Source: Bacteroidales bacterium (GTDB lineage Bacteria > Bacteroidota > Bacteroidia > Bacteroidales > B18-G4). From it: 64,000 nt of DNA. Location: assembly GCA_018400295.1 (NCBI GenBank), contig JAGYMZ010000008.1, positions 1 through 64,000 on the forward strand, in the 5' to 3' direction. Position 1 is the stretch's first letter, and each line of letters starts with the position of its first letter. The notes under the pieces are model-generated. The model did no database searches and was not told the DNA's origin. It saw only the letters and a program-made list of their open reading frames with translations. Shown in pieces: positions 1 to 64,000 of the stretch. The position numbers and the translations under genes are program-made.

Positions 1-133
1 TCGCTGAAATATTGAAATGAGCAATTATTTTCATTATCTTGATGCAGCTTAACCATTAGCCCTAACTTACTTATAGGTTGATCTTTATTACCCTATATTT
101 CGACTGGTTGTTTTTTATGGGTACCTTTTGTAT

Positions 134-1264
134 TTATAGATCAAAATCATCCAAAGGGTTCTTGATGTTGCTTAGGCTCTTCATGCTTACCCAGGTGTAT
201 TTTTCAGTGGTCCGGCTGCTTTTGTGGCCCAGTAGCTCTTGTATGTATCTCAAATCTACTCCGGCCTCGAGTAAATGGGTCGCGTAACTGTGACGTAAGC
301 AATGTAAGGTAAATATATGATTTTTTTGAATACGCCCCATGTTCCTGTGGAAAATTTTTGCCAAACTGGTAGCACTGTATGGGGTTCCTGCTTTAGCCCC
401 TTCAAATAGGTATGATTCTGGCCGGTAGATTTTGTAGTAGTTGATGATCATGCCGATCTGCTTGTTGCTTAAAGGTAAAACCCGGTCCTTTTTGCCTTTG
501 CTGTTCCGGATGCTCATGGTCTTTCTTTTCCTGTCAATATCCTGTAGCTTCAAATTGAGCAGTTCGCTTCGCCGTAACCCGCAGGAATAGATCAGGGCCA
601 GGGCGGTTTTGTGCTTCAGGTTTTTGGTGGTCGAAAGCATTTTGTATACAATTTCCTTGTCAATAACCTTTGGAAGAGGTTTTGCTTGCTTTGGCCTGAT
701 CAGGTTCCCTGTGTCCATCCTATGATCGGTATCCCAACGGAAGAACATCTTGATGGCGCTGATCATGATGTTCTGGTAGGAAACGGAATAATTTCCCTTG
801 ATGATGTATTCGTTATTGAAATGTTCTACATCCTTTTCCTGGATATCCCCTGCTTTTTTATCCGCATTGAATAAAAGGAAAACCTTGATGGCATCTGTAT
901 AGGATGTAATGGTGTTTTTACTGTACCTGCGCATTTCCAGCCATTTGATGAATCGGGTCAGCTTGCTGCGCCTTTCTGGTGAAAGTTCACCTCTCAACCG
1001 CCTGTCTTTGGAGGGTTTTGGCTTTTTGGGCGTTTCCCTCAGACGCCTGTCTACCATGATCTGTACCTTATCCGATAGCAGGACCTTGACCCGCTGAAGG
1101 CTTGCCTCGTTTTTGGGCAGATGCCAGCATTTTTCATCGGCGTTCCAGCGGATCCATGGAATGTTATTCCTCAGTTGTTCCTTGATCTTGTAATCGTATG
1201 GGAAAAACAATCCCCATTGAAGAATGCCGTCGATGCGGAGGGCTTTTATGATCATGCGCTTCAT
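134..1264 (-). CDS. Tyrosine recombinase / site-specific integrase with N-terminal HARP-like extension
   Basis: Catalyses DNA strand exchange at specific sites. The 376-residue protein has the full tyrosine-recombinase signature: Arg in CGLRRSEL (R231), HCLRH (H321, R324), the GHKS histidine (H347) and the nucleophile in TEKYTWV (Y356). Residues about 95-185 form the usual SAM-like core-binding domain. Residues about 8-65 are an additional module, with FPYD and a WNADEKCWHLP segment that resembles HARP-type DNA-binding domains (my inference from pattern only). It is longer than plain XerC/XerD (about 300 residues). It lies beside no phage or transposon genes, so it may be a lone chromosomal integrase, an integron-like integrase or the edge of an element that lies left of the window. 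The start was taken at the ATG giving the complete N-terminal module. Confidence 0.88.
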   Translation of the reverse strand: MKRMIIKALRIDGILQWGLFFPYDYKIKEQLRNNIPWIRWNADEKCWHLPKNEASLQRVKVLLSDKVQIMVDRRLRETPKKPKPSKDRRLRGELSPERRSKLTRFIKWLEMRRYSKNTITSYTDAIKVFLLFNADKKAGDIQEKDVEHFNNEYIIKGNYSVSYQNIMISAIKMFFRWDTDHRMDTGNLIRPKQAKPLPKVIDKEIVYKMLSTTKNLKHKTALALIYSCGLRRSELLNLKLQDIDRKRKTMSIRNSKGKKDRVLPLSNKQIGMIINYYKIYRPESYLFEGAKAGTPYSATSLAKIFHRNMGRIQKNHIFTLHCLRHSYATHLLEAGVDLRYIQELLGHKSSRTTEKYTWVSMKSLSNIKNPLDDFDL

Positions 1265-1487
1265 AATAATGCCTTTTATCTTTTATTCCCCGAAACACTG
1301 TTTTGTTCCCATTATTCTGGCAATGGAATGGTAGATATTTGTATGAAAAGACCAACCGGCAATGCATGGAAGTGATCGATCAGGGATGGGTAGGAGACGC
1401 GTCACCGCTCATGGACGGGCCTTTTAGCTGGAAAAACCTTTCCCGCGCTTCGCGCGCTGAAGAAAAAAACCTTCACGCCTTGCAATG

Positions 1488-1610
1488 TCACTTTTTCCTG
1501 TCACGCGTCACTTTCTTTTCCTGGTGCTTCAACGCTACCAAAATGATCCGGTAGGTGATGAATATCAGTACGGGCAGGGATAATAACCATAAGATCTGAC
1601 TGGTATACAT
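1488..1610 (-). CDS. CydX-like single-helix microprotein downstream of cydB
   Basis: A 40-residue open frame starts 12 nt after the cydB stop codon and on the same strand. It begins MYTSQILWLLSLPVL, has one hydrophobic helix (about residues 5-26) and ends in a highly charged Lys/Arg tail. Size, single N-terminal membrane helix, polar C-terminus and position after cydB match CydX/CydS/CbdX-type accessory subunits of cytochrome bd oxidases, which stabilise the haem-bearing core. Sequence identity to E. coli CydX is not evident, so the assignment rests on architecture and context. A short hairpin with a 5-bp CGCGC/GCGCG stem lies downstream at 1444-1456 and might end the operon transcript, though it lacks a clean U-tract. 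Confidence 0.6.
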   Translation of the reverse strand: MYTSQILWLLSLPVLIFITYRIILVALKHQEKKVTRDRKK

Positions 1611-1622
1611 AATGCATGGTTT

Positions 1623-2780
1623 TTAATATGAATGATGTTCATCGCTGATCTCGCCGGAGCTTATCCGTTTTTTGTTGATGGCCCTCCAGGCATACCAGAT
1701 GTATGCCATGACAAACGGAACGAGCAGGGAAACATAGCCCATGGTCGCCAGGGTGTAATGACTGGAAGAGGCGTTGCGGATGGTCAGCGAGCTTTGCAGG
1801 TCGTATACCGACGGGTAAAAGGCGGTGTTGTTGAGACCGGCGGTGAGGAAAAGGCCCAGTACGGTCAGTACGGTCCCACTGCCGCTCATCCAGATGCCCT
1901 TGCGGCCGTGTTTTTCGTAATTCATGGCCGGGAATGCTATGCCGGCCAATACAAGTAGAATGCCTGGCAGGAAGATGCCCATGAGCCAGGGCATCTCAAG
2001 GAAATTGTTGAGGTATTTGTACGGCTCCATAAAAATGTTGCCGGTTTCGGGGTTCACGGCAAAACCTTCCCTGACCAATATGTTTATCAGGAAAAACAGG
2101 AAAAATGCCAGAAAGGGGACAGCATTGCCAATGAGCTTCCGGCGGGCGCGCTCCAGAATGTTGTCTTCGTCAACGTTGTTCATGAAATACAAAATGCCCA
2201 GTACCCGGGCTAAAAAGAATACGGCAAAGCCCAGCGAAAGGTTGACGTAGGTGGCATAGCGTGAAAAATCAAAGGCCAGCTCCAGGCCACGGTAAGGGTT
2301 CATCCATTCGGAAAAATTGTTTTCGGTGATCTGGAAATTGGAACCGGTGAAAAATGTGGCCACGGCCGTGCCGAGCAAAATGGTGCCGAGCAGCCCGTTG
2401 GTGAACAAAAACGTCTCGTAAGTCCGGCTGCCTAAAAAATTCCCCGGCTTGCTCCGGAATTCATAGGAGATGGCCTGGATGATGAAGGCAAATAAAATGA
2501 GTATCCATACCCAGTAAGCCCCGCCGAAACTGGTGGCATAGAACAGGGGGAAGGAGGCAAAAAAAGCGCCCCCGAAAGTCACCAGCGTGGTGAAGGTAAA
2601 TTCCCACTTGCGCCCCAGGGAATTGACCAGGATGGAACGTTCCGTTTTGTTCTTGCCCAATGTATAGATCAGGGTCTGGCCCCCCTGCACGAACATGAGA
2701 AAAACCAGGAGAGACCCGAGCAGGGACACGATAACATACCAGTATTGCTGCAGTGCATAATGCGATAAGGTTTCAAACAT
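1623..2780 (-). CDS. cydB: Cytochrome bd ubiquinol oxidase subunit II
   Basis: Subunit II of the inner-membrane cytochrome bd quinol oxidase, which reduces oxygen to water with electrons from quinol and is typical of microaerobic respiration and oxygen scavenging. The 385-residue protein has eight to nine hydrophobic segments, of which the first (about residues 13-32) is followed by a VQGGQTL segment characteristic of CydB. Its start lies 2 nt after the cydA stop codon, so the two are almost certainly translated from one mRNA. CydB itself binds no haem in the E. coli structure, and the protein is mainly recognised by its topology, length and partner. The next gene is the CydX-like microprotein. 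Confidence 0.96.
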   Translation of the reverse strand: MFETLSHYALQQYWYVIVSLLGSLLVFLMFVQGGQTLIYTLGKNKTERSILVNSLGRKWEFTFTTLVTFGGAFFASFPLFYATSFGGAYWVWILILFAFIIQAISYEFRSKPGNFLGSRTYETFLFTNGLLGTILLGTAVATFFTGSNFQITENNFSEWMNPYRGLELAFDFSRYATYVNLSLGFAVFFLARVLGILYFMNNVDEDNILERARRKLIGNAVPFLAFFLFFLINILVREGFAVNPETGNIFMEPYKYLNNFLEMPWLMGIFLPGILLVLAGIAFPAMNYEKHGRKGIWMSGSGTVLTVLGLFLTAGLNNTAFYPSVYDLQSSLTIRNASSSHYTLATMGYVSLLVPFVMAYIWYAWRAINKKRISSGEISDEHHSY

Positions 2781-2782
2781 GA

Positions 2783-4345
2783 TTATTTTCCTCCGTCTTT
2801 TGGTCCTTTTTTAATTTGTGCAAGCATGATCCTGACCTCGGCTATGGCCAGTATGGTGAAGGTCAGGGCGAACAGCCAAAATGTGATCTGTACGGACGAT
2901 GCTTCGATCTTCGTCACCGCCGCAAGGGTAGGCATAAGATCCTGGATCACCCAGGGCTGCCTTCCCATTTCCGCCAGCAGCCACCCGGCCATGCCGGCGA
3001 TGTAAACCAACGGGATGGTCCATATGGCTACCCGCAGGAACCAGCGCTTTGTCTCAATGGTATCTTTCAGGACCCAAAAGGCGGTGAGGATGAAAACGAT
3101 CAGGAACAGGCCGCCCAGGATGACCATCAGGTGAAAGGAGTAAAAAGCCACCGGTACGCTGGGGATCAGATCGGCCGGGTCGTCGTAATACCCGTAGCCG
3201 AAATTTTTAAAATAGGTGTTTACCCAGTGGGGGTCGTCGAACCGGGCCCTCAGCATGCCGGAACGAACTTCATCGCCGTTGCGGAGGGCTTCCTTGTATT
3301 CCGCCAGGGTGTTGATGGCAACCTTTCCCCGCTTGATGCGCTCGTAATAGGAAATGATGCCCTGGTCCCGGTTGCCCCGGACCAGGTCACGGATGCCTGG
3401 CACAAAGGCGTTGGGATCTAGGAAGGCCATGTAGGAAAGCAGGTTGGGGATCTCTACCTTGAAGGCGAATTCTTTTTCATTCAGTTGGGTCGTGTCCGGA
3501 TCGGGGTTTTGAATGAGCCCGATGACAACAAGGGGGGCATTGTTACGACCCTCATACAGTCCCTCCATGGCAGCGAACTTCATGGGTTGGACCTTGGCGA
3601 TCTCCCGCGCGGATTCGTCGCCTGTGACGATCAGGAAGAGCGACATGATCAGGCCGAAAATGGAAGCGACCAGCATGCTTCGCTTGGCAAACAATACTTC
3701 CCGTTTTTTCAGGATGAACCAGGCGCTGATGCCGATGACAAATATGGCGCCCAGTACATATCCTGAGGAAACGGTGTGCAGGAATTTATTGATCGCCGTG
3801 TTCGAGAACAATACCTCCCAGAAATTGCCCATCTCGTTCCGGGCCGTGTCGGGATTGAACCGCATGCCTGTCGGATTCTGCATCCAGGCATTGGCTACCA
3901 GGATCCATAAGGCCGAGAGACTGGCGCCGACGGCTACCAGCCAGGTGGATACCAGATGAAAACGCTTGCTGACCTTTTCCCAGCCGAAAAACATCACGGC
4001 TACAAAGGTGGACTCCAGAAAAAAGGCCATGATGCCTTCAATGGCCAGCGGGGCACCGAAAATATCCCCGACGAACCAGGAATAGTTCGACCAGTTGGTG
4101 CCGAATTCAAACTCGAGTATGAGCCCGGTGGCTACCCCGATGGCAAAGTTGACGGCAAACAGGATCATCCAGAACTTGGTGATCCGCTTCCACTCCGGGT
4201 TGCCGGTCCTTACGTAAATGGTCTCCATGATGGCCATGATGAACGACAGCCCAAGGGTAAGGGGTACAAAGACCCAATGGAACATGGCTGTCAATCCAAA
4301 TTGTAACCGCGACCAATTGACTAATGCAAGGTCAATGTTTTCCAT
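2783..4345 (-). CDS. cydA: Cytochrome bd ubiquinol oxidase subunit I
   Basis: Haem-bearing subunit of cytochrome bd oxidase in the inner membrane. The 520-residue protein carries the expected ligands and motifs: H23 in FHWVFVPLTLG (haem b595 or d ligand), E103 and E111 in the EGIMAFFLES helix, H190 in KFLHTVSSGY and M407 in FHLMVILGG (haem b558 ligands), the quinol-loop motif KVQPMKFAAMEG, and the WLLAEMGRQPW signature. The quinol loop has the short form. The start codon overlaps the end of the DUF4492 gene by 14 nt, which suggests translational coupling. It is the second gene of a four-gene operon with DUF4492, cydB and a CydX-like microprotein. Confidence 0.98.
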   Translation of the reverse strand: MENIDLALVNWSRLQFGLTAMFHWVFVPLTLGLSFIMAIMETIYVRTGNPEWKRITKFWMILFAVNFAIGVATGLILEFEFGTNWSNYSWFVGDIFGAPLAIEGIMAFFLESTFVAVMFFGWEKVSKRFHLVSTWLVAVGASLSALWILVANAWMQNPTGMRFNPDTARNEMGNFWEVLFSNTAINKFLHTVSSGYVLGAIFVIGISAWFILKKREVLFAKRSMLVASIFGLIMSLFLIVTGDESAREIAKVQPMKFAAMEGLYEGRNNAPLVVIGLIQNPDPDTTQLNEKEFAFKVEIPNLLSYMAFLDPNAFVPGIRDLVRGNRDQGIISYYERIKRGKVAINTLAEYKEALRNGDEVRSGMLRARFDDPHWVNTYFKNFGYGYYDDPADLIPSVPVAFYSFHLMVILGGLFLIVFILTAFWVLKDTIETKRWFLRVAIWTIPLVYIAGMAGWLLAEMGRQPWVIQDLMPTLAAVTKIEASSVQITFWLFALTFTILAIAEVRIMLAQIKKGPKDGGK

Positions 4346-4568
4346 AATCGTTGCTGGGTTTGGTTAATTCTTCAATGACATGATCGCTTCGCTCCTGATC
4401 GGTGTCGAAATTGGTGTTCAAAAAATTGGGAAAGAAAAACAGGCGGAATATGACAAACATGATGAATAGCTTGATCAGGATGATCATCCATAGGGTCCGG
4501 CCTATGGTCATGCTGCGAAAACCCTCATAATAAAAGTAAAATACCCGCTGAAAGATGTTCTTCTTCAC
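4332..4568 (-). CDS. DUF4492 family small membrane protein, cyd operon leader gene
   Basis: Small protein of 78 residues if translated from the GTG at 4568 (VKKNIFQRVFYFYYEGF). It has the DUF4492 hallmarks: an aromatic N-terminal FYFYYEGFRSMT segment, one membrane helix (TLWMIILIKLFIMFVIF) and an FFFPNFL motif, then a charged tail. DUF4492 genes are known to sit in front of cydA in Bacteroidota, and here the frame overlaps cydA by 14 nt. The function is unknown; the position implies a role in assembly, stability or regulation of cytochrome bd. An upstream extension of the open frame is possible, but it has no better start codon. Confidence 0.82.
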   Translation of the reverse strand: MKKNIFQRVFYFYYEGFRSMTIGRTLWMIILIKLFIMFVIFRLFFFPNFLNTNFDTDQERSDHVIEELTKPSNDYGKH

Positions 4569-4629
4569 TGTTAAATGGTTAAAACTGCAGGATAAAATTA
4601 TCAAATATCATGTATCCAGAAACCTGAAT

Positions 4630-4643
4630 ATATAAATTTATAT
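4630..4643. promoter_or_regulatory. AT-only 14-bp palindrome upstream of the cyd operon
   Basis: A perfect palindrome, ATATAAATTTATAT, lies about 62 nt upstream of the DUF4492 start, inside the short gap between the cyd operon and the TPM gene. The surrounding sequence is also AT-rich (a second near-copy, AATATAAATTATA, follows at about 4646). It could be an operator or simply promoter-region AT content. It does not match the FNR consensus. Confidence 0.2.
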
Positions 4644-4705
4644 CCAATATAAATTATACCACGGCAACGGGATCCGCGGTCCGGAGAGCATGTGCGAACA
4701 AAGCT

Positions 4706-5503
4706 TTACCAGCTTCCGCCGGCTCCGCCACCGCCAAAGCTGCCGCCCCCGAAACCACCGAAGCTGCCGCCTCCGCCAAAACCGCCGCCCGTGGAACCCC
4801 ACCCGCCGGAAGAACGTCCGCCCATGCTGCTTCCAAGCCAAAAGGCCGTCCAGAGCGGAACGTGATGGCCAAGGGTCTGGGACCTCCTGCGGGCGGAAAG
4901 CCGGATCAGCAAGTATATGGCAATGATTATAATGAAGGGTAGCAGATAGGCCAGGGGGGAAGGGCCTGTTTGATTGGCATATTCGTCCGCGGAAAATTCG
5001 CCGGCGGCCAGCGACATCAATACACCGCTTGCTTTTTTTAGTCCCGCATAATAGTCCCCCTTCTTGAATTCCGGGATCATTTCATGATCAATGATGCGGT
5101 TGGCTATGGCATCGGGAATGGCCCCTTCCAGTCCGTACCCGGTGGCTATCCAGACTTCCCCTTTTTGGTTGCCCTGCCTGGGCTTCAGGACGATCACAAT
5201 GCCGTTGTCGAACCCGGCCTGTCCAACACCCCACTGCTCACCGATCCTGTCGGCAAATTCTGCTTTGTATATGCCGTTGAAGGAATTCACAATGACGATG
5301 GCGATCTGGTTGGATGTGGTATCGCTGAAACGGACCAGCGTATTTTCAAGGGATCGTATTTCAGGGCCGGTCAGGGTGTTGGTAAAATCATTGACCAGCC
5401 GTGGAGGGGAAGGCCGCTCTGGAATATCCTGCGCTGGCAGATATCCTGAAAAAAACAGGGCAAATGAAATGAGCAAGGGAAGGGTTTTTTTCAATGGTTT
5501 CAT
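4706..5503 (-). CDS. TPM-domain membrane protein with glycine-rich C-terminus (YgcG family)
   Basis: Envelope protein of 265 residues from the preferred ATG at 5503, which begins with a signal peptide (MKPLKKTLPLLISFALFF, cleavage near YLPAQD). A TPM domain (TLP18.3/Psb32/MOLO-1 fold) follows at about residues 30-165, with the typical VNDFTNTLT and ATGYGLEGAIPD segments. Then come one membrane helix (PFIIIIAIYLLI) and a Gly/Ser-rich tail ending in GGAGGSW, usual for this family. TPM proteins are linked to membrane-complex maintenance, but their molecular role in bacteria is unsettled. It is the last gene of a LemA-TPM-TPM operon, and its start lies 10 nt after the preceding TPM gene. Confidence 0.85.
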   Translation of the reverse strand: MKPLKKTLPLLISFALFFSGYLPAQDIPERPSPPRLVNDFTNTLTGPEIRSLENTLVRFSDTTSNQIAIVIVNSFNGIYKAEFADRIGEQWGVGQAGFDNGIVIVLKPRQGNQKGEVWIATGYGLEGAIPDAIANRIIDHEMIPEFKKGDYYAGLKKASGVLMSLAAGEFSADEYANQTGPSPLAYLLPFIIIIAIYLLIRLSARRRSQTLGHHVPLWTAFWLGSSMGGRSSGGWGSTGGGFGGGGSFGGFGGGSFGGGGAGGSW

Positions 5504-5513
5504 AAGCAAAGAT

Positions 5514-5960
5514 TTATTGGGATCCAAAGGAGATGTCATCCGGCAGTTCGTTTACATCGTCGGTTTGATACGGGAAATGTTTCTTCAGGAACCGACTGGT
5601 GATGGTGATGCCCTCTACGAGCCCTTCGGTAAAACGGCCCTCCCTGAAATGGTTCAGCATCTTGTTTTTCAGGTCCTCCCAAAAATCATCCGGGACCACC
5701 TCGTTGATGCCTTTGTCGCCGATGACCGCAAACTTCCGGTTTTTAACCGCCAGATAAAAAAGGACGCCGTTGCGCAATGCTGTCTGGTTGATCTTTAATT
5801 TGTCGAAAATATAGGCCGCCCGGTCCAGCACTTCCCCTTCGCACACATTTTCAATATGTACCCGGATCTCACCGGAGGTGTCCAGCTCTGCATTCAATAT
5901 TGCTTGCTTGATCGCTTCCTTTTGTGCTTTGGTAAAAAAGCTTCTGGCTGTTTTTTCCAT
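5514..5960 (-). CDS. TPM-domain protein without signal peptide
   Basis: A 148-residue protein that is essentially one TPM domain. It has TSGEIRVHIENVC near the start, an AAYIFDKLKINQT segment, AVIGDKGINEVVPD and a C-terminal helix-rich FREGRFTEGLVEG segment. Unlike the neighbouring TPM protein it has no signal peptide or membrane helix, so it should be cytoplasmic or peripheral. It lies between lemA and the membrane-bound TPM gene on one strand, an arrangement common in Bacteroidota. The LemA/TPM set is generally assumed to act together at the membrane; the exact function is not known. Confidence 0.85.
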   Translation of the reverse strand: MEKTARSFFTKAQKEAIKQAILNAELDTSGEIRVHIENVCEGEVLDRAAYIFDKLKINQTALRNGVLFYLAVKNRKFAVIGDKGINEVVPDDFWEDLKNKMLNHFREGRFTEGLVEGITITSRFLKKHFPYQTDDVNELPDDISFGSQ

Positions 5961-6013
5961 AATGTGGTTGGTTTTCAGACAACTTATGTAAGCCGGTTTG
6001 TATAATTAAACGG

Positions 6014-6616
6014 TTAAAACTGAACATCCGGTACTTCTTCGGCACCCGTATCGGCTTCAAAGTAGGGCTTTGGCTCAAAACCATAGATCCCGGCGAAGAT
6101 GTTTTGGGGGAATTTCTTCATGTAGGTATTGTAAAAGCGGGTTACTTCGTTGAACTTCCTTCGCTCGTTGGCTATCCGGTTTTCAGTGCCTTCAAGCTGT
6201 GCCTGCAGGTCCAGGAAATTCTGGTTGGCCTTCAGCTCCGGGTACCGTTCTACAACAACCATGAGCCTCGATAAGGCACCGGATAGCCCCTCCTGCGCAT
6301 TCTGGAACTGCTGCAGGTTGTTTTCATTCAGGTTTTCCGGGTCTATGTTCACGGATGTGGCTTTGGAGCGTGCCTCGATGACATCGGTCAGGGTCTGCTG
6401 TTCAAAATCCGCATAGCCCTTTACCGTGTTGACCAGATTGGGGATCAGGTCGGCCCTGCGCTGGTATACGTTTTCCACCTGGGACCATTTTTCAGACACA
6501 CGCTCTTCATAGGTTATCATACGGTTGTATTTCCCGATCCCTATCAAAAAAAGGATGCCGCCCACAATGATGATGAAGCCGAGCAGGCCGGCCAGTGCAA
6601 TGATCGTTTTTTTCAT
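6014..6616 (-). CDS. lemA: LemA family membrane protein
   Basis: A 200-residue protein with one N-terminal membrane helix (residues about 5-28, LAGLLGFIIIVGGILFLIGI) and a long helical periplasmic or cytoplasmic bundle. It contains the family signature YNRMITYEERVSEKWSQVEN, then RRADLIPNLVNTVKGYA and a C-terminal RRKFNEVTRFYNTY segment. LemA proteins are conserved across bacteria, and their function is poorly defined. It is the first gene of a three-gene operon with two TPM proteins, a linkage seen in many Bacteroidota. The length is normal for the family. Confidence 0.93.
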   Translation of the reverse strand: MKKTIIALAGLLGFIIIVGGILFLIGIGKYNRMITYEERVSEKWSQVENVYQRRADLIPNLVNTVKGYADFEQQTLTDVIEARSKATSVNIDPENLNENNLQQFQNAQEGLSGALSRLMVVVERYPELKANQNFLDLQAQLEGTENRIANERRKFNEVTRFYNTYMKKFPQNIFAGIYGFEPKPYFEADTGAEEVPDVQF

Positions 6617-6662
6617 GGTTGCTGTTTTAACACAGATACGAAGATAATATTTTTATACGCCG

Positions 6663-8570
6663 TTAATCAATAATATGTATGCTCCGCTGGATGAACGCGC
6701 TCAGGTCCTTGCCCCGGAGCAAATTCTGGGACAGCAGGGCCAGGTCATAGATCTGCTTTACCAGCTTGTTTTGCTTTTCTTCGTGTTCTTCGTTCAGGAT
6801 TTTGGTCAACAGCGGGTTGTTCCCGTTGACAATCAGGTTCATCTGGTCGGGCAGGTTGTCCATTCCCATCATGCCGCCGCCACCCAGCGCTGACATGTCT
6901 TTCATCCGTCGCATGAATTCCGGGCGGGTGATCATCATGGGAAGCTCCGATTCACTCAGGTTCTCAAACTTAACGGTGAATCTATCCTTGTCTATGTTCT
7001 TTTCAACGATCTCTTTGAGTTTGTCCTTCTCTTTGTCATCCAGTTTGGACGGCGCTTCCTCTTCCTTGTTGATGAGGTTGTCCGCGGTGTCGGAATCCAC
7101 CCGCTTGAAGGAGGTTTTGTCCATCTTTTGCTCCAGTGTGTTGATGTAATGATTATCCAGTACCCCGTCCAAAAGCAATACATCATAGCCTTTTTCCTCC
7201 GCGCTTTCGATGAAGGTGTGCTGGTCCTGCTCGTCGGTGGTGTACAGGTATACCAGCTGCTTATCCTTGTCGGTCTGGTTTTTCTTTATATGTTTTTTGT
7301 ATTCATCCAGAGTGAAATACGTGCCCTTGGTATTTTTTACAAGGGCAAATTTAATGGCCCGGTCGTAGAATTTTTCCTCGCTGATCATGCCGTATTCTAT
7401 AAATACCCTGATGTCATCCCATTTCGACTCAAAATTTTTGCGGTCTTTCCTGAATAGCTCTTCCAGTTTGTCGGCTACCTTGCGCATGATGTAATTGGAT
7501 ATTTTTTTTACACTGGCATCGCTTTGCAAATATGATCTGGAAACATTCAGCGGGATGTCCGGTGAATCAATCACGCCGTGCAGCAAGGTCAGGAAATCGG
7601 GTACGATCCCCTCCACGGAGTCGGTTACAAATACCTGGTTGCTGTACAACTGGATCTTGTCTCTTTGCACCTCAATGTTTTTCTTTACCTTGGGGAAGTA
7701 TAGGATGCCCGTCAGGTTGAACGGATAGTCCACATTCAGATGGATCTGGAACAGGGGCTCGTCAAAACTCATCGGGTAAAGCTCCCGGTAGAATTTTTTA
7801 TAATCTTCTCCGGTGCATTCTGTGGGCGGTTTTTTCCACAGGGGATCGGTATTGTTGATGATCCTGGGTTTCTCAACTTCTTTGGTTTTCTCCTTGCCAT
7901 CCTTGTCTTTTTCCCCTTCCACTTTTTCCTGTACTTTTTCCGTTCCGAATTGTATGGGCACCGGAAGGAAACGGGAATATTTCTTCAGCAGTTCCAGGAT
8001 GCGGTATTCTTCCAGGAATTCAGCGGATTCTTTATCAATGTGGACGATCACTTCTGTGCCGCGGTCTTTCTTGTCGATCTCCGTCATGGTGTACTCCGGG
8101 CTTCCGTCGCATTCCCATTTCACCGCTTTGGTCTGGCCGCCCTTTTTATACGTCTTGGTAAGTATCTCAACCTTGTTGGCCACCATAAACGTAGAATAAA
8201 AACCCAGTCCGAAATGCCCGATAATGGCGTTTCGTTCGGCTTCGGATTTGGTCTTGAATTTTTTCACGAATTCCTCGGCGCTGGAAAAAGCGACTTCATT
8301 GATGTATTTGTTGATTTCCTCGGCATTCATTCCTATCCCGCGGTCCCTGACCGTTATGGTGCCTTTTTTCTTGTCCGCTTCTACCTGGATGGTCAAATCA
8401 CCCATCTCTTCGTTGTATTTTCCGATGGATGCCAGGGTCTTTAATTTCTGGGTGGCATCTACGGCATTGGAAATAAGCTCCCTCAGGAAAATTTCATGGT
8501 CCGAGTATAAAAACTTCTTGATGATCGGGAAAATGTTCTCGGTTTGAACGTTTATCTTGCCACTTTGCAT
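6663..8570 (-). CDS. htpG: Molecular chaperone HtpG (bacterial Hsp90)
   Basis: ATP-dependent Hsp90 chaperone of the cytoplasm. From the ATG at 8570 it has 635 residues and starts MQSGKINVQTENIFP, which is where HtpG proteins normally begin; the longer open frame has no support. The N-terminal GHKL ATPase shows the expected motifs: ELISNAVDA, DRGIGMNAEEI and GHFGLGFYS. The middle domain has SREDIPLNVSRS-like text (SPDIPLNVSRSYLQ) and the C-terminal dimerisation region is complete. A Lys/Glu-rich linker (about residues 215-240) separates the N and middle domains. The gene stands alone, with a divergent small membrane-protein gene upstream and lemA downstream. Confidence 0.97.
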   Translation of the reverse strand: MQSGKINVQTENIFPIIKKFLYSDHEIFLRELISNAVDATQKLKTLASIGKYNEEMGDLTIQVEADKKKGTITVRDRGIGMNAEEINKYINEVAFSSAEEFVKKFKTKSEAERNAIIGHFGLGFYSTFMVANKVEILTKTYKKGGQTKAVKWECDGSPEYTMTEIDKKDRGTEVIVHIDKESAEFLEEYRILELLKKYSRFLPVPIQFGTEKVQEKVEGEKDKDGKEKTKEVEKPRIINNTDPLWKKPPTECTGEDYKKFYRELYPMSFDEPLFQIHLNVDYPFNLTGILYFPKVKKNIEVQRDKIQLYSNQVFVTDSVEGIVPDFLTLLHGVIDSPDIPLNVSRSYLQSDASVKKISNYIMRKVADKLEELFRKDRKNFESKWDDIRVFIEYGMISEEKFYDRAIKFALVKNTKGTYFTLDEYKKHIKKNQTDKDKQLVYLYTTDEQDQHTFIESAEEKGYDVLLLDGVLDNHYINTLEQKMDKTSFKRVDSDTADNLINKEEEAPSKLDDKEKDKLKEIVEKNIDKDRFTVKFENLSESELPMMITRPEFMRRMKDMSALGGGGMMGMDNLPDQMNLIVNGNNPLLTKILNEEHEEKQNKLVKQIYDLALLSQNLLRGKDLSAFIQRSIHIID

Positions 8571-8783
8571 ATGTATAAGTTTTATGTTTAACTCAGACTT
8601 AGCAAAGGGTATGCCAGGAGGCCCGGTGTGACAAAATGGCAATTGCAGATGTCCGGTTTCTTATTGCAGACATACGATGTTTTTTGCGAAAGATTCTTTT
8701 CTCGTATATTTTTTATATATTCGGTAAAAAATTCCGTTTCCAGGAAAACCATAACCATAATATTCATTCTTAATACGTTCATC

Positions 8784-9227
8784 ATGATCCTTGAAATTAT
8801 TTTAGCACTGGCCGGCCTGTTTGGCATATTCTGGTCGATACGGTCGAAGCAGATCATCCCGACCATCATCACCCTGGGCATGGTTGTGGGCATTATTTTT
8901 GTCCTATACCCACCGGAGTGGAATGCCGATGCGGGCTTTTATGTTTACTTGTTCTTCACATTGGTCGCGATGTTGTATGGGTTGATCATCCGGGGGCCCG
9001 GCCTATACCAGCGCCTGGTGATCGTTTTGATGGCCCTTCCTGTGTTCCTGCACTGGCTCTTTGTCATGAACCACTGGCCCGGCAATACGACCCTGCTTAT
9101 GATCCTCCCGGTCATCGTTTTTATCGCCGGCTTGTTCCATGCCCGGAAGTTCCGGAACGAAATGGGTTTCCTTGTGATCCTGTTTGCCGATGCGGTCACG
9201 GTGCTGCTGGAGCAATGGGTGTTTTAA
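8784..9227 (+). CDS. Small polytopic membrane protein of unknown function
   Basis: A 147-residue protein from the ATG at 8784 (MILEIILALAGLFGIF). The frame stays open upstream to a GTG at 8628, but that stretch lacks membrane-protein features and overlaps the htpG promoter region. It has about five hydrophobic helices, with short polar loops such as YPPEWNADAGFY and MNHWPGNTT. I do not recognise the family. Its TAA stop touches the ATG of the next gene (methyltransferase), so the two are probably co-translated. The tight coupling hints at a shared transcript rather than a shared pathway. Confidence 0.7.
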   Translation: MILEIILALAGLFGIFWSIRSKQIIPTIITLGMVVGIIFVLYPPEWNADAGFYVYLFFTLVAMLYGLIIRGPGLYQRLVIVLMALPVFLHWLFVMNHWPGNTTLLMILPVIVFIAGLFHARKFRNEMGFLVILFADAVTVLLEQWVF

Positions 9228-10403
9228 ATGATTGCCAAACCTGAAAAAGACCGGATACTGGATGAGGTGGCCGGCTGGCTGAAAGCGAAAAAAGTGGTCA
9301 GGATCACCCTGAGCCGACCTGTTCATAAGAAATCCGGCCTGAAAAATGTGTATGTCCGCCCGGTGAGGATCCGGGGCCTGGACCTGTATTCTTTTACATA
9401 CAGGCATCCGGAACGGGATGAGGTCAAAAACCATGATCCGGCTGTATCCCGTGAAAAGATCGGCGGACTCCTGGAACATGTTTTCAGGAATATGCATGTG
9501 TATACGCTTGAGCAGGACCTGGAGGTACGCATCGATAAAAACGGAACATATGCCCTGAAAACATCGGCCCCTTCTTTTACTTCTTTGCCGGAGGTTTCGC
9601 ACGACCGGAAAAAGAAGCGGTGGATCACCACCGCAGACAACCGCTATTTGCGTGAACTGGGCGTGACGGACCCGGCCGGCCGGGTGATCCCTTCCAAAGC
9701 GGATAAGTTCCGGCAGATCCAGAAATTCGTGGAGATCATCGATGGACTGATGGAAAAGGTACGTCTGAAGCAACCGGTTCACGTGACCGATATGGGGTCC
9801 GGAAAAGGTTACCTGACCTTTGCATTGTATGATCACCTGGTGCATAACCGGAATATGGATGTCCGGATGCGCGGGGTGGAACAACGGCCCGGACTGGTGG
9901 CTGAGGGAGACCGGATCGCAGCCGCAACCGGATTCGGGCACCTGGAATTTATGCAGGGAAGCATTCTGGATCATGAACCGGGACCGCTGGATGTTCTGAT
10001 CGCCCTGCATGCCTGCGATACGGCCACCGACGATGCGATTTTCATGGGCATGCAGAGCCAGGCAAGCCTGATCCTGACGGCCCCGTGCTGTCACAAGCAG
10101 GTGCGCAGGGATATGGAAAAGAATACCGCCGGATCCCCCGTCCTGGATTATGGCATATTGATGGAAAGGCAGGCGGAGATCCTGACCGATGCCATACGGG
10201 CCCTGATCATGAATTATTACGGGTACGAAACGCAGATATTTGAGTTCGTCTCTACGGAGCATACACCAAAAAATGTGATGATTTCCGGCATATATAAAGG
10301 CAAGCCTGCCAACCGTGAAAGCATCCTGGAGGAGATCGGGCGACTGAAAGCGCATTACGGCATTCAACAGCATTATCTGGAAACTTTGATCCCGGGATCC
10401 TGA
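9228..10403 (+). CDS. SAM-dependent methyltransferase, METTL25/Trm13-like PCCH type
   Basis: A 391-residue protein with an uncharacterised N-terminal half (about 1-160) and a class I methyltransferase domain. Motif I is VTDMGSGKGYLTFAL (residues about 187-200), then GVEQRPGLV (acidic loop of motif II) and IALHACDTATDDAI (about 258-271). The TAPCCHK segment (PCCH at 286-289) is typical of a family of methyltransferases that includes METTL25/RRNAD1 and Trm13-related RNA enzymes. The substrate is therefore likely RNA, but this is inferred. The gene starts directly after the stop of a small membrane-protein gene. A long reading frame on the opposite strand across this gene is a shadow. Confidence 0.82.
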   Translation: MIAKPEKDRILDEVAGWLKAKKVVRITLSRPVHKKSGLKNVYVRPVRIRGLDLYSFTYRHPERDEVKNHDPAVSREKIGGLLEHVFRNMHVYTLEQDLEVRIDKNGTYALKTSAPSFTSLPEVSHDRKKKRWITTADNRYLRELGVTDPAGRVIPSKADKFRQIQKFVEIIDGLMEKVRLKQPVHVTDMGSGKGYLTFALYDHLVHNRNMDVRMRGVEQRPGLVAEGDRIAAATGFGHLEFMQGSILDHEPGPLDVLIALHACDTATDDAIFMGMQSQASLILTAPCCHKQVRRDMEKNTAGSPVLDYGILMERQAEILTDAIRALIMNYYGYETQIFEFVSTEHTPKNVMISGIYKGKPANRESILEEIGRLKAHYGIQQHYLETLIPGS

Positions 10404-10608
10404 CCGGTGCCCTGATATGAACCTGGCGGGTGGCTTGTCCCTGAATGCCACAAGCGTGCGCTGCTGAATACCGGTGCATATTTTAACCTGTTCGGTGAAC
10501 GAATATATTTCGTAATTTAGCATTTTCGGGATCCGCCCAAAGCCGGGTAAGCGTCTGAGGTATTGCGGACCATGCAACAAAGGGAACCTAACAAAAATAC
10601 ATAGCGCT

Positions 10609-11628
10609 ATGAAAAATACTGATTGGGGTAAATTGCCTTTTGGCTATTTTAAAACGGATTACAACGTCCGTGTTTATCACCGCGATGGAAAATGGGGGGA
10701 GATCGAAGTCCATTCTTCCGAATATGTATCCATTCATATTGCCGCCACCTGCCTGCATTATGGCCAGGAGGCCTTTGAGGGCATGAAGGTGTTTCAGGGC
10801 AAGGATGGCAGCATCCGCGTTTTCCGCTGGGAAGAAAATGCCGCGCGCATGCGTAGTTCTGCCGACGGCATTATGATGGCCCCGGTGCCGGATGAACTGT
10901 TCTGGGATGCCATGGTCAGGGTCGTGAAACTGAATAGGAAGTATGTCCCGCCTTATGGGACCGGTGCCGCCCTTTATGTGCGCCCCCTGTTGATCGGCAC
11001 AGGACCGCAGGTGGGTGTGAAGCCGGCTACGGAATATATGTTCATGATCTTTGTTGGTCCGGTGGGGCCGTATTTCAAGGAAGGCTTCAATCCGGTTAAA
11101 ATTCAGCTGGTCAGGGATTACGACCGTGCGGCTCCCCAGGGTACCGGGCAAATTAAGGTGGGCGGTAATTATGCTGCCAGCCTGAGGCCTGCTTCCAGGG
11201 CTAAAGAGGAAGGCTTTGCATCGGTCCTTTTCCTGGATTCCAAAGAGAATAAATACATCGATGAGGCCGGCCCCGCGAACTTTTTCGGCATCAAAGGAGA
11301 TACCTACGTAACGCCGGATTCCAGCACCATCTTGCCTTCCATTACCAATAAAAGCATCCGGCAGCTGGCGGCCGATATGGGCATGACCGTGGAAATGAGG
11401 CATGTTCCCGTGGAAGAGCTTGAAGAATTCGATGAAGTGGGGGCCTGCGGCACGGCGGCCATTATTTCCCCCATATGCCAGATCCATGACCGTGAAACCG
11501 GGAAGGAATATAACTATTGCAAGGACGGCAAGGCCGGCCGGAAGTCTACGGCCCTTTACAACAAACTGCGAGCCATTCAGTATGGGGAAGAACCGGACCC
11601 CTACGGCTGGATTACAGTGATAGAATAA
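10609..11628 (+). CDS. ilvE: Branched-chain amino acid aminotransferase
   Basis: PLP-dependent enzyme that transfers the amino group between glutamate and 2-keto acids of leucine, isoleucine and valine. The 339-residue length and motifs fit the type II (eukaryote-like) BCAT group of fold type IV: HYGQEAFEGMK (residues 50-60), RVFRWEENAARM, YVRPLLIGT, and GTGQIKVGGNYAAS with the Schiff-base lysine at K183. The C-terminal EVGACGTAAIISPI segment binds the cofactor phosphate. No neighbouring ilv genes are present. The 205-nt gap upstream has no gene I can support, and a strong terminator-like hairpin follows the stop. Confidence 0.97.
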   Translation: MKNTDWGKLPFGYFKTDYNVRVYHRDGKWGEIEVHSSEYVSIHIAATCLHYGQEAFEGMKVFQGKDGSIRVFRWEENAARMRSSADGIMMAPVPDELFWDAMVRVVKLNRKYVPPYGTGAALYVRPLLIGTGPQVGVKPATEYMFMIFVGPVGPYFKEGFNPVKIQLVRDYDRAAPQGTGQIKVGGNYAASLRPASRAKEEGFASVLFLDSKENKYIDEAGPANFFGIKGDTYVTPDSSTILPSITNKSIRQLAADMGMTVEMRHVPVEELEEFDEVGACGTAAIISPICQIHDRETGKEYNYCKDGKAGRKSTALYNKLRAIQYGEEPDPYGWITVIE

Positions 11629-11636
11629 AAATAGCG

Positions 11637-11665
11637 GCTGTCTCAAAAAGAGGCAGCTTTTTTTT
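11637..11665. terminator. Bidirectional intrinsic terminator between ilvE and pyrF
   Basis: An 8-bp stem (GCTGTCTC-type left arm at 11637-11644, GAGGCAGC right arm at 11650-11657, one G-U pair) with an A-rich 5-nt loop is followed by eight or more T residues on the plus strand. It lies between convergent ilvE and pyrF stops and can serve both directions, though the T-run favours ilvE. Confidence 0.8.
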
Positions 11666-12494
11666 ATAGTATTTCGTGTTTCCTCAACAAAGCGGCCATC
11701 CTTTTCTGGAGCTTCTCCGCTTCCTGCCGTGCCTTTTCGGCAAAATCCCCGGCGTCCGAAGCATAGAGAATGCTACGGGATGCATTGATGATCAATCCGC
11801 AGTCGCGGGTTATCCCATGTTCCACCACTTCTTCCAGACTTCCGCCCTGTGCACCCACACCCGGCACGAGAAGAAAATGTTCCGGGACGTATTTGCGTAT
11901 GTACGACAACATATCGGCCCGGGTTGCCCCGGCAACGTACATCATGTTTTCCGTGCTGCCCCATTCCGGGGATCTCTGGAGTACCTTTTCAAATACCCTG
12001 TCGTTATCAATGCCAACACGCAGTGCCTGGAAATCCCCGGCGCCGGGATTGGAAGTCAGGGCCAGCAAGACAACCCATTTGCCTTCATACTCCAGGAACG
12101 GGGTAATGGAGTCCTTTCCCATGTAAGGGGACAGGGTTATGGCATCAAAGTCCATTTTCCCCAGGAAGGCAATGGCATATTGCTTTGAAGAATTGCCGAT
12201 GTCACCCCTCTTGGCATCCGCGATCGTGAAAAGATTGTCCTGCCGTTTCAGGTAGGCAATGGTTTTTTCCAGGCTTTTCCAGCCCTCCGATCCGCGGCTT
12301 TCATAAAAGGCCGTATTGGGCTTGTATGCAACGGCCAGGTCATGGGTGGCATCGATGATGGCCTTGTTGAATGCAAAAACCGGGTCTTCTTCCGACATCA
12401 GGTGGCGGGGGATCTTTTCGATATCCGAATCCAGTCCGATGCACAAAAAAGACTGCCTGGCGCGTATGGTTTGAATGAGTTCGTTTCTGTTCAT
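11664..12494 (-). CDS. pyrF: Orotidine 5'-phosphate decarboxylase
   Basis: Final step of de novo UMP synthesis, conversion of orotidine monophosphate to UMP. The 276-residue protein belongs to the longer type 2 PyrF group: it begins NRNELIQTIRARQSFLCIGLDSD, with catalytic text IADAKRGDIGNSS (D93, K95) and the phosphate-binding VPGVGAQGG segment. AYKPNTAFYE is also typical. The start is the ATG at 12494. It follows the encapsulin gene on the same strand, separated by 78 nt that contain a small hairpin with a T-run, so it may have its own promoter. No other pyr genes are close. Confidence 0.96.
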   Translation of the reverse strand: MNRNELIQTIRARQSFLCIGLDSDIEKIPRHLMSEEDPVFAFNKAIIDATHDLAVAYKPNTAFYESRGSEGWKSLEKTIAYLKRQDNLFTIADAKRGDIGNSSKQYAIAFLGKMDFDAITLSPYMGKDSITPFLEYEGKWVVLLALTSNPGAGDFQALRVGIDNDRVFEKVLQRSPEWGSTENMMYVAGATRADMLSYIRKYVPEHFLLVPGVGAQGGSLEEVVEHGITRDCGLIINASRSILYASDAGDFAEKARQEAEKLQKRMAALLRKHEIL

Positions 12495-12548
12495 GCTTGT
12501 ATGTGTTTTCCCTGTTTAACGGCAAACCATCACCGGTGCCATTTCAGG

Positions 12549-12565
12549 AAAAAGTTGTGTGCAAC
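12549..12565 (-). terminator. Possible weak terminator after the encapsulin gene
   Basis: On the minus strand a short GTTG-CACA-CAAC hairpin (12554-12565) is followed directly by five T residues, 8 nt after the encapsulin stop. The stem has only four base pairs, so strength is doubtful. Confidence 0.35.
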
Positions 12566-12572
12566 CCTCCGC

Positions 12573-13373
12573 TTACCTGGCGTTGTCGAACACCATCACC
12601 GCTTTTGGTTCAAAGATCTGGAAGGTGAAGGTTTCGGTGAAATACAACTTGACAAATTCTTCGTCGTGCGATTCGTATCCGATGGACAGGTCCTGACCCA
12701 GCGTCATGACCAGGTCTTCCGTGGTATCCTTGACCATAAGGGCCCCGTCAATGTTGGTGTTTTCAATGATCTGCCCTTCGATGATCTCCCTTACCTGACG
12801 TTGCAGGGGATAGCCCGGCGAGTTGCTGATGAGCTTGTGCCATTTCTTGGGATTGATCACCAGGGTATAGGGGCCCGTAATGGTTTCCCTTTCGAAGCGC
12901 GTTACCGCTTCCGAGATCGCTTTAAGGAATTCGTGGGAGTTATCCGGCAGGGACAGGTGCTCGAATTCAGAAGCCGGGAGCAGTCCTTCGATGCCTGCGG
13001 ATTTAAGCCCATGGTAGATGGCCCTTTCTTCAAATTCGGATATTTTGCAGGCTGCTTCGGCCACCGGGTCCAAATCCACATCTTCGGCTCCCCTTTCCAG
13101 GTTGTCAAGTTCCCAAATGTTCAGTTTGAAGGGAATGCGGGGTTCGATCAGAGGCAATACCTGGCGGATGCCGTATTTGACTTCCCCTTCCTGGTTTTCA
13201 GGAATATCCAGCTTGCCTGTGGATACAGACGATGCTTCAAATCCGTGGGGCCCGTCGATGGTGACGAATTTTCTTGCGGTGAGCAAAGATTTGAAAGCCC
13301 TTTTGGCTTCTTCGTTAATTTCTTCCCATCCTTTTTCTGTGATCGGTGCTAAACTCTTTTTAAATATATCCAT
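12573..13373 (-). CDS. Family 1 encapsulin shell protein
   Basis: Self-assembling HK97-fold protein that forms a hollow nanocompartment enclosing cargo enzymes. The 266-residue length and motifs fit linocin-M18/family 1 encapsulins: an N-terminal MDIFKKSLAPITEKGWEEIN helix (which lines the lumen and binds cargo peptides), ARKFVTIDGPHGFE, PRIPFKLNIWELDNLERGAED, a VTRFERETITGPYTLVINP segment and a C-terminal ESHDEEFVKLYFTETFTFQ. The 12-nt gap to the upstream ferritin-like gene defines a two-gene cargo/shell operon. The compartment is expected to store iron and protect from oxidative stress. T number cannot be read from sequence. Confidence 0.97.
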   Translation of the reverse strand: MDIFKKSLAPITEKGWEEINEEAKRAFKSLLTARKFVTIDGPHGFEASSVSTGKLDIPENQEGEVKYGIRQVLPLIEPRIPFKLNIWELDNLERGAEDVDLDPVAEAACKISEFEERAIYHGLKSAGIEGLLPASEFEHLSLPDNSHEFLKAISEAVTRFERETITGPYTLVINPKKWHKLISNSPGYPLQRQVREIIEGQIIENTNIDGALMVKDTTEDLVMTLGQDLSIGYESHDEEFVKLYFTETFTFQIFEPKAVMVFDNAR

Positions 13374-13385
13374 TGTTTCCTCCGC

Positions 13386-13730
13386 TTACTTTGAATTTTT
13401 AATACCAAGATCTGATCCGTTTTTTCCATGATCTTCCTGTTCACCTTCTTCCAGTCCGGTTATGTCTCCTTCGGTGAAAAGGTATGTGCGCAACTCCTCA
13501 TCCCATCCGGGCATGTTCCTGCGCAGCCATTCCAGGGTCATGCAGGCGTGTTCGATCTCTTCGTCACGGTTATGGGCCATGATCTTCCTCAGTTGCTCAT
13601 CATCCGAAAGGTCCACCCGCTGGTGGTACCAATCCACGGCCTCAATTTCTTCCTTCAGGCTGTTGAGCGCCCGGGTAAAATTCCTTGTTTCTTTGCTCAA
13701 TTCGTTTGCTGGTTCGTGATAATCTGACAT
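13386..13730 (-). CDS. Encapsulated ferritin-like protein (EncFtn) with cargo-loading peptide
   Basis: Ferroxidase cargo of the encapsulin. From the ATG at 13730 the protein has 114 residues. Residues 1-90 match the two-helix EncFtn domain, with putative di-iron ligands E28, E58 and H61 (LKEEIEAVDWYHQR and HNRDEEIEHACMTLEW) and the conserved W34/Y35 near the entry site; numbering by analogy to the R. rubrum protein. A Gly/Glu-rich linker leads to the C-terminal tail SDLGIKNSK (106-114), which resembles the canonical SDLGIGSL cargo-loading peptide. EncFtn monomers form a decameric ring and oxidise Fe(II) that is then stored in the shell. The longer upstream in-frame start is not needed. Confidence 0.94.
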   Translation of the reverse strand: MSDYHEPANELSKETRNFTRALNSLKEEIEAVDWYHQRVDLSDDEQLRKIMAHNRDEEIEHACMTLEWLRRNMPGWDEELRTYLFTEGDITGLEEGEQEDHGKNGSDLGIKNSK

Positions 13731-13905
13731 AGGTTGAATTTTTAATTGCATGTACATAAAAATACAATATGGACAGGCGGTTTAAAACAGCCTGATATAT
13801 GATTGTTGATGTGTCACGGGCAACAGGGTTTTTACACTGCCGGTGGCAGGACCCGCCCGCAACCCTTTATCTGTTATATAATATACAATTAAATGCATGA
13901 TTTGT

Positions 13906-14982
13906 TTACGTATCGGCCAGTTCTTCTTTTAGGCGTTCTGCATTTTCAGCCAGTTGCAACTGGTCTATCAATTCATCGATGTTCCCGTCGATAATGCTTT
14001 GCAGGTTGTAGATCGTTAGGTTGATCCGGTGGTCGGTCACCCTCCCCTGAGGCCAGTTATAGGTGCGGATCTTGGCTGACCGGTCGCCGGTCGACACCAT
14101 GGTTTTGCGTTTGGATGAAATATCGTCGAGATACTTTTTATATTCCATTTCGTAAATCCTGGATCTCAATACCCGCATGGCTTTTTCATAATTCTTGATC
14201 TGTGATTTCTGATCCTGGCAGGTCACAACGATGTTGGTCGGAACGTGGGTGAGGCGTATGGCCGAATAAGTGGTGTTGACCGATTGCCCACCGGGGCCGG
14301 AGGAGCAATAGGTGTCTTTGCGGATGTCTTCCTGTTTGACTTCCACATCGAATTCTTCTGCCTCCGGAAGGACGACAACAGAGGCGGCAGAGGTATGCAC
14401 CCGTCCCTGGGTTTCCGTTTTGGGTACACGCTGGACCCGGTGTACACCGGATTCAAATTTCAGCCGCCCGTATACCTTTTCCCCGGTGACGTTGAATACT
14501 ATTTCTTTGAAACCTCCCGCCGTACCTTCGGTTTCACTGACCGGCTCGATCTTCCATTTTTTGTTTTCGCAGTAGCGGGAATACATCCGGTAAAGGTCAC
14601 CGGCAAATATGCTGGCTTCATCACCCCCTGCACCGGCCCGTATCTCCACAATGGCGTTTTTCTTATCCTGCGGGTCGGCCGGAATGAGCATGTACCGGAT
14701 CTCTTCTTCCAGTTGTTCTTTCTCGGAACTGAGCTTCTCCATTTCATCCCTGGCCATTTCCCTGAAATCGCTTTCCTTTTCTGTTTTCAATATTTCATGG
14801 GTGGATTCCAGGTTTCCCAGGATGTCTCTATATGTATGGTAGGCCTCGACGATGGGCTGCAATTCCTTATGATCCTTATTTAGCTTAATATACCGTTTCA
14901 TATCCGACATGGCCGACGGATCGTTCATTTCCTCTTCAATCTTTTTATACCGCTGATATATGCCTTCTAATTTATCGAGCAT
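13906..14982 (-). CDS. prfA: Peptide chain release factor 1
   Basis: Class I release factor that reads UAG and UAA and triggers peptide release. Length is 358 residues, normal for RF1. The GGQ catalytic motif is in SSGPGGQSVNTTYS (G231-G232-Q233). The RF1-type stop-codon tripeptide P-x-T is in VQRVPKTETQGR and reads P187-K188-T189, where most RF1 proteins have A or V in the middle. Domain 1 helices (about 1-105) are complete. A TACCTTTG promoter box lies in the gap to purM, about 20-30 nt before the start. A 148-nt gap to the next gene downstream shows no other gene. Confidence 0.96.
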   Translation of the reverse strand: MLDKLEGIYQRYKKIEEEMNDPSAMSDMKRYIKLNKDHKELQPIVEAYHTYRDILGNLESTHEILKTEKESDFREMARDEMEKLSSEKEQLEEEIRYMLIPADPQDKKNAIVEIRAGAGGDEASIFAGDLYRMYSRYCENKKWKIEPVSETEGTAGGFKEIVFNVTGEKVYGRLKFESGVHRVQRVPKTETQGRVHTSAASVVVLPEAEEFDVEVKQEDIRKDTYCSSGPGGQSVNTTYSAIRLTHVPTNIVVTCQDQKSQIKNYEKAMRVLRSRIYEMEYKKYLDDISSKRKTMVSTGDRSAKIRTYNWPQGRVTDHRINLTIYNLQSIIDGNIDELIDQLQLAENAERLKEELADT

Positions 14983-15007
14983 TACGCATCCCTTTCTTTT
15001 GGAGGTG

Positions 15008-15015
15008 CAAAGGTA
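15008..15015 (-). promoter_or_regulatory. Bacteroidota -7 box for prfA
   Basis: Minus-strand TACCTTTG, an exact match to the TAnnTTTG element, lies 25 nt before the prfA start and just after the purM stop. Predicted leader is about 18 nt. No clear TTG -33 element is visible. Confidence 0.5.
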
Positions 15016-15024
15016 GGAAATTTA

Positions 15025-16197
15025 TCAGGAATAGAGGAATTCGCCGTGATTTGTGCGGATGGTAAGCCGGCTGTTCCGGGCTTCTTCTGTGTGTCCGATG
15101 ACCTTTGCCTCCACCTCGTACGAAGCGGCTGTTTCAATGATCCTTTCGGCACATGCTTCCCGGGCATAGATCTCCATACGGTGCCCCATGTTGAATACCC
15201 GGTACATCTCTTCCCAGGATGTTCCGGATTGTTCCCGGATGAGACGGAACAGCGGGGGTACTTCAAACATGTTGTCCTTGATGATGTGCAGCTTGTCCGC
15301 AAAGTTCAGCACCTTTGTCTGGGCCCCGCCGCTGCAATGTATCATGCCGTGTATGTTTTTGCGGTCATATTCCAGGATGTCGCGGACCACCGGTGCATAG
15401 GTGCGGGTGGGGGAGAGCAGCAGCTTGCCAATGTCCGTGCCCGGGATGCCGGAGGGGTCGGTCAGTTTCTTTTTGCCGGAATAGGCCAGGTTTTTTGGTA
15501 TTTGGTTGTCGAAGCTTTCGGGGTACTTTTTCCGGTAGGATCTGTGAAGGACATCGTGGCGGGCCGAAGTCAGCCCGTTGCTTCCCATGCCCCCGTTGTA
15601 GCGCTCCTCGTAAATAGCCTGTCCGGAGGATGACAGTCCGATGATCACATCCCCGGGCATGATCTTGTTCTCCAGGATCTTTGACCGTTTGGTGCGGGCC
15701 GTGACCGTGGAATCCACCACAACCGTCCGAACCAGATCGCCCACATCGGCGGTTTCCCCCCCGGTGAGATAAAGGCCTATGCCATAGCGTTCCATCTGAC
15801 GGGTGAATGCGGCTGTGCCTTCTATGATGGCTGCGATCACTTCGCCGGGGATCAAATGCTTGTTCCTTCCGATGGTGGAGGATATCAGGATGTTGCCGGT
15901 GATGCCCACACACAGCAAGTCGTCCGTGTTCATAACGATGGCATCCTGCGCAATGCCCTCCCATACCGAAAGATCCCCGGTTTCCTTCCAGTACATATAG
16001 GCAAGGGACGATTTTGTCCCGGCACCGTCGGCATGCATAACGTTGCAATAATCTTCATCCCCGCCGAGCATGTCCGGCATGACCTTGCAGAAGGCATTGG
16101 GGTAAAGCCCTTTATCCAGATGATGGACGGCTGCGTGTACATCTTCCTTGGTGGCGGAGACCCCGCGGGCATTGTATCGTGAATCCTGATCTGTCAT
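15025..16197 (-). CDS. purM: Phosphoribosylformylglycinamidine cyclo-ligase (AIR synthetase)
   Basis: Closes the imidazole ring of purine biosynthesis, converting FGAM to AIR with ATP. The 390-residue length is longer than E. coli PurM (345), as is common in Bacteroidota. Recognisable segments include NVMHADGAGTKSSLAY, MNTDDLLCVGITGN, the TGGETADVGDLV loop and IIGLSSSGQAIY. The C-terminal part carries MIHCSGGAQTKV and RVFNMGHRMEIYA. The start is the ATG at 16197. It is separated from the OmpA gene by 120 nt that hold an imperfect direct repeat, and from prfA by a short gap with a promoter box. Confidence 0.95.
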   Translation of the reverse strand: MTDQDSRYNARGVSATKEDVHAAVHHLDKGLYPNAFCKVMPDMLGGDEDYCNVMHADGAGTKSSLAYMYWKETGDLSVWEGIAQDAIVMNTDDLLCVGITGNILISSTIGRNKHLIPGEVIAAIIEGTAAFTRQMERYGIGLYLTGGETADVGDLVRTVVVDSTVTARTKRSKILENKIMPGDVIIGLSSSGQAIYEERYNGGMGSNGLTSARHDVLHRSYRKKYPESFDNQIPKNLAYSGKKKLTDPSGIPGTDIGKLLLSPTRTYAPVVRDILEYDRKNIHGMIHCSGGAQTKVLNFADKLHIIKDNMFEVPPLFRLIREQSGTSWEEMYRVFNMGHRMEIYAREACAERIIETAASYEVEAKVIGHTEEARNSRLTIRTNHGEFLYS

Positions 16198-16239
16198 GGT
16201 GCATCGTGTTTTGTTTAGGGGTCAGGGCATCCTGGTTAC

Positions 16240-16356
16240 AGGATCATTCTTATCATGGAAACATCAAGTTGCATCATATCCGGGGCAAAAATTGCCTTAT
16301 CCCTTCAGGATAAAGGATCATTCCTTATATTCAAACGTCAGTTGCATCATATCCGG
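16240..16356. repeat. Imperfect 44-bp direct repeat spanning the 3' end of the OmpA gene
   Basis: Two copies, 16240-16283 and 16314-16356, with a 74-bp period. They share AGGATCATTC(C)TTAT at the left and a 17-bp identical block (AGTTGCATCATATCCGG) at the right, with a diverged middle. The right copy contains the stop codon and last codons of the OmpA-family gene; the left copy lies wholly downstream of it. It looks like an old tandem duplication of the gene tail. Confidence 0.75.
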
Positions 16357-18786
16357 ATCTATCCGGTAGGAACCGACTTTTTCAAGCAGCCACTTTCCGA
16401 AGACAATGGGATGGCGAAGCCGCTGGCTGACCACCATTTCCATATCTTCAAGGGTTTTGCTGCCAATCCGGAGTGTTTCCACCACAAAAACAGCGTTGTT
16501 CCGTATGGTGTTCCGTCCGAGGATCTCTTTGGGGTCGCCCCTGAAATCCTCTTTATCTATGATGCCCTTGTTCAGCATGTCCAGCGCTTTTTGTTCGGAA
16601 ACCTGGGCTTTCATGTTGGCGTCGTAAACAAATTCCTGGTTAAAGCCATTGATAATGCAAGGCATGATGTACTCCCCGGTTTTGGGTTCCTTTTTGAACT
16701 GAACCACATTATCTTCCGGGTTGATCTCTATTTCTACCTTTGCTATGTCCGACCTTTTTGTGGATTTGGGGATATAATCCTTGCTGAGTACGCGGAATTC
16801 CGTGCGCCGGTTCAGCTGGTGTGCTGCTTCTCTGACCTCCTCGTTTGGCAGTTCGTCAATGTATTCCTCGGTCAGAACGGTCCCTTTTTCAAAGGTGTAT
16901 CCTTCCCGGGTCATGTCCTTTTTCAGTTCCCTGGGTTGTCTTTCACCATACCCCTTCGCCACCAGTCTGTCCGGGTCGATGCCCCGGATGACCAGGTAAT
17001 CCACCACAGACTGGGCACGCTTCTGGGATAAAATATCGTTCCGTTCATCGGTGTCCCGGGCATCCGTGTGAGAGGCCAGCTCAACGATGATCCTGGGGTT
17101 TTCGTCCAGTGTGGTTATGAGGCCCTGGAGGGAGTCTTCGTATTGTGGTTTCAGGTTCCACTTGGCAAGGTCATAGAGGATCTCAGGCAATACGATGGGT
17201 TCTTCGGGTATGGGCCTCAGTACGAAGTCGCGGACAAAGTCCCTGCCCACCTCTTCGCCCACGGTCGTCAGCGTGGTTTTTTCATTAAAATAGTTTTCTT
17301 TGGAAACCACGATCTCATAGGTGGTGTTTGTGTTAACCTGGGATTTTCCAAAGAGATAAAACCCTTCTTCATTGGTACGGGTTGATACAGAGATCCCGTC
17401 CGATCCTATCAGGGTGACGGCGGCATCTTCCACGAACTGAAGCGTACGGTCGTCGGTTACCGTACCCCGGATCGTAAATTCGACCGGAGGAATGATAAAG
17501 GAGAAAATATCTTCCTGTCCCTTCATTCCCCTTCTGTCGGAAGAAAAGAAGCCCCGTTCCTCTTCGGGATGAAATACAATGGCAAAGTCGTTGGCTACTG
17601 AATTCATAGGATACTGCAGGTTTTTTGGCTGGCTCCAGTTGCCTTCTTCGTCGAGCTTACTATAGAACAGGTCCAGCCCACCCATGCCCGGATGTGCATC
17701 GGAAGCAAAATACAGTATCGTATCGTTGCGCAGGAAGGGGAACATTTCGTTGCCGGGCGTATTGACCATGTCTCCGATGTTGTGTGGTCTGCCGAACGCT
17801 TCATTGGTTGATTCCCGGAAAGCTACCCAGATGTCCTTTCCGCCAAAGCCGCCCTCACGGTCGGAGGCGAAATAAATGATGAGCTGGTTTGTACTGAGTG
17901 TCGGATGCCCGATCGCTTCGGTGGAATCGTTGCTCAACTTGACCAACTCCGGTTTGCTCCAGGAACGGCCCGAACGGGACGACTTATAGATCTGGCAGCC
18001 CATGCGTTTTTTTTCCACGTTTGGGCAACGCGTAAAATACAGGGTTTTAAAGGTACTGCTCATGGCTGGGGCGCCTTCGTTGGCTTTGGTATTGATCCCG
18101 TCTTCTTCGGTCGTGAGCAGGATTGGTTCGCTCCATTCGTTTTTGCGGTCAACCCTTGTATAGAAAAGGTCGCTGAAGTTTTGGCCGGTCCATTCATCGG
18201 TTGCCTTTCCCGTAGCCCCTTCACGTGTTGATGTAAAGATCAGGTCATTGAAGTTGTTGCTGGCATAGGTGGGTGCGAAATCCGCCACACGGGAATTGAT
18301 CTTTTTGATGTATTCCACCTCGTGCTTGGTGGGATTGTCCACCCATTCCTTTACCCTTTTACTGGCCTGCACTCCATTCGGACCCCGCGGGTCGCCGGGC
18401 ACTTTTTCCGAATACATCTTGTAGTATTCCCTGGCTTCTTCAAAATCCTCATTCATCATCTGGATATCTGCATAGTACAGGAGGATTTCCGGGTCTTTGC
18501 GCTCGTAATTGGCGCGTATGAGCCTTTTATAATAGGCCCTGGCCTTGCGGTAATCGCCGGTATAACGATAGCATTCAGCCAACTGGTAAGTAATGCGGTT
18601 TTTTTCTGCACGGTCGTTCTTTACCCTGGAATATGCTTTTTGATATCGCTCAATGGCCACCTGGTAACGGTTATCCTCAAAGGCTTCATCGGCGCTTTGG
18701 GTTATTGCCCGCTTTTTCTGTCCGTAGGAAACGGTCCCGATCAACATCAGGAATATCGCAAGTAAAAAGATGTGTTTTTGTTTCAT
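16318..18786 (-). CDS. PorE-like TPR/PD40/OmpA protein with degenerate aspartyl-protease-like tail
   Basis: Envelope protein of 822 residues. A signal peptide (LLAIFLMLIGTVSYG) is followed by TPR-like repeats (about 30-130), a PD40/WD40-like propeller (about 165-430, with repeated YFASD and FTSTREG blades), a carboxypeptidase-regulatory-like domain (about 435-525) and a peptidoglycan-binding OmpA domain (about 530-670, ASHTDARD and NRRTEFRVL). This is the arrangement of the T9SS-associated protein PorE, although the tail differs. Residues about 705-820 resemble a retropepsin-fold domain, IMPCIINGFNQEFVYDAN, but the catalytic D-T/S-G is D722-A723-N724, so it is probably inactive. It lacks a lipobox. 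The gene stands between tatA and purM. Confidence 0.8.
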   Translation of the reverse strand: MKQKHIFLLAIFLMLIGTVSYGQKKRAITQSADEAFEDNRYQVAIERYQKAYSRVKNDRAEKNRITYQLAECYRYTGDYRKARAYYKRLIRANYERKDPEILLYYADIQMMNEDFEEAREYYKMYSEKVPGDPRGPNGVQASKRVKEWVDNPTKHEVEYIKKINSRVADFAPTYASNNFNDLIFTSTREGATGKATDEWTGQNFSDLFYTRVDRKNEWSEPILLTTEEDGINTKANEGAPAMSSTFKTLYFTRCPNVEKKRMGCQIYKSSRSGRSWSKPELVKLSNDSTEAIGHPTLSTNQLIIYFASDREGGFGGKDIWVAFRESTNEAFGRPHNIGDMVNTPGNEMFPFLRNDTILYFASDAHPGMGGLDLFYSKLDEEGNWSQPKNLQYPMNSVANDFAIVFHPEEERGFFSSDRRGMKGQEDIFSFIIPPVEFTIRGTVTDDRTLQFVEDAAVTLIGSDGISVSTRTNEEGFYLFGKSQVNTNTTYEIVVSKENYFNEKTTLTTVGEEVGRDFVRDFVLRPIPEEPIVLPEILYDLAKWNLKPQYEDSLQGLITTLDENPRIIVELASHTDARDTDERNDILSQKRAQSVVDYLVIRGIDPDRLVAKGYGERQPRELKKDMTREGYTFEKGTVLTEEYIDELPNEEVREAAHQLNRRTEFRVLSKDYIPKSTKRSDIAKVEIEINPEDNVVQFKKEPKTGEYIMPCIINGFNQEFVYDANMKAQVSEQKALDMLNKGIIDKEDFRGDPKEILGRNTIRNNAVFVVETLRIGSKTLEDMEMVVSQRLRHPIVFGKWLLEKVGSYRIDPDMMQLTFEYKE

Positions 18787-18864
18787 GTTTTATGCAATTC
18801 TGTGAACCTGATCTCACGGGAATAAGAGATCTTCCCTTTTCTAAACGAATGAACCGGTATAAAA

Positions 18865-19245
18865 TTATCGCATGGATCCATCTTCCGTGGAATTATCGTG
18901 TGGTTCCCTGTGTCCCGTATCCCCGGCTTCCTTTCCTTTACCGTCTTTTCCCTGCTGCGTGTTGCCGGGCTTGTCCCCGTCGCCCGGTTCGTTCTTTCCG
19001 TGCGGTTTTCTTTGTTGCTTGATCGCATCGTCGGTGTTCATGGAAACCGTGTCCTTTACGGTGTTGACTTCCCGGTTGATCTCATCCCTGATCTGGTTGG
19101 AGGCCTTTTTGACTTCGTTGAGCCCTTTCCCCAGTTTCCTGGCAATTTCAGGGATCTTGCCCGGGCCAAAGACAATAAACACTACAATGAGGATCAGCAG
19201 GATCTCACCTCCGGAAATATCCAGAAAGAGCAGGGGTGGTATCAT
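18865..19245 (-). CDS. tatA: Twin-arginine translocase TatA/TatB-type subunit
   Basis: Small Tat component that forms the membrane-permeating assembly for folded proteins. The chosen start at 19245 gives 126 residues, beginning MIPPLLFLDISGGEILL; two in-frame ATGs lie just upstream (19254 and 19263) and would add up to six residues, but the promoter box at 19268-19275 leaves almost no leader for the first. A single membrane helix (LLILIVVFIVF) is followed by the GPGKIPEIARKLGKG amphipathic hinge/helix of TatA and a long charged, low-complexity tail. No tatC is in the window, so it must be elsewhere. Upstream secDF is separated by a strong bidirectional terminator. Confidence 0.85.
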   Translation of the reverse strand: MIPPLLFLDISGGEILLILIVVFIVFGPGKIPEIARKLGKGLNEVKKASNQIRDEINREVNTVKDTVSMNTDDAIKQQRKPHGKNEPGDGDKPGNTQQGKDGKGKEAGDTGHREPHDNSTEDGSMR

Positions 19246-19267
19246 AGGGTACATTAAAGCCATTACA

Positions 19268-19275
19268 CAAAAATA
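19268..19275 (-). promoter_or_regulatory. Bacteroidota -7 box for tatA
   Basis: Minus-strand TATTTTTG matches TAnnTTTG exactly. It lies only 4 nt before the first in-frame ATG, which would give a nearly leaderless message, so one of the later ATGs is preferred. It overlaps the end of the A/T-rich terminator arm of secDF. Confidence 0.4.
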
Positions 19276-19277
19276 AT

Positions 19278-19309
19278 AAAAAAGTCCGGGGTAATTTCAG
19301 GACTTTTTT
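19278..19309. terminator. Intrinsic terminator between secDF and tatA
   Basis: A perfect 10-bp stem, AAAAAAGTCC (19278-19287) and GGACTTTTTT (19300-19309), with a 12-nt loop. The arms provide an A-run on one side and a T-run on the other, so it can act on both strands; on the minus strand it follows the secDF stop by about 20 nt. Confidence 0.85.
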
Positions 19310-19328
19310 ATCATGACCGGCAACCTGG

Positions 19329-22300
19329 TTATTTTCTTTTTTTGCCGCCCTTTGCGCCTTTGGCAGCTACTTTCTTCATTTTTTTACCCTGTCCCATGAG
19401 GTCAAAGGCGATCGGACTGGCATTGAACAGGGATGAGTATGTCCCGATCAGGATGCCGACCAGCAGGGCAAAGGTGAACCCACGGATGATCTCCCCGCCA
19501 AAAATAAAGATGATGATAAGCACTACCAGGGTTGTGCCCGAGGTATTGATGGTACGGGCCAGCGTACTGTTCAGTGCATTGTTGATGTTTGTCCTCAGGT
19601 CTTTTTTCGGATAAAGTCCGGTAAATTCCCGGATCCTGTCGAAGATGATCACGGTATCGTTGACCGAATATCCGATGATCGTCAGGATGGCAGCTATAAA
19701 GGCCTGGTCTATTTCCAGACTGAATGGCAGGATGTTATAAAAGAGCGAGAACAGGCCGATGGTGATCAGTGAATCGTGGAAGAGGGCGATTACGCCGGCC
19801 AGTCCGAATTGCCATTTCCTGAACCGGATCGCGATATAGGTAAAGATCACGATCAGTGCCAGTGTGATGGCCATGATGGATTTGTTCCGGATGTCGTGCG
19901 CTATGGTCGGCCCTACCTTCTGGGAACTGAGGATGCCTATGAGCTTATCGCTGGCTTCCACATCTGCGGCAAATGTTTTGTATGTGATCTCCTGGTTGTC
20001 ATAATATCCGATCAATCCGTTATATAGCTTGGTTTGTATGAGCGAGTCCACACGGGGTTCATTAATGTCGATCATGTATTTGGTGGTGATCTTCACCTGG
20101 GTGGATGGCCCGAATGTTTTAACTTCTGGTGCGATGCCTTCAAACTCTGCCGTGAGTGTTTCTCGCAGGTCGGTGGTAGAGACGGAATTGTCGAAGCGCA
20201 CCACGTAGGTCCGGCCACCGGAGAAATCGATCCCATAGTTAAGCCCCCGCAGGAAAAGTGAAGCAACGCCGATGATAATGATTATGGAGGAAAAGATGTA
20301 AGCGCCTTTCCGCATTTTCAGAAAATCCACGTTCGCATTGGCCAGGAAATGACTGGTAAACTTATTGGCAAAGTTAATTTTTCGGTTCCGGTCAAGGATC
20401 CAGGTAAATACCAGTCTGGATATAAAGATGGCTGAGAAGAGTGAGGAAAGAATACCGATGATCAGTGTGGTTGCAAATCCCTGTACCGGTCCCGTACCAA
20501 AGGTATACAGCACGATACCGGTCAGCAGCGTGGTAACGTTGCCATCGATGATGGCAGAGTACGCATTTTTGTATCCATCGTTGATTGCCAGCCGTATCCC
20601 TTTACCGGCCCGTACTTCTTCCTTGATCCGTTCATAAATGATCACGTTGGCATCCACGGCCATACCGAGTGTCAGGACAATGCCGGCGATACCCGGCAGG
20701 GTCAGGACGGCACCCAGGGATGCAAGCACGCCAAAGAGGAAAAATATATTGGTCAGCAGCGCCAGGTCAGATACCCAACCGGCCCGGTTGTAATATATGA
20801 TCATGTATAGGAGTACGAGGACGAAGGCCATCACGAAGGACCACAATCCTGCGTTGACCGCTTCTTTTCCGAGAGAGGGCCCTACAACGGCTTCCTCCAC
20901 GATCCTGGCAGGTGCAGGGAGCTTGCCGGCTTTCAGGATGTTCGCAAGGTCCTTGGCTTCTTCCACTTCCATGTTCCCGCCGGAAATGGACGACATACCG
21001 CTGGGGATCTCACTGTTCACATTGGGATAGGAATATACATATCCGTCAAGTACAATGGCGATCTGCTTGCCGATGTTGTCTCCTGTGATCCTTCTCCAGG
21101 CACGGGTCCCTTCCGCATTCATGGTCATGGATACTTCAACACGTCCGTTCTGGTCATAGTCCTGGCGTGCATCCACGATCACATCGCCGCCCAGGGCTGC
21201 CGTATTATTTCGTCCGGTTGCCTTGAGTGCAACAAGCTCCAATATGTTGCTGCCTTCCTGGCGCGGCTTGACGGTCCAGGCCATTTCCAGGTCGCGGGGG
21301 AATATGGTCTGTACTTTCTTAAGCATTGTGTTGATCCTGGCTGTATCCTTGATGGCTGCATATCCGATGGTCGCAGCATCTACCGGGCGGTTTTCCTGGT
21401 CCACGTTGATCATCAGGTAAGCAAACAGGGGGTTTTCACTGGCGTACTCTTCAAAGGAACGCTCTTCCCCGGAAAGGCTTGTGTCGCCTTCAATCTGGTC
21501 GAGCAGGGATCCTTCTTCTGCCGTATCCTGCGATGCGGTCAAGTCTGCCAGCTCCTCCTCTTTGATATCGCCTGCTTCATCTTCCGGCAGGAGGTCGGCG
21601 GCCGTGCTTTGATCAGCCACTTCCTCAGGTTCTGCGGTTTGTTCGGCTTCCGCATATTTTTCCGTTGCTTCGATGGTACGCAGCCGCTTGTTGGCATCCG
21701 AAAGATACTGGACGATCTCCGGGAGCTGATAGGTTTCGTAGAATTCCAGCTGTGCTGTACCCTGAAGCAGCTTACGCACACGTGCAGGGTCTTTGATGCC
21801 GGGCAGCTCCACCAGGATGCGGCCCGATGTGGCGAGTTTCTGAATGTTGGGCTGAGCCACGCCAAAGCGGTCGATCCTTGTGCGGAGGATGTTAAACGAG
21901 CGGTCGATGGCTCCTTCGGCTTCATTCCGTATGACATCAAGGACTTCCTCGTTGGTGGAGTTGTATGTTATTTTGTCTTTCAGTTCAACGGTGTTAAAAA
22001 CCGCTGCCATGCTTTCGTTGGGTGCTATTTCCTCCCAGGTTTCCCCGAAAAGGGTCACGAAATCCTTGGAGCTGCTGCGTTGTTCCTGATACGTCTGGCT
22101 GAGCACTTCTTTGAAGGTGGGGTTCTGGCTGTATCCTGACAATGCGTTGACGATATCCCCTACGTTGATCTCCAGGGTTACGTTCATGCCCCCCTTCAGG
22201 TCCAGTCCGAGGTTGATTTCCCTTTCTTTGGTTTCCTGGTAAGTATATTCTCTGATCAGGATGTTGTACACAACCTGATTTGACATAGAGTCAAGGTAAT

Positions 22301-22517
22301 AGGTTTGCCTGGCCTTATGTATTGAATCCAGTAATATTCTCTCCCTGACCTCATCGCCACTGGCCAGTTTTTTGGCTGTCCTGTCGGCTGCTTCACTGTA
22401 TGCATACTTTTTGGCATCCCTTTCCACCTTTACGGTAACGAATGTAAATGAAAGCTGGAAAAGGCAAACCAGGGCAAAAGCTATAGCAAAGAATTTTATA
22501 GCACCTTTGTTTTGCAT
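19329..22517 (-). CDS. secDF: Fused protein translocase subunits SecD-SecF
   Basis: Membrane protein that uses the proton gradient to pull exported proteins through SecYEG. Length is 1062 residues, consistent with the single-chain SecDF of Bacteroidota. The SecD part has GLDLKGGMNVTLEI near residues 105-118 and a large periplasmic domain that includes an acidic, low-complexity insert at about 270-350 (Glu/Ala/Asp-rich). The SecF part starts with a second set of membrane helices at about 725 and carries GIDFSGGRTYVVRF. Both halves have the six-helix RND-type bundles (for example NDTVIIFDRIRE). The promoter at 22559-22589 is strong. A terminator follows the stop. Confidence 0.97.
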   Translation of the reverse strand: MQNKGAIKFFAIAFALVCLFQLSFTFVTVKVERDAKKYAYSEAADRTAKKLASGDEVRERILLDSIHKARQTYYLDSMSNQVVYNILIREYTYQETKEREINLGLDLKGGMNVTLEINVGDIVNALSGYSQNPTFKEVLSQTYQEQRSSSKDFVTLFGETWEEIAPNESMAAVFNTVELKDKITYNSTNEEVLDVIRNEAEGAIDRSFNILRTRIDRFGVAQPNIQKLATSGRILVELPGIKDPARVRKLLQGTAQLEFYETYQLPEIVQYLSDANKRLRTIEATEKYAEAEQTAEPEEVADQSTAADLLPEDEAGDIKEEELADLTASQDTAEEGSLLDQIEGDTSLSGEERSFEEYASENPLFAYLMINVDQENRPVDAATIGYAAIKDTARINTMLKKVQTIFPRDLEMAWTVKPRQEGSNILELVALKATGRNNTAALGGDVIVDARQDYDQNGRVEVSMTMNAEGTRAWRRITGDNIGKQIAIVLDGYVYSYPNVNSEIPSGMSSISGGNMEVEEAKDLANILKAGKLPAPARIVEEAVVGPSLGKEAVNAGLWSFVMAFVLVLLYMIIYYNRAGWVSDLALLTNIFFLFGVLASLGAVLTLPGIAGIVLTLGMAVDANVIIYERIKEEVRAGKGIRLAINDGYKNAYSAIIDGNVTTLLTGIVLYTFGTGPVQGFATTLIIGILSSLFSAIFISRLVFTWILDRNRKINFANKFTSHFLANANVDFLKMRKGAYIFSSIIIIIGVASLFLRGLNYGIDFSGGRTYVVRFDNSVSTTDLRETLTAEFEGIAPEVKTFGPSTQVKITTKYMIDINEPRVDSLIQTKLYNGLIGYYDNQEITYKTFAADVEASDKLIGILSSQKVGPTIAHDIRNKSIMAITLALIVIFTYIAIRFRKWQFGLAGVIALFHDSLITIGLFSLFYNILPFSLEIDQAFIAAILTIIGYSVNDTVIIFDRIREFTGLYPKKDLRTNINNALNSTLARTINTSGTTLVVLIIIFIFGGEIIRGFTFALLVGILIGTYSSLFNASPIAFDLMGQGKKMKKVAAKGAKGGKKRK

Positions 22518-22558
22518 TTGGAACGGTTTTTTTGGATTACATCAAATTTTTGAGGGTG

Positions 22559-22589
22559 CAAAAATAGAATAATATTTGGTAATTAACAA
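22559..22589 (-). promoter_or_regulatory. Consensus Bacteroidota promoter for secDF
   Basis: Minus-strand TTG (22587-22589), a 20-nt spacer and TATTTTTG (22559-22566) match the -33/-7 consensus. The predicted transcription start is about 35 nt before the secDF ATG. Confidence 0.7.
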
Positions 22590-22646
22590 TTTTACATCCG
22601 GTTTATTTTCTGCTGCAGGAAAAGCATTTGAGTAAATATGAATGCG

Positions 22647-23624
22647 TTATGGATTACCATCGAAATATGTCCCCGGAACAAGGTAATGTCCCACATAATC
22701 CTCTATGCCCTCTTCCAGTGATGTGAAGGGCTTTTTATACCCGGCTTTTCTCAGTTTGTTCATGGGTGCTTCCGTAAAGTACTGGTATTTGTCGCGGATA
22801 TCCTCCGGGGTATCGATAAACCGGATGTCCTCATGTGTTTTCAGCGCTTTGAATGTAGCGCGGGCCAGGGCCAGGAAAGAGCGGGCTTTTCCGCTGCCCA
22901 GGTTGTATATGCCCGGGGAGGGCTGTTCTTTCATGAGGTATAGCAGGACTTCCGCGACGTCTTTTACATAAATGAAGTCCCGCAATTGTTTCCCGTCTTC
23001 ATAATCCGGGTGATGGGAACGGAACAGCCGGACCCTTCCGGTATCCCTGATCTGCCTGAAGGCATGCAGGATCACAGATGCCATCCTCCCTTTATGGTAT
23101 TCATTGGGGCCGTATACGTTAAAAAACTTCATGCCTGCCCAGAAGGGCGGTGTGGATTCCCTGCTTAGAACCCATTTGTCAAATTCGTTTTTGGAAACGC
23201 CATAGGGGTTCAGGGGCCGGAGCCGGGGTATGATGTTGTGATGGTCGGCATATCCGTATTCTCCCATGCCATAGGTGGCGGCCGATGAGGCATAGATCAG
23301 CGGGACGTTTCGTTCGGTGGCATAATTCCATATGCGCTTGGAATATTCCAGGTTCAGCGCGTTGAAGATGCGCATATCGAATTCCGTGGTATCCGTGCGG
23401 GCTCCGATATGGAAGATGAAACGGGGGGATGCCTGTGTTTGCCAGAGCCAGTCAAAAAAATGGTCCCGGTGTATTTTTTCAGCATATAATATCCCTTCTG
23501 TATTTCTTTCTTTGGCAGGCCGGGAAAAGTCGTCAACAAGGACGAGGTCTTTAAATCCTTCACGGTTGAGCCTTCCTGACAGAACGCTTCCGATAAAGCC
23601 GGCCGCTCCGGTAACGATGATCAT
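22647..23624 (-). CDS. hldD: ADP-L-glycero-D-manno-heptose-6-epimerase
   Basis: Epimerises ADP-D-glycero-D-manno-heptose to the L-form for lipopolysaccharide inner core. The 325-residue SDR-family protein starts MIIVTGAAGFIGS, with the Rossmann glycine motif at residues 5-12. The catalytic Y-x-x-x-K is in NPYGVSKNEFDKWVL, and ASSAATYG supplies the catalytic Ser/Thr region. The text YGPNEYHKGRMASV and KARSFLALA are also typical of RfaD/HldD. Length and start fit the family. It lies between secDF and an MFS gene and shows no obvious operon partner. It implies an LPS-bearing outer membrane. Confidence 0.93.
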   Translation of the reverse strand: MIIVTGAAGFIGSVLSGRLNREGFKDLVLVDDFSRPAKERNTEGILYAEKIHRDHFFDWLWQTQASPRFIFHIGARTDTTEFDMRIFNALNLEYSKRIWNYATERNVPLIYASSAATYGMGEYGYADHHNIIPRLRPLNPYGVSKNEFDKWVLSRESTPPFWAGMKFFNVYGPNEYHKGRMASVILHAFRQIRDTGRVRLFRSHHPDYEDGKQLRDFIYVKDVAEVLLYLMKEQPSPGIYNLGSGKARSFLALARATFKALKTHEDIRFIDTPEDIRDKYQYFTEAPMNKLRKAGYKKPFTSLEEGIEDYVGHYLVPGTYFDGNP

Positions 23625-23681
23625 AAGTCCGTCTTTTTTAATTCAACGATAACACAACACTTGCTATTGCTTGTGGCCCGG

Positions 23682-25064
23682 TCATTTCTGCTTGTTGGGC
23701 TTTTCAAGACCGTAGCCCGAGACCTTATCATCCCTTTTCAGCAGGAAGGCAAAGATCAGTCCCAGCACCCCCGTTGAAGCAAATACCAGCATCGGATTGG
23801 TGTAATCATAGTTTGCAGGCAATCCGCTGGCTATCCTTTCGCTCACCCCGGGATTGGAAGCTTCCAGAACAATGCCGATCAATATGGGGAATCCCCAGAG
23901 CCCAAGGTTTTGCACCGAGAACATAAATCCATAGGCCGTCCCGATCTTGTTTTCCCCGACGATCTTGGTCACCGCAGGCCACATGGCGGCCGGTACGAGG
24001 GAAAATGCCACCCCCAGTAAAAATATGGGTATATAGGGCGTGATCATGGTTATGGCAAACATGAGGTGTGCGATGATCAGCAGGGCCGAACCCAGGTACA
24101 TGAGGGTGGCGCTCTTTCCTTTGTTGTCTGCTATCCATCCGAAGAGCGGAGTTAACAAAATGGTGCCGTACATCAGGATGGATGAAATATTCCCGGCAAT
24201 TTGCCGTTCCAGTCCGTATTTGTTCATCAGCAGGTCGGGCGCATATTTTATGAATGGAAAAACCGCGGCATAAAATGTTACACATAGCAAGGTGATGTAG
24301 ATAAATGTACGGTTGGTGAACAGGTCCCACAGGTCTTTCCATTTGAATTCCTCTTCGGCAGAAGCCGGCAGGGAGATTTTTTCCTGGCGGTCCAGTTTGG
24401 CATCCAGGAGCATATAGATGATAAAGATGAGCAGGCCGACCCACAGCAGGATAACCCCGAACCAGATGGCGGTGGTCCATTGTGATGCAGGTTCAGCCAG
24501 GCGCGGCGAGAGGTTCAGAGCCAGCGCGGTACCCAGCCGGCCGATGGAAAGGTTCAGCCCGAGGGCCAGGGCAATTTCCTTGCCTTTGAACCATTTGACA
24601 ATGACCTTGGAAAGCACCACTATGCTGGTCTCGGCCCCGAGTCCGAAAATAAAAAACCCGAGATAGGTCATTTTCAGTTCCGGGGAATAACCTGTCCAGA
24701 ATGAGGCCATGAAATCATACATGGGTCCCCCGCTGCTGTAAACACCGGAAGCTCCGTAGGCCGTAATGGCTGATCCGATGGCCATGAGCGAAATGAACAG
24801 GGTGCCGGTAATACGGATGCCTATGCGGTCGAGGATGATCCCGCCAAGGACGGCCATGGCGAGAAAAACGTTGGGTACGGAATAGGCGGAAACGAAGAGG
24901 CCGTAATCACTGGAATCGAAGCCCAGCTGGGTTTGCATTAAGTCTTTCAGCGGGGATAAGGCATCGTAAAAATAATAGTTCATGAACATGACCATGCTGG
25001 AAAGGACCAATACCAGCCAGCGAACGAAAGGATAGTCACGGAGGGTCTTCTTTATTTTTTCCAT
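23682..25064 (-). CDS. Major facilitator superfamily transporter
   Basis: Inner-membrane carrier of 460 residues from the ATG at 25064 (MEKIKKTLRDYPFVRWLVL). Twelve hydrophobic segments can be drawn, with the MFS loop 2-3 motif GGIILDRIGIRITG and a related loop 8-9 GWIADNKGKSATL. The GLGLNLSIGRLGTALAL-type text (ALGLNLSIGRLG) and long central loop (residues about 210-240) suggest a relative of MFSD1-type peptide carriers or organic-anion transporters, but no substrate can be assigned. The longer open frame has an implausible N-terminus (MQPCLQN), so the later ATG is preferred. It diverges from the first T9SS protease through a shared inverted-repeat promoter region. Confidence 0.85.
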   Translation of the reverse strand: MEKIKKTLRDYPFVRWLVLVLSSMVMFMNYYFYDALSPLKDLMQTQLGFDSSDYGLFVSAYSVPNVFLAMAVLGGIILDRIGIRITGTLFISLMAIGSAITAYGASGVYSSGGPMYDFMASFWTGYSPELKMTYLGFFIFGLGAETSIVVLSKVIVKWFKGKEIALALGLNLSIGRLGTALALNLSPRLAEPASQWTTAIWFGVILLWVGLLIFIIYMLLDAKLDRQEKISLPASAEEEFKWKDLWDLFTNRTFIYITLLCVTFYAAVFPFIKYAPDLLMNKYGLERQIAGNISSILMYGTILLTPLFGWIADNKGKSATLMYLGSALLIIAHLMFAITMITPYIPIFLLGVAFSLVPAAMWPAVTKIVGENKIGTAYGFMFSVQNLGLWGFPILIGIVLEASNPGVSERIASGLPANYDYTNPMLVFASTGVLGLIFAFLLKRDDKVSGYGLEKPNKQK

Positions 25065-25099
25065 GCGTATCTTTTTTTGAAAGAAGGGTAACAAAAGGC

Positions 25100-25155
25100 C
25101 AAAGGTAATATTTTGCAGGCAAGGCTGCATGAGAACCTGAAAAATATTACCTTTG
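25100..25155. promoter_or_regulatory. 15-bp perfect inverted repeat carrying two divergent -7 boxes
   Basis: CAAAGGTAATATTTT (25100-25114) and its exact reverse complement AAAATATTACCTTTG (25141-25155) are separated by 26 nt. Each arm ends in TACCTTTG, the Bacteroidota -7 element. The left arm fires leftward toward the MFS gene (36 nt to its start); the right arm fires rightward toward the protease (about 138 nt to its start). Confidence 0.65.
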
Positions 25156-25293
25156 TAAAATAAACCGGTTCTTTTGTTTCAGCCAATAATTGTGTGACGC
25201 AATTCGACGGCTTGTGACAAAAGAAAATGGCGGTTTTCGCCGGACGTACCATGCGTTGGGTGATGCATTGTTTTAATTAATAACATACGAACC

Positions 25294-27717
25294 ATGAAGC
25301 ATTTTACCAAGTATTTGATGTTTATGATGGCAATTTTCATCCTGGGATTTGCGAATTTTGCGAGTGCTCAGAGAAGCCAGGGAGGATTGCCGCCGAGCTT
25401 TATGTACGATGACGTACCGGAAGCTGTTGAGATCAGAAATTTTTCATCCCCCAATATGGCCCCCATTTATGAAGAAGATGCCCGCAATGCGGAGGCGGGT
25501 TTTCCAAAACCATACCGGGTCGGGGTTTCCGTGCCGGTGAATCTGGATATTGAGGGTGCCGGGGAATGGACGGACCTTCCTGATGGAGGCAAGATCTGGA
25601 GGGTAACGCTGGTGGCACCGGGCGCCAAAGCCCTGGGCGTGTATTTTGATGATTTCTGGCTTCCTTATGGTGGTGAATTATTCCTGTATAATGAAAACAA
25701 GGACCAGATACTGGGTGCTTTTACCGAGGAGAACAACAATGCCATGTGTACCTTTGCCACACAGCTTGTGCAGGGCGACAAGGTGACGGTGGAATATTTC
25801 CATCCGGCCGGAACCAGCATTATGCCGAATCTGAGCATCTCGGAAATGTCTTATAATTACCGGGGCGTGAGTTTTGATTATGTGGAACGGGGCGGTTCCC
25901 TCTGGTGCATGATCAATATTAACTGCTCCCCGGAGGGCGATGACTGGCAGGATGAGAAACGGGGTGTGGTCAAGCAATATATGAAGATCGGCTGGGGATA
26001 TTACCTTTGTACGGGGTCATTGCTGAACAACACAGACCAGGATCTTAAGCCGTATGTTTTGACGGCCTTTCATTGTGGTGAAGGAGCCAGCACTTCCGAC
26101 CTTAACCAGTGGGTATTCTATTATAATTATGAATCTTCCACATGTTCCGGGAACTGGGGCCCACAGAATCAAACCCAGACAGGTGCCCAAAAACGGGCAG
26201 AAGGGGATTATGAGCCCGGGTCCGATTTTATGCTCCTGGAACTGAATTCAAATGTGCCTACTTCTTACAATGCTTATTTCAATGGTTGGGACCGGCGGAA
26301 TGTCGGGGCCGACAGTGGTGTGAACATACACCATCCTGCCGGGGATATCAAGAAAATATCCACATTTAAGGATCCGGCCGTTTCTTCCCAGTGGAACAAT
26401 TACGGCGTTCTTTCACACTGGAAGATATGGTTCGCTGAAACGCCCCACGGCACTTCCATTACCGAAGGTGGTTCTTCCGGATCCCCCTTGTTCAATCAGG
26501 ATGGATTGGTCGTTGGCGACCTGACCGGTGGCCCTCAGGATGATTGTGAAAATCCGCTCTACAGCCTTTACGGAAAGCTATCCTATTCCTGGGATCAGAT
26601 GGGCAGCGGATCCTCCCAGCAGCTGAAACCCTGGCTGGATCCCATCGATGCAGGCGTGGAAACCTGGGAGGGAACCTATAACGGGACCCTGCCTTCCCCC
26701 GATTTTTCGGCCGATGAAACACACATACAGCCCGGTGAATCGGTTACGTTTACCGATGCAACGACGGGCAACCCGCTGGAATGGGAATGGACCTTCCAGG
26801 GCGGTGACCCGTCTTCATACATGGGACCGGATCCTCCACCCATTACCTATGCCGATGCAGGTAAGTATACGGTTACCCTGACGGCTTCCAATACCCTGGG
26901 AGCAAATGCGAAGGATAGTGTGGATATGATCGTTGTCGGGGCCCCGGACCCCGATTTTTCTGCCGATAATAATTACATTGAAGTCGGGCAGTCGGTAAAT
27001 TTCTTTGATGAATCCTCCAATGATCCGATACAATGGGCATGGCAGTTCCCGGGCGGAGTACCGGATACATCCAATGATCAGGATCCGGAGGACATTCTGT
27101 ATGCTGAATCCGGCAACTATGATGTTACCCTTGTGGTTACAAATGATATCGGTACGGATACGCTGGTAAAGGACGATTATGTTACTGTTGGCGGACCCTT
27201 TGCTGATTTTGAGGCGGATCAGACAAGCATCCTTGAAGGGGAATCTGTTACGTTTACCGACTTGTCCGTGAATGAACCCACAACCTGGTCGTGGAAATTT
27301 TTTGGCGGCTCGCCGGCAGGTTTTAATGGTCAGGAACCGCCGGAGATCGTATACAACAATCCGGGTGAATACGATGTGAAACTTACCGTTTCCAATGAAC
27401 TCGGGATGCATTATATACAGAAATCCGGATATATTGTTGTCGGTGGCGTGGGTATAGGTGAAACGGCCCTTGATGCGCAGGTGGCCATTTATCCCAATCC
27501 CTCCGGAGGGGAAGTGACCATCGGCTTGTTTGATTCTGCGGAAGATGCCCGTTCCATCAGTATTATGAATGCCCTGGGTGTTGACGTGGCGGAAATTCGC
27601 ACCACGGATGATGCGGTTTATACAATGGACCTTTCGGAACAACCCAATGGACTCTATTTTGTGCGGGTGAAATACAAAGACCGGATCGTGAATAAGAAGC
27701 TTTACCTGATGAGATAA
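25294..27717 (+). CDS. Secreted trypsin-fold serine protease with three PKD domains and T9SS sorting domain
   Basis: An 807-residue exported protease related to lysyl-endopeptidase-type enzymes. After a signal peptide (residues 1-25) there is an N-terminal domain, then a catalytic domain at about 205-460 with H260 in LTAFHCG, D311 in PGSDFMLLEL and S395 in EGGSSGSPLF. Several cysteines (C205, C211, C239, C261, C284) suggest disulphides. Three PKD domains begin near 469, 556 and 645, each opening with a P/A-D-F-x-A-D motif. A T9SS type A domain forms the last about 80 residues, starting at VAIYPNPSGG and ending in KKLYLMR. The cargo is predicted to be surface-attached or secreted. Specificity is not readable. 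Confidence 0.93.
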   Translation: MKHFTKYLMFMMAIFILGFANFASAQRSQGGLPPSFMYDDVPEAVEIRNFSSPNMAPIYEEDARNAEAGFPKPYRVGVSVPVNLDIEGAGEWTDLPDGGKIWRVTLVAPGAKALGVYFDDFWLPYGGELFLYNENKDQILGAFTEENNNAMCTFATQLVQGDKVTVEYFHPAGTSIMPNLSISEMSYNYRGVSFDYVERGGSLWCMININCSPEGDDWQDEKRGVVKQYMKIGWGYYLCTGSLLNNTDQDLKPYVLTAFHCGEGASTSDLNQWVFYYNYESSTCSGNWGPQNQTQTGAQKRAEGDYEPGSDFMLLELNSNVPTSYNAYFNGWDRRNVGADSGVNIHHPAGDIKKISTFKDPAVSSQWNNYGVLSHWKIWFAETPHGTSITEGGSSGSPLFNQDGLVVGDLTGGPQDDCENPLYSLYGKLSYSWDQMGSGSSQQLKPWLDPIDAGVETWEGTYNGTLPSPDFSADETHIQPGESVTFTDATTGNPLEWEWTFQGGDPSSYMGPDPPPITYADAGKYTVTLTASNTLGANAKDSVDMIVVGAPDPDFSADNNYIEVGQSVNFFDESSNDPIQWAWQFPGGVPDTSNDQDPEDILYAESGNYDVTLVVTNDIGTDTLVKDDYVTVGGPFADFEADQTSILEGESVTFTDLSVNEPTTWSWKFFGGSPAGFNGQEPPEIVYNNPGEYDVKLTVSNELGMHYIQKSGYIVVGGVGIGETALDAQVAIYPNPSGGEVTIGLFDSAEDARSISIMNALGVDVAEIRTTDDAVYTMDLSEQPNGLYFVRVKYKDRIVNKKLYLMR

Positions 27718-27767
27718 TATTCTGATGTTGGACAGCCATTCTGTAAAATGGCAACAATGAAATGATC

Positions 27768-27796
27768 AACACCCTCACAACGGGGGTGTTTTTTTA
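27768..27796 (+). terminator. Intrinsic terminator after the first T9SS protease
   Basis: A 7-bp stem AACACCC (27768-27774) pairs with GGGTGTT (27784-27790), followed by T residues. It lies 50 nt after the protease stop codon. The next promoter box overlaps its T-run. Confidence 0.8.
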
Positions 27797-27802
27797 TCTT
27801 TG
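27795..27802 (+). promoter_or_regulatory. Bacteroidota -7 box for the second T9SS protease
   Basis: TATCTTTG, an exact TAnnTTTG match, ends 21 nt before the ATG at 27824. It starts inside the T-tract of the preceding terminator, so the termination and initiation signals are fused. No TTG -33 element is seen. Confidence 0.55.
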
Positions 27803-27823
27803 TTGAAACAACGGATATTTCTC

Positions 27824-29695
27824 ATGCGAAAACATTTCCCCATTGCTGTGGCTGTACTGGCCGTTTTTCATTCCACGGCCCTTGTCGGACAGGTCAGCCG
27901 GGGTGGCCTGCCACCGGGGTATACCGGCAAGGCAACCTTGTCTGATATGCCTGTGGTGACGGTGGAGAAACCCGGTTTGGCCGGATACACCAATCCGCAA
28001 CCCAAGGCAGTTCCGCCACGGGTAGGCGTGAACATACCCGTTACAATATCTTTTTCCGAAGCCGGGCAATGGCAGGACCGGGATATCTGCCGCCTGATGG
28101 TCAGGGCACCGGGAGCACTTGCGGTTGGCTTGTATTATTCGGATTTTGTGATTCCCGAAGGGGGCCGTCTTTTTATATATAATACAGAACAGACATATTA
28201 TATCGGCGCTTTTGATGCTGCCAGCAACCGGGATGGAGGAAAGTTTGCCACGGAACTTATTCCCGGCGAGGAGGTCATCCTGGAATATACCGGTCCCCGG
28301 GATGAAAGAAACCGCCCCCGTATTCTGATCAATGAAGTGTTGTATGCCTTTCAGAACCTGGGGCCTTTAATGCCCGGCCGCGGGTTTGGCGATGCGGGTC
28401 CCTGTGAGGTGAACATCAATTGTTCCGAAGGGGATAACTGGAAAAATGAGAAGCGGGGCGTCGCCCGGGTCCTTGTTAAAGACGGGGGCAGCTCTTTTTG
28501 GTGCAGTGGTTCCCTGATCAATAATGTCCGCCGCGACAGCCTTCCGTATTTCCTGACCGCCAACCACTGTGGGCCGAATGCTACAGCCGGTGATTATGCC
28601 CAGTGGATCTTTTATTTTAATTATGAGGCCCCTGGATGTGATGAACCCCTTCAAGATCCTGGCTCCAACACCATTTCCGGTTCTTCATTGATCGCCAGAG
28701 GGGTAAATGATCCACCCGCCGGGTCTGATTTTAAATTGTTGTTGCTGGATGAGGAATTGCCCTTCCATTATAACCCATACTTCAATGGATGGAACCGCTC
28801 AAACGCACCGGCAATTTCCGGGGTGGGCATCCATCACCCCCAAGGGGATGTAAAAAAGATATCTACCTTCACGCAGGAGGCGACATCAACGGCATATAAC
28901 GGATCATCCCCCCAAGGGGATGAAAAGTACTGGCGGGTTACCTGGGAAAGCACCAACCATGGGCATGGTGTGACAGAAGGAGGCTCATCCGGTTCACCCC
29001 TGTTTGATAACCATCACCGGATCGTGGGAACACTCACGGGAGGCGCTGCTTCCTGTCAAAACCCAACTGCACCGGATTATTACGGAAAGATTTGGTATTC
29101 ATGGGAATCCAACGGATCATCCAGTGCGTTTCAACTCCATCCCTGGCTTGATCCGGACAATGCGGGAGTTACGGAACTGGAAGGGTTTGGGTACGGAGAT
29201 ATGCTGATCTCGGCGTTTATCGCCGACACCAATGAGATAGCCCTGGGCAGTGTGGTAAATTTTCAGGACCTTTCCTCGGGTAAGCCCGATTCCTGGGAAT
29301 GGTATTTTGAAGGGGGCGCACCCTACCGGTCTTCCGTCCGGGTACCGGGTGAAATAACCTATGCTGTGGCAGGCATATATGATGTGCGGCTGGTGGTTGG
29401 CAAAGGCACACATACAGACACACTTGTGAAGAAAGACTACATTAAGGTGAAGGCCCGGATATACCCCAATCCGGCAACAAGTTGGTTTTATTTGGACCTG
29501 GGTAATGAGCCGGCCGGCGGCGTGCGGGTTTGCATTAACGATCTGCATGGCAACCTGGTTTATGAATGGAGACAGGATGACAAAGTGGCCGGCAGGCGCC
29601 GCATCGTTCTTCCTTTCCTGAGAAAAGGGATGTATATTGTGGAGTATACTTTGAATGGCGATGTGCTGCCCCCGGCCAAGCTGATCATAGAGTAG
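27824..29695 (+). CDS. Secreted trypsin-fold serine protease with one PKD-like domain and T9SS sorting domain
   Basis: A 623-residue paralogue of the protease just upstream. The start at 27824 gives a proper signal peptide (MRKHFPIAVAVLAVFHSTAL); an in-frame ATG-like start 24 nt earlier lies inside the promoter. The catalytic triad is H248 (LTANHCG), D302 (AGSDFKLLLL) and S389 (EGGSSGSPLF). It keeps the disulphide pattern and the mature N-terminus QVSRGGLPPGY, shared with QRSQGGLPP in the upstream protein. A single PKD-like region precedes the C-terminal T9SS domain (ARIYPNPATSWF at about 546). The two genes probably arose by tandem duplication, followed by loss or gain of PKD modules. Confidence 0.92.
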   Translation: MRKHFPIAVAVLAVFHSTALVGQVSRGGLPPGYTGKATLSDMPVVTVEKPGLAGYTNPQPKAVPPRVGVNIPVTISFSEAGQWQDRDICRLMVRAPGALAVGLYYSDFVIPEGGRLFIYNTEQTYYIGAFDAASNRDGGKFATELIPGEEVILEYTGPRDERNRPRILINEVLYAFQNLGPLMPGRGFGDAGPCEVNINCSEGDNWKNEKRGVARVLVKDGGSSFWCSGSLINNVRRDSLPYFLTANHCGPNATAGDYAQWIFYFNYEAPGCDEPLQDPGSNTISGSSLIARGVNDPPAGSDFKLLLLDEELPFHYNPYFNGWNRSNAPAISGVGIHHPQGDVKKISTFTQEATSTAYNGSSPQGDEKYWRVTWESTNHGHGVTEGGSSGSPLFDNHHRIVGTLTGGAASCQNPTAPDYYGKIWYSWESNGSSSAFQLHPWLDPDNAGVTELEGFGYGDMLISAFIADTNEIALGSVVNFQDLSSGKPDSWEWYFEGGAPYRSSVRVPGEITYAVAGIYDVRLVVGKGTHTDTLVKKDYIKVKARIYPNPATSWFYLDLGNEPAGGVRVCINDLHGNLVYEWRQDDKVAGRRRIVLPFLRKGMYIVEYTLNGDVLPPAKLIIE

Positions 29696-29698
29696 GGG

Positions 29699-30721
29699 TC
29701 AAAAACCGGTGTACTTCTCCCATTTTTCGACCACCTGCTTCATGTCTTCCGGCAGGTCTGAATCGATGAAGATCTCTTTCTTTGAGATGGGATGGAGAAA
29801 GCCCAGGGATTTTGCATGCAGCGCCTGCCGTGGAAGCATCTTGAAGCAATTGGAAATAAACTGCCTGTATTTTGTGAACGTGGTTCCTTTCAGGATCTTA
29901 TCCCCGCCGTATGTTTTGTCACCGAACAACGGGTGCCCTATGTGCTTAAAGTGGACGCGTATCTGGTGTGTCCTCCCGGTTTCAAGGCGGCATTCCACCA
30001 GGGTCACGTAGCGGAAACGCTTAAGGACCCTGTAATGGGTTATGGCATGCTTCCCCCGGTCACCGGCCGGATACACCGTAAAGACTTTCCGGTCTTTCAT
30101 GCTGCGGGCTATATGGCCAGTAATGGTCCCCTGGTCCCTTTCCGGGTTCCCCCAGATCAATGCCTGGTATGTACGTTCGATGGCATGGTCGAAGAACATC
30201 CTGGCCAGGTGTGTCTGCATAAGCTCATTTTTAGCCACTACCATAATACCTGAGGTATCTTTATCGATGCGATGGACCAACAGGGGAAATGCCTCTTCGT
30301 TCCCTGAAGCCTTTTGCAGGTAATGTGCCAGGGCATTGACCAGGGTCCCGGTATAATTGGCATAGGCAGGATGGACTACCATGCCGGGGGGCTTGTTGAC
30401 AAACAGCAGGTCCCCATCTTCGTATACGATCTCCAGGGGTATGTCTTCGGGTATGACCTCGATTTCCCGGGGCGGATAGGAAAGGACGATGGAAATGGAG
30501 TCCCCGGGTTTGACCTTGTAATTTTGCCTGACGGCTTTGTGGTTAACCAGGATGTTCCCTGCTTTGGCGGATTGTTGTATCTTGGTCCTGGATGCATTTT
30601 CAATACGGTTCATCAGGAACTTATCTATGCGCAGCAAACCCTGTCCGTTGTCGACCCTAAGATTATAGTGCTCGTACAGCTCATTTTCTTCTTCCTGTAT
30701 TTTGTCAGGATCCTCGCTCAT
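29699..30721 (-). CDS. rluD: 23S rRNA-type pseudouridine synthase, RluD family
   Basis: Isomerises uridine to pseudouridine in ribosomal RNA. The 340-residue protein has an S4 RNA-binding domain at about 25-85 (LLRIDKFLMNRI, AKAGNILVNHKAV) and a RluA/RluD-type catalytic domain. The active-site aspartate is D153 in LLVHRIDKDTSGIMV. KPGDSISIVLSYP and KPPGMVVHPA are also typical. The short acidic N-terminus is not conserved in the family. Its stop codon lies only 3 nt from the convergent protease stop, and it is the third gene after the PASTA gene and a T9SS gene on one strand. Exact target sites cannot be told from sequence; RluD is the closest type. Confidence 0.93.
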   Translation of the reverse strand: MSEDPDKIQEEENELYEHYNLRVDNGQGLLRIDKFLMNRIENASRTKIQQSAKAGNILVNHKAVRQNYKVKPGDSISIVLSYPPREIEVIPEDIPLEIVYEDGDLLFVNKPPGMVVHPAYANYTGTLVNALAHYLQKASGNEEAFPLLVHRIDKDTSGIMVVAKNELMQTHLARMFFDHAIERTYQALIWGNPERDQGTITGHIARSMKDRKVFTVYPAGDRGKHAITHYRVLKRFRYVTLVECRLETGRTHQIRVHFKHIGHPLFGDKTYGGDKILKGTTFTKYRQFISNCFKMLPRQALHAKSLGFLHPISKKEIFIDSDLPEDMKQVVEKWEKYTGF

Positions 30722-30728
30722 AAAACAA

Positions 30729-32882
30729 CTAATGGGTTAGCAGGATTTTTGTGGTATATGCTTCGGATGTTTCGTTGTTCCTGAGCAGAAGGATATACAT
30801 GCCACGGGGCAGGCCGGAAGCGTCAACGGTTCTGCGGAAGGGAAGGTTCATGACTTCTCTCCCGTACAGGTCGGATACATGCAATGTAAAGGAAGCGGTT
30901 TTTGCATCCGGTGCTCCATTGAGCCGGATGTGAAAGTGCCCGTCCCGTGATGGGTTGGGAAATGCCGATAGGGTCAGGACCGGGTCAGGGTTGTCAGGGA
31001 CGCCCGAGGGATCAAAAGGGCCCCCGATAACGGGTCGCATGATGAGTGCCCCGGAATAACTTGTTTTTTGCCAGTAACCCAGTACATTATAATATAAATG
31101 ATCGCTGGCATCGTTGTACATGTCCATGCCGACATTCAGGTTGTCGTCCGTGAATTGCATCCAGCCGATATAGAAAACATTGTTGATGGGTACCGGTTCT
31201 TCAAGGTAATAGGTTTGGATTTGATACAGGCTGCTGGAAAATTTGGGCTTGAGATCGTACTCACGATAAAGGAGTTCACCGGGTTCCCCGTTATTATCCC
31301 TCCAGACAGCCAGGTCAAAATACTGGTCATTGGCATTGTTTTCGGTACGGTTAAAATACATGCGGATGGCCCGCAGGGTATCTGCCTGGTTCAATTGAAA
31401 ACGGTAGGCGACCATGCCGGTTTGGGAATTGATCCCGTATCCGGCTTCCGGGGTGCCGTCATCATAGGCAAAATAATTATAGAATTCCTGTGAAAGGGTA
31501 ATGGTATCCCCGATGGTGTCGGAGGCCGTAAAACCATTGATGATATGGCGTACCTGGAAAACCGCAGAATCTTCGCCAAATCCCAGCGGGTAAATAAAGT
31601 CTGCTTCCGGACATGCCCGGGAGGCACCGCAGGTTTCATCGCATTTTTGATATCCAAAGGAATAAAAGGGCGGGAGGTTGCATCCGCCGCCATCGTGGTA
31701 AAACGTGAACGGCCCGTCCGGCTCGGTAACATGATACCCGTAATCCGTATTAAAACCTTCATCATACAGGTTGCTGATGTAAAGCCTGAGGGAGTCCCGG
31801 AGCTCATTCGTGGGGTCATTGCGGTATTGGGAATACGGCATGGAATGATAATGTTTCAATACGGTGGGCGCCTTCTCAACAAAGCAAATATCCCGGTATG
31901 TGGTATCCCCGGGAGATCTTCCCGCATTTAGGTATATATAGTCCACGTTCCACTGATCCACATTGGAGCGCCATGAAGGGACGTTGGTGGTTGCCAGGCT
32001 GGCATAGTTGAAAAAGCGGAAATAAAAATATTTTTTAAAATAGCGCACGCTGTCGGTGATCGGGATCATTACCTGCCGGGAATACCGGTTGTATTTGGCA
32101 TAAAAGGTATCGAGCCTCATACCTTTCGAACTCCAGGCAGTAAACCATTCAATTTTAGGGGTATAAACATTCCTGCATGGAAGGGTGATCATGTCGTCGA
32201 ATCCATAAAAACGGTCGGCTATGATGTATTTATTGGAATCGCAATATGTGGGTGAAAAAATGGTGTCCAGCGGGTAAATCGTATCGTTTGGGCCGGACAG
32301 ATAATTGCTTGCCGCCACGGTGACCGAATCTACATGCGCCAGGACGGAATCCCCGCTGTGTGTGCCGAATTGTAACACAAGACTGTCCCATTCTTCCGGT
32401 GCATTGCCGCGTCCCTGGGGTTGGTAATAAAAGCTCAGGTATATGGAGTCGCTAACAGTCAGCGCTTTGGGGGCCGGAGAAAAAATAGAGTCCAGGCGTA
32501 TGGGTTTTGAAGTCAGCCGGTCACCGATAAAAGGAAAGGTAGATGCATTGGAATACAGGTTCCCTTTATCGTCGATGGCATCAAAAGTAGCGGCGCCAAC
32601 ATTGGCCGATCGGAATGGGAAGTCGGCATTCACAAATACTTCCCGGTCCGTCCAGCGCGCTGTGTCCGGAAAGATCCCTTCCTGATGGAAATCATCAAAA
32701 AAAGGCAGTTGTATGGGCCGGGGGGTTATGATATCCCTGTCCTTATCCGGTTGTTGTGAAATTTCACCGGATATCTGCTTTTTGATGACCGGGTTGGACA
32801 TCAGGCCTGTGACCACTTCCTGGCTGAAAAGCTGTGTGCAGAAAAGACCGGATAGCAGGAGTATTGTAAAAAAACGTATCAT
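30729..32882 (-). CDS. T9SS cargo protein of unknown function
   Basis: A 717-residue exported protein with a signal peptide (MIRFFTILLLSGLFCTQLFS) and a C-terminal T9SS type A sorting domain over the last about 80 residues (SAFPNPSRDGHFHIRL to TTKILLTH). Between them lie beta-rich regions with repeated Asp/Tyr/Phe-rich patches and a KCDETCGASRACPE cysteine cluster, which hints at a disulphide-stabilised adhesin-like or MAM-like fold. I do not recognise a catalytic domain. It sits 18 nt downstream of the PASTA gene and 8 nt upstream of rluD, so it is probably on their transcript. Confidence 0.85.
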   Translation of the reverse strand: MIRFFTILLLSGLFCTQLFSQEVVTGLMSNPVIKKQISGEISQQPDKDRDIITPRPIQLPFFDDFHQEGIFPDTARWTDREVFVNADFPFRSANVGAATFDAIDDKGNLYSNASTFPFIGDRLTSKPIRLDSIFSPAPKALTVSDSIYLSFYYQPQGRGNAPEEWDSLVLQFGTHSGDSVLAHVDSVTVAASNYLSGPNDTIYPLDTIFSPTYCDSNKYIIADRFYGFDDMITLPCRNVYTPKIEWFTAWSSKGMRLDTFYAKYNRYSRQVMIPITDSVRYFKKYFYFRFFNYASLATTNVPSWRSNVDQWNVDYIYLNAGRSPGDTTYRDICFVEKAPTVLKHYHSMPYSQYRNDPTNELRDSLRLYISNLYDEGFNTDYGYHVTEPDGPFTFYHDGGGCNLPPFYSFGYQKCDETCGASRACPEADFIYPLGFGEDSAVFQVRHIINGFTASDTIGDTITLSQEFYNYFAYDDGTPEAGYGINSQTGMVAYRFQLNQADTLRAIRMYFNRTENNANDQYFDLAVWRDNNGEPGELLYREYDLKPKFSSSLYQIQTYYLEEPVPINNVFYIGWMQFTDDNLNVGMDMYNDASDHLYYNVLGYWQKTSYSGALIMRPVIGGPFDPSGVPDNPDPVLTLSAFPNPSRDGHFHIRLNGAPDAKTASFTLHVSDLYGREVMNLPFRRTVDASGLPRGMYILLLRNNETSEAYTTKILLTH

Positions 32883-32900
32883 AATTATCCGCAGTTAAGG

Positions 32901-33746
32901 TCAAAATTCCTCTGGCAATGCATAAATGCTTGTATCTACCGACGAAGTATCCGGCTGATAGCTTTCGATCAGTGCATCAAAATCGTATGATTTATCAGAC
33001 CTGAGCCAGATGCTGATGTTTTTCCCCCTGTGCAGGAATTTACCCTGGGACCAATCGGGGTCCTGTTTGTAAACACGGCTGTGAACTGGATGTTGGCCGT
33101 CCAGATGATAAATGCCCCCTGTATTGAAGGACGATCGGTTGATCGCATCAACCGCGTCGTTCCTGGTAAGACCTATAAGAAAAGGGACAGGTACTTTTTT
33201 ATTACGTCCCAGGCCGAGGACGAGGTTGATCCGCGATCCCTTTTCAATCTCTGTTCCGGGTTCGATCAGTGCATCGTCGTAGATTTGCTCCAGCACGGCA
33301 TTTTCAGCAAAGTCTTCGACGTATTCGAGCCTGTTGAGCTTCAATCCTTTTGAATGCAGCATATTTATGGCTTGCCGCAAGGTAAGGTCCACCAGGTTGG
33401 GCATTTGAACTTTTTCAGGTTTTTTGGCCACAACCGTAACGTATACTTTGCGGTCCTTTTTTACGTGTGAACCCGGTATGGGATTTTGCATCACGATGGC
33501 TTCTTTTTTATTTCCCGGATCGAAGAGGGAATCGATGACCACAAACTCAAAAATCTTATCGTATTGTTGGTCTTTCAGCTCGTCGATGGTGTGACCGTAA
33601 AAATCCGGTACAACATAGGTTTTGCCATGGTTGGTATACCACTTGAGCAACTGAAGGATCATGAAAAAGATCGCGGCAGTGAGCACAATGGAGGAAAAAA
33701 GGTAAATGTAAAATTTCTTTTTGGTCAGAAATCCGAAGAAGCTCAT
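32901..33746 (-). CDS. PASTA-domain membrane protein without kinase domain
   Basis: From the ATG at 33746 the protein has 281 residues (MSFFGFLTKKKFYIYLF). It has one membrane helix (SSIVLTAAIFFMILQLL) and three PASTA repeats: VPDFYGHTIDEL (about 48-115), MPNLVDLTLRQAINML (about 118-190) and VPFLIGLTRNDAVDAI (about 192-260). PASTA domains usually bind peptidoglycan muropeptides and decorate kinases or PBP; here the kinase is absent. It diverges from ddl (D-Ala-D-Ala ligase), which supports a cell-wall link (inference). The longer open frame runs backward through the ddl promoter region and is not supported. Confidence 0.86.
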   Translation of the reverse strand: MSFFGFLTKKKFYIYLFSSIVLTAAIFFMILQLLKWYTNHGKTYVVPDFYGHTIDELKDQQYDKIFEFVVIDSLFDPGNKKEAIVMQNPIPGSHVKKDRKVYVTVVAKKPEKVQMPNLVDLTLRQAINMLHSKGLKLNRLEYVEDFAENAVLEQIYDDALIEPGTEIEKGSRINLVLGLGRNKKVPVPFLIGLTRNDAVDAINRSSFNTGGIYHLDGQHPVHSRVYKQDPDWSQGKFLHRGKNISIWLRSDKSYDFDALIESYQPDTSSVDTSIYALPEEF

Positions 33747-33835
33747 TTTTTCTAACTTTACAGATAAATAGTCACGGCTATGGCGACACTGCATCATCAA
33801 TAACTCAGGAAATCCTGCTTTATTGCCTGATGCTG

Positions 33836-33843
33836 CAAAGATA
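33836..33843 (-). promoter_or_regulatory. Bacteroidota -7 box for the PASTA gene
   Basis: Minus-strand TATCTTTG, an exact TAnnTTTG match, lies 89 nt before the ATG at 33746, giving an estimated leader of about 83 nt. No TTG -33 element at the normal spacing was seen. It may drive the PASTA-T9SS-rluD gene group. Confidence 0.45.
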
Positions 33844-33891
33844 AGAATTAATAGAAGTGCATGAACGATGAACAGCAATTCGGGAGATAGT

Positions 33892-34869
33892 ATGAAAAGG
33901 AACATTGCCATTATCGCCGGAGGGGATTCCAGTGAATACGATGTGTCGATGAACACGGCGGATGTGGTTCGCCGCAATCTCGACTCGGCATCATACAATG
34001 GCTATTTGATACGTATACGTGGGATGGTATGGGAATGTATTGATGAAAAGGGGAATGCCCATCCGGTAAGAAAAGATGATTTTACGGCCGATCTGAATGG
34101 TACGGTTGTTTCCTTTGATTGTATTTTTGTTGCGATCCATGGCAGTCCTGCAGAAGACGGCAAGATCCTGGGGTATTTCGATATGCTGGGGATACCCTAT
34201 ACCAGCAGCGGTGTGGTCACTGCTGCCATCACGTTTGATAAATATCTCTGCATACAGCTTGTAAGGGCATTTGGGATCCGTTCAGCCCCTTCTTACCTTG
34301 TTCGCAGAAAGGAGGAGGCCGACCTGGAAGCTGTGGTCCGCAATGTGGGTGTTCCATGTTTCGTAAAACCCAACAGGGGTGGTTCAAGTCTTGGGATAAC
34401 GCGTGTATTTAAGGAAAAGGACCTGGGACCTGCCATTGAAAAGGCCTTTGAGGAAGATTCCCAGGTTCTGGTCGAACATTTTATTGACGGGCGGGAGATT
34501 ACCTGCGGCGTAATGATGATGGACGGTAAGATACATGCTTTCCCGATAACGGAGATCGTTAGTAAAAATGATTTCTTTGATTATGAAGCGAAATATACCA
34601 AAGGAATGGCCGATGAGATCACGCCGGCCCCCATCCCCAAGTACATGGAATTGAATTGCAGGGACAAATCGGTATTCCTTTATGAGAAGCTGAATTGCAG
34701 GGGATTCGTGAGGTTTGATTTCATTTTTACCAGTGAAGATATGTTCTTTCTGGAGATCAATACGGTACCCGGCCTGGCCGAAACCAGCATTTTGCCGCAA
34801 CAGGCGGCCGCAGAAGATATTTCCCTGCGGCAGCTTTTTTCCATTGCGATTGAGGAAGCGTTGAAATAA
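33892..34869 (+). CDS. ddl: D-alanine--D-alanine ligase
   Basis: Joins two D-alanines for peptidoglycan precursor synthesis, in the cytoplasm. The start at 33892 (MKRNIAIIAGGDSSE, 325 residues) is preferred because a GGGAG-like ribosome binding site lies 6-9 nt upstream; the frame extends 24 nt further. ATP-grasp motifs are clear: FVAIHGSPAEDGKILGYF, VKPNRGGSSLGITRV, DGREITCGVMM and FLEINTVPGLAETS. The pocket text TSSGVVTAAITFDK is also typical. It runs away from the PASTA gene and its stop is 9 nt from the convergent rdgB stop. Confidence 0.96.
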   Translation: MKRNIAIIAGGDSSEYDVSMNTADVVRRNLDSASYNGYLIRIRGMVWECIDEKGNAHPVRKDDFTADLNGTVVSFDCIFVAIHGSPAEDGKILGYFDMLGIPYTSSGVVTAAITFDKYLCIQLVRAFGIRSAPSYLVRRKEEADLEAVVRNVGVPCFVKPNRGGSSLGITRVFKEKDLGPAIEKAFEEDSQVLVEHFIDGREITCGVMMMDGKIHAFPITEIVSKNDFFDYEAKYTKGMADEITPAPIPKYMELNCRDKSVFLYEKLNCRGFVRFDFIFTSEDMFFLEINTVPGLAETSILPQQAAAEDISLRQLFSIAIEEALK

Positions 34870-34878
34870 GCGGGTTCG

Positions 34879-35454
34879 TTATGCTTCCAGAAATTTCACC
34901 AGTTTTTTCATGGCCCGGGCACGATGACTGATTTTATTTTTTTCCTTCAGGGGCATTTCAGCGAACGTTTGTTCACAGCCTTCCGGGAGAAATACGGGGT
35001 CGTATCCGAATCCATCATTGCCACGGCGTTTTTCAAGGATCCTGCCCCGTACCTTCCCCGTGAATAGTATTTCATCATCTCCCAGCAAAAGGGCAATCAC
35101 TGTCCTGAACTGTGCATTGCGGTCTTCTTTTCCTTTCAATTCATCCAAAAGCTTATCAATATTTTTGCCGGAATTCCCATCTTCACCTGCATAACGGGCT
35201 GAGTGGACCCCCGGGCTTCCACCCAGGGCGTCCACTTCCAGTCCTGTATCGTCTGCAAAGCAATCCAGTTTGTACCTGTCACGGATATACCGGGCTTTCA
35301 ACAGGGCATTGCCCTCCAGACTTTCTGCCGTTTCCGGAATATCCTCATCCAGTCCCAGCTCCCGTAATCCAATGATCTTATACCCGCCATGTATCAGGTT
35401 TTGTATTTCCTTCAGTTTGTGTTCGTTGTTTGTTGCAAAAATAAGTGATGGCAT
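34879..35454 (-). CDS. rdgB: Non-canonical purine NTP pyrophosphatase (RdgB/HAM1)
   Basis: Hydrolyses dITP, ITP and XTP to monophosphates and so keeps deaminated purines out of DNA and RNA. The 191-residue protein has MPSLIFATNNEHKLKEIQN at the N-terminus, EDTGLEVDALGG-like text (ADDTGLEVDALGGSPGV), ARYAGEDG and the C-terminal FGYDPVFLPEG and SHRARAMKKL. Length is normal. The start lies 4 nt after the SGNH-hydrolase stop, which suggests co-transcription with it. Nothing unusual was seen. Confidence 0.96.
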   Translation of the reverse strand: MPSLIFATNNEHKLKEIQNLIHGGYKIIGLRELGLDEDIPETAESLEGNALLKARYIRDRYKLDCFADDTGLEVDALGGSPGVHSARYAGEDGNSGKNIDKLLDELKGKEDRNAQFRTVIALLLGDDEILFTGKVRGRILEKRRGNDGFGYDPVFLPEGCEQTFAEMPLKEKNKISHRARAMKKLVKFLEA

Positions 35455-35458
35455 TTCC

Positions 35459-36853
35459 TTAAGGATATACGATGGACGGGAACGAAGTTATGGTTACCTG
35501 CGGAACCTGTGCATCGAAATTGGCGTTGATCGCCTCAATACAATAATAAGCTACCAGTGCATTTCCCTGGGGCGACAGGTGCAGGCCGTCAAGTCCGAAC
35601 AAATTTCCTGTTATTCCTTCCGTTGTGAATTCAATACCATCAGCATAAATGCCTGTCTCATGTGCCTGCTTCAATAATGCATGAAAATCCAAATAGGCGA
35701 CATTCGCCGGGAATTTGGTTATAATATCCTGTAATTCAGAATTATATTCATTGATGGTCCCATGGATGTTCGATACTTCCTGATGCGTTAGGACATACTT
35801 GCCGGGTATGGGTTTGGCGCTGCCATATCCCTTGCACTCAACGGAATCCAATACGATTGCCAGAATGTGTTCTCCCTCTTCAATGAAGCGCATTCCTGTT
35901 TGTACGCCGGGATCTTCAATGACGAAGGGATTGGGACCGGCGTCGAAATTTATATTGGGTACCTGTGCGTATGCCATATTGAGGGTATCTGCCTGTCCTC
36001 TTCTTAATATCAGTCCATTGTATGGGATTGTGTTAAAGTACGGACTCATAAGTATGTCCGGGACATTGATCAGGATGCCTTTGGCGTTGTGGGCAAGGGG
36101 GTCGGCCAGGGATGTCAGCACAGTGTTCATGGATTCGGCGTATCCGGGATGTCCAAAGACAGGATCCGGTCCGACCGTGGTTATTTTATGTGCGGGTCCT
36201 CCCTCTTCGCCACCGGCAAGTGCATAGTCAAGCAGGTCATTATTCCCGATCCAGACAGAGAAAAAGGTGGGATCAATGCGCCGGATCTCAGCAATGAGCG
36301 TGTCGTCGCCCGGTACGGGTCCGCTGGCAAAACGGAAGTAATAAGGGTTCAGGGTATCGTATCCCGGTATAAGCATGTGAAAGGACTTAAGGCCGGGGAC
36401 GCCGATATTGTTGAACGGTCCCTGGCTGCTTACCGGGGTCATCAGGGCAGCGGCCATTTCCTGCTGCTTGTTTATATATGAAGGGTCGGTCGGTGCAGGC
36501 CTGTACGCCTCCCCTGTGCAGGTGGGTATTTTCTGAAGGGTTAGCCTGGGAATATAAAAGGTTCCCATGGGTGTGGTTTGCAGACCAATGCCATCCGGGT
36601 ATGACAGCAGGGGTTGTTTGAATTCCCCGCCGCCCACAGGACCGAATTGGGTTGCCATCAGGTTGGGGAAAGAATATTTTTGCCCCTGTTCATAAAGAGC
36701 TCCATCGGTATATCCTGCCGTGAGCGAATTTCCCACAGCAATGAAACGTGAAAAATCCGCCGTGCCCTGGTCTGGCGTGAACTCATCAATTTCAGGCTGA
36801 CATGCGCTGATGAGGGCCAGGATGAATATGTATGATAAATATTTATATTTCAT
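35459..36853 (-). CDS. SGNH/GDSL-type hydrolase lipoprotein
   Basis: A 464-residue exported esterase-type protein. The N-terminus ends in a lipobox (ISAC, lipidated cysteine at about residue 18), followed by an acidic linker, so it is probably a surface or periplasmic lipoprotein. Block I reads AVGNSLTAGYTDG, with the putative nucleophile S43 (GNS instead of the usual GDS). GNNDLLDYAL is the block III-like motif and LFGLDGLHLSPQGNALV provides the D-x-x-H block V. The long insert between blocks I and III is rich in loops. Substrate is unknown; lipid or carbohydrate ester is likely. It is followed at 4 nt by rdgB and preceded by a FadL-type porin gene at 21 nt. Confidence 0.87.
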   Translation of the reverse strand: MKYKYLSYIFILALISACQPEIDEFTPDQGTADFSRFIAVGNSLTAGYTDGALYEQGQKYSFPNLMATQFGPVGGGEFKQPLLSYPDGIGLQTTPMGTFYIPRLTLQKIPTCTGEAYRPAPTDPSYINKQQEMAAALMTPVSSQGPFNNIGVPGLKSFHMLIPGYDTLNPYYFRFASGPVPGDDTLIAEIRRIDPTFFSVWIGNNDLLDYALAGGEEGGPAHKITTVGPDPVFGHPGYAESMNTVLTSLADPLAHNAKGILINVPDILMSPYFNTIPYNGLILRRGQADTLNMAYAQVPNINFDAGPNPFVIEDPGVQTGMRFIEEGEHILAIVLDSVECKGYGSAKPIPGKYVLTHQEVSNIHGTINEYNSELQDIITKFPANVAYLDFHALLKQAHETGIYADGIEFTTEGITGNLFGLDGLHLSPQGNALVAYYCIEAINANFDAQVPQVTITSFPSIVYP

Positions 36854-36874
36854 GGTGATGTGTTTTTTTTGTGA

Positions 36875-38119
36875 TTAAAAATTAAGACTGACCCCGATGC
36901 CCGGGATATGGGTTATGACCTTGTATGTGCCGCTGAATTGGTTCTCCCCGTTTTCATCCAGCAATTGTTTGTCGGATTTCAAACCGTTCAGTTGATCATA
37001 GGAGAGGTCAATACTCAGGTATTCTACCGGCGAATAGGACAGGCCGGCCGTCCAGGCAATCGTATTCAGGCTAACCGTTTCGGGATTGAAATAATCATCG
37101 TTGACCGGTGAGGGATCATAATAGGCACCCAGCCTGAGGGCTAGTTTTTCACTCAGCTCATATTGTGCACCGATCCGGGTTATCCAGCTGTCGTTGTAAT
37201 TTTTTGTAATGCTTGAGTTCAGCACATCACCGCTTTCCTGGAAAGTAAAATCCAGTGTTTCATAAGTGCTCCATTGCACCCAGTCAACTTCCGCAGCTAC
37301 AAGCAGTTGTTTTGTTACCTGGAATGAAATACCGATATCCAGGTTGGCGGGCAATGGCAATGTGGCATCGAAGGTATTCTTTTCAGGTATTTGGGTGCCA
37401 ACCAGTTCCGGTACCGTAAAATCGGCATCGCCGTCTTCCATTTTCATGTCGATTTTGGAACGGTAGTTGACGCCTACACTGATCTTGGTGGTGGGCCGGT
37501 ACATGAGCCCTGCGTTAAAACCTATGTTACTGGTGCTGCCCTCCAGCTTCATCATGGAATGCTCATTATAATTCAAGGATCTTTCCAGATCAACATTGCC
37601 TGTTGCATAGATGAACCCGGCGCCAAGGCTCAGTTTATCGCTGATCTTATATGCGATCGTGGGTTGAATGAACAGGGCGGAAAAGGAAATTTTATGAATG
37701 ATGTACCGTCCTGCCCACGGGATGCCGTCCTCATTTTCTTCTTCCCATTGGGTTGTGCTTCCATACGGGGTATACACGCCCAGTCCGACGGTAATGTTGC
37801 TGCCTATGTTGGCGGCACCATAAATATAAAAGGGCGTACTCAGTGGATTATCTGTCCGGAAGAGGTTTCCCGTACCTTCTTTTTCAAAGGCAACATTGGC
37901 AAAAATACCGTTAACCCCTGCGGAGACGGAAAATTTTGAATCCATGAACGACAAGCCTCCGGGATTGTAGAAAATACTGCTTGCCCCGAAGCTGAGGGGG
38001 GTCCCTATCAGGCCCATGCCTGTTTGTTTTTGCCCCTGTAGCTTGACCTGATATCCTCCTGCCAGGGCGCAAAAACTGAACACTATCATAACAAAGGCAG
38101 ATAAATAAATTCTCTTCAT
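36875..38119 (-). CDS. FadL/TodX (OmpP1) family outer membrane transport protein
   Basis: A 414-residue outer-membrane beta-barrel that moves hydrophobic compounds. From the ATG at 38119 it starts with a signal peptide (MKRIYLSAFVMIVFSFCALA). The text GLIGTPLSFGASSIFYNPGGLSF matches the OmpP1/FadL N-terminal segment, and many alternating hydrophobic beta-strands follow; the protein ends in an aromatic residue (GVSLNF), typical of outer-membrane barrels. The alternative start 30 nt upstream adds a non-signal leader. It is the likely first gene of a run with the SGNH lipoprotein and rdgB. The substrate could be fatty acids or hydrocarbons. Confidence 0.88.
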   Translation of the reverse strand: MKRIYLSAFVMIVFSFCALAGGYQVKLQGQKQTGMGLIGTPLSFGASSIFYNPGGLSFMDSKFSVSAGVNGIFANVAFEKEGTGNLFRTDNPLSTPFYIYGAANIGSNITVGLGVYTPYGSTTQWEEENEDGIPWAGRYIIHKISFSALFIQPTIAYKISDKLSLGAGFIYATGNVDLERSLNYNEHSMMKLEGSTSNIGFNAGLMYRPTTKISVGVNYRSKIDMKMEDGDADFTVPELVGTQIPEKNTFDATLPLPANLDIGISFQVTKQLLVAAEVDWVQWSTYETLDFTFQESGDVLNSSITKNYNDSWITRIGAQYELSEKLALRLGAYYDPSPVNDDYFNPETVSLNTIAWTAGLSYSPVEYLSIDLSYDQLNGLKSDKQLLDENGENQFSGTYKVITHIPGIGVSLNF

Positions 38120-38210
38120 AGCACAAATTTTGGTTAATAATGCATGCAAGTTAGTAAAAATTTAAGGATATGGAAATATTCCCGCATGGAAGGATCCATT
38201 GCGATGTGCA

Positions 38211-39971
38211 TCAAAAAGTTGCGGTGATCCCAAAATGGATCTTGGCGTTCTTCAGGTCAATGGGGTTATCGAATTGCCTGCCCAGCGCGTAGCTTACCGA
38301 AAAGATCCCTGCCTGGGTCGCAAAGTTCAATCCGGCACCAAAACCAAACGGTTTGTCTTTTATGGTTTCCTGCATGGTGTTTTTGGTGTACAGGGCACCA
38401 TTCCAGAAAAGCACAGCATAAGAATTGGCGCCGAACAGGTAGCGTATTTCCGTATTGACGATGGTGAACATGGAAGCAGGAATGGCCTCTTCGTCAAAAC
38501 CCCGCAGGGAATGCAATCCGCCCAGCCGGAACAATTCATTTTCAAACAGGTTTTGGCTGCTGAGGTATCCGAAACGGGTCTGAAGCAACAGGGTGAACTT
38601 TTTGGCCAGGGGGAAGTATCTTCCGGCATCGATCTCTATTTTGTATTGTGTTGTTTGCAAATCCAGGCTGTCGTACAATGCTTCGTTCACGCTTCTGTTT
38701 TTCATGATCTTCTTTTCGCCCACGGCTCCGTTTAATTTAACGACCGTTCCCCGCCGGGGGTTGAATTTATAATCCAGGGATTCAAAATTCCCTTCCAGTC
38801 CGTAAAATGAAGTGCTGACGTCCGCATATTCCGGCAGCGTTGTGGCAAACGCCAATCCATAAGTACTGATCAGGGAGGAGCGCCGGTTTTCAAAGAATGC
38901 TTTAACATAATTGTACCCGTAAAAAATATACTGAATGCCGATGGTATTTGTTACATTCAAATAACTGGTATCCTTTTTATACAATTGCAAGCGGTAGTCA
39001 ACGCCAAAAGGTGTGTTGAACAGATAGGGGTAATTAAAATCCAGGCTCAGGTTCTGGGATGCTTCTTCCAGCTTTTGCCAGTTGAAGTCGATGCGTTCAC
39101 CGCGCCTGAAAATATTCAGGAGTTTCAATTTCACATCTCCCGTAAGCAATACCTTGCCTGTGGTCTTATCGTTGGGAACGATACCGATGATGCCGTCGAA
39201 CTGGCTGGCCCTTTTGTTGTCAATAAAAATGTATACTGTGGCGTTACCGGGTGTAAAAGCGATTTCGTGCGGTTTGACCCTTTGAACAAAAGGCATTTCA
39301 TTGAGTTTTTGCGGGATCCTGACCATCCGTTTTTCATTGTAAACGTCTCCGGGTTTGATTCCAAGATAATTATACAGGTAATTCCGGTTGATGCGTGCAT
39401 CGCCTTTGATGATCAGGCTGTCAATGAAGAACCGTTCGTTTTTTGTCAGGTTCAGGGCAGCGCTGATGCCGTGCGCATCCGGATGGCTGGCCATCCGGAT
39501 GGAATCCAGCCCGATGCTGGCAAACGGATGCCCGTTATTTTCAGCATATCTGAGGATCCTGCGGAGCAATGTTGCAATGGAAGGGTAATGGAACGGTTTG
39601 TTTCCCGAGAAGTATTTCTTCCTGTATCCCGACTGCCTGAGGATATAATCTTCCACATTGCCCGGTCTTAATTCTTTCAAAATGTATGGATCGCCAGGAT
39701 CAATATATACCCGCAGGTGTGTGGAATCGTAAACAAGACTGTCGGCTTGTGCGGTGAGAAACCCTTTTTCAAAAGCCCGTATCAGGAGTTGGTTTATTTC
39801 TTTTTTGCGGTTTTCCGGAGTATTGAAACTTTCCTGGTATTTTATGCGTGCAAAGGAAAATTTCCCGGGTTGCGTGGATTTGACATGCAGGGTGTATTCT
39901 TCTTGTGCTCCAAGAAATAAAGGCAAAAGGAGAAACAAATGCAACAGGATATGGCGGTTGAGATTCAACAA
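38211..39971 (-). CDS. Omp85/BamA-TamA superfamily outer membrane protein
   Basis: A 586-residue protein with a signal peptide (LLHLFLLLPLFLG), two or three POTRA-like segments (about 25-250; RIKYQESFNTPENRKKE, YNYLGIKPGDVYNEKRM) and a C-terminal 16-strand-type barrel. The loop 6 motif appears as GGLHSLRGFDEE (near residue 490), matching the conserved (V/S)RG(F/Y) of Omp85 proteins. It ends in FGITATF with a terminal aromatic. It is shorter than BamA and closer to TamA or to patatin-free surface-antigen proteins. A role in outer-membrane protein or lipid insertion is inferred. It lies between ung and the FadL-type gene. Confidence 0.87.
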   Translation of the reverse strand: MLNLNRHILLHLFLLLPLFLGAQEEYTLHVKSTQPGKFSFARIKYQESFNTPENRKKEINQLLIRAFEKGFLTAQADSLVYDSTHLRVYIDPGDPYILKELRPGNVEDYILRQSGYRKKYFSGNKPFHYPSIATLLRRILRYAENNGHPFASIGLDSIRMASHPDAHGISAALNLTKNERFFIDSLIIKGDARINRNYLYNYLGIKPGDVYNEKRMVRIPQKLNEMPFVQRVKPHEIAFTPGNATVYIFIDNKRASQFDGIIGIVPNDKTTGKVLLTGDVKLKLLNIFRRGERIDFNWQKLEEASQNLSLDFNYPYLFNTPFGVDYRLQLYKKDTSYLNVTNTIGIQYIFYGYNYVKAFFENRRSSLISTYGLAFATTLPEYADVSTSFYGLEGNFESLDYKFNPRRGTVVKLNGAVGEKKIMKNRSVNEALYDSLDLQTTQYKIEIDAGRYFPLAKKFTLLLQTRFGYLSSQNLFENELFRLGGLHSLRGFDEEAIPASMFTIVNTEIRYLFGANSYAVLFWNGALYTKNTMQETIKDKPFGFGAGLNFATQAGIFSVSYALGRQFDNPIDLKNAKIHFGITATF

Positions 39972-40016
39972 TGGATGATTAGCCGGGTTTCTTTTTGTAA
40001 CGAAAAAAACATGTCC

Positions 40017-40697
40017 TTATTCTGGATCCCAATCAATTTCAGGTTCTCCGAGTTTATTCAGGATCGCATTGGTTTTGGAAAAGTGACCACATCCGAAAAA
40101 TCCCCTGTTCGCTGAAAAGGGGGAGGGGTGGGGTGCCTTCAGGACATAATGCCGGGAAGGGTCGATGAGTTCCTGTTTGGCCTGTGCATACTTTCCCCAT
40201 AATAGAAATATGCAGTGCGCTTTTTCACTTGAGATAATCTTAATGATGGCATCTGTAAAGTTTTCCCATCCCTTGTTTTGATGTGAGCCGGCATGGCTGG
40301 CCCTGACGGTCAGGGTCGCATTTAACAGCAATACGCCCTGCCTGGCCCACTTTTCCAGATTGCCCGTTGCTGGTTCGTTAATGCCGAGGTCATTGTTGAG
40401 TTCCTTGAAAATATTTACCAGGGAAGGGGGTTTGCGGATCCCGGCCGGGACTGAAAAGCACAATCCGTGAGCCTGGCCTTTTCCGTGATATGGATCCTGA
40501 CCGAGCAACACTACCCGGACCTTATCGAAGGGAGTGAGATTGAGGGCGTGGAATATATAATTCCCCGGGGGAAATACAGGGTATTTTGACTTCTCATCCA
40601 GAAGGAAGTGTTTCAGGCTGTAAAAATACCCACTGTTGAATTCCTCCCAAAGCAGGGATTTCCAACTGGCTTCAATTTGAGGGTCTGTTTTGTTCAT
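40017..40697 (-). CDS. ung: Uracil-DNA glycosylase (family 1)
   Basis: Removes uracil from DNA in base-excision repair. The 226-residue protein has the water-activating motif LGQDPYHGKGQAHGLCFSV (D68), the DNA-contacting HPSPFS motif (H190) near the C-terminus, and GVLLLNATLTV. The length fits family 1 UDG. The start at 40697 is preceded by a 124-nt divergent gap. It shows no special features. Confidence 0.97.
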   Translation of the reverse strand: MNKTDPQIEASWKSLLWEEFNSGYFYSLKHFLLDEKSKYPVFPPGNYIFHALNLTPFDKVRVVLLGQDPYHGKGQAHGLCFSVPAGIRKPPSLVNIFKELNNDLGINEPATGNLEKWARQGVLLLNATLTVRASHAGSHQNKGWENFTDAIIKIISSEKAHCIFLLWGKYAQAKQELIDPSRHYVLKAPHPSPFSANRGFFGCGHFSKTNAILNKLGEPEIDWDPE

Positions 40698-40751
40698 AAA
40701 AAGCGTCCATGTGGTTTTTGCGTCCTGATTTACAATATGCGGGTCATTTTT

Positions 40752-40782
40752 TTGTTAATATTGTTAAAATAGGTTTACTTTG
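40752..40782 (+). promoter_or_regulatory. Bacteroidota promoter for the small lipoprotein gene
   Basis: TTG (40752-40754), a 20-nt spacer and TTACTTTG (40775-40782, one mismatch to TAnnTTTG). The predicted start lies about 35 nt before the ATG at 40822. Two TGTTAA hexamers lie inside the spacer and -33 region. Confidence 0.55.
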
Positions 40783-40821
40783 TATCAAGGATGCAAATAA
40801 TCAGGATCAAAAGGTAAAAAT

Positions 40822-40950
40822 ATGAAAAAACTGGCCATCATCATTGCAACTGCCATAACCATAAGTATTCTTGTTTCTTCTTGTGGATCCGGACAACGTT
40901 GTGCAGCTTACGGCGAATCTTATAAATTTCAAAAACAACAAAATTATTGA
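40822..40950 (+). CDS. Small lipoprotein of 42 residues
   Basis: An unlisted short gene. MKKLAIIIATAITISILVSSC is a textbook lipoprotein signal with lipobox VSSC and the lipidated cysteine at residue 21. The mature part is only 22 residues, GSGQRCAAYGESYK and a Gln/Lys-rich end, with a second cysteine. It has its own promoter-like sequence about 40-70 nt upstream and no overlap with other genes. The following gene, 74 nt downstream, encodes an outer-membrane-type protein. Small lipoproteins of this sort are easily missed by gene callers. Function is unknown. Confidence 0.72.
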   Translation: MKKLAIIIATAITISILVSSCGSGQRCAAYGESYKFQKQQNY

Positions 40951-41024
40951 TCCATTGATCGGATTACTGACCATATCCCGTTAATGTAATCCATCAATGG
41001 GATCTATATACCTCTGATGGGTTC

Positions 41025-41804
41025 ATGGCAATTAGACATTACACATTCACCATCCTGATTTTTTTTCTGTTCACGCACCATGGGCTGAACGGGCAGGAGG
41101 AACCGGAATTTGATTCCATCCGGGATGTTGTATTATTGCGTAAGCAATTCAGCGGAGGCGTCTTATTGCATAACGAAGGGTGGGGGATCCAGTTCCGGAA
41201 AGGCCGGAACCTTACCTATTTCAAATCTTTCCTTTGGGAAGTTCAGGTGGTGAGCATGAAGTCGCCCAAGCAGATCCGTACCATTAACCCGTATTTTACC
41301 AATGCCAAAAGTTTCGTCTATGGTAAGCTGAACCATGCATATATATTCAGGGGCGGGATCGGGATGGACCGGATGCTGAACAGAAAGCCTTCCTGGGGTG
41401 GGGTGCAATTAAGGTATGTGTTTTACGGGGGCGTTTCCCTTGGAATAACCAAGCCTATATATTTATACATACTTAATTTTACATCTTCCGACTATGATTA
41501 CGAAATCGACATTGAAAAGTACGATCCCGATGAGCATTTCCTTGACAACATATACGGTCGTGCTCCTTTCAGTGAGGGATTGGGTCAGCTGAAGGTGTAT
41601 CCCGGGATATATGGTAAGTTTGGCTTTAATTTTGAATTCGGGACCTACAATTCCAGGATTAAATCCCTGGAAATAGGTGCTATTGTTGATTTCTTTCCCA
41701 TTGGGATTCCCATCATGGCATTTCAGGATGCGCACAATTATTTTCTGGGCTTTTACATCAGCTTTAGCCTGGGTAAGCGCTATAACAGAAATATTACCGA
41801 GTAA
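41025..41804 (+). CDS. Outer-membrane-type protein of unknown function
   Basis: A 259-residue protein with a signal peptide (HYTFTILIFFLFTHHGLNG) and a mature region rich in aromatic and alternating residues (for example GLQLRYVFYGGVSLGI-type text VQLRYVFYGGVSLG, and FGFNFEFGTYNS). I do not recognise a family by name, although similar small barrels are common in Bacteroidota. It probably forms an outer-membrane beta-barrel of eight to ten strands. It follows the small lipoprotein gene on the same strand, and the pair ends at a terminator shared with the convergent T9SS gene. Confidence 0.7.
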   Translation: MAIRHYTFTILIFFLFTHHGLNGQEEPEFDSIRDVVLLRKQFSGGVLLHNEGWGIQFRKGRNLTYFKSFLWEVQVVSMKSPKQIRTINPYFTNAKSFVYGKLNHAYIFRGGIGMDRMLNRKPSWGGVQLRYVFYGGVSLGITKPIYLYILNFTSSDYDYEIDIEKYDPDEHFLDNIYGRAPFSEGLGQLKVYPGIYGKFGFNFEFGTYNSRIKSLEIGAIVDFFPIGIPIMAFQDAHNYFLGFYISFSLGKRYNRNITE

Positions 41805-41842
41805 CCAGGCGTACATACACCATTGTCAATACGGAGCCAGTA

Positions 41843-41877
41843 AAAAAAAGGCTGCCCGGTGAAAGGCAGCCCTTTTT
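41843..41877. terminator. Bidirectional intrinsic terminator
   Basis: A 7-bp stem, GGCTGCC (41850-41856) and GGCAGCC (41865-41871), with an 8-nt loop. It has an A-run before (41842-41849) and a T-run after (41873-41877), so it can stop both the convergent barrel gene and the T9SS gene on the other strand. Confidence 0.85.
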
Positions 41878-41910
41878 GAGATGTGCTTTTGAGTTTTTTG
41901 TTTTATCCTG

Positions 41911-44220
41911 CTATTTAAACAAGGTTATTTTCTTCATGAATGTTGCCTTTCCGGTCTTAAATTTAAGGATGTATATGCCGTTGGGCAGCCCTTTAAGATT
42001 GATCCGGTGTTGTGTATGTCCTTCACCGAAGGCAAGTTCTGCCGAGCTGACCTCATGGCCAAGAAGGTTTAGTACACTCATTTCCAAGCTGATATTGTCA
42101 TTGGAGGCATAATTCACGAATACCAGGCCCTTGCTTGGGTTGGGGAATACCGACATATTCTCTGCAAGTTGTTCTTCAATGCTTTGCGGTCCTACTATCC
42201 GGAATGAGTACAGTTCACTCCACTGCGATGAATCTACATCTTTCACGGCCCTGACTTTCCAAAAATATTCTTTTCCTTCGATCAATGGAAGGGATATTTT
42301 AAAGTCGTTGTCGGGAGCTATGATATACTGGTCGCAGCAGGGACTTGCCATATCAGGGAGGGTATCGTATACCAATTGGTACATGTCTACCCCCTCAATG
42401 TTTTCCCATACCAGGGTTGGCCTGAGGTCAACGTCTTCTGCACCGTTGGCCGGGGATGTAAGAGAAACCTTGTTAATTAATGTGAATGAGAACGGGTCTG
42501 ACCATTCCGATTCATCTTTCAGGTGGTTTGCCCTGACACGCCAGAAATATTCGGTGCCAAATTCCGAAAATTCAAAATCCCCTGAGTTGCTTTCCAGATT
42601 AATGATGAGTGGCAATGTAAAGTTGGGATCGTCATCGAATTCCACGGTATAACCATGCACGCCGGATATTTTTTTCCACTTGAAACGTTCCAGCAGATGC
42701 ACATCCGTTTCTTCATCGTCAGGATCTTCCAGTTCTGGTGATGCCTGGGTCATGAACGTCCAGGTATCCGACCATTTTGTTGTGTCCGTGGCATGTATTC
42801 CCCTGACCCTCCATGCATATACTTTGTTAAAGAACAGGTACTGCATGGTATCCGCGTTGTGTGCTCCGGGAACATTGATGATGTTGTTGGGGGATGTAAA
42901 GGACGTTCCCGTGAAATTCATGACCAGTCCTTTTTCGTCGTCGGGGTGATAGCCTGCGGCAAACCCGAAGCTTGTATTCAGGAATGCAAGTGCATAAAAG
43001 TTGGCTTCCTGGCCGATGGAAATAGGGTTCCAGTGAACACCATCGAATTCTACAGAATTTTCTTCTTCGCCAAGTGCAAAGCCGTTCATCGCATCAGGAA
43101 AAGCTATGACAAACAGATCATCATCCGTGTTGCTTTCCATTTCCACCCATTCGGTCGCATTGTAATTCAGGATCGTCCCCGAATTTCCGCATGCATAACC
43201 ACTGGTTGGTGTGAGGAAAACAACATCATGAAGTTCCTCTGATGTAATTCCTGACTGGTCAGTCCACTCGGTGCCGTCGAAATACTGGATGAGGCCTCCC
43301 GGGCCCACTGCCCAGCCGTTGTTGGCATCGGCGAAACAGATCTTATTCAGTCCGCCGTCAATCGAATCGTTCCAGTAGAGCCAATCGGTGCCATCCCATT
43401 GGAACAGTGCCGTATCCGCACCGGCGATCCAGGCATTGGCGGGGTCCAGCATATGTACACTGTTCAGATCCAGTTCCGTAAGGGTATCCGGGCTGAATGA
43501 CCATTCCGTACCGTCATGGAGCAGGATCAATCCGTTTTCACCAACAGCCATGCCGGTGTTTTCATCCGCAAAAGATACAGCGTGTATATTTTTGGTGGTC
43601 AGGGTGTCCTGGACAAGCATCCAGTCTGTCCCGTCCCAGTGATAGATCACGCCATACTCACCAACGATCCAGACATTGTTTTCATCAATAATTTCTATAT
43701 CCAGCAAGGCTGATTCTGTCGAGATATCATGATTGATGCCCCAATAATAAGTTGTGTCCAGCTGAATTTGATACTTATCCAGTCCTGTAATTTCATCCCA
43801 TTTCAAAATAACATCCGGGGCAATATCGCGCTTCAGGTCATTGGGCTTGTCCAATACGATCGTTTGAATGGTGGTGAACGACCATACCTCCGACCAGTCG
43901 GATATATCCGGCCCATCAACAGCCCTTACCCTCCAGTAATAGGTTGTCGCAAACAACAGGTATTCTATTTGATAACCGGACAGTTCGGTATTGTATGTTT
44001 GTGGATTTGAAAATGCCGGATCCGTATCTACCTGGAGGTCGTATTTTACAATGCCATGCATTCCCGAAACCGCTTCCCAGTTCAGTACGATGTTGGGGAC
44101 CTGCTCTGTTTCCCCATCTTCCGGGGATATCAAATTGGGTGTATACACCCGCGACTGGGCTCCCAGGTGTAAAATGGATATGATCACCAGGAAAATGAGT
44201 GTTGATAACAGTTTTTTCAT
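41911..44220 (-). CDS. T9SS cargo protein with fibronectin-like repeats and Ycf48-like propeller
   Basis: A 769-residue exported protein from the ATG at 44220 (MKKLLSTLIFLVIISILHLG). It has FnIII-like repeats near the N-terminus (PNIVLNWEAV, YYWRVRAVDG) and again after residue 500 (YTVEFDDDPNF, YFWKVRAV). The middle, about residues 165-440, shows repeated W-x-x-G and WDGTDW motifs (SFADENTGMAVGENG, HMLDPANAWIAGADT) like Ycf48/HCF136 propeller blades. The C-terminal about 80 residues are a T9SS type A domain (MSVFPNPSKGLVFV to MKKITLFK). The gene lies 37 nt after a second T9SS gene and is probably co-transcribed with it. The function is unknown, likely binding or adhesion. Confidence 0.86.
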   Translation of the reverse strand: MKKLLSTLIFLVIISILHLGAQSRVYTPNLISPEDGETEQVPNIVLNWEAVSGMHGIVKYDLQVDTDPAFSNPQTYNTELSGYQIEYLLFATTYYWRVRAVDGPDISDWSEVWSFTTIQTIVLDKPNDLKRDIAPDVILKWDEITGLDKYQIQLDTTYYWGINHDISTESALLDIEIIDENNVWIVGEYGVIYHWDGTDWMLVQDTLTTKNIHAVSFADENTGMAVGENGLILLHDGTEWSFSPDTLTELDLNSVHMLDPANAWIAGADTALFQWDGTDWLYWNDSIDGGLNKICFADANNGWAVGPGGLIQYFDGTEWTDQSGITSEELHDVVFLTPTSGYACGNSGTILNYNATEWVEMESNTDDDLFVIAFPDAMNGFALGEEENSVEFDGVHWNPISIGQEANFYALAFLNTSFGFAAGYHPDDEKGLVMNFTGTSFTSPNNIINVPGAHNADTMQYLFFNKVYAWRVRGIHATDTTKWSDTWTFMTQASPELEDPDDEETDVHLLERFKWKKISGVHGYTVEFDDDPNFTLPLIINLESNSGDFEFSEFGTEYFWRVRANHLKDESEWSDPFSFTLINKVSLTSPANGAEDVDLRPTLVWENIEGVDMYQLVYDTLPDMASPCCDQYIIAPDNDFKISLPLIEGKEYFWKVRAVKDVDSSQWSELYSFRIVGPQSIEEQLAENMSVFPNPSKGLVFVNYASNDNISLEMSVLNLLGHEVSSAELAFGEGHTQHRINLKGLPNGIYILKFKTGKATFMKKITLFK

Positions 44221-44257
44221 ATTCAAATATATTTATAAGTTTGAATAAATTTGTTTT

Positions 44258-47086
44258 TTATTTGATGACAATGAATTTCGTGACCTGTTGGGTATTTCCT
44301 CCGCGCAGGTGCAGGAAATATGTGCCGTTTGGAAGATCACGCACATTGAAGGTTTGGGTATTTTCTCCAGGGGATGGACTGGCCACAGGGATGTTTTTTA
44401 TTGCACGTCCGTTTATGTCAAAAATCCAGATCTCCGCACCGGATCTTTCCTTCAGATTGAATTGGATGTTTGCCATATCTCTGACCGGGTTCGGGTATAC
44501 CAGCATGGTATTTTCAGATCCCAGTCCGGAAACAGGATCTTCTATACCTACCGGTTTTTGATATTCGGATGCTGAGAAGGCTCCGCGGCCCCATGTGGCG
44601 GCATAGATCACTCCGTAATTATTTGTACCGGGGGAGGTTTCGGTTACCGTATCCAAACCGTTCCAGTAGGTATGAGTAATGGCCGGTTTTGCAATCAGCT
44701 GTTGTTTAAGCATGGATACCGGTGTATTGCCTATTGTGGAACCGATGGGGTCTGTAGGCTTGAACCATTCCGGTGAAGCGGCGTTCAGGTTTTCTGTCAT
44801 GTATAACCCATGAAGGGTTCCGAGAAAACCGGTATTTGGATCGTTCATTTCGATCAGGCAGGCAGTCCCCATGGTTGTTGGCAGATTGCCGTGGATTACT
44901 TCAAATGTTGGATTTTGATCCAGGGCATTGTTGGAGCGATAAACAACATTTTGGTCGGTGTAGACTTCCAGTGTGAATATAACCAGGTTCGGGTCGCTCG
45001 GGCTCACGCTGATGGAAGAGACCGGATATTCGTTTTGTTCTCCGGTTTCCGGATCAATGAAAGGCACCTCTGTGGTGGCTACAATACAGAATGGACTTCT
45101 AATATCGGCTTTATCGTAATTGTTGGCATCCGACAGGTTGGATATTCTGTAAAGCCGGCCTTCTTCCGTCCCAACCCATAGGTAATTTGCATCCCTGGAA
45201 AGGCCCAGGCATTTGGAAGTGCCATCGAAACCGACATTGATTTTGTCAGAGATTTTGAACCATTCCGGCTCCACGGCAAAATCAAGTATTTCGCGGCTCA
45301 TCCATACGGCATCATCGCCACCGACGAAAAACTTATTGGTGACAACGTCCTGAACCTGAACGGAGTCGCCGGGTTGGAGGGCGAAAGGCGTGGTGGCAAA
45401 AAAACCGTAGGCCCGCATGTTGCTTTTAACATATATCTTGTCACCTGAGGAATAATCCTCCCTGGCATAAAACCATACAGAATCCGGACTGAAAGTGTCG
45501 TTGAAAGATTCCCACAGTATGGTTGGGGGGTATTGCTGATCCGCAATGTTGTTTGATACCTGGGAGGTAAAGAAAGAGGATGAAAAGTTTGTACCCAGGT
45601 CTTCCGATCTTCTGAAAGCATTGCCGGTTTGGCTGTATATCGCTGCTTCCGGGTCAACAACAGGAATGTGGCAAAAACCGCCGGCAGAATTGCTGGGATA
45701 CCCGTTGGCCGAATACCATACCGGTTTTCCGTACCTGGCGGTGGCCGGGTTTCCGTTACCATCGATGCGAAGGGTCCCGTTGGCATGGGTCCCGCCAATG
45801 ATCTTTCTTTTTTCCCCGGTTATTCCAATCGCATTGAAATTGACCGAATACAGATTTTTATTTTTTGGTTCGAACGAGAAATAATCCGGATCAAGAAATC
45901 CGAAGAATACGCCGCCTTCTGTGGCAATCATCAGTTGCCTGTTATGGTTGGGCCTGAAAACATAATCGACATGATTGGGATGGATATAGGCAAAATAATA
46001 CGGGCTGACGGGATTGTTTTCGGACCCGGCAGATTTCTTTTTCCACTGGAAATATCCGGTTTCACTGATTTTTTCACCTTCCCACATTTCAGTTCCCCCG
46101 ATCAGTATACGGTCGGGATTGTCTGGAAAGACTTCCAGTACATTGTGCTTATTGCCTACGCCTTCACTCGGGTCGTTCCCAAAGAAAGGAAGTTCGGAGG
46201 TACCTCCCGGGGCTATCACGCGCCAGTCCAATCCGTTGTCATCACTTCTCCATACCGAGTGCAGTGCCCCTCCGGGTGTGGTCAAGGTGGCATAAATGAT
46301 CTCCGGGGCGCCAGGGGCTATGGCAAATTGCATTCTGCCAACATTATTGGGCAGGGAATCAATGAGTGAAAAACTTTGGGGATCGTTATTTAAGGCGATG
46401 TATGCGGAATCTATCCCGTTATCATTGATCAGGGTGCCATTGCTCCCAACGGTGATGTTAAAGGATGGCCCGGAAAGTTCCTTTCCCCCGGCGGTCATTG
46501 CGATCGACCAGTCATTGCCGCCATTGGTGGAATACCACAAACCTGTGTTTGTAGCAGCGTATAGCGTGTTTGTGGCCGGTTCAATTTCCATGTCGTATAT
46601 ATACCACCAGTTCTCACTGACGAAATTGGGCGCTGTGGATGGGATCAGGACAAAATTGGCTCCATCGGTGGATTTGTATATCCCCGAACCGATAAAGCTG
46701 TTTATGTATATGTCCTGGCCTGTGCCAACGTAAATGTTTCCATTGGCGTCCTGAACCATGCAGGATACTTTCAGCGCTTCCTGGGTCAAACCCGTCTTAT
46801 TCCAGGTTTGACCAGCATTGTCGGATTTATAAAGACCGCCAAGTAAACTGCCGGCATATAAGGTCAGCCCATCGGGGTCCTGGCTGTCAAACAGAACTGA
46901 AGAAATGAATCCTCCGTAATTATTGGGCCCTATTGCGCCCCAGTCCAGTTCTGTTGCATTTGTGGCTTTAAAACCTTGAGCGGATGTGGGATCCTGACCC
47001 TGGGAAATAAAGGGCAGGGAAAGGAACAGGAATGATAAGCCGGAAATAAACAACGCAACGCGAAATGGTAAAGCTTTATTTTTCAT
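44258..47086 (-). CDS. T9SS cargo protein with BNR/sortilin-like beta-propeller
   Basis: A 942-residue exported protein with a signal peptide (ALFISGLSFLFLSLPFISQG). Repeats with the Asp-box signature (KSDNAGQTWNKTG, RSDDNGLDW, STNGGNDW) form one or two propellers of the BNR/VPS10 (sortilin-like) type over about residues 50-850. The final about 85 residues are a T9SS type A domain (LVYPNPVRDMANIQF to TKFIVIK). It resembles surface or secreted T9SS proteins with no assigned enzyme activity. It carries the only clear promoter of its strand run (47237-47266) and a long leader of about 145 nt. Confidence 0.87.
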   Translation of the reverse strand: MKNKALPFRVALFISGLSFLFLSLPFISQGQDPTSAQGFKATNATELDWGAIGPNNYGGFISSVLFDSQDPDGLTLYAGSLLGGLYKSDNAGQTWNKTGLTQEALKVSCMVQDANGNIYVGTGQDIYINSFIGSGIYKSTDGANFVLIPSTAPNFVSENWWYIYDMEIEPATNTLYAATNTGLWYSTNGGNDWSIAMTAGGKELSGPSFNITVGSNGTLINDNGIDSAYIALNNDPQSFSLIDSLPNNVGRMQFAIAPGAPEIIYATLTTPGGALHSVWRSDDNGLDWRVIAPGGTSELPFFGNDPSEGVGNKHNVLEVFPDNPDRILIGGTEMWEGEKISETGYFQWKKKSAGSENNPVSPYYFAYIHPNHVDYVFRPNHNRQLMIATEGGVFFGFLDPDYFSFEPKNKNLYSVNFNAIGITGEKRKIIGGTHANGTLRIDGNGNPATARYGKPVWYSANGYPSNSAGGFCHIPVVDPEAAIYSQTGNAFRRSEDLGTNFSSSFFTSQVSNNIADQQYPPTILWESFNDTFSPDSVWFYAREDYSSGDKIYVKSNMRAYGFFATTPFALQPGDSVQVQDVVTNKFFVGGDDAVWMSREILDFAVEPEWFKISDKINVGFDGTSKCLGLSRDANYLWVGTEEGRLYRISNLSDANNYDKADIRSPFCIVATTEVPFIDPETGEQNEYPVSSISVSPSDPNLVIFTLEVYTDQNVVYRSNNALDQNPTFEVIHGNLPTTMGTACLIEMNDPNTGFLGTLHGLYMTENLNAASPEWFKPTDPIGSTIGNTPVSMLKQQLIAKPAITHTYWNGLDTVTETSPGTNNYGVIYAATWGRGAFSASEYQKPVGIEDPVSGLGSENTMLVYPNPVRDMANIQFNLKERSGAEIWIFDINGRAIKNIPVASPSPGENTQTFNVRDLPNGTYFLHLRGGNTQQVTKFIVIK

Positions 47087-47236
47087 GTTAGTTGGGTTTG
47101 ATTTTTGGTTTAACAGAATATTGTTTTATTGTTAAATACATGTTAAATAGTGGCCCAAGTTACATCTTTTTTGATAATGTCCAAAAAAGGCAGGTCCAAA
47201 AATATTAACAAATATAGGTTAAAATATTAATCTACA

Positions 47237-47266
47237 CAAAGATAAATTCTGTAAAAAAAAAGACAA
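47237..47266 (-). promoter_or_regulatory. Consensus Bacteroidota promoter for the BNR T9SS gene
   Basis: Minus-strand TTG (47264-47266), a 19-nt spacer and TATCTTTG (47237-47244) match the consensus fully. The predicted leader is about 145 nt and contains other TAnnTTTG-like boxes (TATATTTG, TATTTTTG), so secondary starts are possible. Confidence 0.7.
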
Positions 47267-47490
47267 GAAAAAATAAGTTTGCGGCCCCCTGCAATCAGGT
47301 AACGGCAAAATAAAATCCATATTTGCCTCCCGAAATATCCGTTGAAGGTAAAGCGTCTGTTAAATCGTACTTTATTTTGATATATTCTAAATGAAGGGAG
47401 GTACTGGAAGCCTTCATGCGGGATGCAATGCACGGGACACGCAGCCGTCATTTTGGATAAGGATTCGCTGTCCCGCGACATTGCGAACAA

Positions 47491-47517
47491 CCGGGATTGA
47501 AACAGGGTGTTTCCCGG
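47491..47517 (-). terminator. Hairpin after the Bat operon
   Basis: On the minus strand, 2 nt after the batE stop, CCGGG pairs with CCCGG and an inner AAACA with TGTTT, with a 4-nt bulge. It lacks a T-run, so it may be a 3' stabiliser rather than a terminator. Confidence 0.35.
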
Positions 47518-47519
47518 AT

Positions 47520-48281
47520 TTATATCACCCTGAAGGAGGAGCGGGGTATCCAGCCTGTGCTTCCGTTGGCAATGCGGATCTCTGCCCAGCCTTCTACTTC
47601 GTCAATAAGGGTTACTTTGGTCCCTTCATGGATGACAAACAGGTCCACGGAATTTTCCATCGGGGAACTTCTTACCGTGAGCGTGGGTGTGAAAACAATG
47701 GCTTGGTCATCACGGGTGTATTCAACGTATTCCTGATATGAAATGACCGTGGCAATGACAAAAAGAAAAAGGAACAAGATCCCTGTCCAAAAGGATGAAC
47801 GGCGGGCCCTGACCGAAACGGAAGTGACAAACACCGTGGCCATGATGAACACGAGCAGGAAGGTCGCGGCAGAGATCCATGCCCATGTGTTGGCCCTGAA
47901 CAGATTGGATAGCTGATCCCACCAGAGGATGTAAAATAAGTCCGGGACTTCTTCGATCTTGTCTACCTTCATGGAATTGGCAATGTTGAGGTTGTATTGG
48001 ACATCTTCATCCGTTGGATCAATTTTTAAGGCTTTTTCATAGTACAGGATGGCAGCCGGAATATCGTTTGTTTTGAAACAGGCATTCCCCAGATTGTAAT
48101 ATAAGGCTGCGGAGGTGTATCCCTGACCGGCAACTTCCAGGTATTTTTCTTTGGCTTCCTGATACGCACCTTCATTATAGGCGTTGTTGGCGGCCCGGAT
48201 AAGTTCCTTATAATTATCCTGTCCATAGGCCGTAACGAAAGTCAGTATAAAGATCACCAGTATGGACCGTATTTTTTTCAT
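47520..48281 (-). CDS. batE: BatE-like TPR/SH3 membrane protein
   Basis: Last gene of the Bat operon. The 253-residue protein has a signal peptide, two TPR-like repeats (AYNEGAYQEAKEKYLEV, ALYYNLGNACFKTNDI), two membrane helices (about 128-150 and 160-182, WISAATFLLVFIMATVFV) and a C-terminal SH3-like domain (LTVRSSPMENSVDLFVIHEG). BatE belongs to the aerotolerance set described in Bacteroides and Leptospira, although its molecular role is not settled. It lies 13 nt after batD. The overlapping order with batD and batC fits a long single transcript. Confidence 0.87.
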   Translation of the reverse strand: MKKIRSILVIFILTFVTAYGQDNYKELIRAANNAYNEGAYQEAKEKYLEVAGQGYTSAALYYNLGNACFKTNDIPAAILYYEKALKIDPTDEDVQYNLNIANSMKVDKIEEVPDLFYILWWDQLSNLFRANTWAWISAATFLLVFIMATVFVTSVSVRARRSSFWTGILFLFLFVIATVISYQEYVEYTRDDQAIVFTPTLTVRSSPMENSVDLFVIHEGTKVTLIDEVEGWAEIRIANGSTGWIPRSSFRVI

Positions 48282-48294
48282 AATATCCGATGCA

Positions 48295-50160
48295 TTATTT
48301 TTTCAGTTCTTTTTCGATGCTGGTAATGGTCTGAATGGCTTCCCGGTATAGCTCATTCATCCTGGATGTGCTTTCGCCGGGGGCAAACCGGGCATATTCG
48401 GTATGGTCCAGGGTCTCCATGAATGCTTTTACTGTGCTTTCGCTGACGTTGCGGTCCAGGAGCTTTTGCCGGATGTTATCGGTTGACAGGTTGGCGGGCG
48501 GGATGTTGAATTTGTCGCCCAAATAGCCCCACAATGACCTGGAGATCTCCAGAAAGAATTCCTTTTCGTTGCCCGATTTCAGATAAGCCTTGGCTTTCTT
48601 TAAATTTTTCCGGGCGATCCGGGTCGCTTTCTTGTTCCTCTGCCGGGCTGCATCTTGTTTTTGCCGGATCTGCCTTCTCCATATCAGCAAAAATAAAAGA
48701 AAAATCACCGGTGGTACGGCGAGCAGGATGTAGTAGATGCGGCTGGCGAACAGCATGTGATGTCCATGGAAAACATGGAACGGCAAGTGTTTTATATGCC
48801 GGATATCGCTTCCGATATATTGGATGTCTGCCTGGGATACACCGCTGTAAATCATGCCACCGGACAAGTCTGCTCCTTTTTCCACCTTTATGGAATATCC
48901 GGGCGTGGTGAGGGTCTTATATGTTTTGGAAGCCAGGTCGAAAAAACTGAAGTTTACCGGCCTGATGGTAAAATTGCCCGGCGTCCTGGGGATGATCAGG
49001 TATTCAAAGGTCCTTGTTCCGGAAACGCCGGAAGCGTTCGCACGGATATCATTGATGATCTTCGGCTCGTAGGTTTCAAAATCCGGGGGAAAAGAAACAT
49101 CCAGGTGGCTGATCAGTTCAATATTTCCCGACCCGCTCAAAACATACTTCAGGGTGATGGGCTCGTTTGTTTTTACTTCCGTTTGATCGATGCCGGAACG
49201 CAGCGAGAAGGATCCCACCGCTCCGCTGAATCCGGCCGGTTTTCCTTCTTCCGGAAGCGGCCTGACATCAATCGTCAAAGGATCGGATGCAAGCTTCAGT
49301 TCCACGTTCTGGTACCTGTTATTGAAGAAGGGGTCGTCAAAAAAGCTGTCAAAAAAGGGATCACGGGTACGTCGCGTGCCTTCTTTGCGTATTTGTGCCA
49401 CGCAGGTCAGCTCCATGGGCTCAATGGACAGTTTTCCGGTTTTTTGCGGAAACAGGGCGATTTTCCGGATATCGGCCGTTACATATTCTTCTCCATCAAT
49501 GAATGCTCGCTTTTGCTCCATTTTGCGATCGGGATCCATTAAGTTCTTAGACCAAAACCCCCGGAAGGAAGATAATTTATCGATGCTTACCTGTGATATT
49601 TGTGTATTGGTGTATATTTTATACGTTATGATCACTTGTTCGCCCAGGTAAGGGGTCCTTTTATCTGCATATGCTTTAATGAAAACATTTTCCTTCTTAC
49701 CTTCATGGCTCCGGCTGTCTTCCTGTTCCCCTGCCGGACGCTGGCCCCCGGAGGATTGTGGGGACGGGGAGGATGATTTTAATACCTTGATCTTTAACTT
49801 GTTTGATTGGTGTTGTTTTCCATCTGCATGGATTGTGGCAGGATCAATTTCAAACGTGCCTTCTGTAGTGGCCTGTATGATATAGGAATATGTTATGTTC
49901 AACGATTGGGACATTTTTCCGTTGATGATCTGGTAACTTTGGCTGCTGGATACATTCGGGCCGGTCAATACCCGGAAGTTCTCAAAAGAAGGGCCCTGGA
50001 AGTCTTTGCCCTGGGCATTCAAGGTATATACTACCTGGAAGCGTTCACCAACGGTTACCTGGCTGCGGGCGGATGCACGGAACTGAATGTCTTCAGCAGC
50101 ATGGCACCTGCTGACTGCAGCAAGGATCATGAACACGGTGAATACAAGATTTTTCAGCAT
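48295..50160 (-). CDS. batD: BatD-like oxygen tolerance protein
   Basis: A 621-residue membrane protein with a signal peptide (LVFTVFMILAAVSRCHA), an extracytoplasmic beta-rich region (residues about 22-420, with the YLGEQVIITYKIYT motif of BatD) and a membrane helix near 450-475 (IYYILLAVPPVIFLLFLLIW), followed by a Lys/Arg-rich cytoplasmic tail. BatD proteins (oxygen tolerance, DUF11-like folds) are thought to act with the vWA partners BatA and BatB at the membrane. It has 33 nt to batC and 13 nt to batE, as expected in a Bat operon. Confidence 0.9.
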   Translation of the reverse strand: MLKNLVFTVFMILAAVSRCHAAEDIQFRASARSQVTVGERFQVVYTLNAQGKDFQGPSFENFRVLTGPNVSSSQSYQIINGKMSQSLNITYSYIIQATTEGTFEIDPATIHADGKQHQSNKLKIKVLKSSSPSPQSSGGQRPAGEQEDSRSHEGKKENVFIKAYADKRTPYLGEQVIITYKIYTNTQISQVSIDKLSSFRGFWSKNLMDPDRKMEQKRAFIDGEEYVTADIRKIALFPQKTGKLSIEPMELTCVAQIRKEGTRRTRDPFFDSFFDDPFFNNRYQNVELKLASDPLTIDVRPLPEEGKPAGFSGAVGSFSLRSGIDQTEVKTNEPITLKYVLSGSGNIELISHLDVSFPPDFETYEPKIINDIRANASGVSGTRTFEYLIIPRTPGNFTIRPVNFSFFDLASKTYKTLTTPGYSIKVEKGADLSGGMIYSGVSQADIQYIGSDIRHIKHLPFHVFHGHHMLFASRIYYILLAVPPVIFLLFLLIWRRQIRQKQDAARQRNKKATRIARKNLKKAKAYLKSGNEKEFFLEISRSLWGYLGDKFNIPPANLSTDNIRQKLLDRNVSESTVKAFMETLDHTEYARFAPGESTSRMNELYREAIQTITSIEKELKK

Positions 50161-50193
50161 ATCAGTTATGGTTGCGGTAAAATATGTTCAAAA

Positions 50194-51066
50194 TTACCAG
50201 TCTTTTTCCGATTTTGCACCTTTTGCTTGCCTGGCATTTAATTGTTGCAATTTCTCAAGTATTTTCTTTTCATCGTTTTTCAGGGCCTGAAGCATCCGTT
50301 CTGCCTCTTGTTTGGAAATTTTCCTTTCCTCCGGCCTTGCATTTTTTTCTTGTTCCTGTTTACCCGCTTCCTGCTGTTTTTTTTGCTGTTCCTGCTGTTC
50401 GTCCTGTTGTTCCTGCTTTTCTTGTTGGTCCTGGCCCTTGTCCTGGTCCTGGTCCTGGCCCTGGTTTTGTTGTTGCTGTTGCTGTTGTTGCTGTTGCTGT
50501 TGCTGTTGCTGTTCTTTTAGCAGATTTTGCGCATAGGCAAGATTGTATTTTGCTTCATGGTCATCGGGGTTCAGACGCAGGGATTGTTTATACGATTCTA
50601 TGCTGGCCGGCAGTGCCTGCTGAGCCATTTCGGCGCTGTCCTTTGCAAGTTTCAGCAAGGCGTTCCCAAGGTTGTAATACACTTGGGATTTGACAGGCTT
50701 TTCCAGGTTCAGCAACGTGGCCGAATCAAAAACCGATGAGGCTTCCAGATAATTGTCCTGTTGGTACAAAGCATCTCCCAGATTAAAGAGCCCTTTATGT
50801 GACGGGTCTTCGCTTTGTATGGCTTTCAGGTAATTGATCTCGGCTTCACTGTACGCACCCTTTTCATAGGAACGGTTCCCCTGCCTGATCAATTTGGACT
50901 CGCTCTGGGCGGAGAGCCCGGGGGTCAGGGTCAGGATCAGGATTGCTGCAATGCATAAGGTGCGATATGGTATGTGGTTTACAGAAAATACTGTGCTGCG
51001 TTGTGTCGCAGGAAGCAGCCATCGTATTTCCGTCCTGTTTTTCAGTTTTTTTATATGTTTGTTCAT
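50194..51066 (-). CDS. batC: BatC-like TPR protein with polyglutamine tract
   Basis: A 290-residue protein with a signal-anchor (LCIAAILILTLTPGLSA) and three TPR-type repeats (NRSYEKGAYSEAEINYLKAIQ, HKGLFNLGDALYQQ, VYYNLGNALLKLA). A pure run of about 15 glutamines follows (50467-50511), then a Gln/Glu-rich spacer and a Lys-rich coiled coil (ILEKLQQLNARQ). BatC is the TPR partner of the vWA proteins. Its ATG overlaps the batB stop by 4 nt. The glutamine tract is encoded by CAA/CAG triplets, so unit gain or loss would stay in frame. Confidence 0.87.
   Translation of the reverse strand: MNKHIKKLKNRTEIRWLLPATQRSTVFSVNHIPYRTLCIAAILILTLTPGLSAQSESKLIRQGNRSYEKGAYSEAEINYLKAIQSEDPSHKGLFNLGDALYQQDNYLEASSVFDSATLLNLEKPVKSQVYYNLGNALLKLAKDSAEMAQQALPASIESYKQSLRLNPDDHEAKYNLAYAQNLLKEQQQQQQQQQQQQQQQNQGQDQDQDKGQDQQEKQEQQDEQQEQQKKQQEAGKQEQEKNARPEERKISKQEAERMLQALKNDEKKILEKLQQLNARQAKGAKSEKDW
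50467..50511 (-). repeat. CAA/CAG triplet microsatellite in batC
   Basis: Fifteen consecutive glutamine codons of CAA and CAG, much of it as a CAGCAA hexanucleotide repeat, form a 45-nt tract. Being in triplets, length change would alter the protein without frameshift. Confidence 0.9.
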
Positions 51067-52112
51067 GGTCTGCGCTGCTTTTTTGTTTCGAAAAAATTAA
51101 TCCGTTGTGCCCATTTTCCTTTTCTTTCCAGGATAAGGTATTCCAGGATAAAAAGCAACAGTCCCAGTCCGGCGAAATATTGAAACTGGTCCTTATAATC
51201 GGCAAATATCCGGGTTTCGATCTCTTCTTTTTCCATTTTATTGATCTCCTTCAGAATGTCGCTTAATCCGGTATTGGAATTGGTTGCATTTACATATACA
51301 CCATTGCCTGCGGAGGCGATCTGTTGCAACATGCTTGCATTGAGCCGGGTCATCACGGTTTGTCCCTGCCGGTCTTTTTTGTATCCCGTCCGGTTGCCGT
51401 ATTTATCGTATACGGGTATGGGGGCGCCTTCCGGCAATCCCATGCCGATGGTGAACAGGGTTATGCCCAGCTCCCGGGCTTTTTGTGCTTCTTCGATGGC
51501 ATTGCCTTCATGGTTTTCTCCGTCGGTTATGATGATGATCACTTTGTTTTTATTGTCCTTGCTGAAGGATTTGCTGGCCAGCCTGATGGCGTCGCCAATG
51601 GCGGTGCCCTGGGTTGGAATATTGTCCGGTTCGATGGGGGAAAGGAACATTTTGGCGGCGGCATAATCTGTTGTAATGGGCAATTGTGTGTATGCATTTC
51701 CGGCAAAAACGATAATGCCCACGCGGTCACCTTTTAGTTTCTCTATCAGCCTGGAAATGGATCGCTTGGCCCTGGACAGACGGTCCGGTTTAATGTCCTG
51801 TGCCAGCATGCTGCTGGAAACGTCCAGGGCGATCATTATGTCGATCCCTTCACGCCGTATTTTTTCCAGCCTGGATCCGGTTTGAGGATTGGCGATGCCG
51901 ATGACCAAAAAAGTGTAGGCCAGGATCAGCAGGATAAGTTTCAGCCGGGGCTTGTTCCCGGAGGCATTCGGGATCAGCCGTGAAATGACCTTCATTTGCC
52001 CGAATCGCTTCAATGCATGCTTTTTCCACTGCAACATCAATGCAAATACAAGGATGAATATGGGGATCATCAGCAACAGGTACAAAAACTCCGTATGTTC
52101 GAATCGGATCAT
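51063..52112 (-). CDS. batB: BatB, vWA-domain membrane protein
   Basis: A 349-residue vWA protein of the Bat system. Two N-terminal membrane helices (FLYLLLMIPIFILVFALML and LKLILLILAYTFLVIGIA) precede a vWA domain with the MIDAS motif ALDVSSSMLAQD, the Thr segment GTAIGDAIRL and DGENHEGN. A third helix is near the end (LGLLLFILEYLIL). MIDAS proteins bind a metal ion that contacts partners. It follows batA at 7 nt and overlaps batC by 4 nt. BatA and BatB are related by duplication, with about the same organisation. Confidence 0.92.
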   Translation of the reverse strand: MIRFEHTEFLYLLLMIPIFILVFALMLQWKKHALKRFGQMKVISRLIPNASGNKPRLKLILLILAYTFLVIGIANPQTGSRLEKIRREGIDIMIALDVSSSMLAQDIKPDRLSRAKRSISRLIEKLKGDRVGIIVFAGNAYTQLPITTDYAAAKMFLSPIEPDNIPTQGTAIGDAIRLASKSFSKDNKNKVIIIITDGENHEGNAIEEAQKARELGITLFTIGMGLPEGAPIPVYDKYGNRTGYKKDRQGQTVMTRLNASMLQQIASAGNGVYVNATNSNTGLSDILKEINKMEKEEIETRIFADYKDQFQYFAGLGLLLFILEYLILERKGKWAQRINFFETKKQRRP

Positions 52113-52119
52113 GGGTTTA

Positions 52120-53103
52120 TCAGGGTATGGATTTTAACACAGTGTTTCTGATCAGGAATTCCAGGATAAAAAGTGCCAGGGCGGCCAGGGCCCATGGAAG
52201 GAATTCCTCTTTTTTCTTTTTGAATTCGGTAACGTCGATCTTGGATTTTTCCAGCTGATCAATTTCTTTATAGATCTCTTCCAGCTTTCGATTGCTTGTG
52301 GCTCTGAAATATTTGCCATCCGTCATTTCTGCAATGTCTTTCAGCAGGTCTTCGTCAATTTTCACTTCCATGTTCTGGTATTGCAGTCCGTATGGTGTTT
52401 GGACCGGATAGGGGGCGGTACCATGTGTTCCGACACCGATGGTGTAGGTCCTGATCCCGTATAATCCGGCAATTTCTGCTGCGGACAACGGATCCAGCGA
52501 TCCAGCGTTGTTCTCACCATCCGTTATCAAAATGATCACTTTGCTGACGGCATCGCTTTCTTTCAAACGGTTTACCGATACGGCCAGTCCGTCACCAATG
52601 GCGGTGCCGTCTTCGATAATGCCGCTCTCAATATCCTTAAAAAGGTTATTGATAACATGGTGATCGGTAGTCAACGGGGCTTGCGTAAAGGTTTCCCCGC
52701 TGAAGATGACCAGGCCGATCCGGTCATTCGGCCTTCCTTTAATAAAGTCTTGGGCCACGGCTTTGGCTGCTTCGAGACGGTCCGGCTTCAGATCCTGTGC
52801 CAGCATGCTGCTGGAAACATCCAATGCCATGACAATGTCTATGCCTTCGATGGTCACATCCCTGCGGCTGAGGCTCGATTGTGGACGCGCCATCACCAGT
52901 ATAAGCAAGGCGATGGCGAGGATCCGGAAAACGAAGAGTATGTGGTAAAGATGTTGTTTTGTACTTTTTTTTCTGTTTGCAAATCTTTCCCTGACGGATA
53001 TCTGCAGCACGGGATGGATCATTTTAAACCTGTACCAGTACCATATCCCCATTGCCGGCAGCAACAGCAGCAGGTAAAAAAATTCCGGGTTTGCAAATTC
53101 CAT
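52120..53103 (-). CDS. batA: BatA, vWA-domain membrane protein
   Basis: A 327-residue protein from the second ATG at 53103 (MEFANPEFFYLLLLLPA), the usual BatA N-terminus; an ATG 12 nt earlier would overlap the upstream gene by 8 nt and is possible. Membrane helices lie at about 8-24 and 55-75 (LFVFRILAIALLILVMA) and near the C-terminus. The vWA domain contains the MIDAS motif ALDVSSSMLAQD, the GTAIGDGLAVS segment and TDGENNAGS. It is followed by batB at 7 nt. The two vWA proteins are thought to form an extracytoplasmic complex that confers oxygen tolerance. Confidence 0.92.
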   Translation of the reverse strand: MEFANPEFFYLLLLLPAMGIWYWYRFKMIHPVLQISVRERFANRKKSTKQHLYHILFVFRILAIALLILVMARPQSSLSRRDVTIEGIDIVMALDVSSSMLAQDLKPDRLEAAKAVAQDFIKGRPNDRIGLVIFSGETFTQAPLTTDHHVINNLFKDIESGIIEDGTAIGDGLAVSVNRLKESDAVSKVIILITDGENNAGSLDPLSAAEIAGLYGIRTYTIGVGTHGTAPYPVQTPYGLQYQNMEVKIDEDLLKDIAEMTDGKYFRATSNRKLEEIYKEIDQLEKSKIDVTEFKKKKEEFLPWALAALALFILEFLIRNTVLKSIP

Positions 53104-53107
53104 ATCC

Positions 53108-54130
53108 TTAAGCATGGGGCGCTTCTTTTAATTGCTTTTCGTTCACTTCTTTGTGCTCCGGTTCTTCCGGGGTGTCTGCTTCCCTGCGCATGGTTTCCTT
53201 CACAAAATCGATGCAATGGTTCAGGCTGATATCGTTTTCCAGGGGCAGGGGTTTTTCCCTGGCAAATTTAACCAGGTCGGCCAGCTGAAAGACCTGTGTA
53301 ATTTTGTCGAGTGCCTCCGGATGAACATCCCTGGTTTTAAGGCCCCGGATAATTTCATCGGTAGTCATCTCAACGGCTTGTACGTCAAAACGTTCTTCGA
53401 TGTAATCCCGGACAAAGCCGGTCATTTCAGTATGGTATTCTTTGTATTTCCCGTTTTGCCACAGCTTTTTATACCGCAATTTTTCCAGTCCCTCCAGGGC
53501 ACGTACATGGGGGGGCAGCTTCGGTTTGTGCCGTGCAACGAATAAAGGTTTCTGTTTTTTCTTTTTTTGTATGATGTAATAGATCAGCCATCCCAGGAAA
53601 ATAATCCCCAATGCTGCGAGGATCCAGGGAAGCATTTCACGGAATGTTACGGGTGCATGAAGGGGAGGTTTGATGGGCCTGATCGCTTGTGCCGTATCGA
53701 TCTCAACCGTATTGACATAGAGGGATAAGGGTTCTGAATGTGCTGTATATATGCTTGTATCACCATTCCTGGTATAATAAAATGGGATGGAGGGCAGGGA
53801 ATAATGGCCCGAATCAAAGGAAGTGATCTGTATTTCCTGGCTGAGGACTGTGTTGATGTCTTTTTTGGTTTCAACGGTATCCGGATTGCTCCGGCCAATG
53901 ATCTCAATGCCACGCACCAGGGTGTCGTGAAAGAGGGGCCAGGAAATGGTCACATCCTTCGGAGCGGTCGCCCGCAGGTGCAATGATATCTGATCTCCGA
54001 TGAGGATCTCATTGGTGTCCAGACCGGCGTGCACCTCAACATCCTGTGCCGTGGCATATGGACCGGCCAACAGGATCAGCCAAAGGGCCGGCACCATATT
54101 CCGGATACGACGGATGAGCGGAAACTGCAT
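53108..54130 (-). CDS. Bat operon hypothetical membrane protein between DUF58 and BatA
   Basis: From the ATG at 54130 it has 340 residues with a signal peptide (RNMVPALWLILLAGPYATA), a beta-rich extracytoplasmic region (DVEVHAGLDTNEILIGDQISLHLRA-type start) and a membrane helix at about 170-190 (MLPWILAALGIIFLGWLIYY), then a cytoplasmic helical tail (KYKEYHTEMTGFVRDYIEE). This looks like a shortened relative of BatD, with one beta-domain and the same C-terminal tail type. An alternative start at 54232, 2 nt after the DUF58 stop, adds 34 residues without a signal. It is a regular member of Bacteroidota Bat operons between the DUF58 and batA genes. Confidence 0.85.
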   Translation of the reverse strand: MQFPLIRRIRNMVPALWLILLAGPYATAQDVEVHAGLDTNEILIGDQISLHLRATAPKDVTISWPLFHDTLVRGIEIIGRSNPDTVETKKDINTVLSQEIQITSFDSGHYSLPSIPFYYTRNGDTSIYTAHSEPLSLYVNTVEIDTAQAIRPIKPPLHAPVTFREMLPWILAALGIIFLGWLIYYIIQKKKKQKPLFVARHKPKLPPHVRALEGLEKLRYKKLWQNGKYKEYHTEMTGFVRDYIEERFDVQAVEMTTDEIIRGLKTRDVHPEALDKITQVFQLADLVKFAREKPLPLENDISLNHCIDFVKETMRREADTPEEPEHKEVNEKQLKEAPHA

Positions 54131-54233
54131 ACCGTGGTGAAACGGAGATCCCTTCCTGCCTGAAGGTCTTCCCGTTTTTAGATGCAGGGTGTTGTCGCTG
54201 GCGGCAATATGAAAATTGGTGTGCAATGTCATG

Positions 54234-55109
54234 TCAAAATCGGGATTCCCTTCGTTTAAACAAGTTTTTTATCGGCCTGACATAGTCTTCGTCTGTGCTT
54301 ATCCGGGTATGATCCACTCCGCTTCTCAGAAAAAGGGTTTCGAGATAGTTGTCCTGCCTCTTCCACCAGTCGTTGTATGCTTTTCGTGCACTGCGGCTCG
54401 AAGTGTCCACCCACCGGGTGGTATCGGATTCTTTATCAAAGATCCGGACCAGGCCCACATCGGGCAGGGAAATTTCCCTGTGGTCGTATACACGCAAAGC
54501 CACGATGTCGTGCTTGTTGCCGGCTATTTTCAGGGCATCATCGAAGCCCTGGTCCATGAAGTCGGAAATAATAAAAGCCGTGCATCTTTTTTTTAACGCA
54601 TTTGTCAGAAAGCGCAGGGCTTCTGAAATATCGGTTTTCTGACTTTCCGGTTTGAAATCCACAAGCTCGCGGATGATCCTGAGAATGTGTGAGGTGCCCT
54701 TTTTGGGGGGAATGAATTTTTCGATGCGGTCACTGAAAAAGACAACCCCTACCTTGTCGTTGTTTTGAATGGCAGAGAAAGCCAATACCGCTGCGATCTC
54801 TGTCATTTGTTCTTCCTTGAGCTGCTTTTTCGTACCGAATTCGTTCGACCCGCTCACGTCGATCAGCAACATAACCGTCAATTCCCGCTCCTCATCAAAT
54901 ATTTTAATGTACGGGTGGTTGAATCTTGCCGTTACGTTCCAGTCAATGTTCCGGATGTCATCCCCGTATTGGTATTCCCTGACTTCCGAAAAAGCCATGC
55001 CCCGTCCTTTGAAGGCACTGTGATAGTGGCCGGAGAATATCTGGTTGGACAATCCCCGGGTTTTGATCTCTATCTTCCTGACCTTTTTTAATATATCGGC
55101 GGTTTCCAT
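54234..55109 (-). CDS. DUF58 family protein of the Bat operon
   Basis: A 291-residue cytoplasmic protein of the DUF58 family, which contains a vWA-like fold. Family motifs are clear: REYQYGDDIRNIDWNVTARF (residues about 44-63) and MLLIDVSGSNEFGT for the MIDAS-like site. Its role is unknown, but DUF58 and MoxR are always found together, and the ATPase is thought to act as a chaperone for vWA proteins. The gene lies 26 nt downstream of the moxR gene and 2 nt upstream of the next start. Length is normal for the family. Confidence 0.93.
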   Translation of the reverse strand: METADILKKVRKIEIKTRGLSNQIFSGHYHSAFKGRGMAFSEVREYQYGDDIRNIDWNVTARFNHPYIKIFDEERELTVMLLIDVSGSNEFGTKKQLKEEQMTEIAAVLAFSAIQNNDKVGVVFFSDRIEKFIPPKKGTSHILRIIRELVDFKPESQKTDISEALRFLTNALKKRCTAFIISDFMDQGFDDALKIAGNKHDIVALRVYDHREISLPDVGLVRIFDKESDTTRWVDTSSRSARKAYNDWWKRQDNYLETLFLRSGVDHTRISTDEDYVRPIKNLFKRRESRF

Positions 55110-55135
55110 GTTTTGATTGTTGGTTAACGCTGATT

Positions 55136-56125
55136 TTATGGGACTTCCACCGTATTGAGTATTTCATTGATGATCTCTTCGGAGCTTATGTTCTCTGCTT
55201 CTGCTTCGTATGTGAGTCCGATGCGGTGCCGCATAACATCGTGGGCAACGGCCCGGATATCTTCGGGGATCACATACCCGCGACGCCGGATAAATGCATA
55301 GGCTTTGGCAGCCAGGGCCATGTTAATGCTGGCCCTGGGAGAGGCCCCGTACTGTATCAGGGGCTCAAACTTTTTTAGTTTGTATTCGGCCGGATACCGG
55401 GAGGAGAAAACAATATCGGTGATGTAATTCTCGATCTTTTCATCCAGGTATACTTCCCGGACAATGAGCCTGGCTTTGATAATATCTTCCGGATTGAGGG
55501 TTTTACCGGTGATGGGAAAAGAACCCGAAATATTCTGGCGCAGGATCATTTTTTCCTCATCCTTGTTGGGGTATCCGATCACAACCTTAAGCATGAACCT
55601 GTCGACCTGTGCCTCCGGCAGGGGATATGTGCCTTCCTGCTCTATGGGGTTTTGGGTAGCCATGACCAGGAAAGGCTCTTCCAGGTGGAATGTGTTGTCG
55701 CCTATGGTTACCTGTCTTTCCTGCATGGCTTCAAGCAGGGCACTCTGAACCTTTGCCGGTGACCGGTTGATCTCATCCGCCAGAATGAAATTGGCAAAGA
55801 TCGGTCCTTTCCGCACAACGAATTCTTCATTTTTCTGGCTGTAGATCAGCGTCCCGATCAGGTCGGCCGGGAGCAGGTCAGGTGTAAATTGTATTCTGCT
55901 GTATTCAGCATCAATAATATTGGACAGGGATTTAATGGCCAGGGTTTTGGCCAGTCCCGGGACCCCTTCCAGGAGTATATGTCCATTGGACAAGAGTCCG
56001 ATAAGCAAGCGTTCGACCATGTGCTTTTGGCCGATGATCACCTTGTGCATTTCCATGTTGATCATATCGACAAAAGCACTTTCTTTTTGAATGCGCTCGT
56101 TCAATTGTTTGATATCCGTTTCCAT
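55136..56125 (-). CDS. moxR: MoxR family AAA+ ATPase
   Basis: A 329-residue AAA+ ATPase, start taken at the ATG at 56125 (METDIKQLNERIQ; another ATG directly before it is equally possible). Walker A is EGVPGLAKTL, Walker B and the MoxR signature are LADEINRSPAKVQSALLEAMQE, with sensor text ATQNPIEQEGTYPLPEAQ. MoxR proteins assist the maturation or assembly of complexes with vWA partners. It is the first gene of the eight-gene Bat operon (moxR, DUF58, a BatD-like gene, batA, batB, batC, batD, batE). An array of phased TGTTAA hexamers lies upstream. Confidence 0.95.
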   Translation of the reverse strand: METDIKQLNERIQKESAFVDMINMEMHKVIIGQKHMVERLLIGLLSNGHILLEGVPGLAKTLAIKSLSNIIDAEYSRIQFTPDLLPADLIGTLIYSQKNEEFVVRKGPIFANFILADEINRSPAKVQSALLEAMQERQVTIGDNTFHLEEPFLVMATQNPIEQEGTYPLPEAQVDRFMLKVVIGYPNKDEEKMILRQNISGSFPITGKTLNPEDIIKARLIVREVYLDEKIENYITDIVFSSRYPAEYKLKKFEPLIQYGASPRASINMALAAKAYAFIRRRGYVIPEDIRAVAHDVMRHRIGLTYEAEAENISSEEIINEILNTVEVP

Positions 56126-56193
56126 CATGGGTTTCTTCTTTAAGAATTCCGGACACAAATATAACTTACCGTGGCGATAAAGGTTCTCCGGTG

Positions 56194-56233
56194 TATGTTA
56201 AAATATGTTAAAGGTGCTGTTAAGATATGTTAA
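56194..56233. promoter_or_regulatory. Four phased TGTTAA repeats upstream of moxR
   Basis: TGTTAA hexamers start at 56196, 56206, 56218 and 56228, spaced 10, 12 and 10 nt, close to one helical turn. Three of them sit in an 8-mer TATGTTAA. On the moxR-coding strand they read TTAACA. They lie about 70-110 nt upstream of the moxR start. The repeat could be a binding array for a regulator of the Bat operon, but no known consensus applies. Confidence 0.5.
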
Positions 56234-56265
56234 GCAGAATAGGGAAAGGAGAGGGAATGGGGGTT

Positions 56266-56607
56266 TTATTCTTCCAGTTCTTTCCGGATGTCCCTGAGAA
56301 AGGCTTTGATGTTTTTTAGTGTTTTTACCGCTTCGAATTCGGCGTCTGTATTGGGTTTATCTTCTTTTAACTTTTGACGGGCCCCCTTCAGCGTATATCC
56401 CTTTTCTTTGACCAGGTGGTATATGAGGTGGAAATGATCCACATCCTTCCGGGTGAAAAGCCGGTTGCCTTTTTTATTTTTCTGCGGGCGGATGATGTCA
56501 AATTCTTTTTCCCAAAAGCGGATCAGCGAAGTACTTTCATTGAACATTTCCGCCACCTCGCCAATGGTATAATATAATTTTCCCGGTTGCGATTTTGACT
56601 TGCCCAT
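56266..56607 (-). CDS. MerR-family transcriptional regulator
   Basis: A 113-residue protein from the ATG at 56607 (MGKSKSQPGKLYYTIGEVAEMF). It has a MerR-type winged HTH: YTIGEVAEMFNESTSLIRFWE (helix 1-turn-2) and the wing KNKKGNRLFTRKDVDHF. The C-terminal half is a short coiled coil (DAEFEAVKTLKNIKAFL) that lacks cysteine metal ligands, so it belongs to the non-metal MerR group. It is encoded just downstream of the M23 gene, with the alternative TTG start at 56622 overlapping it by 4 nt. This MerR-M23-alaS neighbourhood is common in Bacteroidota. Ligand is unknown. Confidence 0.88.
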   Translation of the reverse strand: MGKSKSQPGKLYYTIGEVAEMFNESTSLIRFWEKEFDIIRPQKNKKGNRLFTRKDVDHFHLIYHLVKEKGYTLKGARQKLKEDKPNTDAEFEAVKTLKNIKAFLRDIRKELEE

Positions 56608-56618
56608 ATCTGGAAAAA

Positions 56619-57584
56619 TCAAGACAAAACCTGGTTGTCTTTTGCGGCCAGTTCGAGGACTTTTTCAAATTCCTGGGGGGTAAAATCGTTGTAGAAATAA
56701 TAGACCGGATTGACTTTTTTCTTGTTGTAGATTATTTCGTAATGTACATGAGGTGCTACAGAAAGCCCACTGTTGCCCACATAGCCGATAATTTCACCCC
56801 GCTTCACGTGCTGCCCTCTTTTAACGGAAATGTTTTTCATATGGCCGTAGAGGGTCTGATAACCATATCCGTGGTCCACGATACAGGTGTTTCCGTATCC
56901 TCCTTTCCGGCCGGAAAATTTAATGATACCATCGCCGGTCGCGTAAATGGGTGTGCCGTATTGTGCGGTTATGTCAATTCCATAATGCATTCTACGGTAT
57001 TTCAGTATGGGATGGAACCTCATGCCATAGCCTGAAACGATCCTTCCTTTGCCCTTTTCAATGGGTTGTATGGCCGGTATGCAGGCCATCATTTCTGCCT
57101 TGTTACGGGCCATTTTAAAGACTTCGTCGAAGGAACGGGACTGGACGACGATCTGGCTGTTCAGGCGGTCAAGTTTTTTGGTGGTTTCAATGATCACTTC
57201 TGAATTCCGGTAACCATCTATTTTGGCATATTTATCTACCCCTCCGATCCCTGCATTCCTGACTTCCCAGGGTATGGGCTCGGCCTCAAAAATGACGCGG
57301 TAAATATTGTCGTCACGTTCCTGCATATCGGCCAGTACAGCATTCATGTTGTCAATCCGGTCGTTCAGGATTTGAAACTGCAGACTGTACTGTTCGTTTT
57401 CCCGTTTGAGCATCCGCTCCTTCGGACTGTCAAAAAAAGAATACGCTAGAAGTACGATAACGGCTGCGAAACCAATTCCTGTGAGCAGATAACCCAGGAA
57501 TTTCAGGACGATCGATTTTACTGAAGTGCCGACTTTTTCGTACGTTAAAGATTTGGGGTTAAAGCGATAATGTACTTTTGCCAT
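56619..57584 (-). CDS. M23 family metallopeptidase (LytM-type peptidoglycan endopeptidase)
   Basis: A 321-residue membrane-anchored peptidase. One helix near the N-terminus (LGYLLTGIGFAAVIVLLAYS) is followed by a coiled coil (residues about 60-100) and a LytM domain. The zinc ligands are visible: HYGIDITAQYG (H-x-x-x-D) and the HVHYEI H-x-H motif, with GYGMRFHPILKYRRMHYG upstream. This type cuts peptidoglycan cross-bridges and helps in division or envelope growth. It has its own consensus promoter and is divergent from alaS. The tail continues about 30 residues beyond the domain. Confidence 0.93.
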   Translation of the reverse strand: MAKVHYRFNPKSLTYEKVGTSVKSIVLKFLGYLLTGIGFAAVIVLLAYSFFDSPKERMLKRENEQYSLQFQILNDRIDNMNAVLADMQERDDNIYRVIFEAEPIPWEVRNAGIGGVDKYAKIDGYRNSEVIIETTKKLDRLNSQIVVQSRSFDEVFKMARNKAEMMACIPAIQPIEKGKGRIVSGYGMRFHPILKYRRMHYGIDITAQYGTPIYATGDGIIKFSGRKGGYGNTCIVDHGYGYQTLYGHMKNISVKRGQHVKRGEIIGYVGNSGLSVAPHVHYEIIYNKKKVNPVYYFYNDFTPQEFEKVLELAAKDNQVLS

Positions 57585-57638
57585 GATCTGCTTCCGGATT
57601 ATTTAATGTAAAACAATTATTTAACGTGCGAATCCACA

Positions 57639-57668
57639 CAAAAATAAGTAAATGCACTAAATTTGCAA
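57639..57668 (-). promoter_or_regulatory. Consensus Bacteroidota promoter for the M23 gene
   Basis: Minus-strand TTG (57666-57668), a 19-nt spacer and TATTTTTG (57639-57646). The predicted leader is about 48 nt. The -33 element abuts the -7 box of the divergent alaS promoter. Confidence 0.72.
57658..57665 (+). promoter_or_regulatory. Bacteroidota -7 box for alaS
   Basis: TAAATTTG matches TAnnTTTG and lies 58 nt before the alaS ATG. The -33 position has no TTG. It overlaps the region of the opposing M23 promoter. Confidence 0.5.
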
Positions 57669-57723
57669 CAATTATTCAAGGTAAAGGTAAAAAAATTTTT
57701 TTTGAATAGATGAAAGGGTTGAG

Positions 57724-60357
57724 ATGAAATCTGTTGATGTAAGACGAAAATTCCTTGATTTTTTTAAGGAAAAAGGACACCGGATCGTACCGTCGGCCCC
57801 CATGGTTGTCAAGAATGACCCCACCCTGATGTTCACCAATGCCGGCATGAACCAGTTTAAGGATGTATTTTTGGCAAATACCCGTCCGGCATCCAGGCGG
57901 ATCGCCAACACACAGAAATGCCTGCGGGTTTCCGGCAAGCACAACGACCTGGAGGAGGTTGGTTACGACACCTATCATCATACGATGTTTGAGATGCTGG
58001 GGAACTGGTCTTTTGGGGATTATTTTAAAAAGGAAGCCATTGCCTGGGCATGGGAACTCCTGACGGATGTGTATAACATAGATGAGGACAGATTGTATGC
58101 TACGGTTTTCGGAGGTGATCCGGAAGATGGCCTTGGACCCGATGAAGAAGCATACCGCTATTGGCACGATTATCTTTCGGGATCTGGCATCCTGTATGGA
58201 AGTAAAAAGGATAATTTCTGGGAAATGGGCGATACGGGCCCATGCGGGCCGTGTTCGGAGATACATATAGACCTTCGCGATGATGAGGATAGGATGAATG
58301 TACCGGGCGCTGAGCTTGTCAATAAAGATCATCCCGAAGTCATAGAAATATGGAACCTGGTTTTTATTGAATATAACCGTAAGGCAGACCATACCTTGTC
58401 CGGCTTGCCTTCAAAGCATGTGGATACCGGTATGGGTTTTGAGCGATTGTGCATGGCATTGCAGGGCAAGCGATCGAATTACGATACCGATATTTTCCAG
58501 CCCCTGATTCATGAGATCGAACATATGACCAGTGCATCCTATGGTAATGACAGGGAAACGGATATTGCCATGCGGGTGGTATCGGACCACCTTCGGGCTG
58601 TGGCTTTTGCCATTGCCGATGGACAGCTGCCATCGAACATAGGAGCAGGGTACGTCATCCGGCGGATCCTGCGCAGGGCCGTCCGGTATGGATATACGTT
58701 CCTTGGCATGAAGGATCCGTATATGGGCGAACTGCTGCCGGTCCTTGGCGAGCAGATGAGCCATGTATTCCCGGAACTTGAATCCCAGCAGGCGCTGATA
58801 CGCAAAGTGATCACGGAAGAGGAGCGTTCCTTCCTGAGGACATTGTCTGCCGGTATCAAGCGCTTTGAATCCTATGTTGACGATCATGCCGGTGATCCGG
58901 TGGTGAAGGGTGATTTTGCATTTGAGCTTTTCGATACGTATGGCTTTCCGGTGGACCTGACCCGCTTGATGGCCCGTGAAAAGGGCTGGCAGGTGGATAT
59001 GAAAGGGTTTTATGCGGGACTGGAAGCTCAGAAGGCCCGTTCCAGGAAAGCCGCATCCAGGGATGCCGGCGACTGGATCGAAGTGGATGGAAAGGAGGAA
59101 CATTCCGGGTTCATGGGATATGATAGCCTGGAATATACGGTCAATATTAAAAAGTACAGGAAGGTCCGGCAGAAAAAGCGTGAACATGTTGAAATGGTGC
59201 TGGATAAAACCCCGTTCTATGCCGAGTCGGGGGGGCAGGTCGGGGATACCGGTTACCTCCGCAGGGAAGATGAATCCATACGCATCCTGGATACCAAGAA
59301 GGAACATGACCTTATCGTGCACATTGCAGACCGGGAACCGCAAAACCCCCACAGGGAATACACTGCGACCGTTGACAGGGATGCGCGGCAATTCACGGCA
59401 AATAACCATACGGCGTCGCACCTGCTGCATTATGCACTCAGGAAGGTGCTGGGTGAACATGTCGAACAAAAGGGATCCCTGGTTGATCCCAGGCACCTGC
59501 GTTTCGATTTTTCGCATTTTGAAAAAATACGTGAAGAAGACATGGACCGGATCGAAAAAATGGTCAACAGCCACATTCGCGAGAACATACCTTTACGGGA
59601 ATTCCGTTCTGTTCCGATAGAGGAAGCCAGGAAGATGGGGGCGCTGGCATTTTTTGGCGAGAAATACGGCGATGAAGTGCGCGTAATATCCTTTGGGGAT
59701 TCCGTTGAACTCTGCGGAGGCACACATGTGGATGCCACCGGCCGGATCGGATTGTTCAAGATCGTTTCGGAATCGGCTGTTGCTGCCGGTGTGAGAAGAA
59801 TTGAAGCCCTGACTGCTGCCGGTGCTGAAGCATATATGCTCAGTCAGGAAAAGATCATACGGGAATTAAAGAAAAAATTCAAAACACAGGAAAACATACT
59901 TCGTGGTGTGCAGGGATTGATCGATGAAAATAACTTGCTCAGGAAGGATCTTGAGAAAATGAAGAAGGAAAAGGCTGCCCACATGATCCATGACCTGGAG
60001 CAGGGTATGGAACAGTTCAATGGCGTGGATCTTATTTCCACCCGCCTGGAGGGGGTGGATCCCGGGGTTGCCAGGGAAATAGCTTTGCGGTTGACCGGGA
60101 AGCACGAACGCTTATGCATTGTGATGGGATATGCAGACAGGGGAAAGGCATATCTTACGGTTGCTGTATCCCGGAATATTGCGGGTAAAGATGGCCTTCA
60201 TGCCGGCAATATCGTTAAAGCGTTTGCTGGTTTGATCAAAGGCGGGGGCGGAGGACAAGCGCATTTTGCCACTGCCGGAGGCGGAAATATTCAGGGGATC
60301 CCGGATGCCATAAAAGAAGCCCGGAAACGGATCACCGCCATTGCGGATAAACAATGA
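57724..60357 (+). CDS. alaS: Alanyl-tRNA synthetase
   Basis: Charges tRNA-Ala with alanine and edits mischarged serine. The 877-residue length is normal for class II AlaRS. Motif 1 to 3 regions are present: RKFLDFFKEKGHRIV and DPTLMFTNAGMNQFKD at the N-terminus, then GAGYVIRRILRRAVRY. The editing domain has the zinc-binding NNHTASHLLH and CGGTHVDATGRIG motifs, and a C-terminal C-Ala domain (GGGGGQAHFATAGG) closes the protein. No gene follows directly in operon; the hybrid kinase begins 123 nt downstream. Confidence 0.98.
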   Translation: MKSVDVRRKFLDFFKEKGHRIVPSAPMVVKNDPTLMFTNAGMNQFKDVFLANTRPASRRIANTQKCLRVSGKHNDLEEVGYDTYHHTMFEMLGNWSFGDYFKKEAIAWAWELLTDVYNIDEDRLYATVFGGDPEDGLGPDEEAYRYWHDYLSGSGILYGSKKDNFWEMGDTGPCGPCSEIHIDLRDDEDRMNVPGAELVNKDHPEVIEIWNLVFIEYNRKADHTLSGLPSKHVDTGMGFERLCMALQGKRSNYDTDIFQPLIHEIEHMTSASYGNDRETDIAMRVVSDHLRAVAFAIADGQLPSNIGAGYVIRRILRRAVRYGYTFLGMKDPYMGELLPVLGEQMSHVFPELESQQALIRKVITEEERSFLRTLSAGIKRFESYVDDHAGDPVVKGDFAFELFDTYGFPVDLTRLMAREKGWQVDMKGFYAGLEAQKARSRKAASRDAGDWIEVDGKEEHSGFMGYDSLEYTVNIKKYRKVRQKKREHVEMVLDKTPFYAESGGQVGDTGYLRREDESIRILDTKKEHDLIVHIADREPQNPHREYTATVDRDARQFTANNHTASHLLHYALRKVLGEHVEQKGSLVDPRHLRFDFSHFEKIREEDMDRIEKMVNSHIRENIPLREFRSVPIEEARKMGALAFFGEKYGDEVRVISFGDSVELCGGTHVDATGRIGLFKIVSESAVAAGVRRIEALTAAGAEAYMLSQEKIIRELKKKFKTQENILRGVQGLIDENNLLRKDLEKMKKEKAAHMIHDLEQGMEQFNGVDLISTRLEGVDPGVAREIALRLTGKHERLCIVMGYADRGKAYLTVAVSRNIAGKDGLHAGNIVKAFAGLIKGGGGGQAHFATAGGGNIQGIPDAIKEARKRITAIADKQ

Positions 60358-60480
60358 ACTGCTCATGATTTGCCGTTTGCATAAATTGTTTTTTCCGGTT
60401 CGTTGCCTTTTCTGAATTTTATTGATTATTTTTATGTTAAATAACAGGCCGGTGCGTTTGAAAAAAAGAGATACCAATAC

Positions 60481-63450
60481 ATGAGCAGCAGAAAATCTGA
60501 ATCTTATCTGAAAAAGTTTTTACAGGATTTTTCTCTTCCTTTCCTGCAAACGGACAGGAACGGAAAGATCATTGATGTCGATGAACCGCTATCCCACTCA
60601 CTGGGCTATGAAAAAAAAGCGGTGATTGGACGGTTGTTTGATGATTTTACCACCGATACTTCCTTCAGCATGAAGCCTCATTTGGATAAAGGGACCAACC
60701 CGATTTACAGTGGGGAAGGATTGCATCTGACGGATGCCTGGGGGAAAAAAAGGGCTTTTAAGTATTCCCTGTTCCGTGAAGGTGAAAATGTTGTATACAT
60801 CAGTCTGCAGGAATTGGAGCCTGTGATAGATACCGGCCGGCATTCCGTCAAAGAGGAGGAAACCTGGATGTCGCCCGAAGTGATATTCAGGATGGACAAT
60901 GAAGGGCGCTTCCTGGATGTTCTTTACGTTCATTCCGAGGACAGCCTGGCCTTTCATCCGGATGATTTTATCGGTAAAAAGCTTGAGGAGATAAACTTTC
61001 CCGCGGAAAGCATACGGCTTGGAATACAGAATATTACTCTGGCACTGGATCGTCGTGAGGTCCGGGAATTTGTATACAGCATTCATAAGCGATCCGGCTC
61101 TGAAAAGAAATATGAAGCCAAGATCATACCTGTTGGCCAAAATGAGATACTTTTCATAGCGTGTGATATCACGGGGAAGCTGGAAACAGAAAAATATTTC
61201 AGGTATTCCGAATCCAGGTTCAGGAAATTGTACGATGATATACCGGTGGGGATATACCGGACTACCCCGGAGGGACGTGTTCTGATGGCCAATAATACAT
61301 TTTGCGAAATGCTGGGTTTTTCTTCCTTTTCTGATGTTCCCCTGCTGAATCTCAACCAGGCGGATGTTGATACCGGTTATGACCGTGAAGGATTCATCAA
61401 AATGATTGAAGAACAGGGTTCACTGGCAGGATATGAATCCCGGATAAAAGCAAGGGATGGCACGTTTCGCTACATCAAGGAAAATGCTCATCTGGTAAGG
61501 GATGAAAGTGGGCAGACTGCCTATTATGAAGGGACCATCGTTGACATTACCAAGCTCAAGCAAACCCAGAATAAGCTGCGGAAGTCCGAACTTGAAAAAT
61601 CGGCCATCCTGAACAGCATGATCGAACTGTTCATGTTTTATGATACGGACCTGAAAATACAATGGGCAAGTAAAACGGCGGCAGATACCCTGGGCAAGGA
61701 TCCTGCCGAAATGATCGGCAAAAATTGCTATGAAGTATGGCATGATGCAACCCGTCCCTGTGAACATTGTCCCGTTAAGAAAGCCATGCATACGAGCAAG
61801 CCTCAGCAGGGGGAGATCCGAACCGCTGATGGCCGGATATGGGATATGCGTGGCTATCCTGTGTTTGACGAAAACGGTACCCTGATCGGTGCCACAGAAT
61901 TTGGCCAGGACATTACGGTTCAAAAAGATTTCGAAGAGAAGTTGAAACATTCGAAAGAGCTTGCGGAAAAGGCCAATAATTTCAAGAGCGAATTTTTGTC
62001 AAACATATCTCATGAGATACGGACACCACTCAATGTCATCATAGGATTTACCGATCTGCTGGATAACAGTTTGATGGACCCTCAGTACAAAGAATACCTG
62101 GAATCAATAAAGGCTTCAAGCAACAGCATACTCAGGCTCGTGGATGACATTCTGGACATTTCCCGGATAGAAGCAGGGAAGTTTAATCTCCAGTATAAAT
62201 CGGTCAACCTTTTCAAGATCGTTAAGGAGCTGAAGCAAATGTTTTTGGACAGGGCGATGCGCAAACAATTGGATTTGAGCATTGAAGTGGATGAGTCCAT
62301 TCCCAGGTTCCTGATCATGGATGAAGTCAGGGTGAAACAGATCCTTACCAACCTGCTCAGCAATTCCATTAAATATACGGTGCGCGGGCATGTGAAATTA
62401 AAGATCTATGTGCTGGAGCGAAGATCCATGATGGGAAGTGAGGAAATTGACCTGAGAATGCAGGTGGAGGATACAGGCATTGGCATTCCGGAGGAGGACT
62501 TTGAGAATATTTTTGAGCCTTTCACGCAGGTTCGAAAAAACCGTGCCAGGGGAAAGGGGTATGGGCTGGGACTGGCCATTACCAAACGCCTGGTTGAATT
62601 AATGGATGGTTTCATAAAGATTGAAAGCGAACTTGACAAGGGTACCACCTTTTTTGTGGACCTGAACCAGGTGCTGGTCCAGTCTTATACCCTGGGTTAC
62701 AGCCAGGAATCGGATGCGGAACAGGAGGATTACAAAGGGAAGACCATATTGCTGGTGGATGATTCCGATGTTAACCGGCGGCTGGTGCGTGAAAATTTGG
62801 AGAATGCGGGCATAAAGATCATTGAGGCCGAAGACGGGCGGCAGGCTGTGACGTTGGCGGAAAAATTCAGGCCCGATCTCATTTTGATGGATATCTTAAT
62901 GCCGGAAATGGATGGATTTGAATCCACGCGTATCATCCGGGATAATCCCGATCTGGAGAAGATCCCGGTCGTGGCGTTAACCGCTCTGGCCATGAAAGAA
63001 GATGTACAAAAGATTGAAAATTTTAATTTTGATGATTATTTGCTCAAGCCTTTTCATATCTCCGATCTGATGGAAAAGATCAAGCCATTGCTGGGTTCTT
63101 CCAAAACGGAACCGGCAGAGAAAGAACTTAAGGGGTTCCCGCGTACCGTTGTGCAGGAGGTTGACCACACTAAGCTGGAATCGGCTGTTTCATATCTTGG
63201 CAAGGATCTTATGAAGGAATGGGAGGACTTATTCATAAACAGGGAGTTTGCAGGCATCCGGAAATTTTCTGAAAAAATCCTTTCCATCGGTTCCTCGTCC
63301 GGTATCCCGGAGATCATTGAATTTGGCGAAGATATGTTTAATTATGCCAAAGATTATGATGTTGAGAATATTAATACATGTCTGGAAGTGTATCCGCAAT
63401 TTGTAGAAAAACTAACCCAACGCAAAGGCAATGATCATGAACGAACGTGA
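60481..63450 (+). CDS. Multi-PAS hybrid sensor histidine kinase with C-terminal Hpt-like region
   Basis: A 989-residue cytoplasmic sensor kinase. Four PAS-type regions lie at about 15-120, 130-235, 245-365 and 375-480; the fourth has C427 and C430 (PCEHCP), a possible redox or metal site. The HisKA domain has the phosphorylated histidine H511 (SNISHEIRTPLN), followed by the HATPase N-box (NLLSNSIKYT), G1 (DTGIGIPEE) and G2 (GYGLGLAI). A receiver domain at about 752-870 has D804 (LILMDILMPEMDGF), T834 and K856. The last about 105 residues look like an Hpt fold, but the usual H-x-L-K-G is replaced by RKFSEK. No transmembrane helix was seen. It overlaps the next gene by 14 nt. Confidence 0.93.
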   Translation: MSSRKSESYLKKFLQDFSLPFLQTDRNGKIIDVDEPLSHSLGYEKKAVIGRLFDDFTTDTSFSMKPHLDKGTNPIYSGEGLHLTDAWGKKRAFKYSLFREGENVVYISLQELEPVIDTGRHSVKEEETWMSPEVIFRMDNEGRFLDVLYVHSEDSLAFHPDDFIGKKLEEINFPAESIRLGIQNITLALDRREVREFVYSIHKRSGSEKKYEAKIIPVGQNEILFIACDITGKLETEKYFRYSESRFRKLYDDIPVGIYRTTPEGRVLMANNTFCEMLGFSSFSDVPLLNLNQADVDTGYDREGFIKMIEEQGSLAGYESRIKARDGTFRYIKENAHLVRDESGQTAYYEGTIVDITKLKQTQNKLRKSELEKSAILNSMIELFMFYDTDLKIQWASKTAADTLGKDPAEMIGKNCYEVWHDATRPCEHCPVKKAMHTSKPQQGEIRTADGRIWDMRGYPVFDENGTLIGATEFGQDITVQKDFEEKLKHSKELAEKANNFKSEFLSNISHEIRTPLNVIIGFTDLLDNSLMDPQYKEYLESIKASSNSILRLVDDILDISRIEAGKFNLQYKSVNLFKIVKELKQMFLDRAMRKQLDLSIEVDESIPRFLIMDEVRVKQILTNLLSNSIKYTVRGHVKLKIYVLERRSMMGSEEIDLRMQVEDTGIGIPEEDFENIFEPFTQVRKNRARGKGYGLGLAITKRLVELMDGFIKIESELDKGTTFFVDLNQVLVQSYTLGYSQESDAEQEDYKGKTILLVDDSDVNRRLVRENLENAGIKIIEAEDGRQAVTLAEKFRPDLILMDILMPEMDGFESTRIIRDNPDLEKIPVVALTALAMKEDVQKIENFNFDDYLLKPFHISDLMEKIKPLLGSSKTEPAEKELKGFPRTVVQEVDHTKLESAVSYLGKDLMKEWEDLFINREFAGIRKFSEKILSIGSSSGIPEIIEFGEDMFNYAKDYDVENINTCLEVYPQFVEKLTQRKGNDHERT

Positions 63451-64000
63451 CAACCATATACTTGTTGTAGACGATGAGCCTTCCAACATCCAGCTTATTG
63501 GCAAGATATTGGAAATGAGTGGATATTCGGTACATTATGCCATGGATGGAAAATCATCCCTGGAGCTTGTTAAAAAGTTTGATATCGACCTGATCCTTCT
63601 GGATGTCATGTTGCCCGACCTGGATGGATTTGAAGTGTGTACCAAATTGATGGATGATGAGAACACACAGGATATCCCGATCATTTTTATCACTGCCCGG
63701 TCCGAAATTGAAAATATTACACGGGGTTTTCAACTGGGCGGGGTGGATTATGTGACCAAGCCTTTCAATGAGGCAGAGCTGACCGCCAGGATCAAAACCC
63801 ACCTTGAACTCAAGAACAAACGGGACCACTTAAAAAAGGAACTCATAAACAGGGAGAAAATGATATCCGATAGTGTGGTCTTTCTGACCGGCCGGAACGA
63901 ATGGATCATCGGCATCATCGATGCGCTGAAAGACCTTGATCAAAAGACCGGCAGAAAATATCATACAGAGATCCGGGAACTCCAGAAACAAATGCGGAAA
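63437..64000 (+). CDS. Response regulator, N-terminal part (open at window edge)
   Basis: Starts at the ATG 63437, 14 nt before the end of the hybrid kinase gene, so it is translationally coupled. The visible 188 residues begin HILVVDDEPSNIQLIG, with D-D at about 11-12, a phosphorylation site in LILLDVMLPDLDGFE, the Thr in IFITAR and K in YVTKPFNEAE, which together give a complete receiver domain. A Lys/Glu-rich linker (HLKKELINREKMISDSVV) follows, consistent with a coiled coil or signalling helix. The output domain lies beyond the window, so its type (DNA-binding or other) is unknown. It is the probable target of the upstream kinase. Confidence 0.9.
   Translation, partial: MNERDNHILVVDDEPSNIQLIGKILEMSGYSVHYAMDGKSSLELVKKFDIDLILLDVMLPDLDGFEVCTKLMDDENTQDIPIIFITARSEIENITRGFQLGGVDYVTKPFNEAELTARIKTHLELKNKRDHLKKELINREKMISDSVVFLTGRNEWIIGIIDALKDLDQKTGRKYHTEIRELQKQMRK

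Follow-up and report, generated by a model that had tools for sequence, protein, structure and literature searches.

The C-terminal 133 residues of a PorE-like protein encoded in the window (the whole 64,000 nt stretch of DNA that was analysed) almost certainly adopt a retropepsin fold that is non-catalytic and conserved for function. The body in front of this tail resembles PorE of the type IX secretion system (T9SS), and on balance the tail appears to support the anchorage of the T9SS as a module for binding or dimerisation. The features of the gene and its neighbours are collected in Table 1.

Table 1. Features of the PorE-like gene and its surroundings (nucleotide positions are those of the window; residues are those of the protein).
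Feature	Position	Strand	Basis
secDF	19329..22517	(-)	NF009585 1343.4 bits; same strand in 60/80 related loci
tatA/E-like gene, upstream	18865..19263	(-)	NCBIfam best 57.2 bits, cut-off 77; same-strand neighbour in 46/80 related loci
PorE-like protein with C-terminal pseudo-retropepsin, 822 aa	16318..18786	(-)	ORF; NF052230; Pfam TPR, PD40, CarboxypepD_reg, OmpA
Signal-peptide-like N-terminal segment, residues 1-23, without lipobox cysteine	18718..18786	(-)	By-eye reading
TPR domain, about residues 38-135	18382..18675	(-)	Pfam TPR_16/TPR_19
Beta-propeller (PD40), about residues 167-430	17497..18288	(-)	Pfam PD40; outer limits taken from P. gingivalis PorE by analogy (available part of PMC7192894)
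Carboxypeptidase regulatory-like domain, about residues 438-527	17206..17475	(-)	Pfam CarboxypepD_reg 31.8 bits, cut-off 32.3; outer limit by analogy
OmpA_C-like peptidoglycan-binding domain, residues 533-667	16786..17190	(-)	phmmer to PDB 6top, E 1.6e-26
Linker, residues 676-689, predicted disordered	16720..16761	(-)	AF2 of residues 530-822
Pseudo-retropepsin domain, residues 690-822 (133 aa)	16321..16719	(-)	AF2, Foldseek, VIA-align, hhalign
DAN replacing catalytic DTG/DSG, residues 722-724	16615..16623	(-)	Alignment columns
KEDFRGD (motif KxDFxGD), residues 745-751	16534..16554	(-)	Better kept in PorE-like tails than in relatives
purM-like gene, directly downstream, synteny anchor	15025..16197	(-)	TIGR00878 101 bits, cut-off 236.35

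The open reading frame of the OmpA-family protein named in a preliminary description of this DNA was recovered, as were the tail strings quoted there and the DAN triplet. Its best NCBIfam match is NF052230 (T9SS_PorE), with 592.9 bits over residues 13-667; as this is 7 bits short of the curated cut-off of 600, the protein is called PorE-like. Pfam and the phmmer match to 6top place its TPR, propeller, carboxypeptidase regulatory-like (CRD) and OmpA domains in the same order as in Porphyromonas gingivalis PorE (PG1058). Pfam limits the OmpA domain to residues 542-623, while the solved PorE domain 6top spans 533-667. Three residues of the peptidoglycan contact (D575, N583 and R590) were invariant in 13 of 13 aligned PorE-like proteins, and have the spacing of D576, N584 and R591 given for P. 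gingivalis PorE in the available part of PMC7463736. According to the accessible text of PMC7192894, the OmpA domain is the last one in P. gingivalis PorE, whereas the window protein adds the linker and the pseudo-retropepsin. The P. gingivalis protein also carries a lipoprotein signal, unlike the window protein, in which a lipobox is absent by eye; one is present in at least three tailed relatives (L023, L068 and L082). The possibility that the tail substitutes for the lipid anchor of PorE was rejected, as most PorE-like proteins of the order, tailed and tail-less, have no lipobox by eye and at least three tailed ones do, so that no link is seen.

In a two-domain AF2 model of residues 530-822, model residues 147-160, which correspond to the linker, had a pLDDT below 50, and the OmpA part was predicted with moderate confidence (block pLDDT about 50-91). 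Because the OmpA part is itself moderately predicted, the pTM of 0.48 says little on the relative placement of the two domains. This model does not support a tail packed rigidly against the OmpA domain, nor does it prove flexibility.

Evidence for the retropepsin fold is weak from the window sequence alone and strong from the family. As a single sequence, the window tail gave no match to PF13975 and scored 14.7 bits (E 0.026) against TIGR02281 (clan AA protease), the cut-off being 57.95; the sole Pfam row on it, SHOCT_2 (E 0.016), was taken as chance. Among 45 aligned tails, PF13975 (gag-asp_proteas) matched 29 and TIGR02281 26, at E ≤0.1. Alignments A1 and A6 comprised the window tail with 44 of the 86 other tails and with 50 of the 78 named tails, respectively. 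The tail profile aligned to that of DTG-bearing bacterial retropepsins with an hhalign probability of 99.9% (E 6.4e-34), and its best PDB profile match was the Rickettsia retropepsin (E 0.0017). A template-free AF2 model of residues 690-822, built from PorE-like tails only (alignment A5, the window tail with 63 of the 78 named tails), reached a pLDDT of 93.4 and a pTM of 0.84. With this model, the best nine Foldseek hits were all chains of the Rickettsia conorii retropepsin (5c9f, E 9.4e-08), and VIA-align returned 5c9d at Z 11.4 (rmsd 3.5, 112 aligned), in a tie with DDI1 domains at Z 11.4. The 50 entries in the VIA-align list are all aspartic proteases or relatives of these. The retropepsin-like layout suspected earlier from the strand pattern is thus borne out by the predicted fold and by the fold search.

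The catalytic site has been lost throughout the tailed PorE-like group. DTG or DSG was present in none of 87 PorE-like tails (84 genomes, 36 families), all from this order, while it was found in 15 of 15 non-PorE relatives of the same order and in 34 of 36 class-wide. The 36 non-PorE domains are the 15 from the order, found with the window tail as query, and 21 from other orders, found with query A1; four of the 84 tail genomes (G002, G003, G005 and G007) come from a set of 60 relatives, outside the 295-genome sample described below. The named set of tails, which overlaps the 87, likewise gave 0 of 78, and PorE-linked domains from other orders 0 of 7 (six proteins). Two fragments stand outside all motif counts, L116 (140 aa, G057) and L227 (71 aa, DTG-bearing, from a stretch interrupted by four stops, G294), as do three unread cases: G279:C19 (867-aa frame), G152:C66 (620 aa) and G118:C3:107390-107782 (176 aa). 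Conservation at the DTGAS columns had a mean percentile of 93 in the relatives versus 23 in PorE-like tails (17-31 across 30 subsamples of 36). The survey of PorE-like proteins proposed in the preliminary description thus found the tail widespread, and a reversion to DTG or DSG in none of the copies read. Its DAN triad stands as the reading in the window and as a mark of a dead active site, but is not itself conserved: DAN occurs in 3 of 87 tails (the window, L033 and L053), the others having lost DTG in many different ways, and a DAN-specific motif was dismissed on this count.

Of 295 genomes sampled in the order, 80, or more than a quarter, had a tail that was read behind a PorE-like body. 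The 90 genomes with a hit divide into these 80, two probable cases (G057 and G279), seven with non-PorE domains only and one unread (G152). The named set consists of the 80 best-scoring loci among 577 or more relatives; it leans to the nearest, tailed ones and gives no frequency estimate. Tail and PorE-like body share one open frame in 78 of these 80 loci, two of them partial (L128 and L182), and the remaining two (L135 and L201) are truncated by contig ends. In one record (L014/L177) the body is split into two frames.

Many PorE-like relatives end at about residue 675, without a tail, and three of these (L022, L025 and L026) have low-complexity ends with no hidden tail. A FastTree reconstruction of near-full-length bodies (64 tailed and 29 tail-less, with local support values and no inferred root) recovered a main tailed group and requires the tail state to change five times or more, one of these changes being a contig-end artefact (L011). 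The tail was probably fused once and sometimes lost later. Orthologues with no tail, named earlier as grounds for refuting the proposal, do exist in part of the group; they mark the tail as a clade-specific addition and do not refute the fold. The purM-like gene lies on the same strand in 72 of the 80 related loci, within about 0.5 kb in 64, and adjoins a tail-less PorE-like gene in five of eight flanked loci (L022, L024-L026 and L028-L031).

The host is counted as having a T9SS because its genome encodes SprA (C10:8850-15929, over cut-off), two PorP-family proteins (C3:27896-28810 and C14:9861-10805) and proteins with Por_Secre_tail matches, of which there are 79 at E ≤0.001. The five T9SS cargo proteins reported previously in the window were found again as five ORFs with Por_Secre_tail; one search placed one of them at 26.0 bits (cut-off 27), and another placed all five above it. 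As in the preliminary description, we infer a binding role for the tail and a link to T9SS. The OmpA domain would hold the PorE-like protein on peptidoglycan, and the linker-tethered pseudo-retropepsin would act as a protein-protein interaction module. PorE-like molecules might dimerise through the terminal strands that pair retropepsins, or the old substrate groove might capture part of a T9SS partner in extended form; either would help to position the T9SS, or its anchoring complex of PorP type, on the cell wall. A PorE-PorP-PG1035 complex is reported in the available part of PMC9143113, and low-abundance PorE comes down with Sov according to that of PMC8754138. Type IX secretion does not generally depend on the tail, since P. 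gingivalis PorE, the protein of known function, is without it in the portion of PMC7192894 available. A literature search found no description of the PorE-linked tail domain.

Compared with the relatives, PorE-like tails are more constrained at several sites: F748 (86 of 87 tails versus 9 of 36 relatives), F818 (79 of 87 tails), the KxDFxGD motif, the flap-like hairpin and the terminal segments. The mean percentile of the N-terminal segment was 0.55 versus 0.32 in the relatives, and that of the C-terminal segment 0.65 versus 0.36. In retropepsins the terminal segments form the dimer sheet. The retention of these segments is consistent with a tail that solely pairs two PorE-like molecules, doubling the anchoring on peptidoglycan and leaving the groove without ligand. 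Such pairing could be internal in L221, where two tail-like copies follow one another (17.6 and 26.7 bits), but this is a single protein, and the flap-like hairpin, not needed for pure pairing, is also kept (mean percentile 0.65). Pairing alone is possible without being the expected outcome.

Retropepsins bind extended peptides beneath the flap. The retained hairpin would suit a receptor whose groove captures an extended T9SS strand, for example the tail of a PorP-type barrel or the C-terminal signal of a cargo protein, and the PorP-family proteins and numerous Por_Secre_tail matches of the host would supply candidates. Contact between PorE and PorP in P. gingivalis was reported from cross-linking (PMC9143113, available part), and a retropepsin that binds without catalysis is on record in the Rickettsia protease APRc, which binds IgG independently of its activity (PMC8649778, available part). 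Against this, conservation of the groove floor falls far below that seen in the relatives (mean percentiles: DTGAS 0.23 versus 0.93; PLLLGQS loop 0.48 versus 0.79), so that a single conserved ligand at that site is not indicated. A receptor is about as likely as pure pairing. A still more tentative suggestion is that, in a large part of the Bacteroidales, the dead retropepsin is a docking module of the T9SS anchor that would catch extended strands of cargo signals or PorP-type barrels or pair the anchors into a scaffold, a module absent in P. gingivalis.

The tail could also regulate an active retropepsin of its own cell or act as a decoy for it. Among the 80 genomes whose PorE-linked tail was read, 6 had a non-PorE DTG/DSG relative that was read as well, and the host has one DTGAS ORF of another subfamily at C60 (PF13975, 19.4 bits, cut-off 28.2). 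This is improbable, as the other 74 of 80 yielded no non-PorE relative by either tail query, although these queries would miss distant ones like the C60 ORF, and distant active proteases were sought in the host genome only. The single match of the A2 profile (DTG proteases) in the host genome was the PorE-like tail itself (E 2.0e-19).

A decaying, functionless fossil domain, or a mis-assembled fusion, might be suspected from an active site gone in all copies read and from lineages within the tailed group that are missing the tail. Both are very improbable and already contradicted. The tail is under purifying selection: among the 45 closest pairs listed, 44 had a tail dN/dS of 0.024-0.139, much like the body (0.015-0.125), the remaining pair having an infinite dS; many of them belong to a single group of rumen MAGs and are not independent. 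Sites with stronger conservation than the relatives show argue the same way, as does the shared frame in 78 of 80 named loci. An active but unorthodox aspartic protease is extremely improbable, for although the first motif position is D in 42 of 87 tails and E in 10, the second is T or S in 3 and the third G in 8, and the surrounding loop is little conserved.

The closest solved fold of the tail, Rickettsia APRc/ApRick (5c9b, 5c9d and 5c9f), belongs to an active peptidase, whereas the PorE-like tail is a fused periplasmic domain without DTG. Bacteroidota retropepsins of the PF13975/TIGR02281 type (A2) are homologous across the entire domain and have a similar helix-loop after the active-site strand, with 15 of 15 A2 rows matching PF13975; they differ in retaining the catalytic motif and in having no PorE-like body fused. 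The secreted Rlo peptidases of Pseudomonas aeruginosa are also bacterial envelope retropepsins, but are active, RimB-related and without a PorE-like part, a comparison made by description only, from the available part of PMC12239564. DDI1 and DDI2 likewise carry a retropepsin fold within a cellular multidomain adaptor, though DDI2 is described as an active endoprotease in the accessible part of PMC7369636. Basic 7S globulin is in the VIA-align list of the tail (Z 8.1). It and related plant pepsin-fold proteins have no known peptidase function and serve in binding, but are two-lobed secreted eukaryotic proteins with no known relation to secretion anchors.

PorE is best studied as the four-domain protein of P. 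gingivalis, and over a quarter of the genomes sampled in the order add a conserved domain to a PorE-like body. The domain is well documented as an instance of a retropepsin fold in which the active site is lost group-wide, other positions are conserved and selection is maintained. It suggests an interaction site, open to testing, in a portion of the T9SS with a poorly understood role.

By Pfam, the OmpA-family protein is built of TPR and PD40 propeller repeats, a carboxypeptidase regulatory-like domain (31.8 bits, slightly short of the cut-off of 32.3) and an OmpA domain. The top NCBIfam family is T9SS_PorE (NF052230; 592.9 bits over residues 13–667, cut-off 600), followed by CHU_0125 (406.4 bits, cut-off 620), and the P. 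gingivalis PorE OmpA structure (6top) matches residues 533–667. The name PorE-like is used here because the score falls 7 bits short of the T9SS_PorE cut-off and because inspection of the N-terminus by eye revealed no lipobox cysteine. The OmpA domain retains the peptidoglycan-contact residues, with the same spacing as in P. gingivalis PorE (PMC7463736). The tail (residues 690–822) falls beyond the region covered by the T9SS_PorE model.

Features of the window discussed in the text
Feature	Position (nt)	Strand	Remarks
Encapsulin genes	12573–13757	−	family 1 shell NF041155, 276 bits; ferritin-like TIGR04535, 159 bits
purM-like gene	15025–16197	−	101 bits, cut-off 236
PorE-like protein with C-terminal tail	16318–18786	−	ORF, 822 aa
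Two adjoining genes	25294–29695	+	trypsin-like, PKD and T9SS sorting-domain proteins

The preliminary description of this ORF as an OmpA-family protein with a degenerate retropepsin-like tail was confirmed by domain matches, profile matches and the AlphaFold2 fold. The window tail alone gives a weak match to TIGR02281 (14.7 bits, E 0.026, cut-off 57.95) and none to PF13975. Among 45 aligned PorE-like tails (alignment A1, the window plus 44 of 86 others), PF13975 (gag-asp_proteas) matches 29 and TIGR02281 matches 26 (E ≤ 0.1). Profile-profile comparison of A1 with A2, an alignment of 15 DTG/DSG-bearing domains of non-PorE proteins, spans 129 columns (probability 99.9, E 6.4e-34). Against the PDB, A1 scores best with the Rickettsia retropepsin (E 0.0017), its two remaining kinds of match (E 0.46 and 0.92) being unrelated proteins, and A2 matches the same retropepsin (E 4.7e-12) and DDI1 (E 1.4e-5). 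The tail modelled by AlphaFold2 without templates, from an alignment of PorE-like tails only (the window plus 63 of 78), has a pLDDT of 93.4 and a pTM of 0.84. Searches with this model placed retropepsins on top in both Foldseek, where Rickettsia retropepsin chains are the nine top matches (best E 9.4e-08), and VIA-align, where 5c9d (Z 11.4, rmsd 3.5, 112 aligned) ties with DDI1 domains such as 7efy (Z 11.3, rmsd 2.6, 103 aligned).

A search with the tail sequence alone covered 295 genomes of the Bacteroidales and one with the whole protein, tail included, 60 relatives; the matches were then read. No DTG/DSG occurs in the 87 PorE-linked tails of the order (84 genomes, 36 families; window counted), compared with 15 of 15 non-PorE matches from the same order, and 34 of 36 once 21 non-PorE domains that the A1 profile matched in the other orders of the class are added; the remaining two have DFG and DTV. 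The tail sequence and the A1 profile, the queries that gave these non-PorE domains, both derive from tails without DTG and so were not biased to DTG matches. The motif is also missing from all 78 tails of a named set of 80 loci, which overlaps the order set and is skewed to the nearest relatives, and from seven domains in six PorE-like proteins of other orders in the class. Position 1 of the motif is D in 42/87 tails, position 2 is T or S in 3/87, and position 3 is G in 8/87. Together with the predicted fold, this supports the earlier suggestion of a pseudo-protease: there is no reversion to DTG/DSG in the PorE-linked copies read, but the DAN triad of the window protein (residues 722–724) is kept in only three of the 87.

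The tail is not decaying. Its dN/dS is 0.024–0.139 (44 computable of the 45 closest pairs listed) and that of the preceding body 0.015–0.125, by the Nei-Gojobori method, with some dS close to saturation and many pairs from one rumen group. Mean conservation percentiles, compared using our own alignment and choice of segments and a non-PorE group more varied in context, are 0.93 in non-PorE domains versus 0.23 in PorE-like tails for the DTGAS columns (0.17–0.31 in the tails over 30 random subsamples of 36), 0.79 versus 0.48 for the PLLLGQS loop, 0.38 versus 0.69 for KxDFxGD (residues 745–751), 0.32 versus 0.55 for the N-terminal segment, 0.46 versus 0.65 for the flap-like hairpin and 0.36 versus 0.65 for the C-terminal strand. 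The labels flap and dimer-strand follow the general architecture of retropepsins. Residue 748 is F in 86/87 PorE-like tails versus 9/36 non-PorE domains.

The A1 profile matches in 90 of the 295 genomes. In 80 of these, the sequence read has the tail following a PorE-like body; the other ten comprise two with probable tails, seven with non-PorE matches only and one unread. In a class sample, 28/395 genomes have a match, 25 of them outside the order, and 19 of these 25 carry non-PorE ORFs. Tailed PorE-like proteins outside the order occur in five genomes of one family (f172), where purM is again close downstream, and in one further genome (G678). In a FastTree tree of 93 bodies, a branch of support 99 has 24 tail-less proteins to one side. 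The tree requires at least five tail-state changes, three forced by well-supported branches and one a contig-end artefact (L011). The simplest reading of this tree, whose root was not inferred, would be one fusion and a few losses of the tail. Three PorE-like proteins inside the tailed group (L022, L025 and L026) have no tail and end in low-complexity sequence.

The common gene order in the named loci is secDF–tatA–porE-like–purM-like–prfA–pyrF, all on the same strand, with flanks of varying length (secDF in 60 of the 80, tatA 46, purM 72, prfA 41, pyrF 37). Of the eight tail-less loci for which flanks were available, five likewise have purM as a neighbour, which supports orthology. The window's purM-like gene is, by its score, a divergent relative of purM, yet a very stable neighbour. 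Encapsulin shell and encapsulin-associated ferritin-like genes lie between prfA and pyrF; neither was found in any of the 80 related loci (pyrF match reached in 37, prfA in 41), so the pair may be an insertion.

The host genome encodes the SprA translocon (contig C10, 8850–15929), two PorP-family proteins and 79 Por_Secre_tail matches (E ≤ 0.001), five within the window; SprA is matched in 59 of the 60 relatives, above the cut-off in 58. A search of this genome with the A2 profile found no retropepsin of that type besides the PorE-like tail. PF13975 found one DTGAS ORF of another subfamily, below cut-off; this aspartyl-protease-like ORF (contig C60, 160 aa) is open at the contig end. Elsewhere, four non-PorE ORFs of about 700 aa (L105, L109, L111 and L117; 685–742 aa) end in a DTG retropepsin domain, and a 518 aa non-PorE ORF (L219) has tandem retropepsin-like domains, DFG first and DTG second, possibly a natural single-chain pair.

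Literature searches, with most subscription papers and bioRxiv outside their coverage, found no paper joining retropepsin, OmpA and Bacteroidetes, none on PorE, T9SS and aspartic protease, none on T9SS and retropepsin, and none on type IX secretion and 'aspartyl protease domain'; for pseudoprotease and retropepsin, the two papers listed concern Babesia.

The linker (residues 676–689) is predicted to be disordered and the two-domain model has a pTM of 0.48, with the OmpA part only moderately predicted; these models are compatible with a tethered module. Published accounts describe a complex that joins P. gingivalis PorE to PorP and to PG1035, a type B cargo, the PorE-PorP contact being backed by cross-links (PMC9143113), low-abundance PorE recovered with Sov (PMC8754138), P. 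gingivalis PorE as a proposed anchor of the T9SS to the wall (PMC7192894), and IgG binding by the Rickettsia retropepsin that is independent of catalysis (PMC8649778). From the OmpA contact residues, the tether-like linker, the partners and anchor role of PorE and the catalysis-free IgG binding, we infer that the tail would be a binding or dimerisation module carried by the wall anchor. The present data do not discriminate between dimerisation and strand capture. A single case fits dimerisation, a 1019 aa PorE-like ORF (L221) whose two degenerate retropepsin-like domains (17.6 and 26.7 bits) lie in tandem, joined by a low-complexity linker. What is new is that a wall anchor of T9SS type carries a dead but conserved retropepsin.
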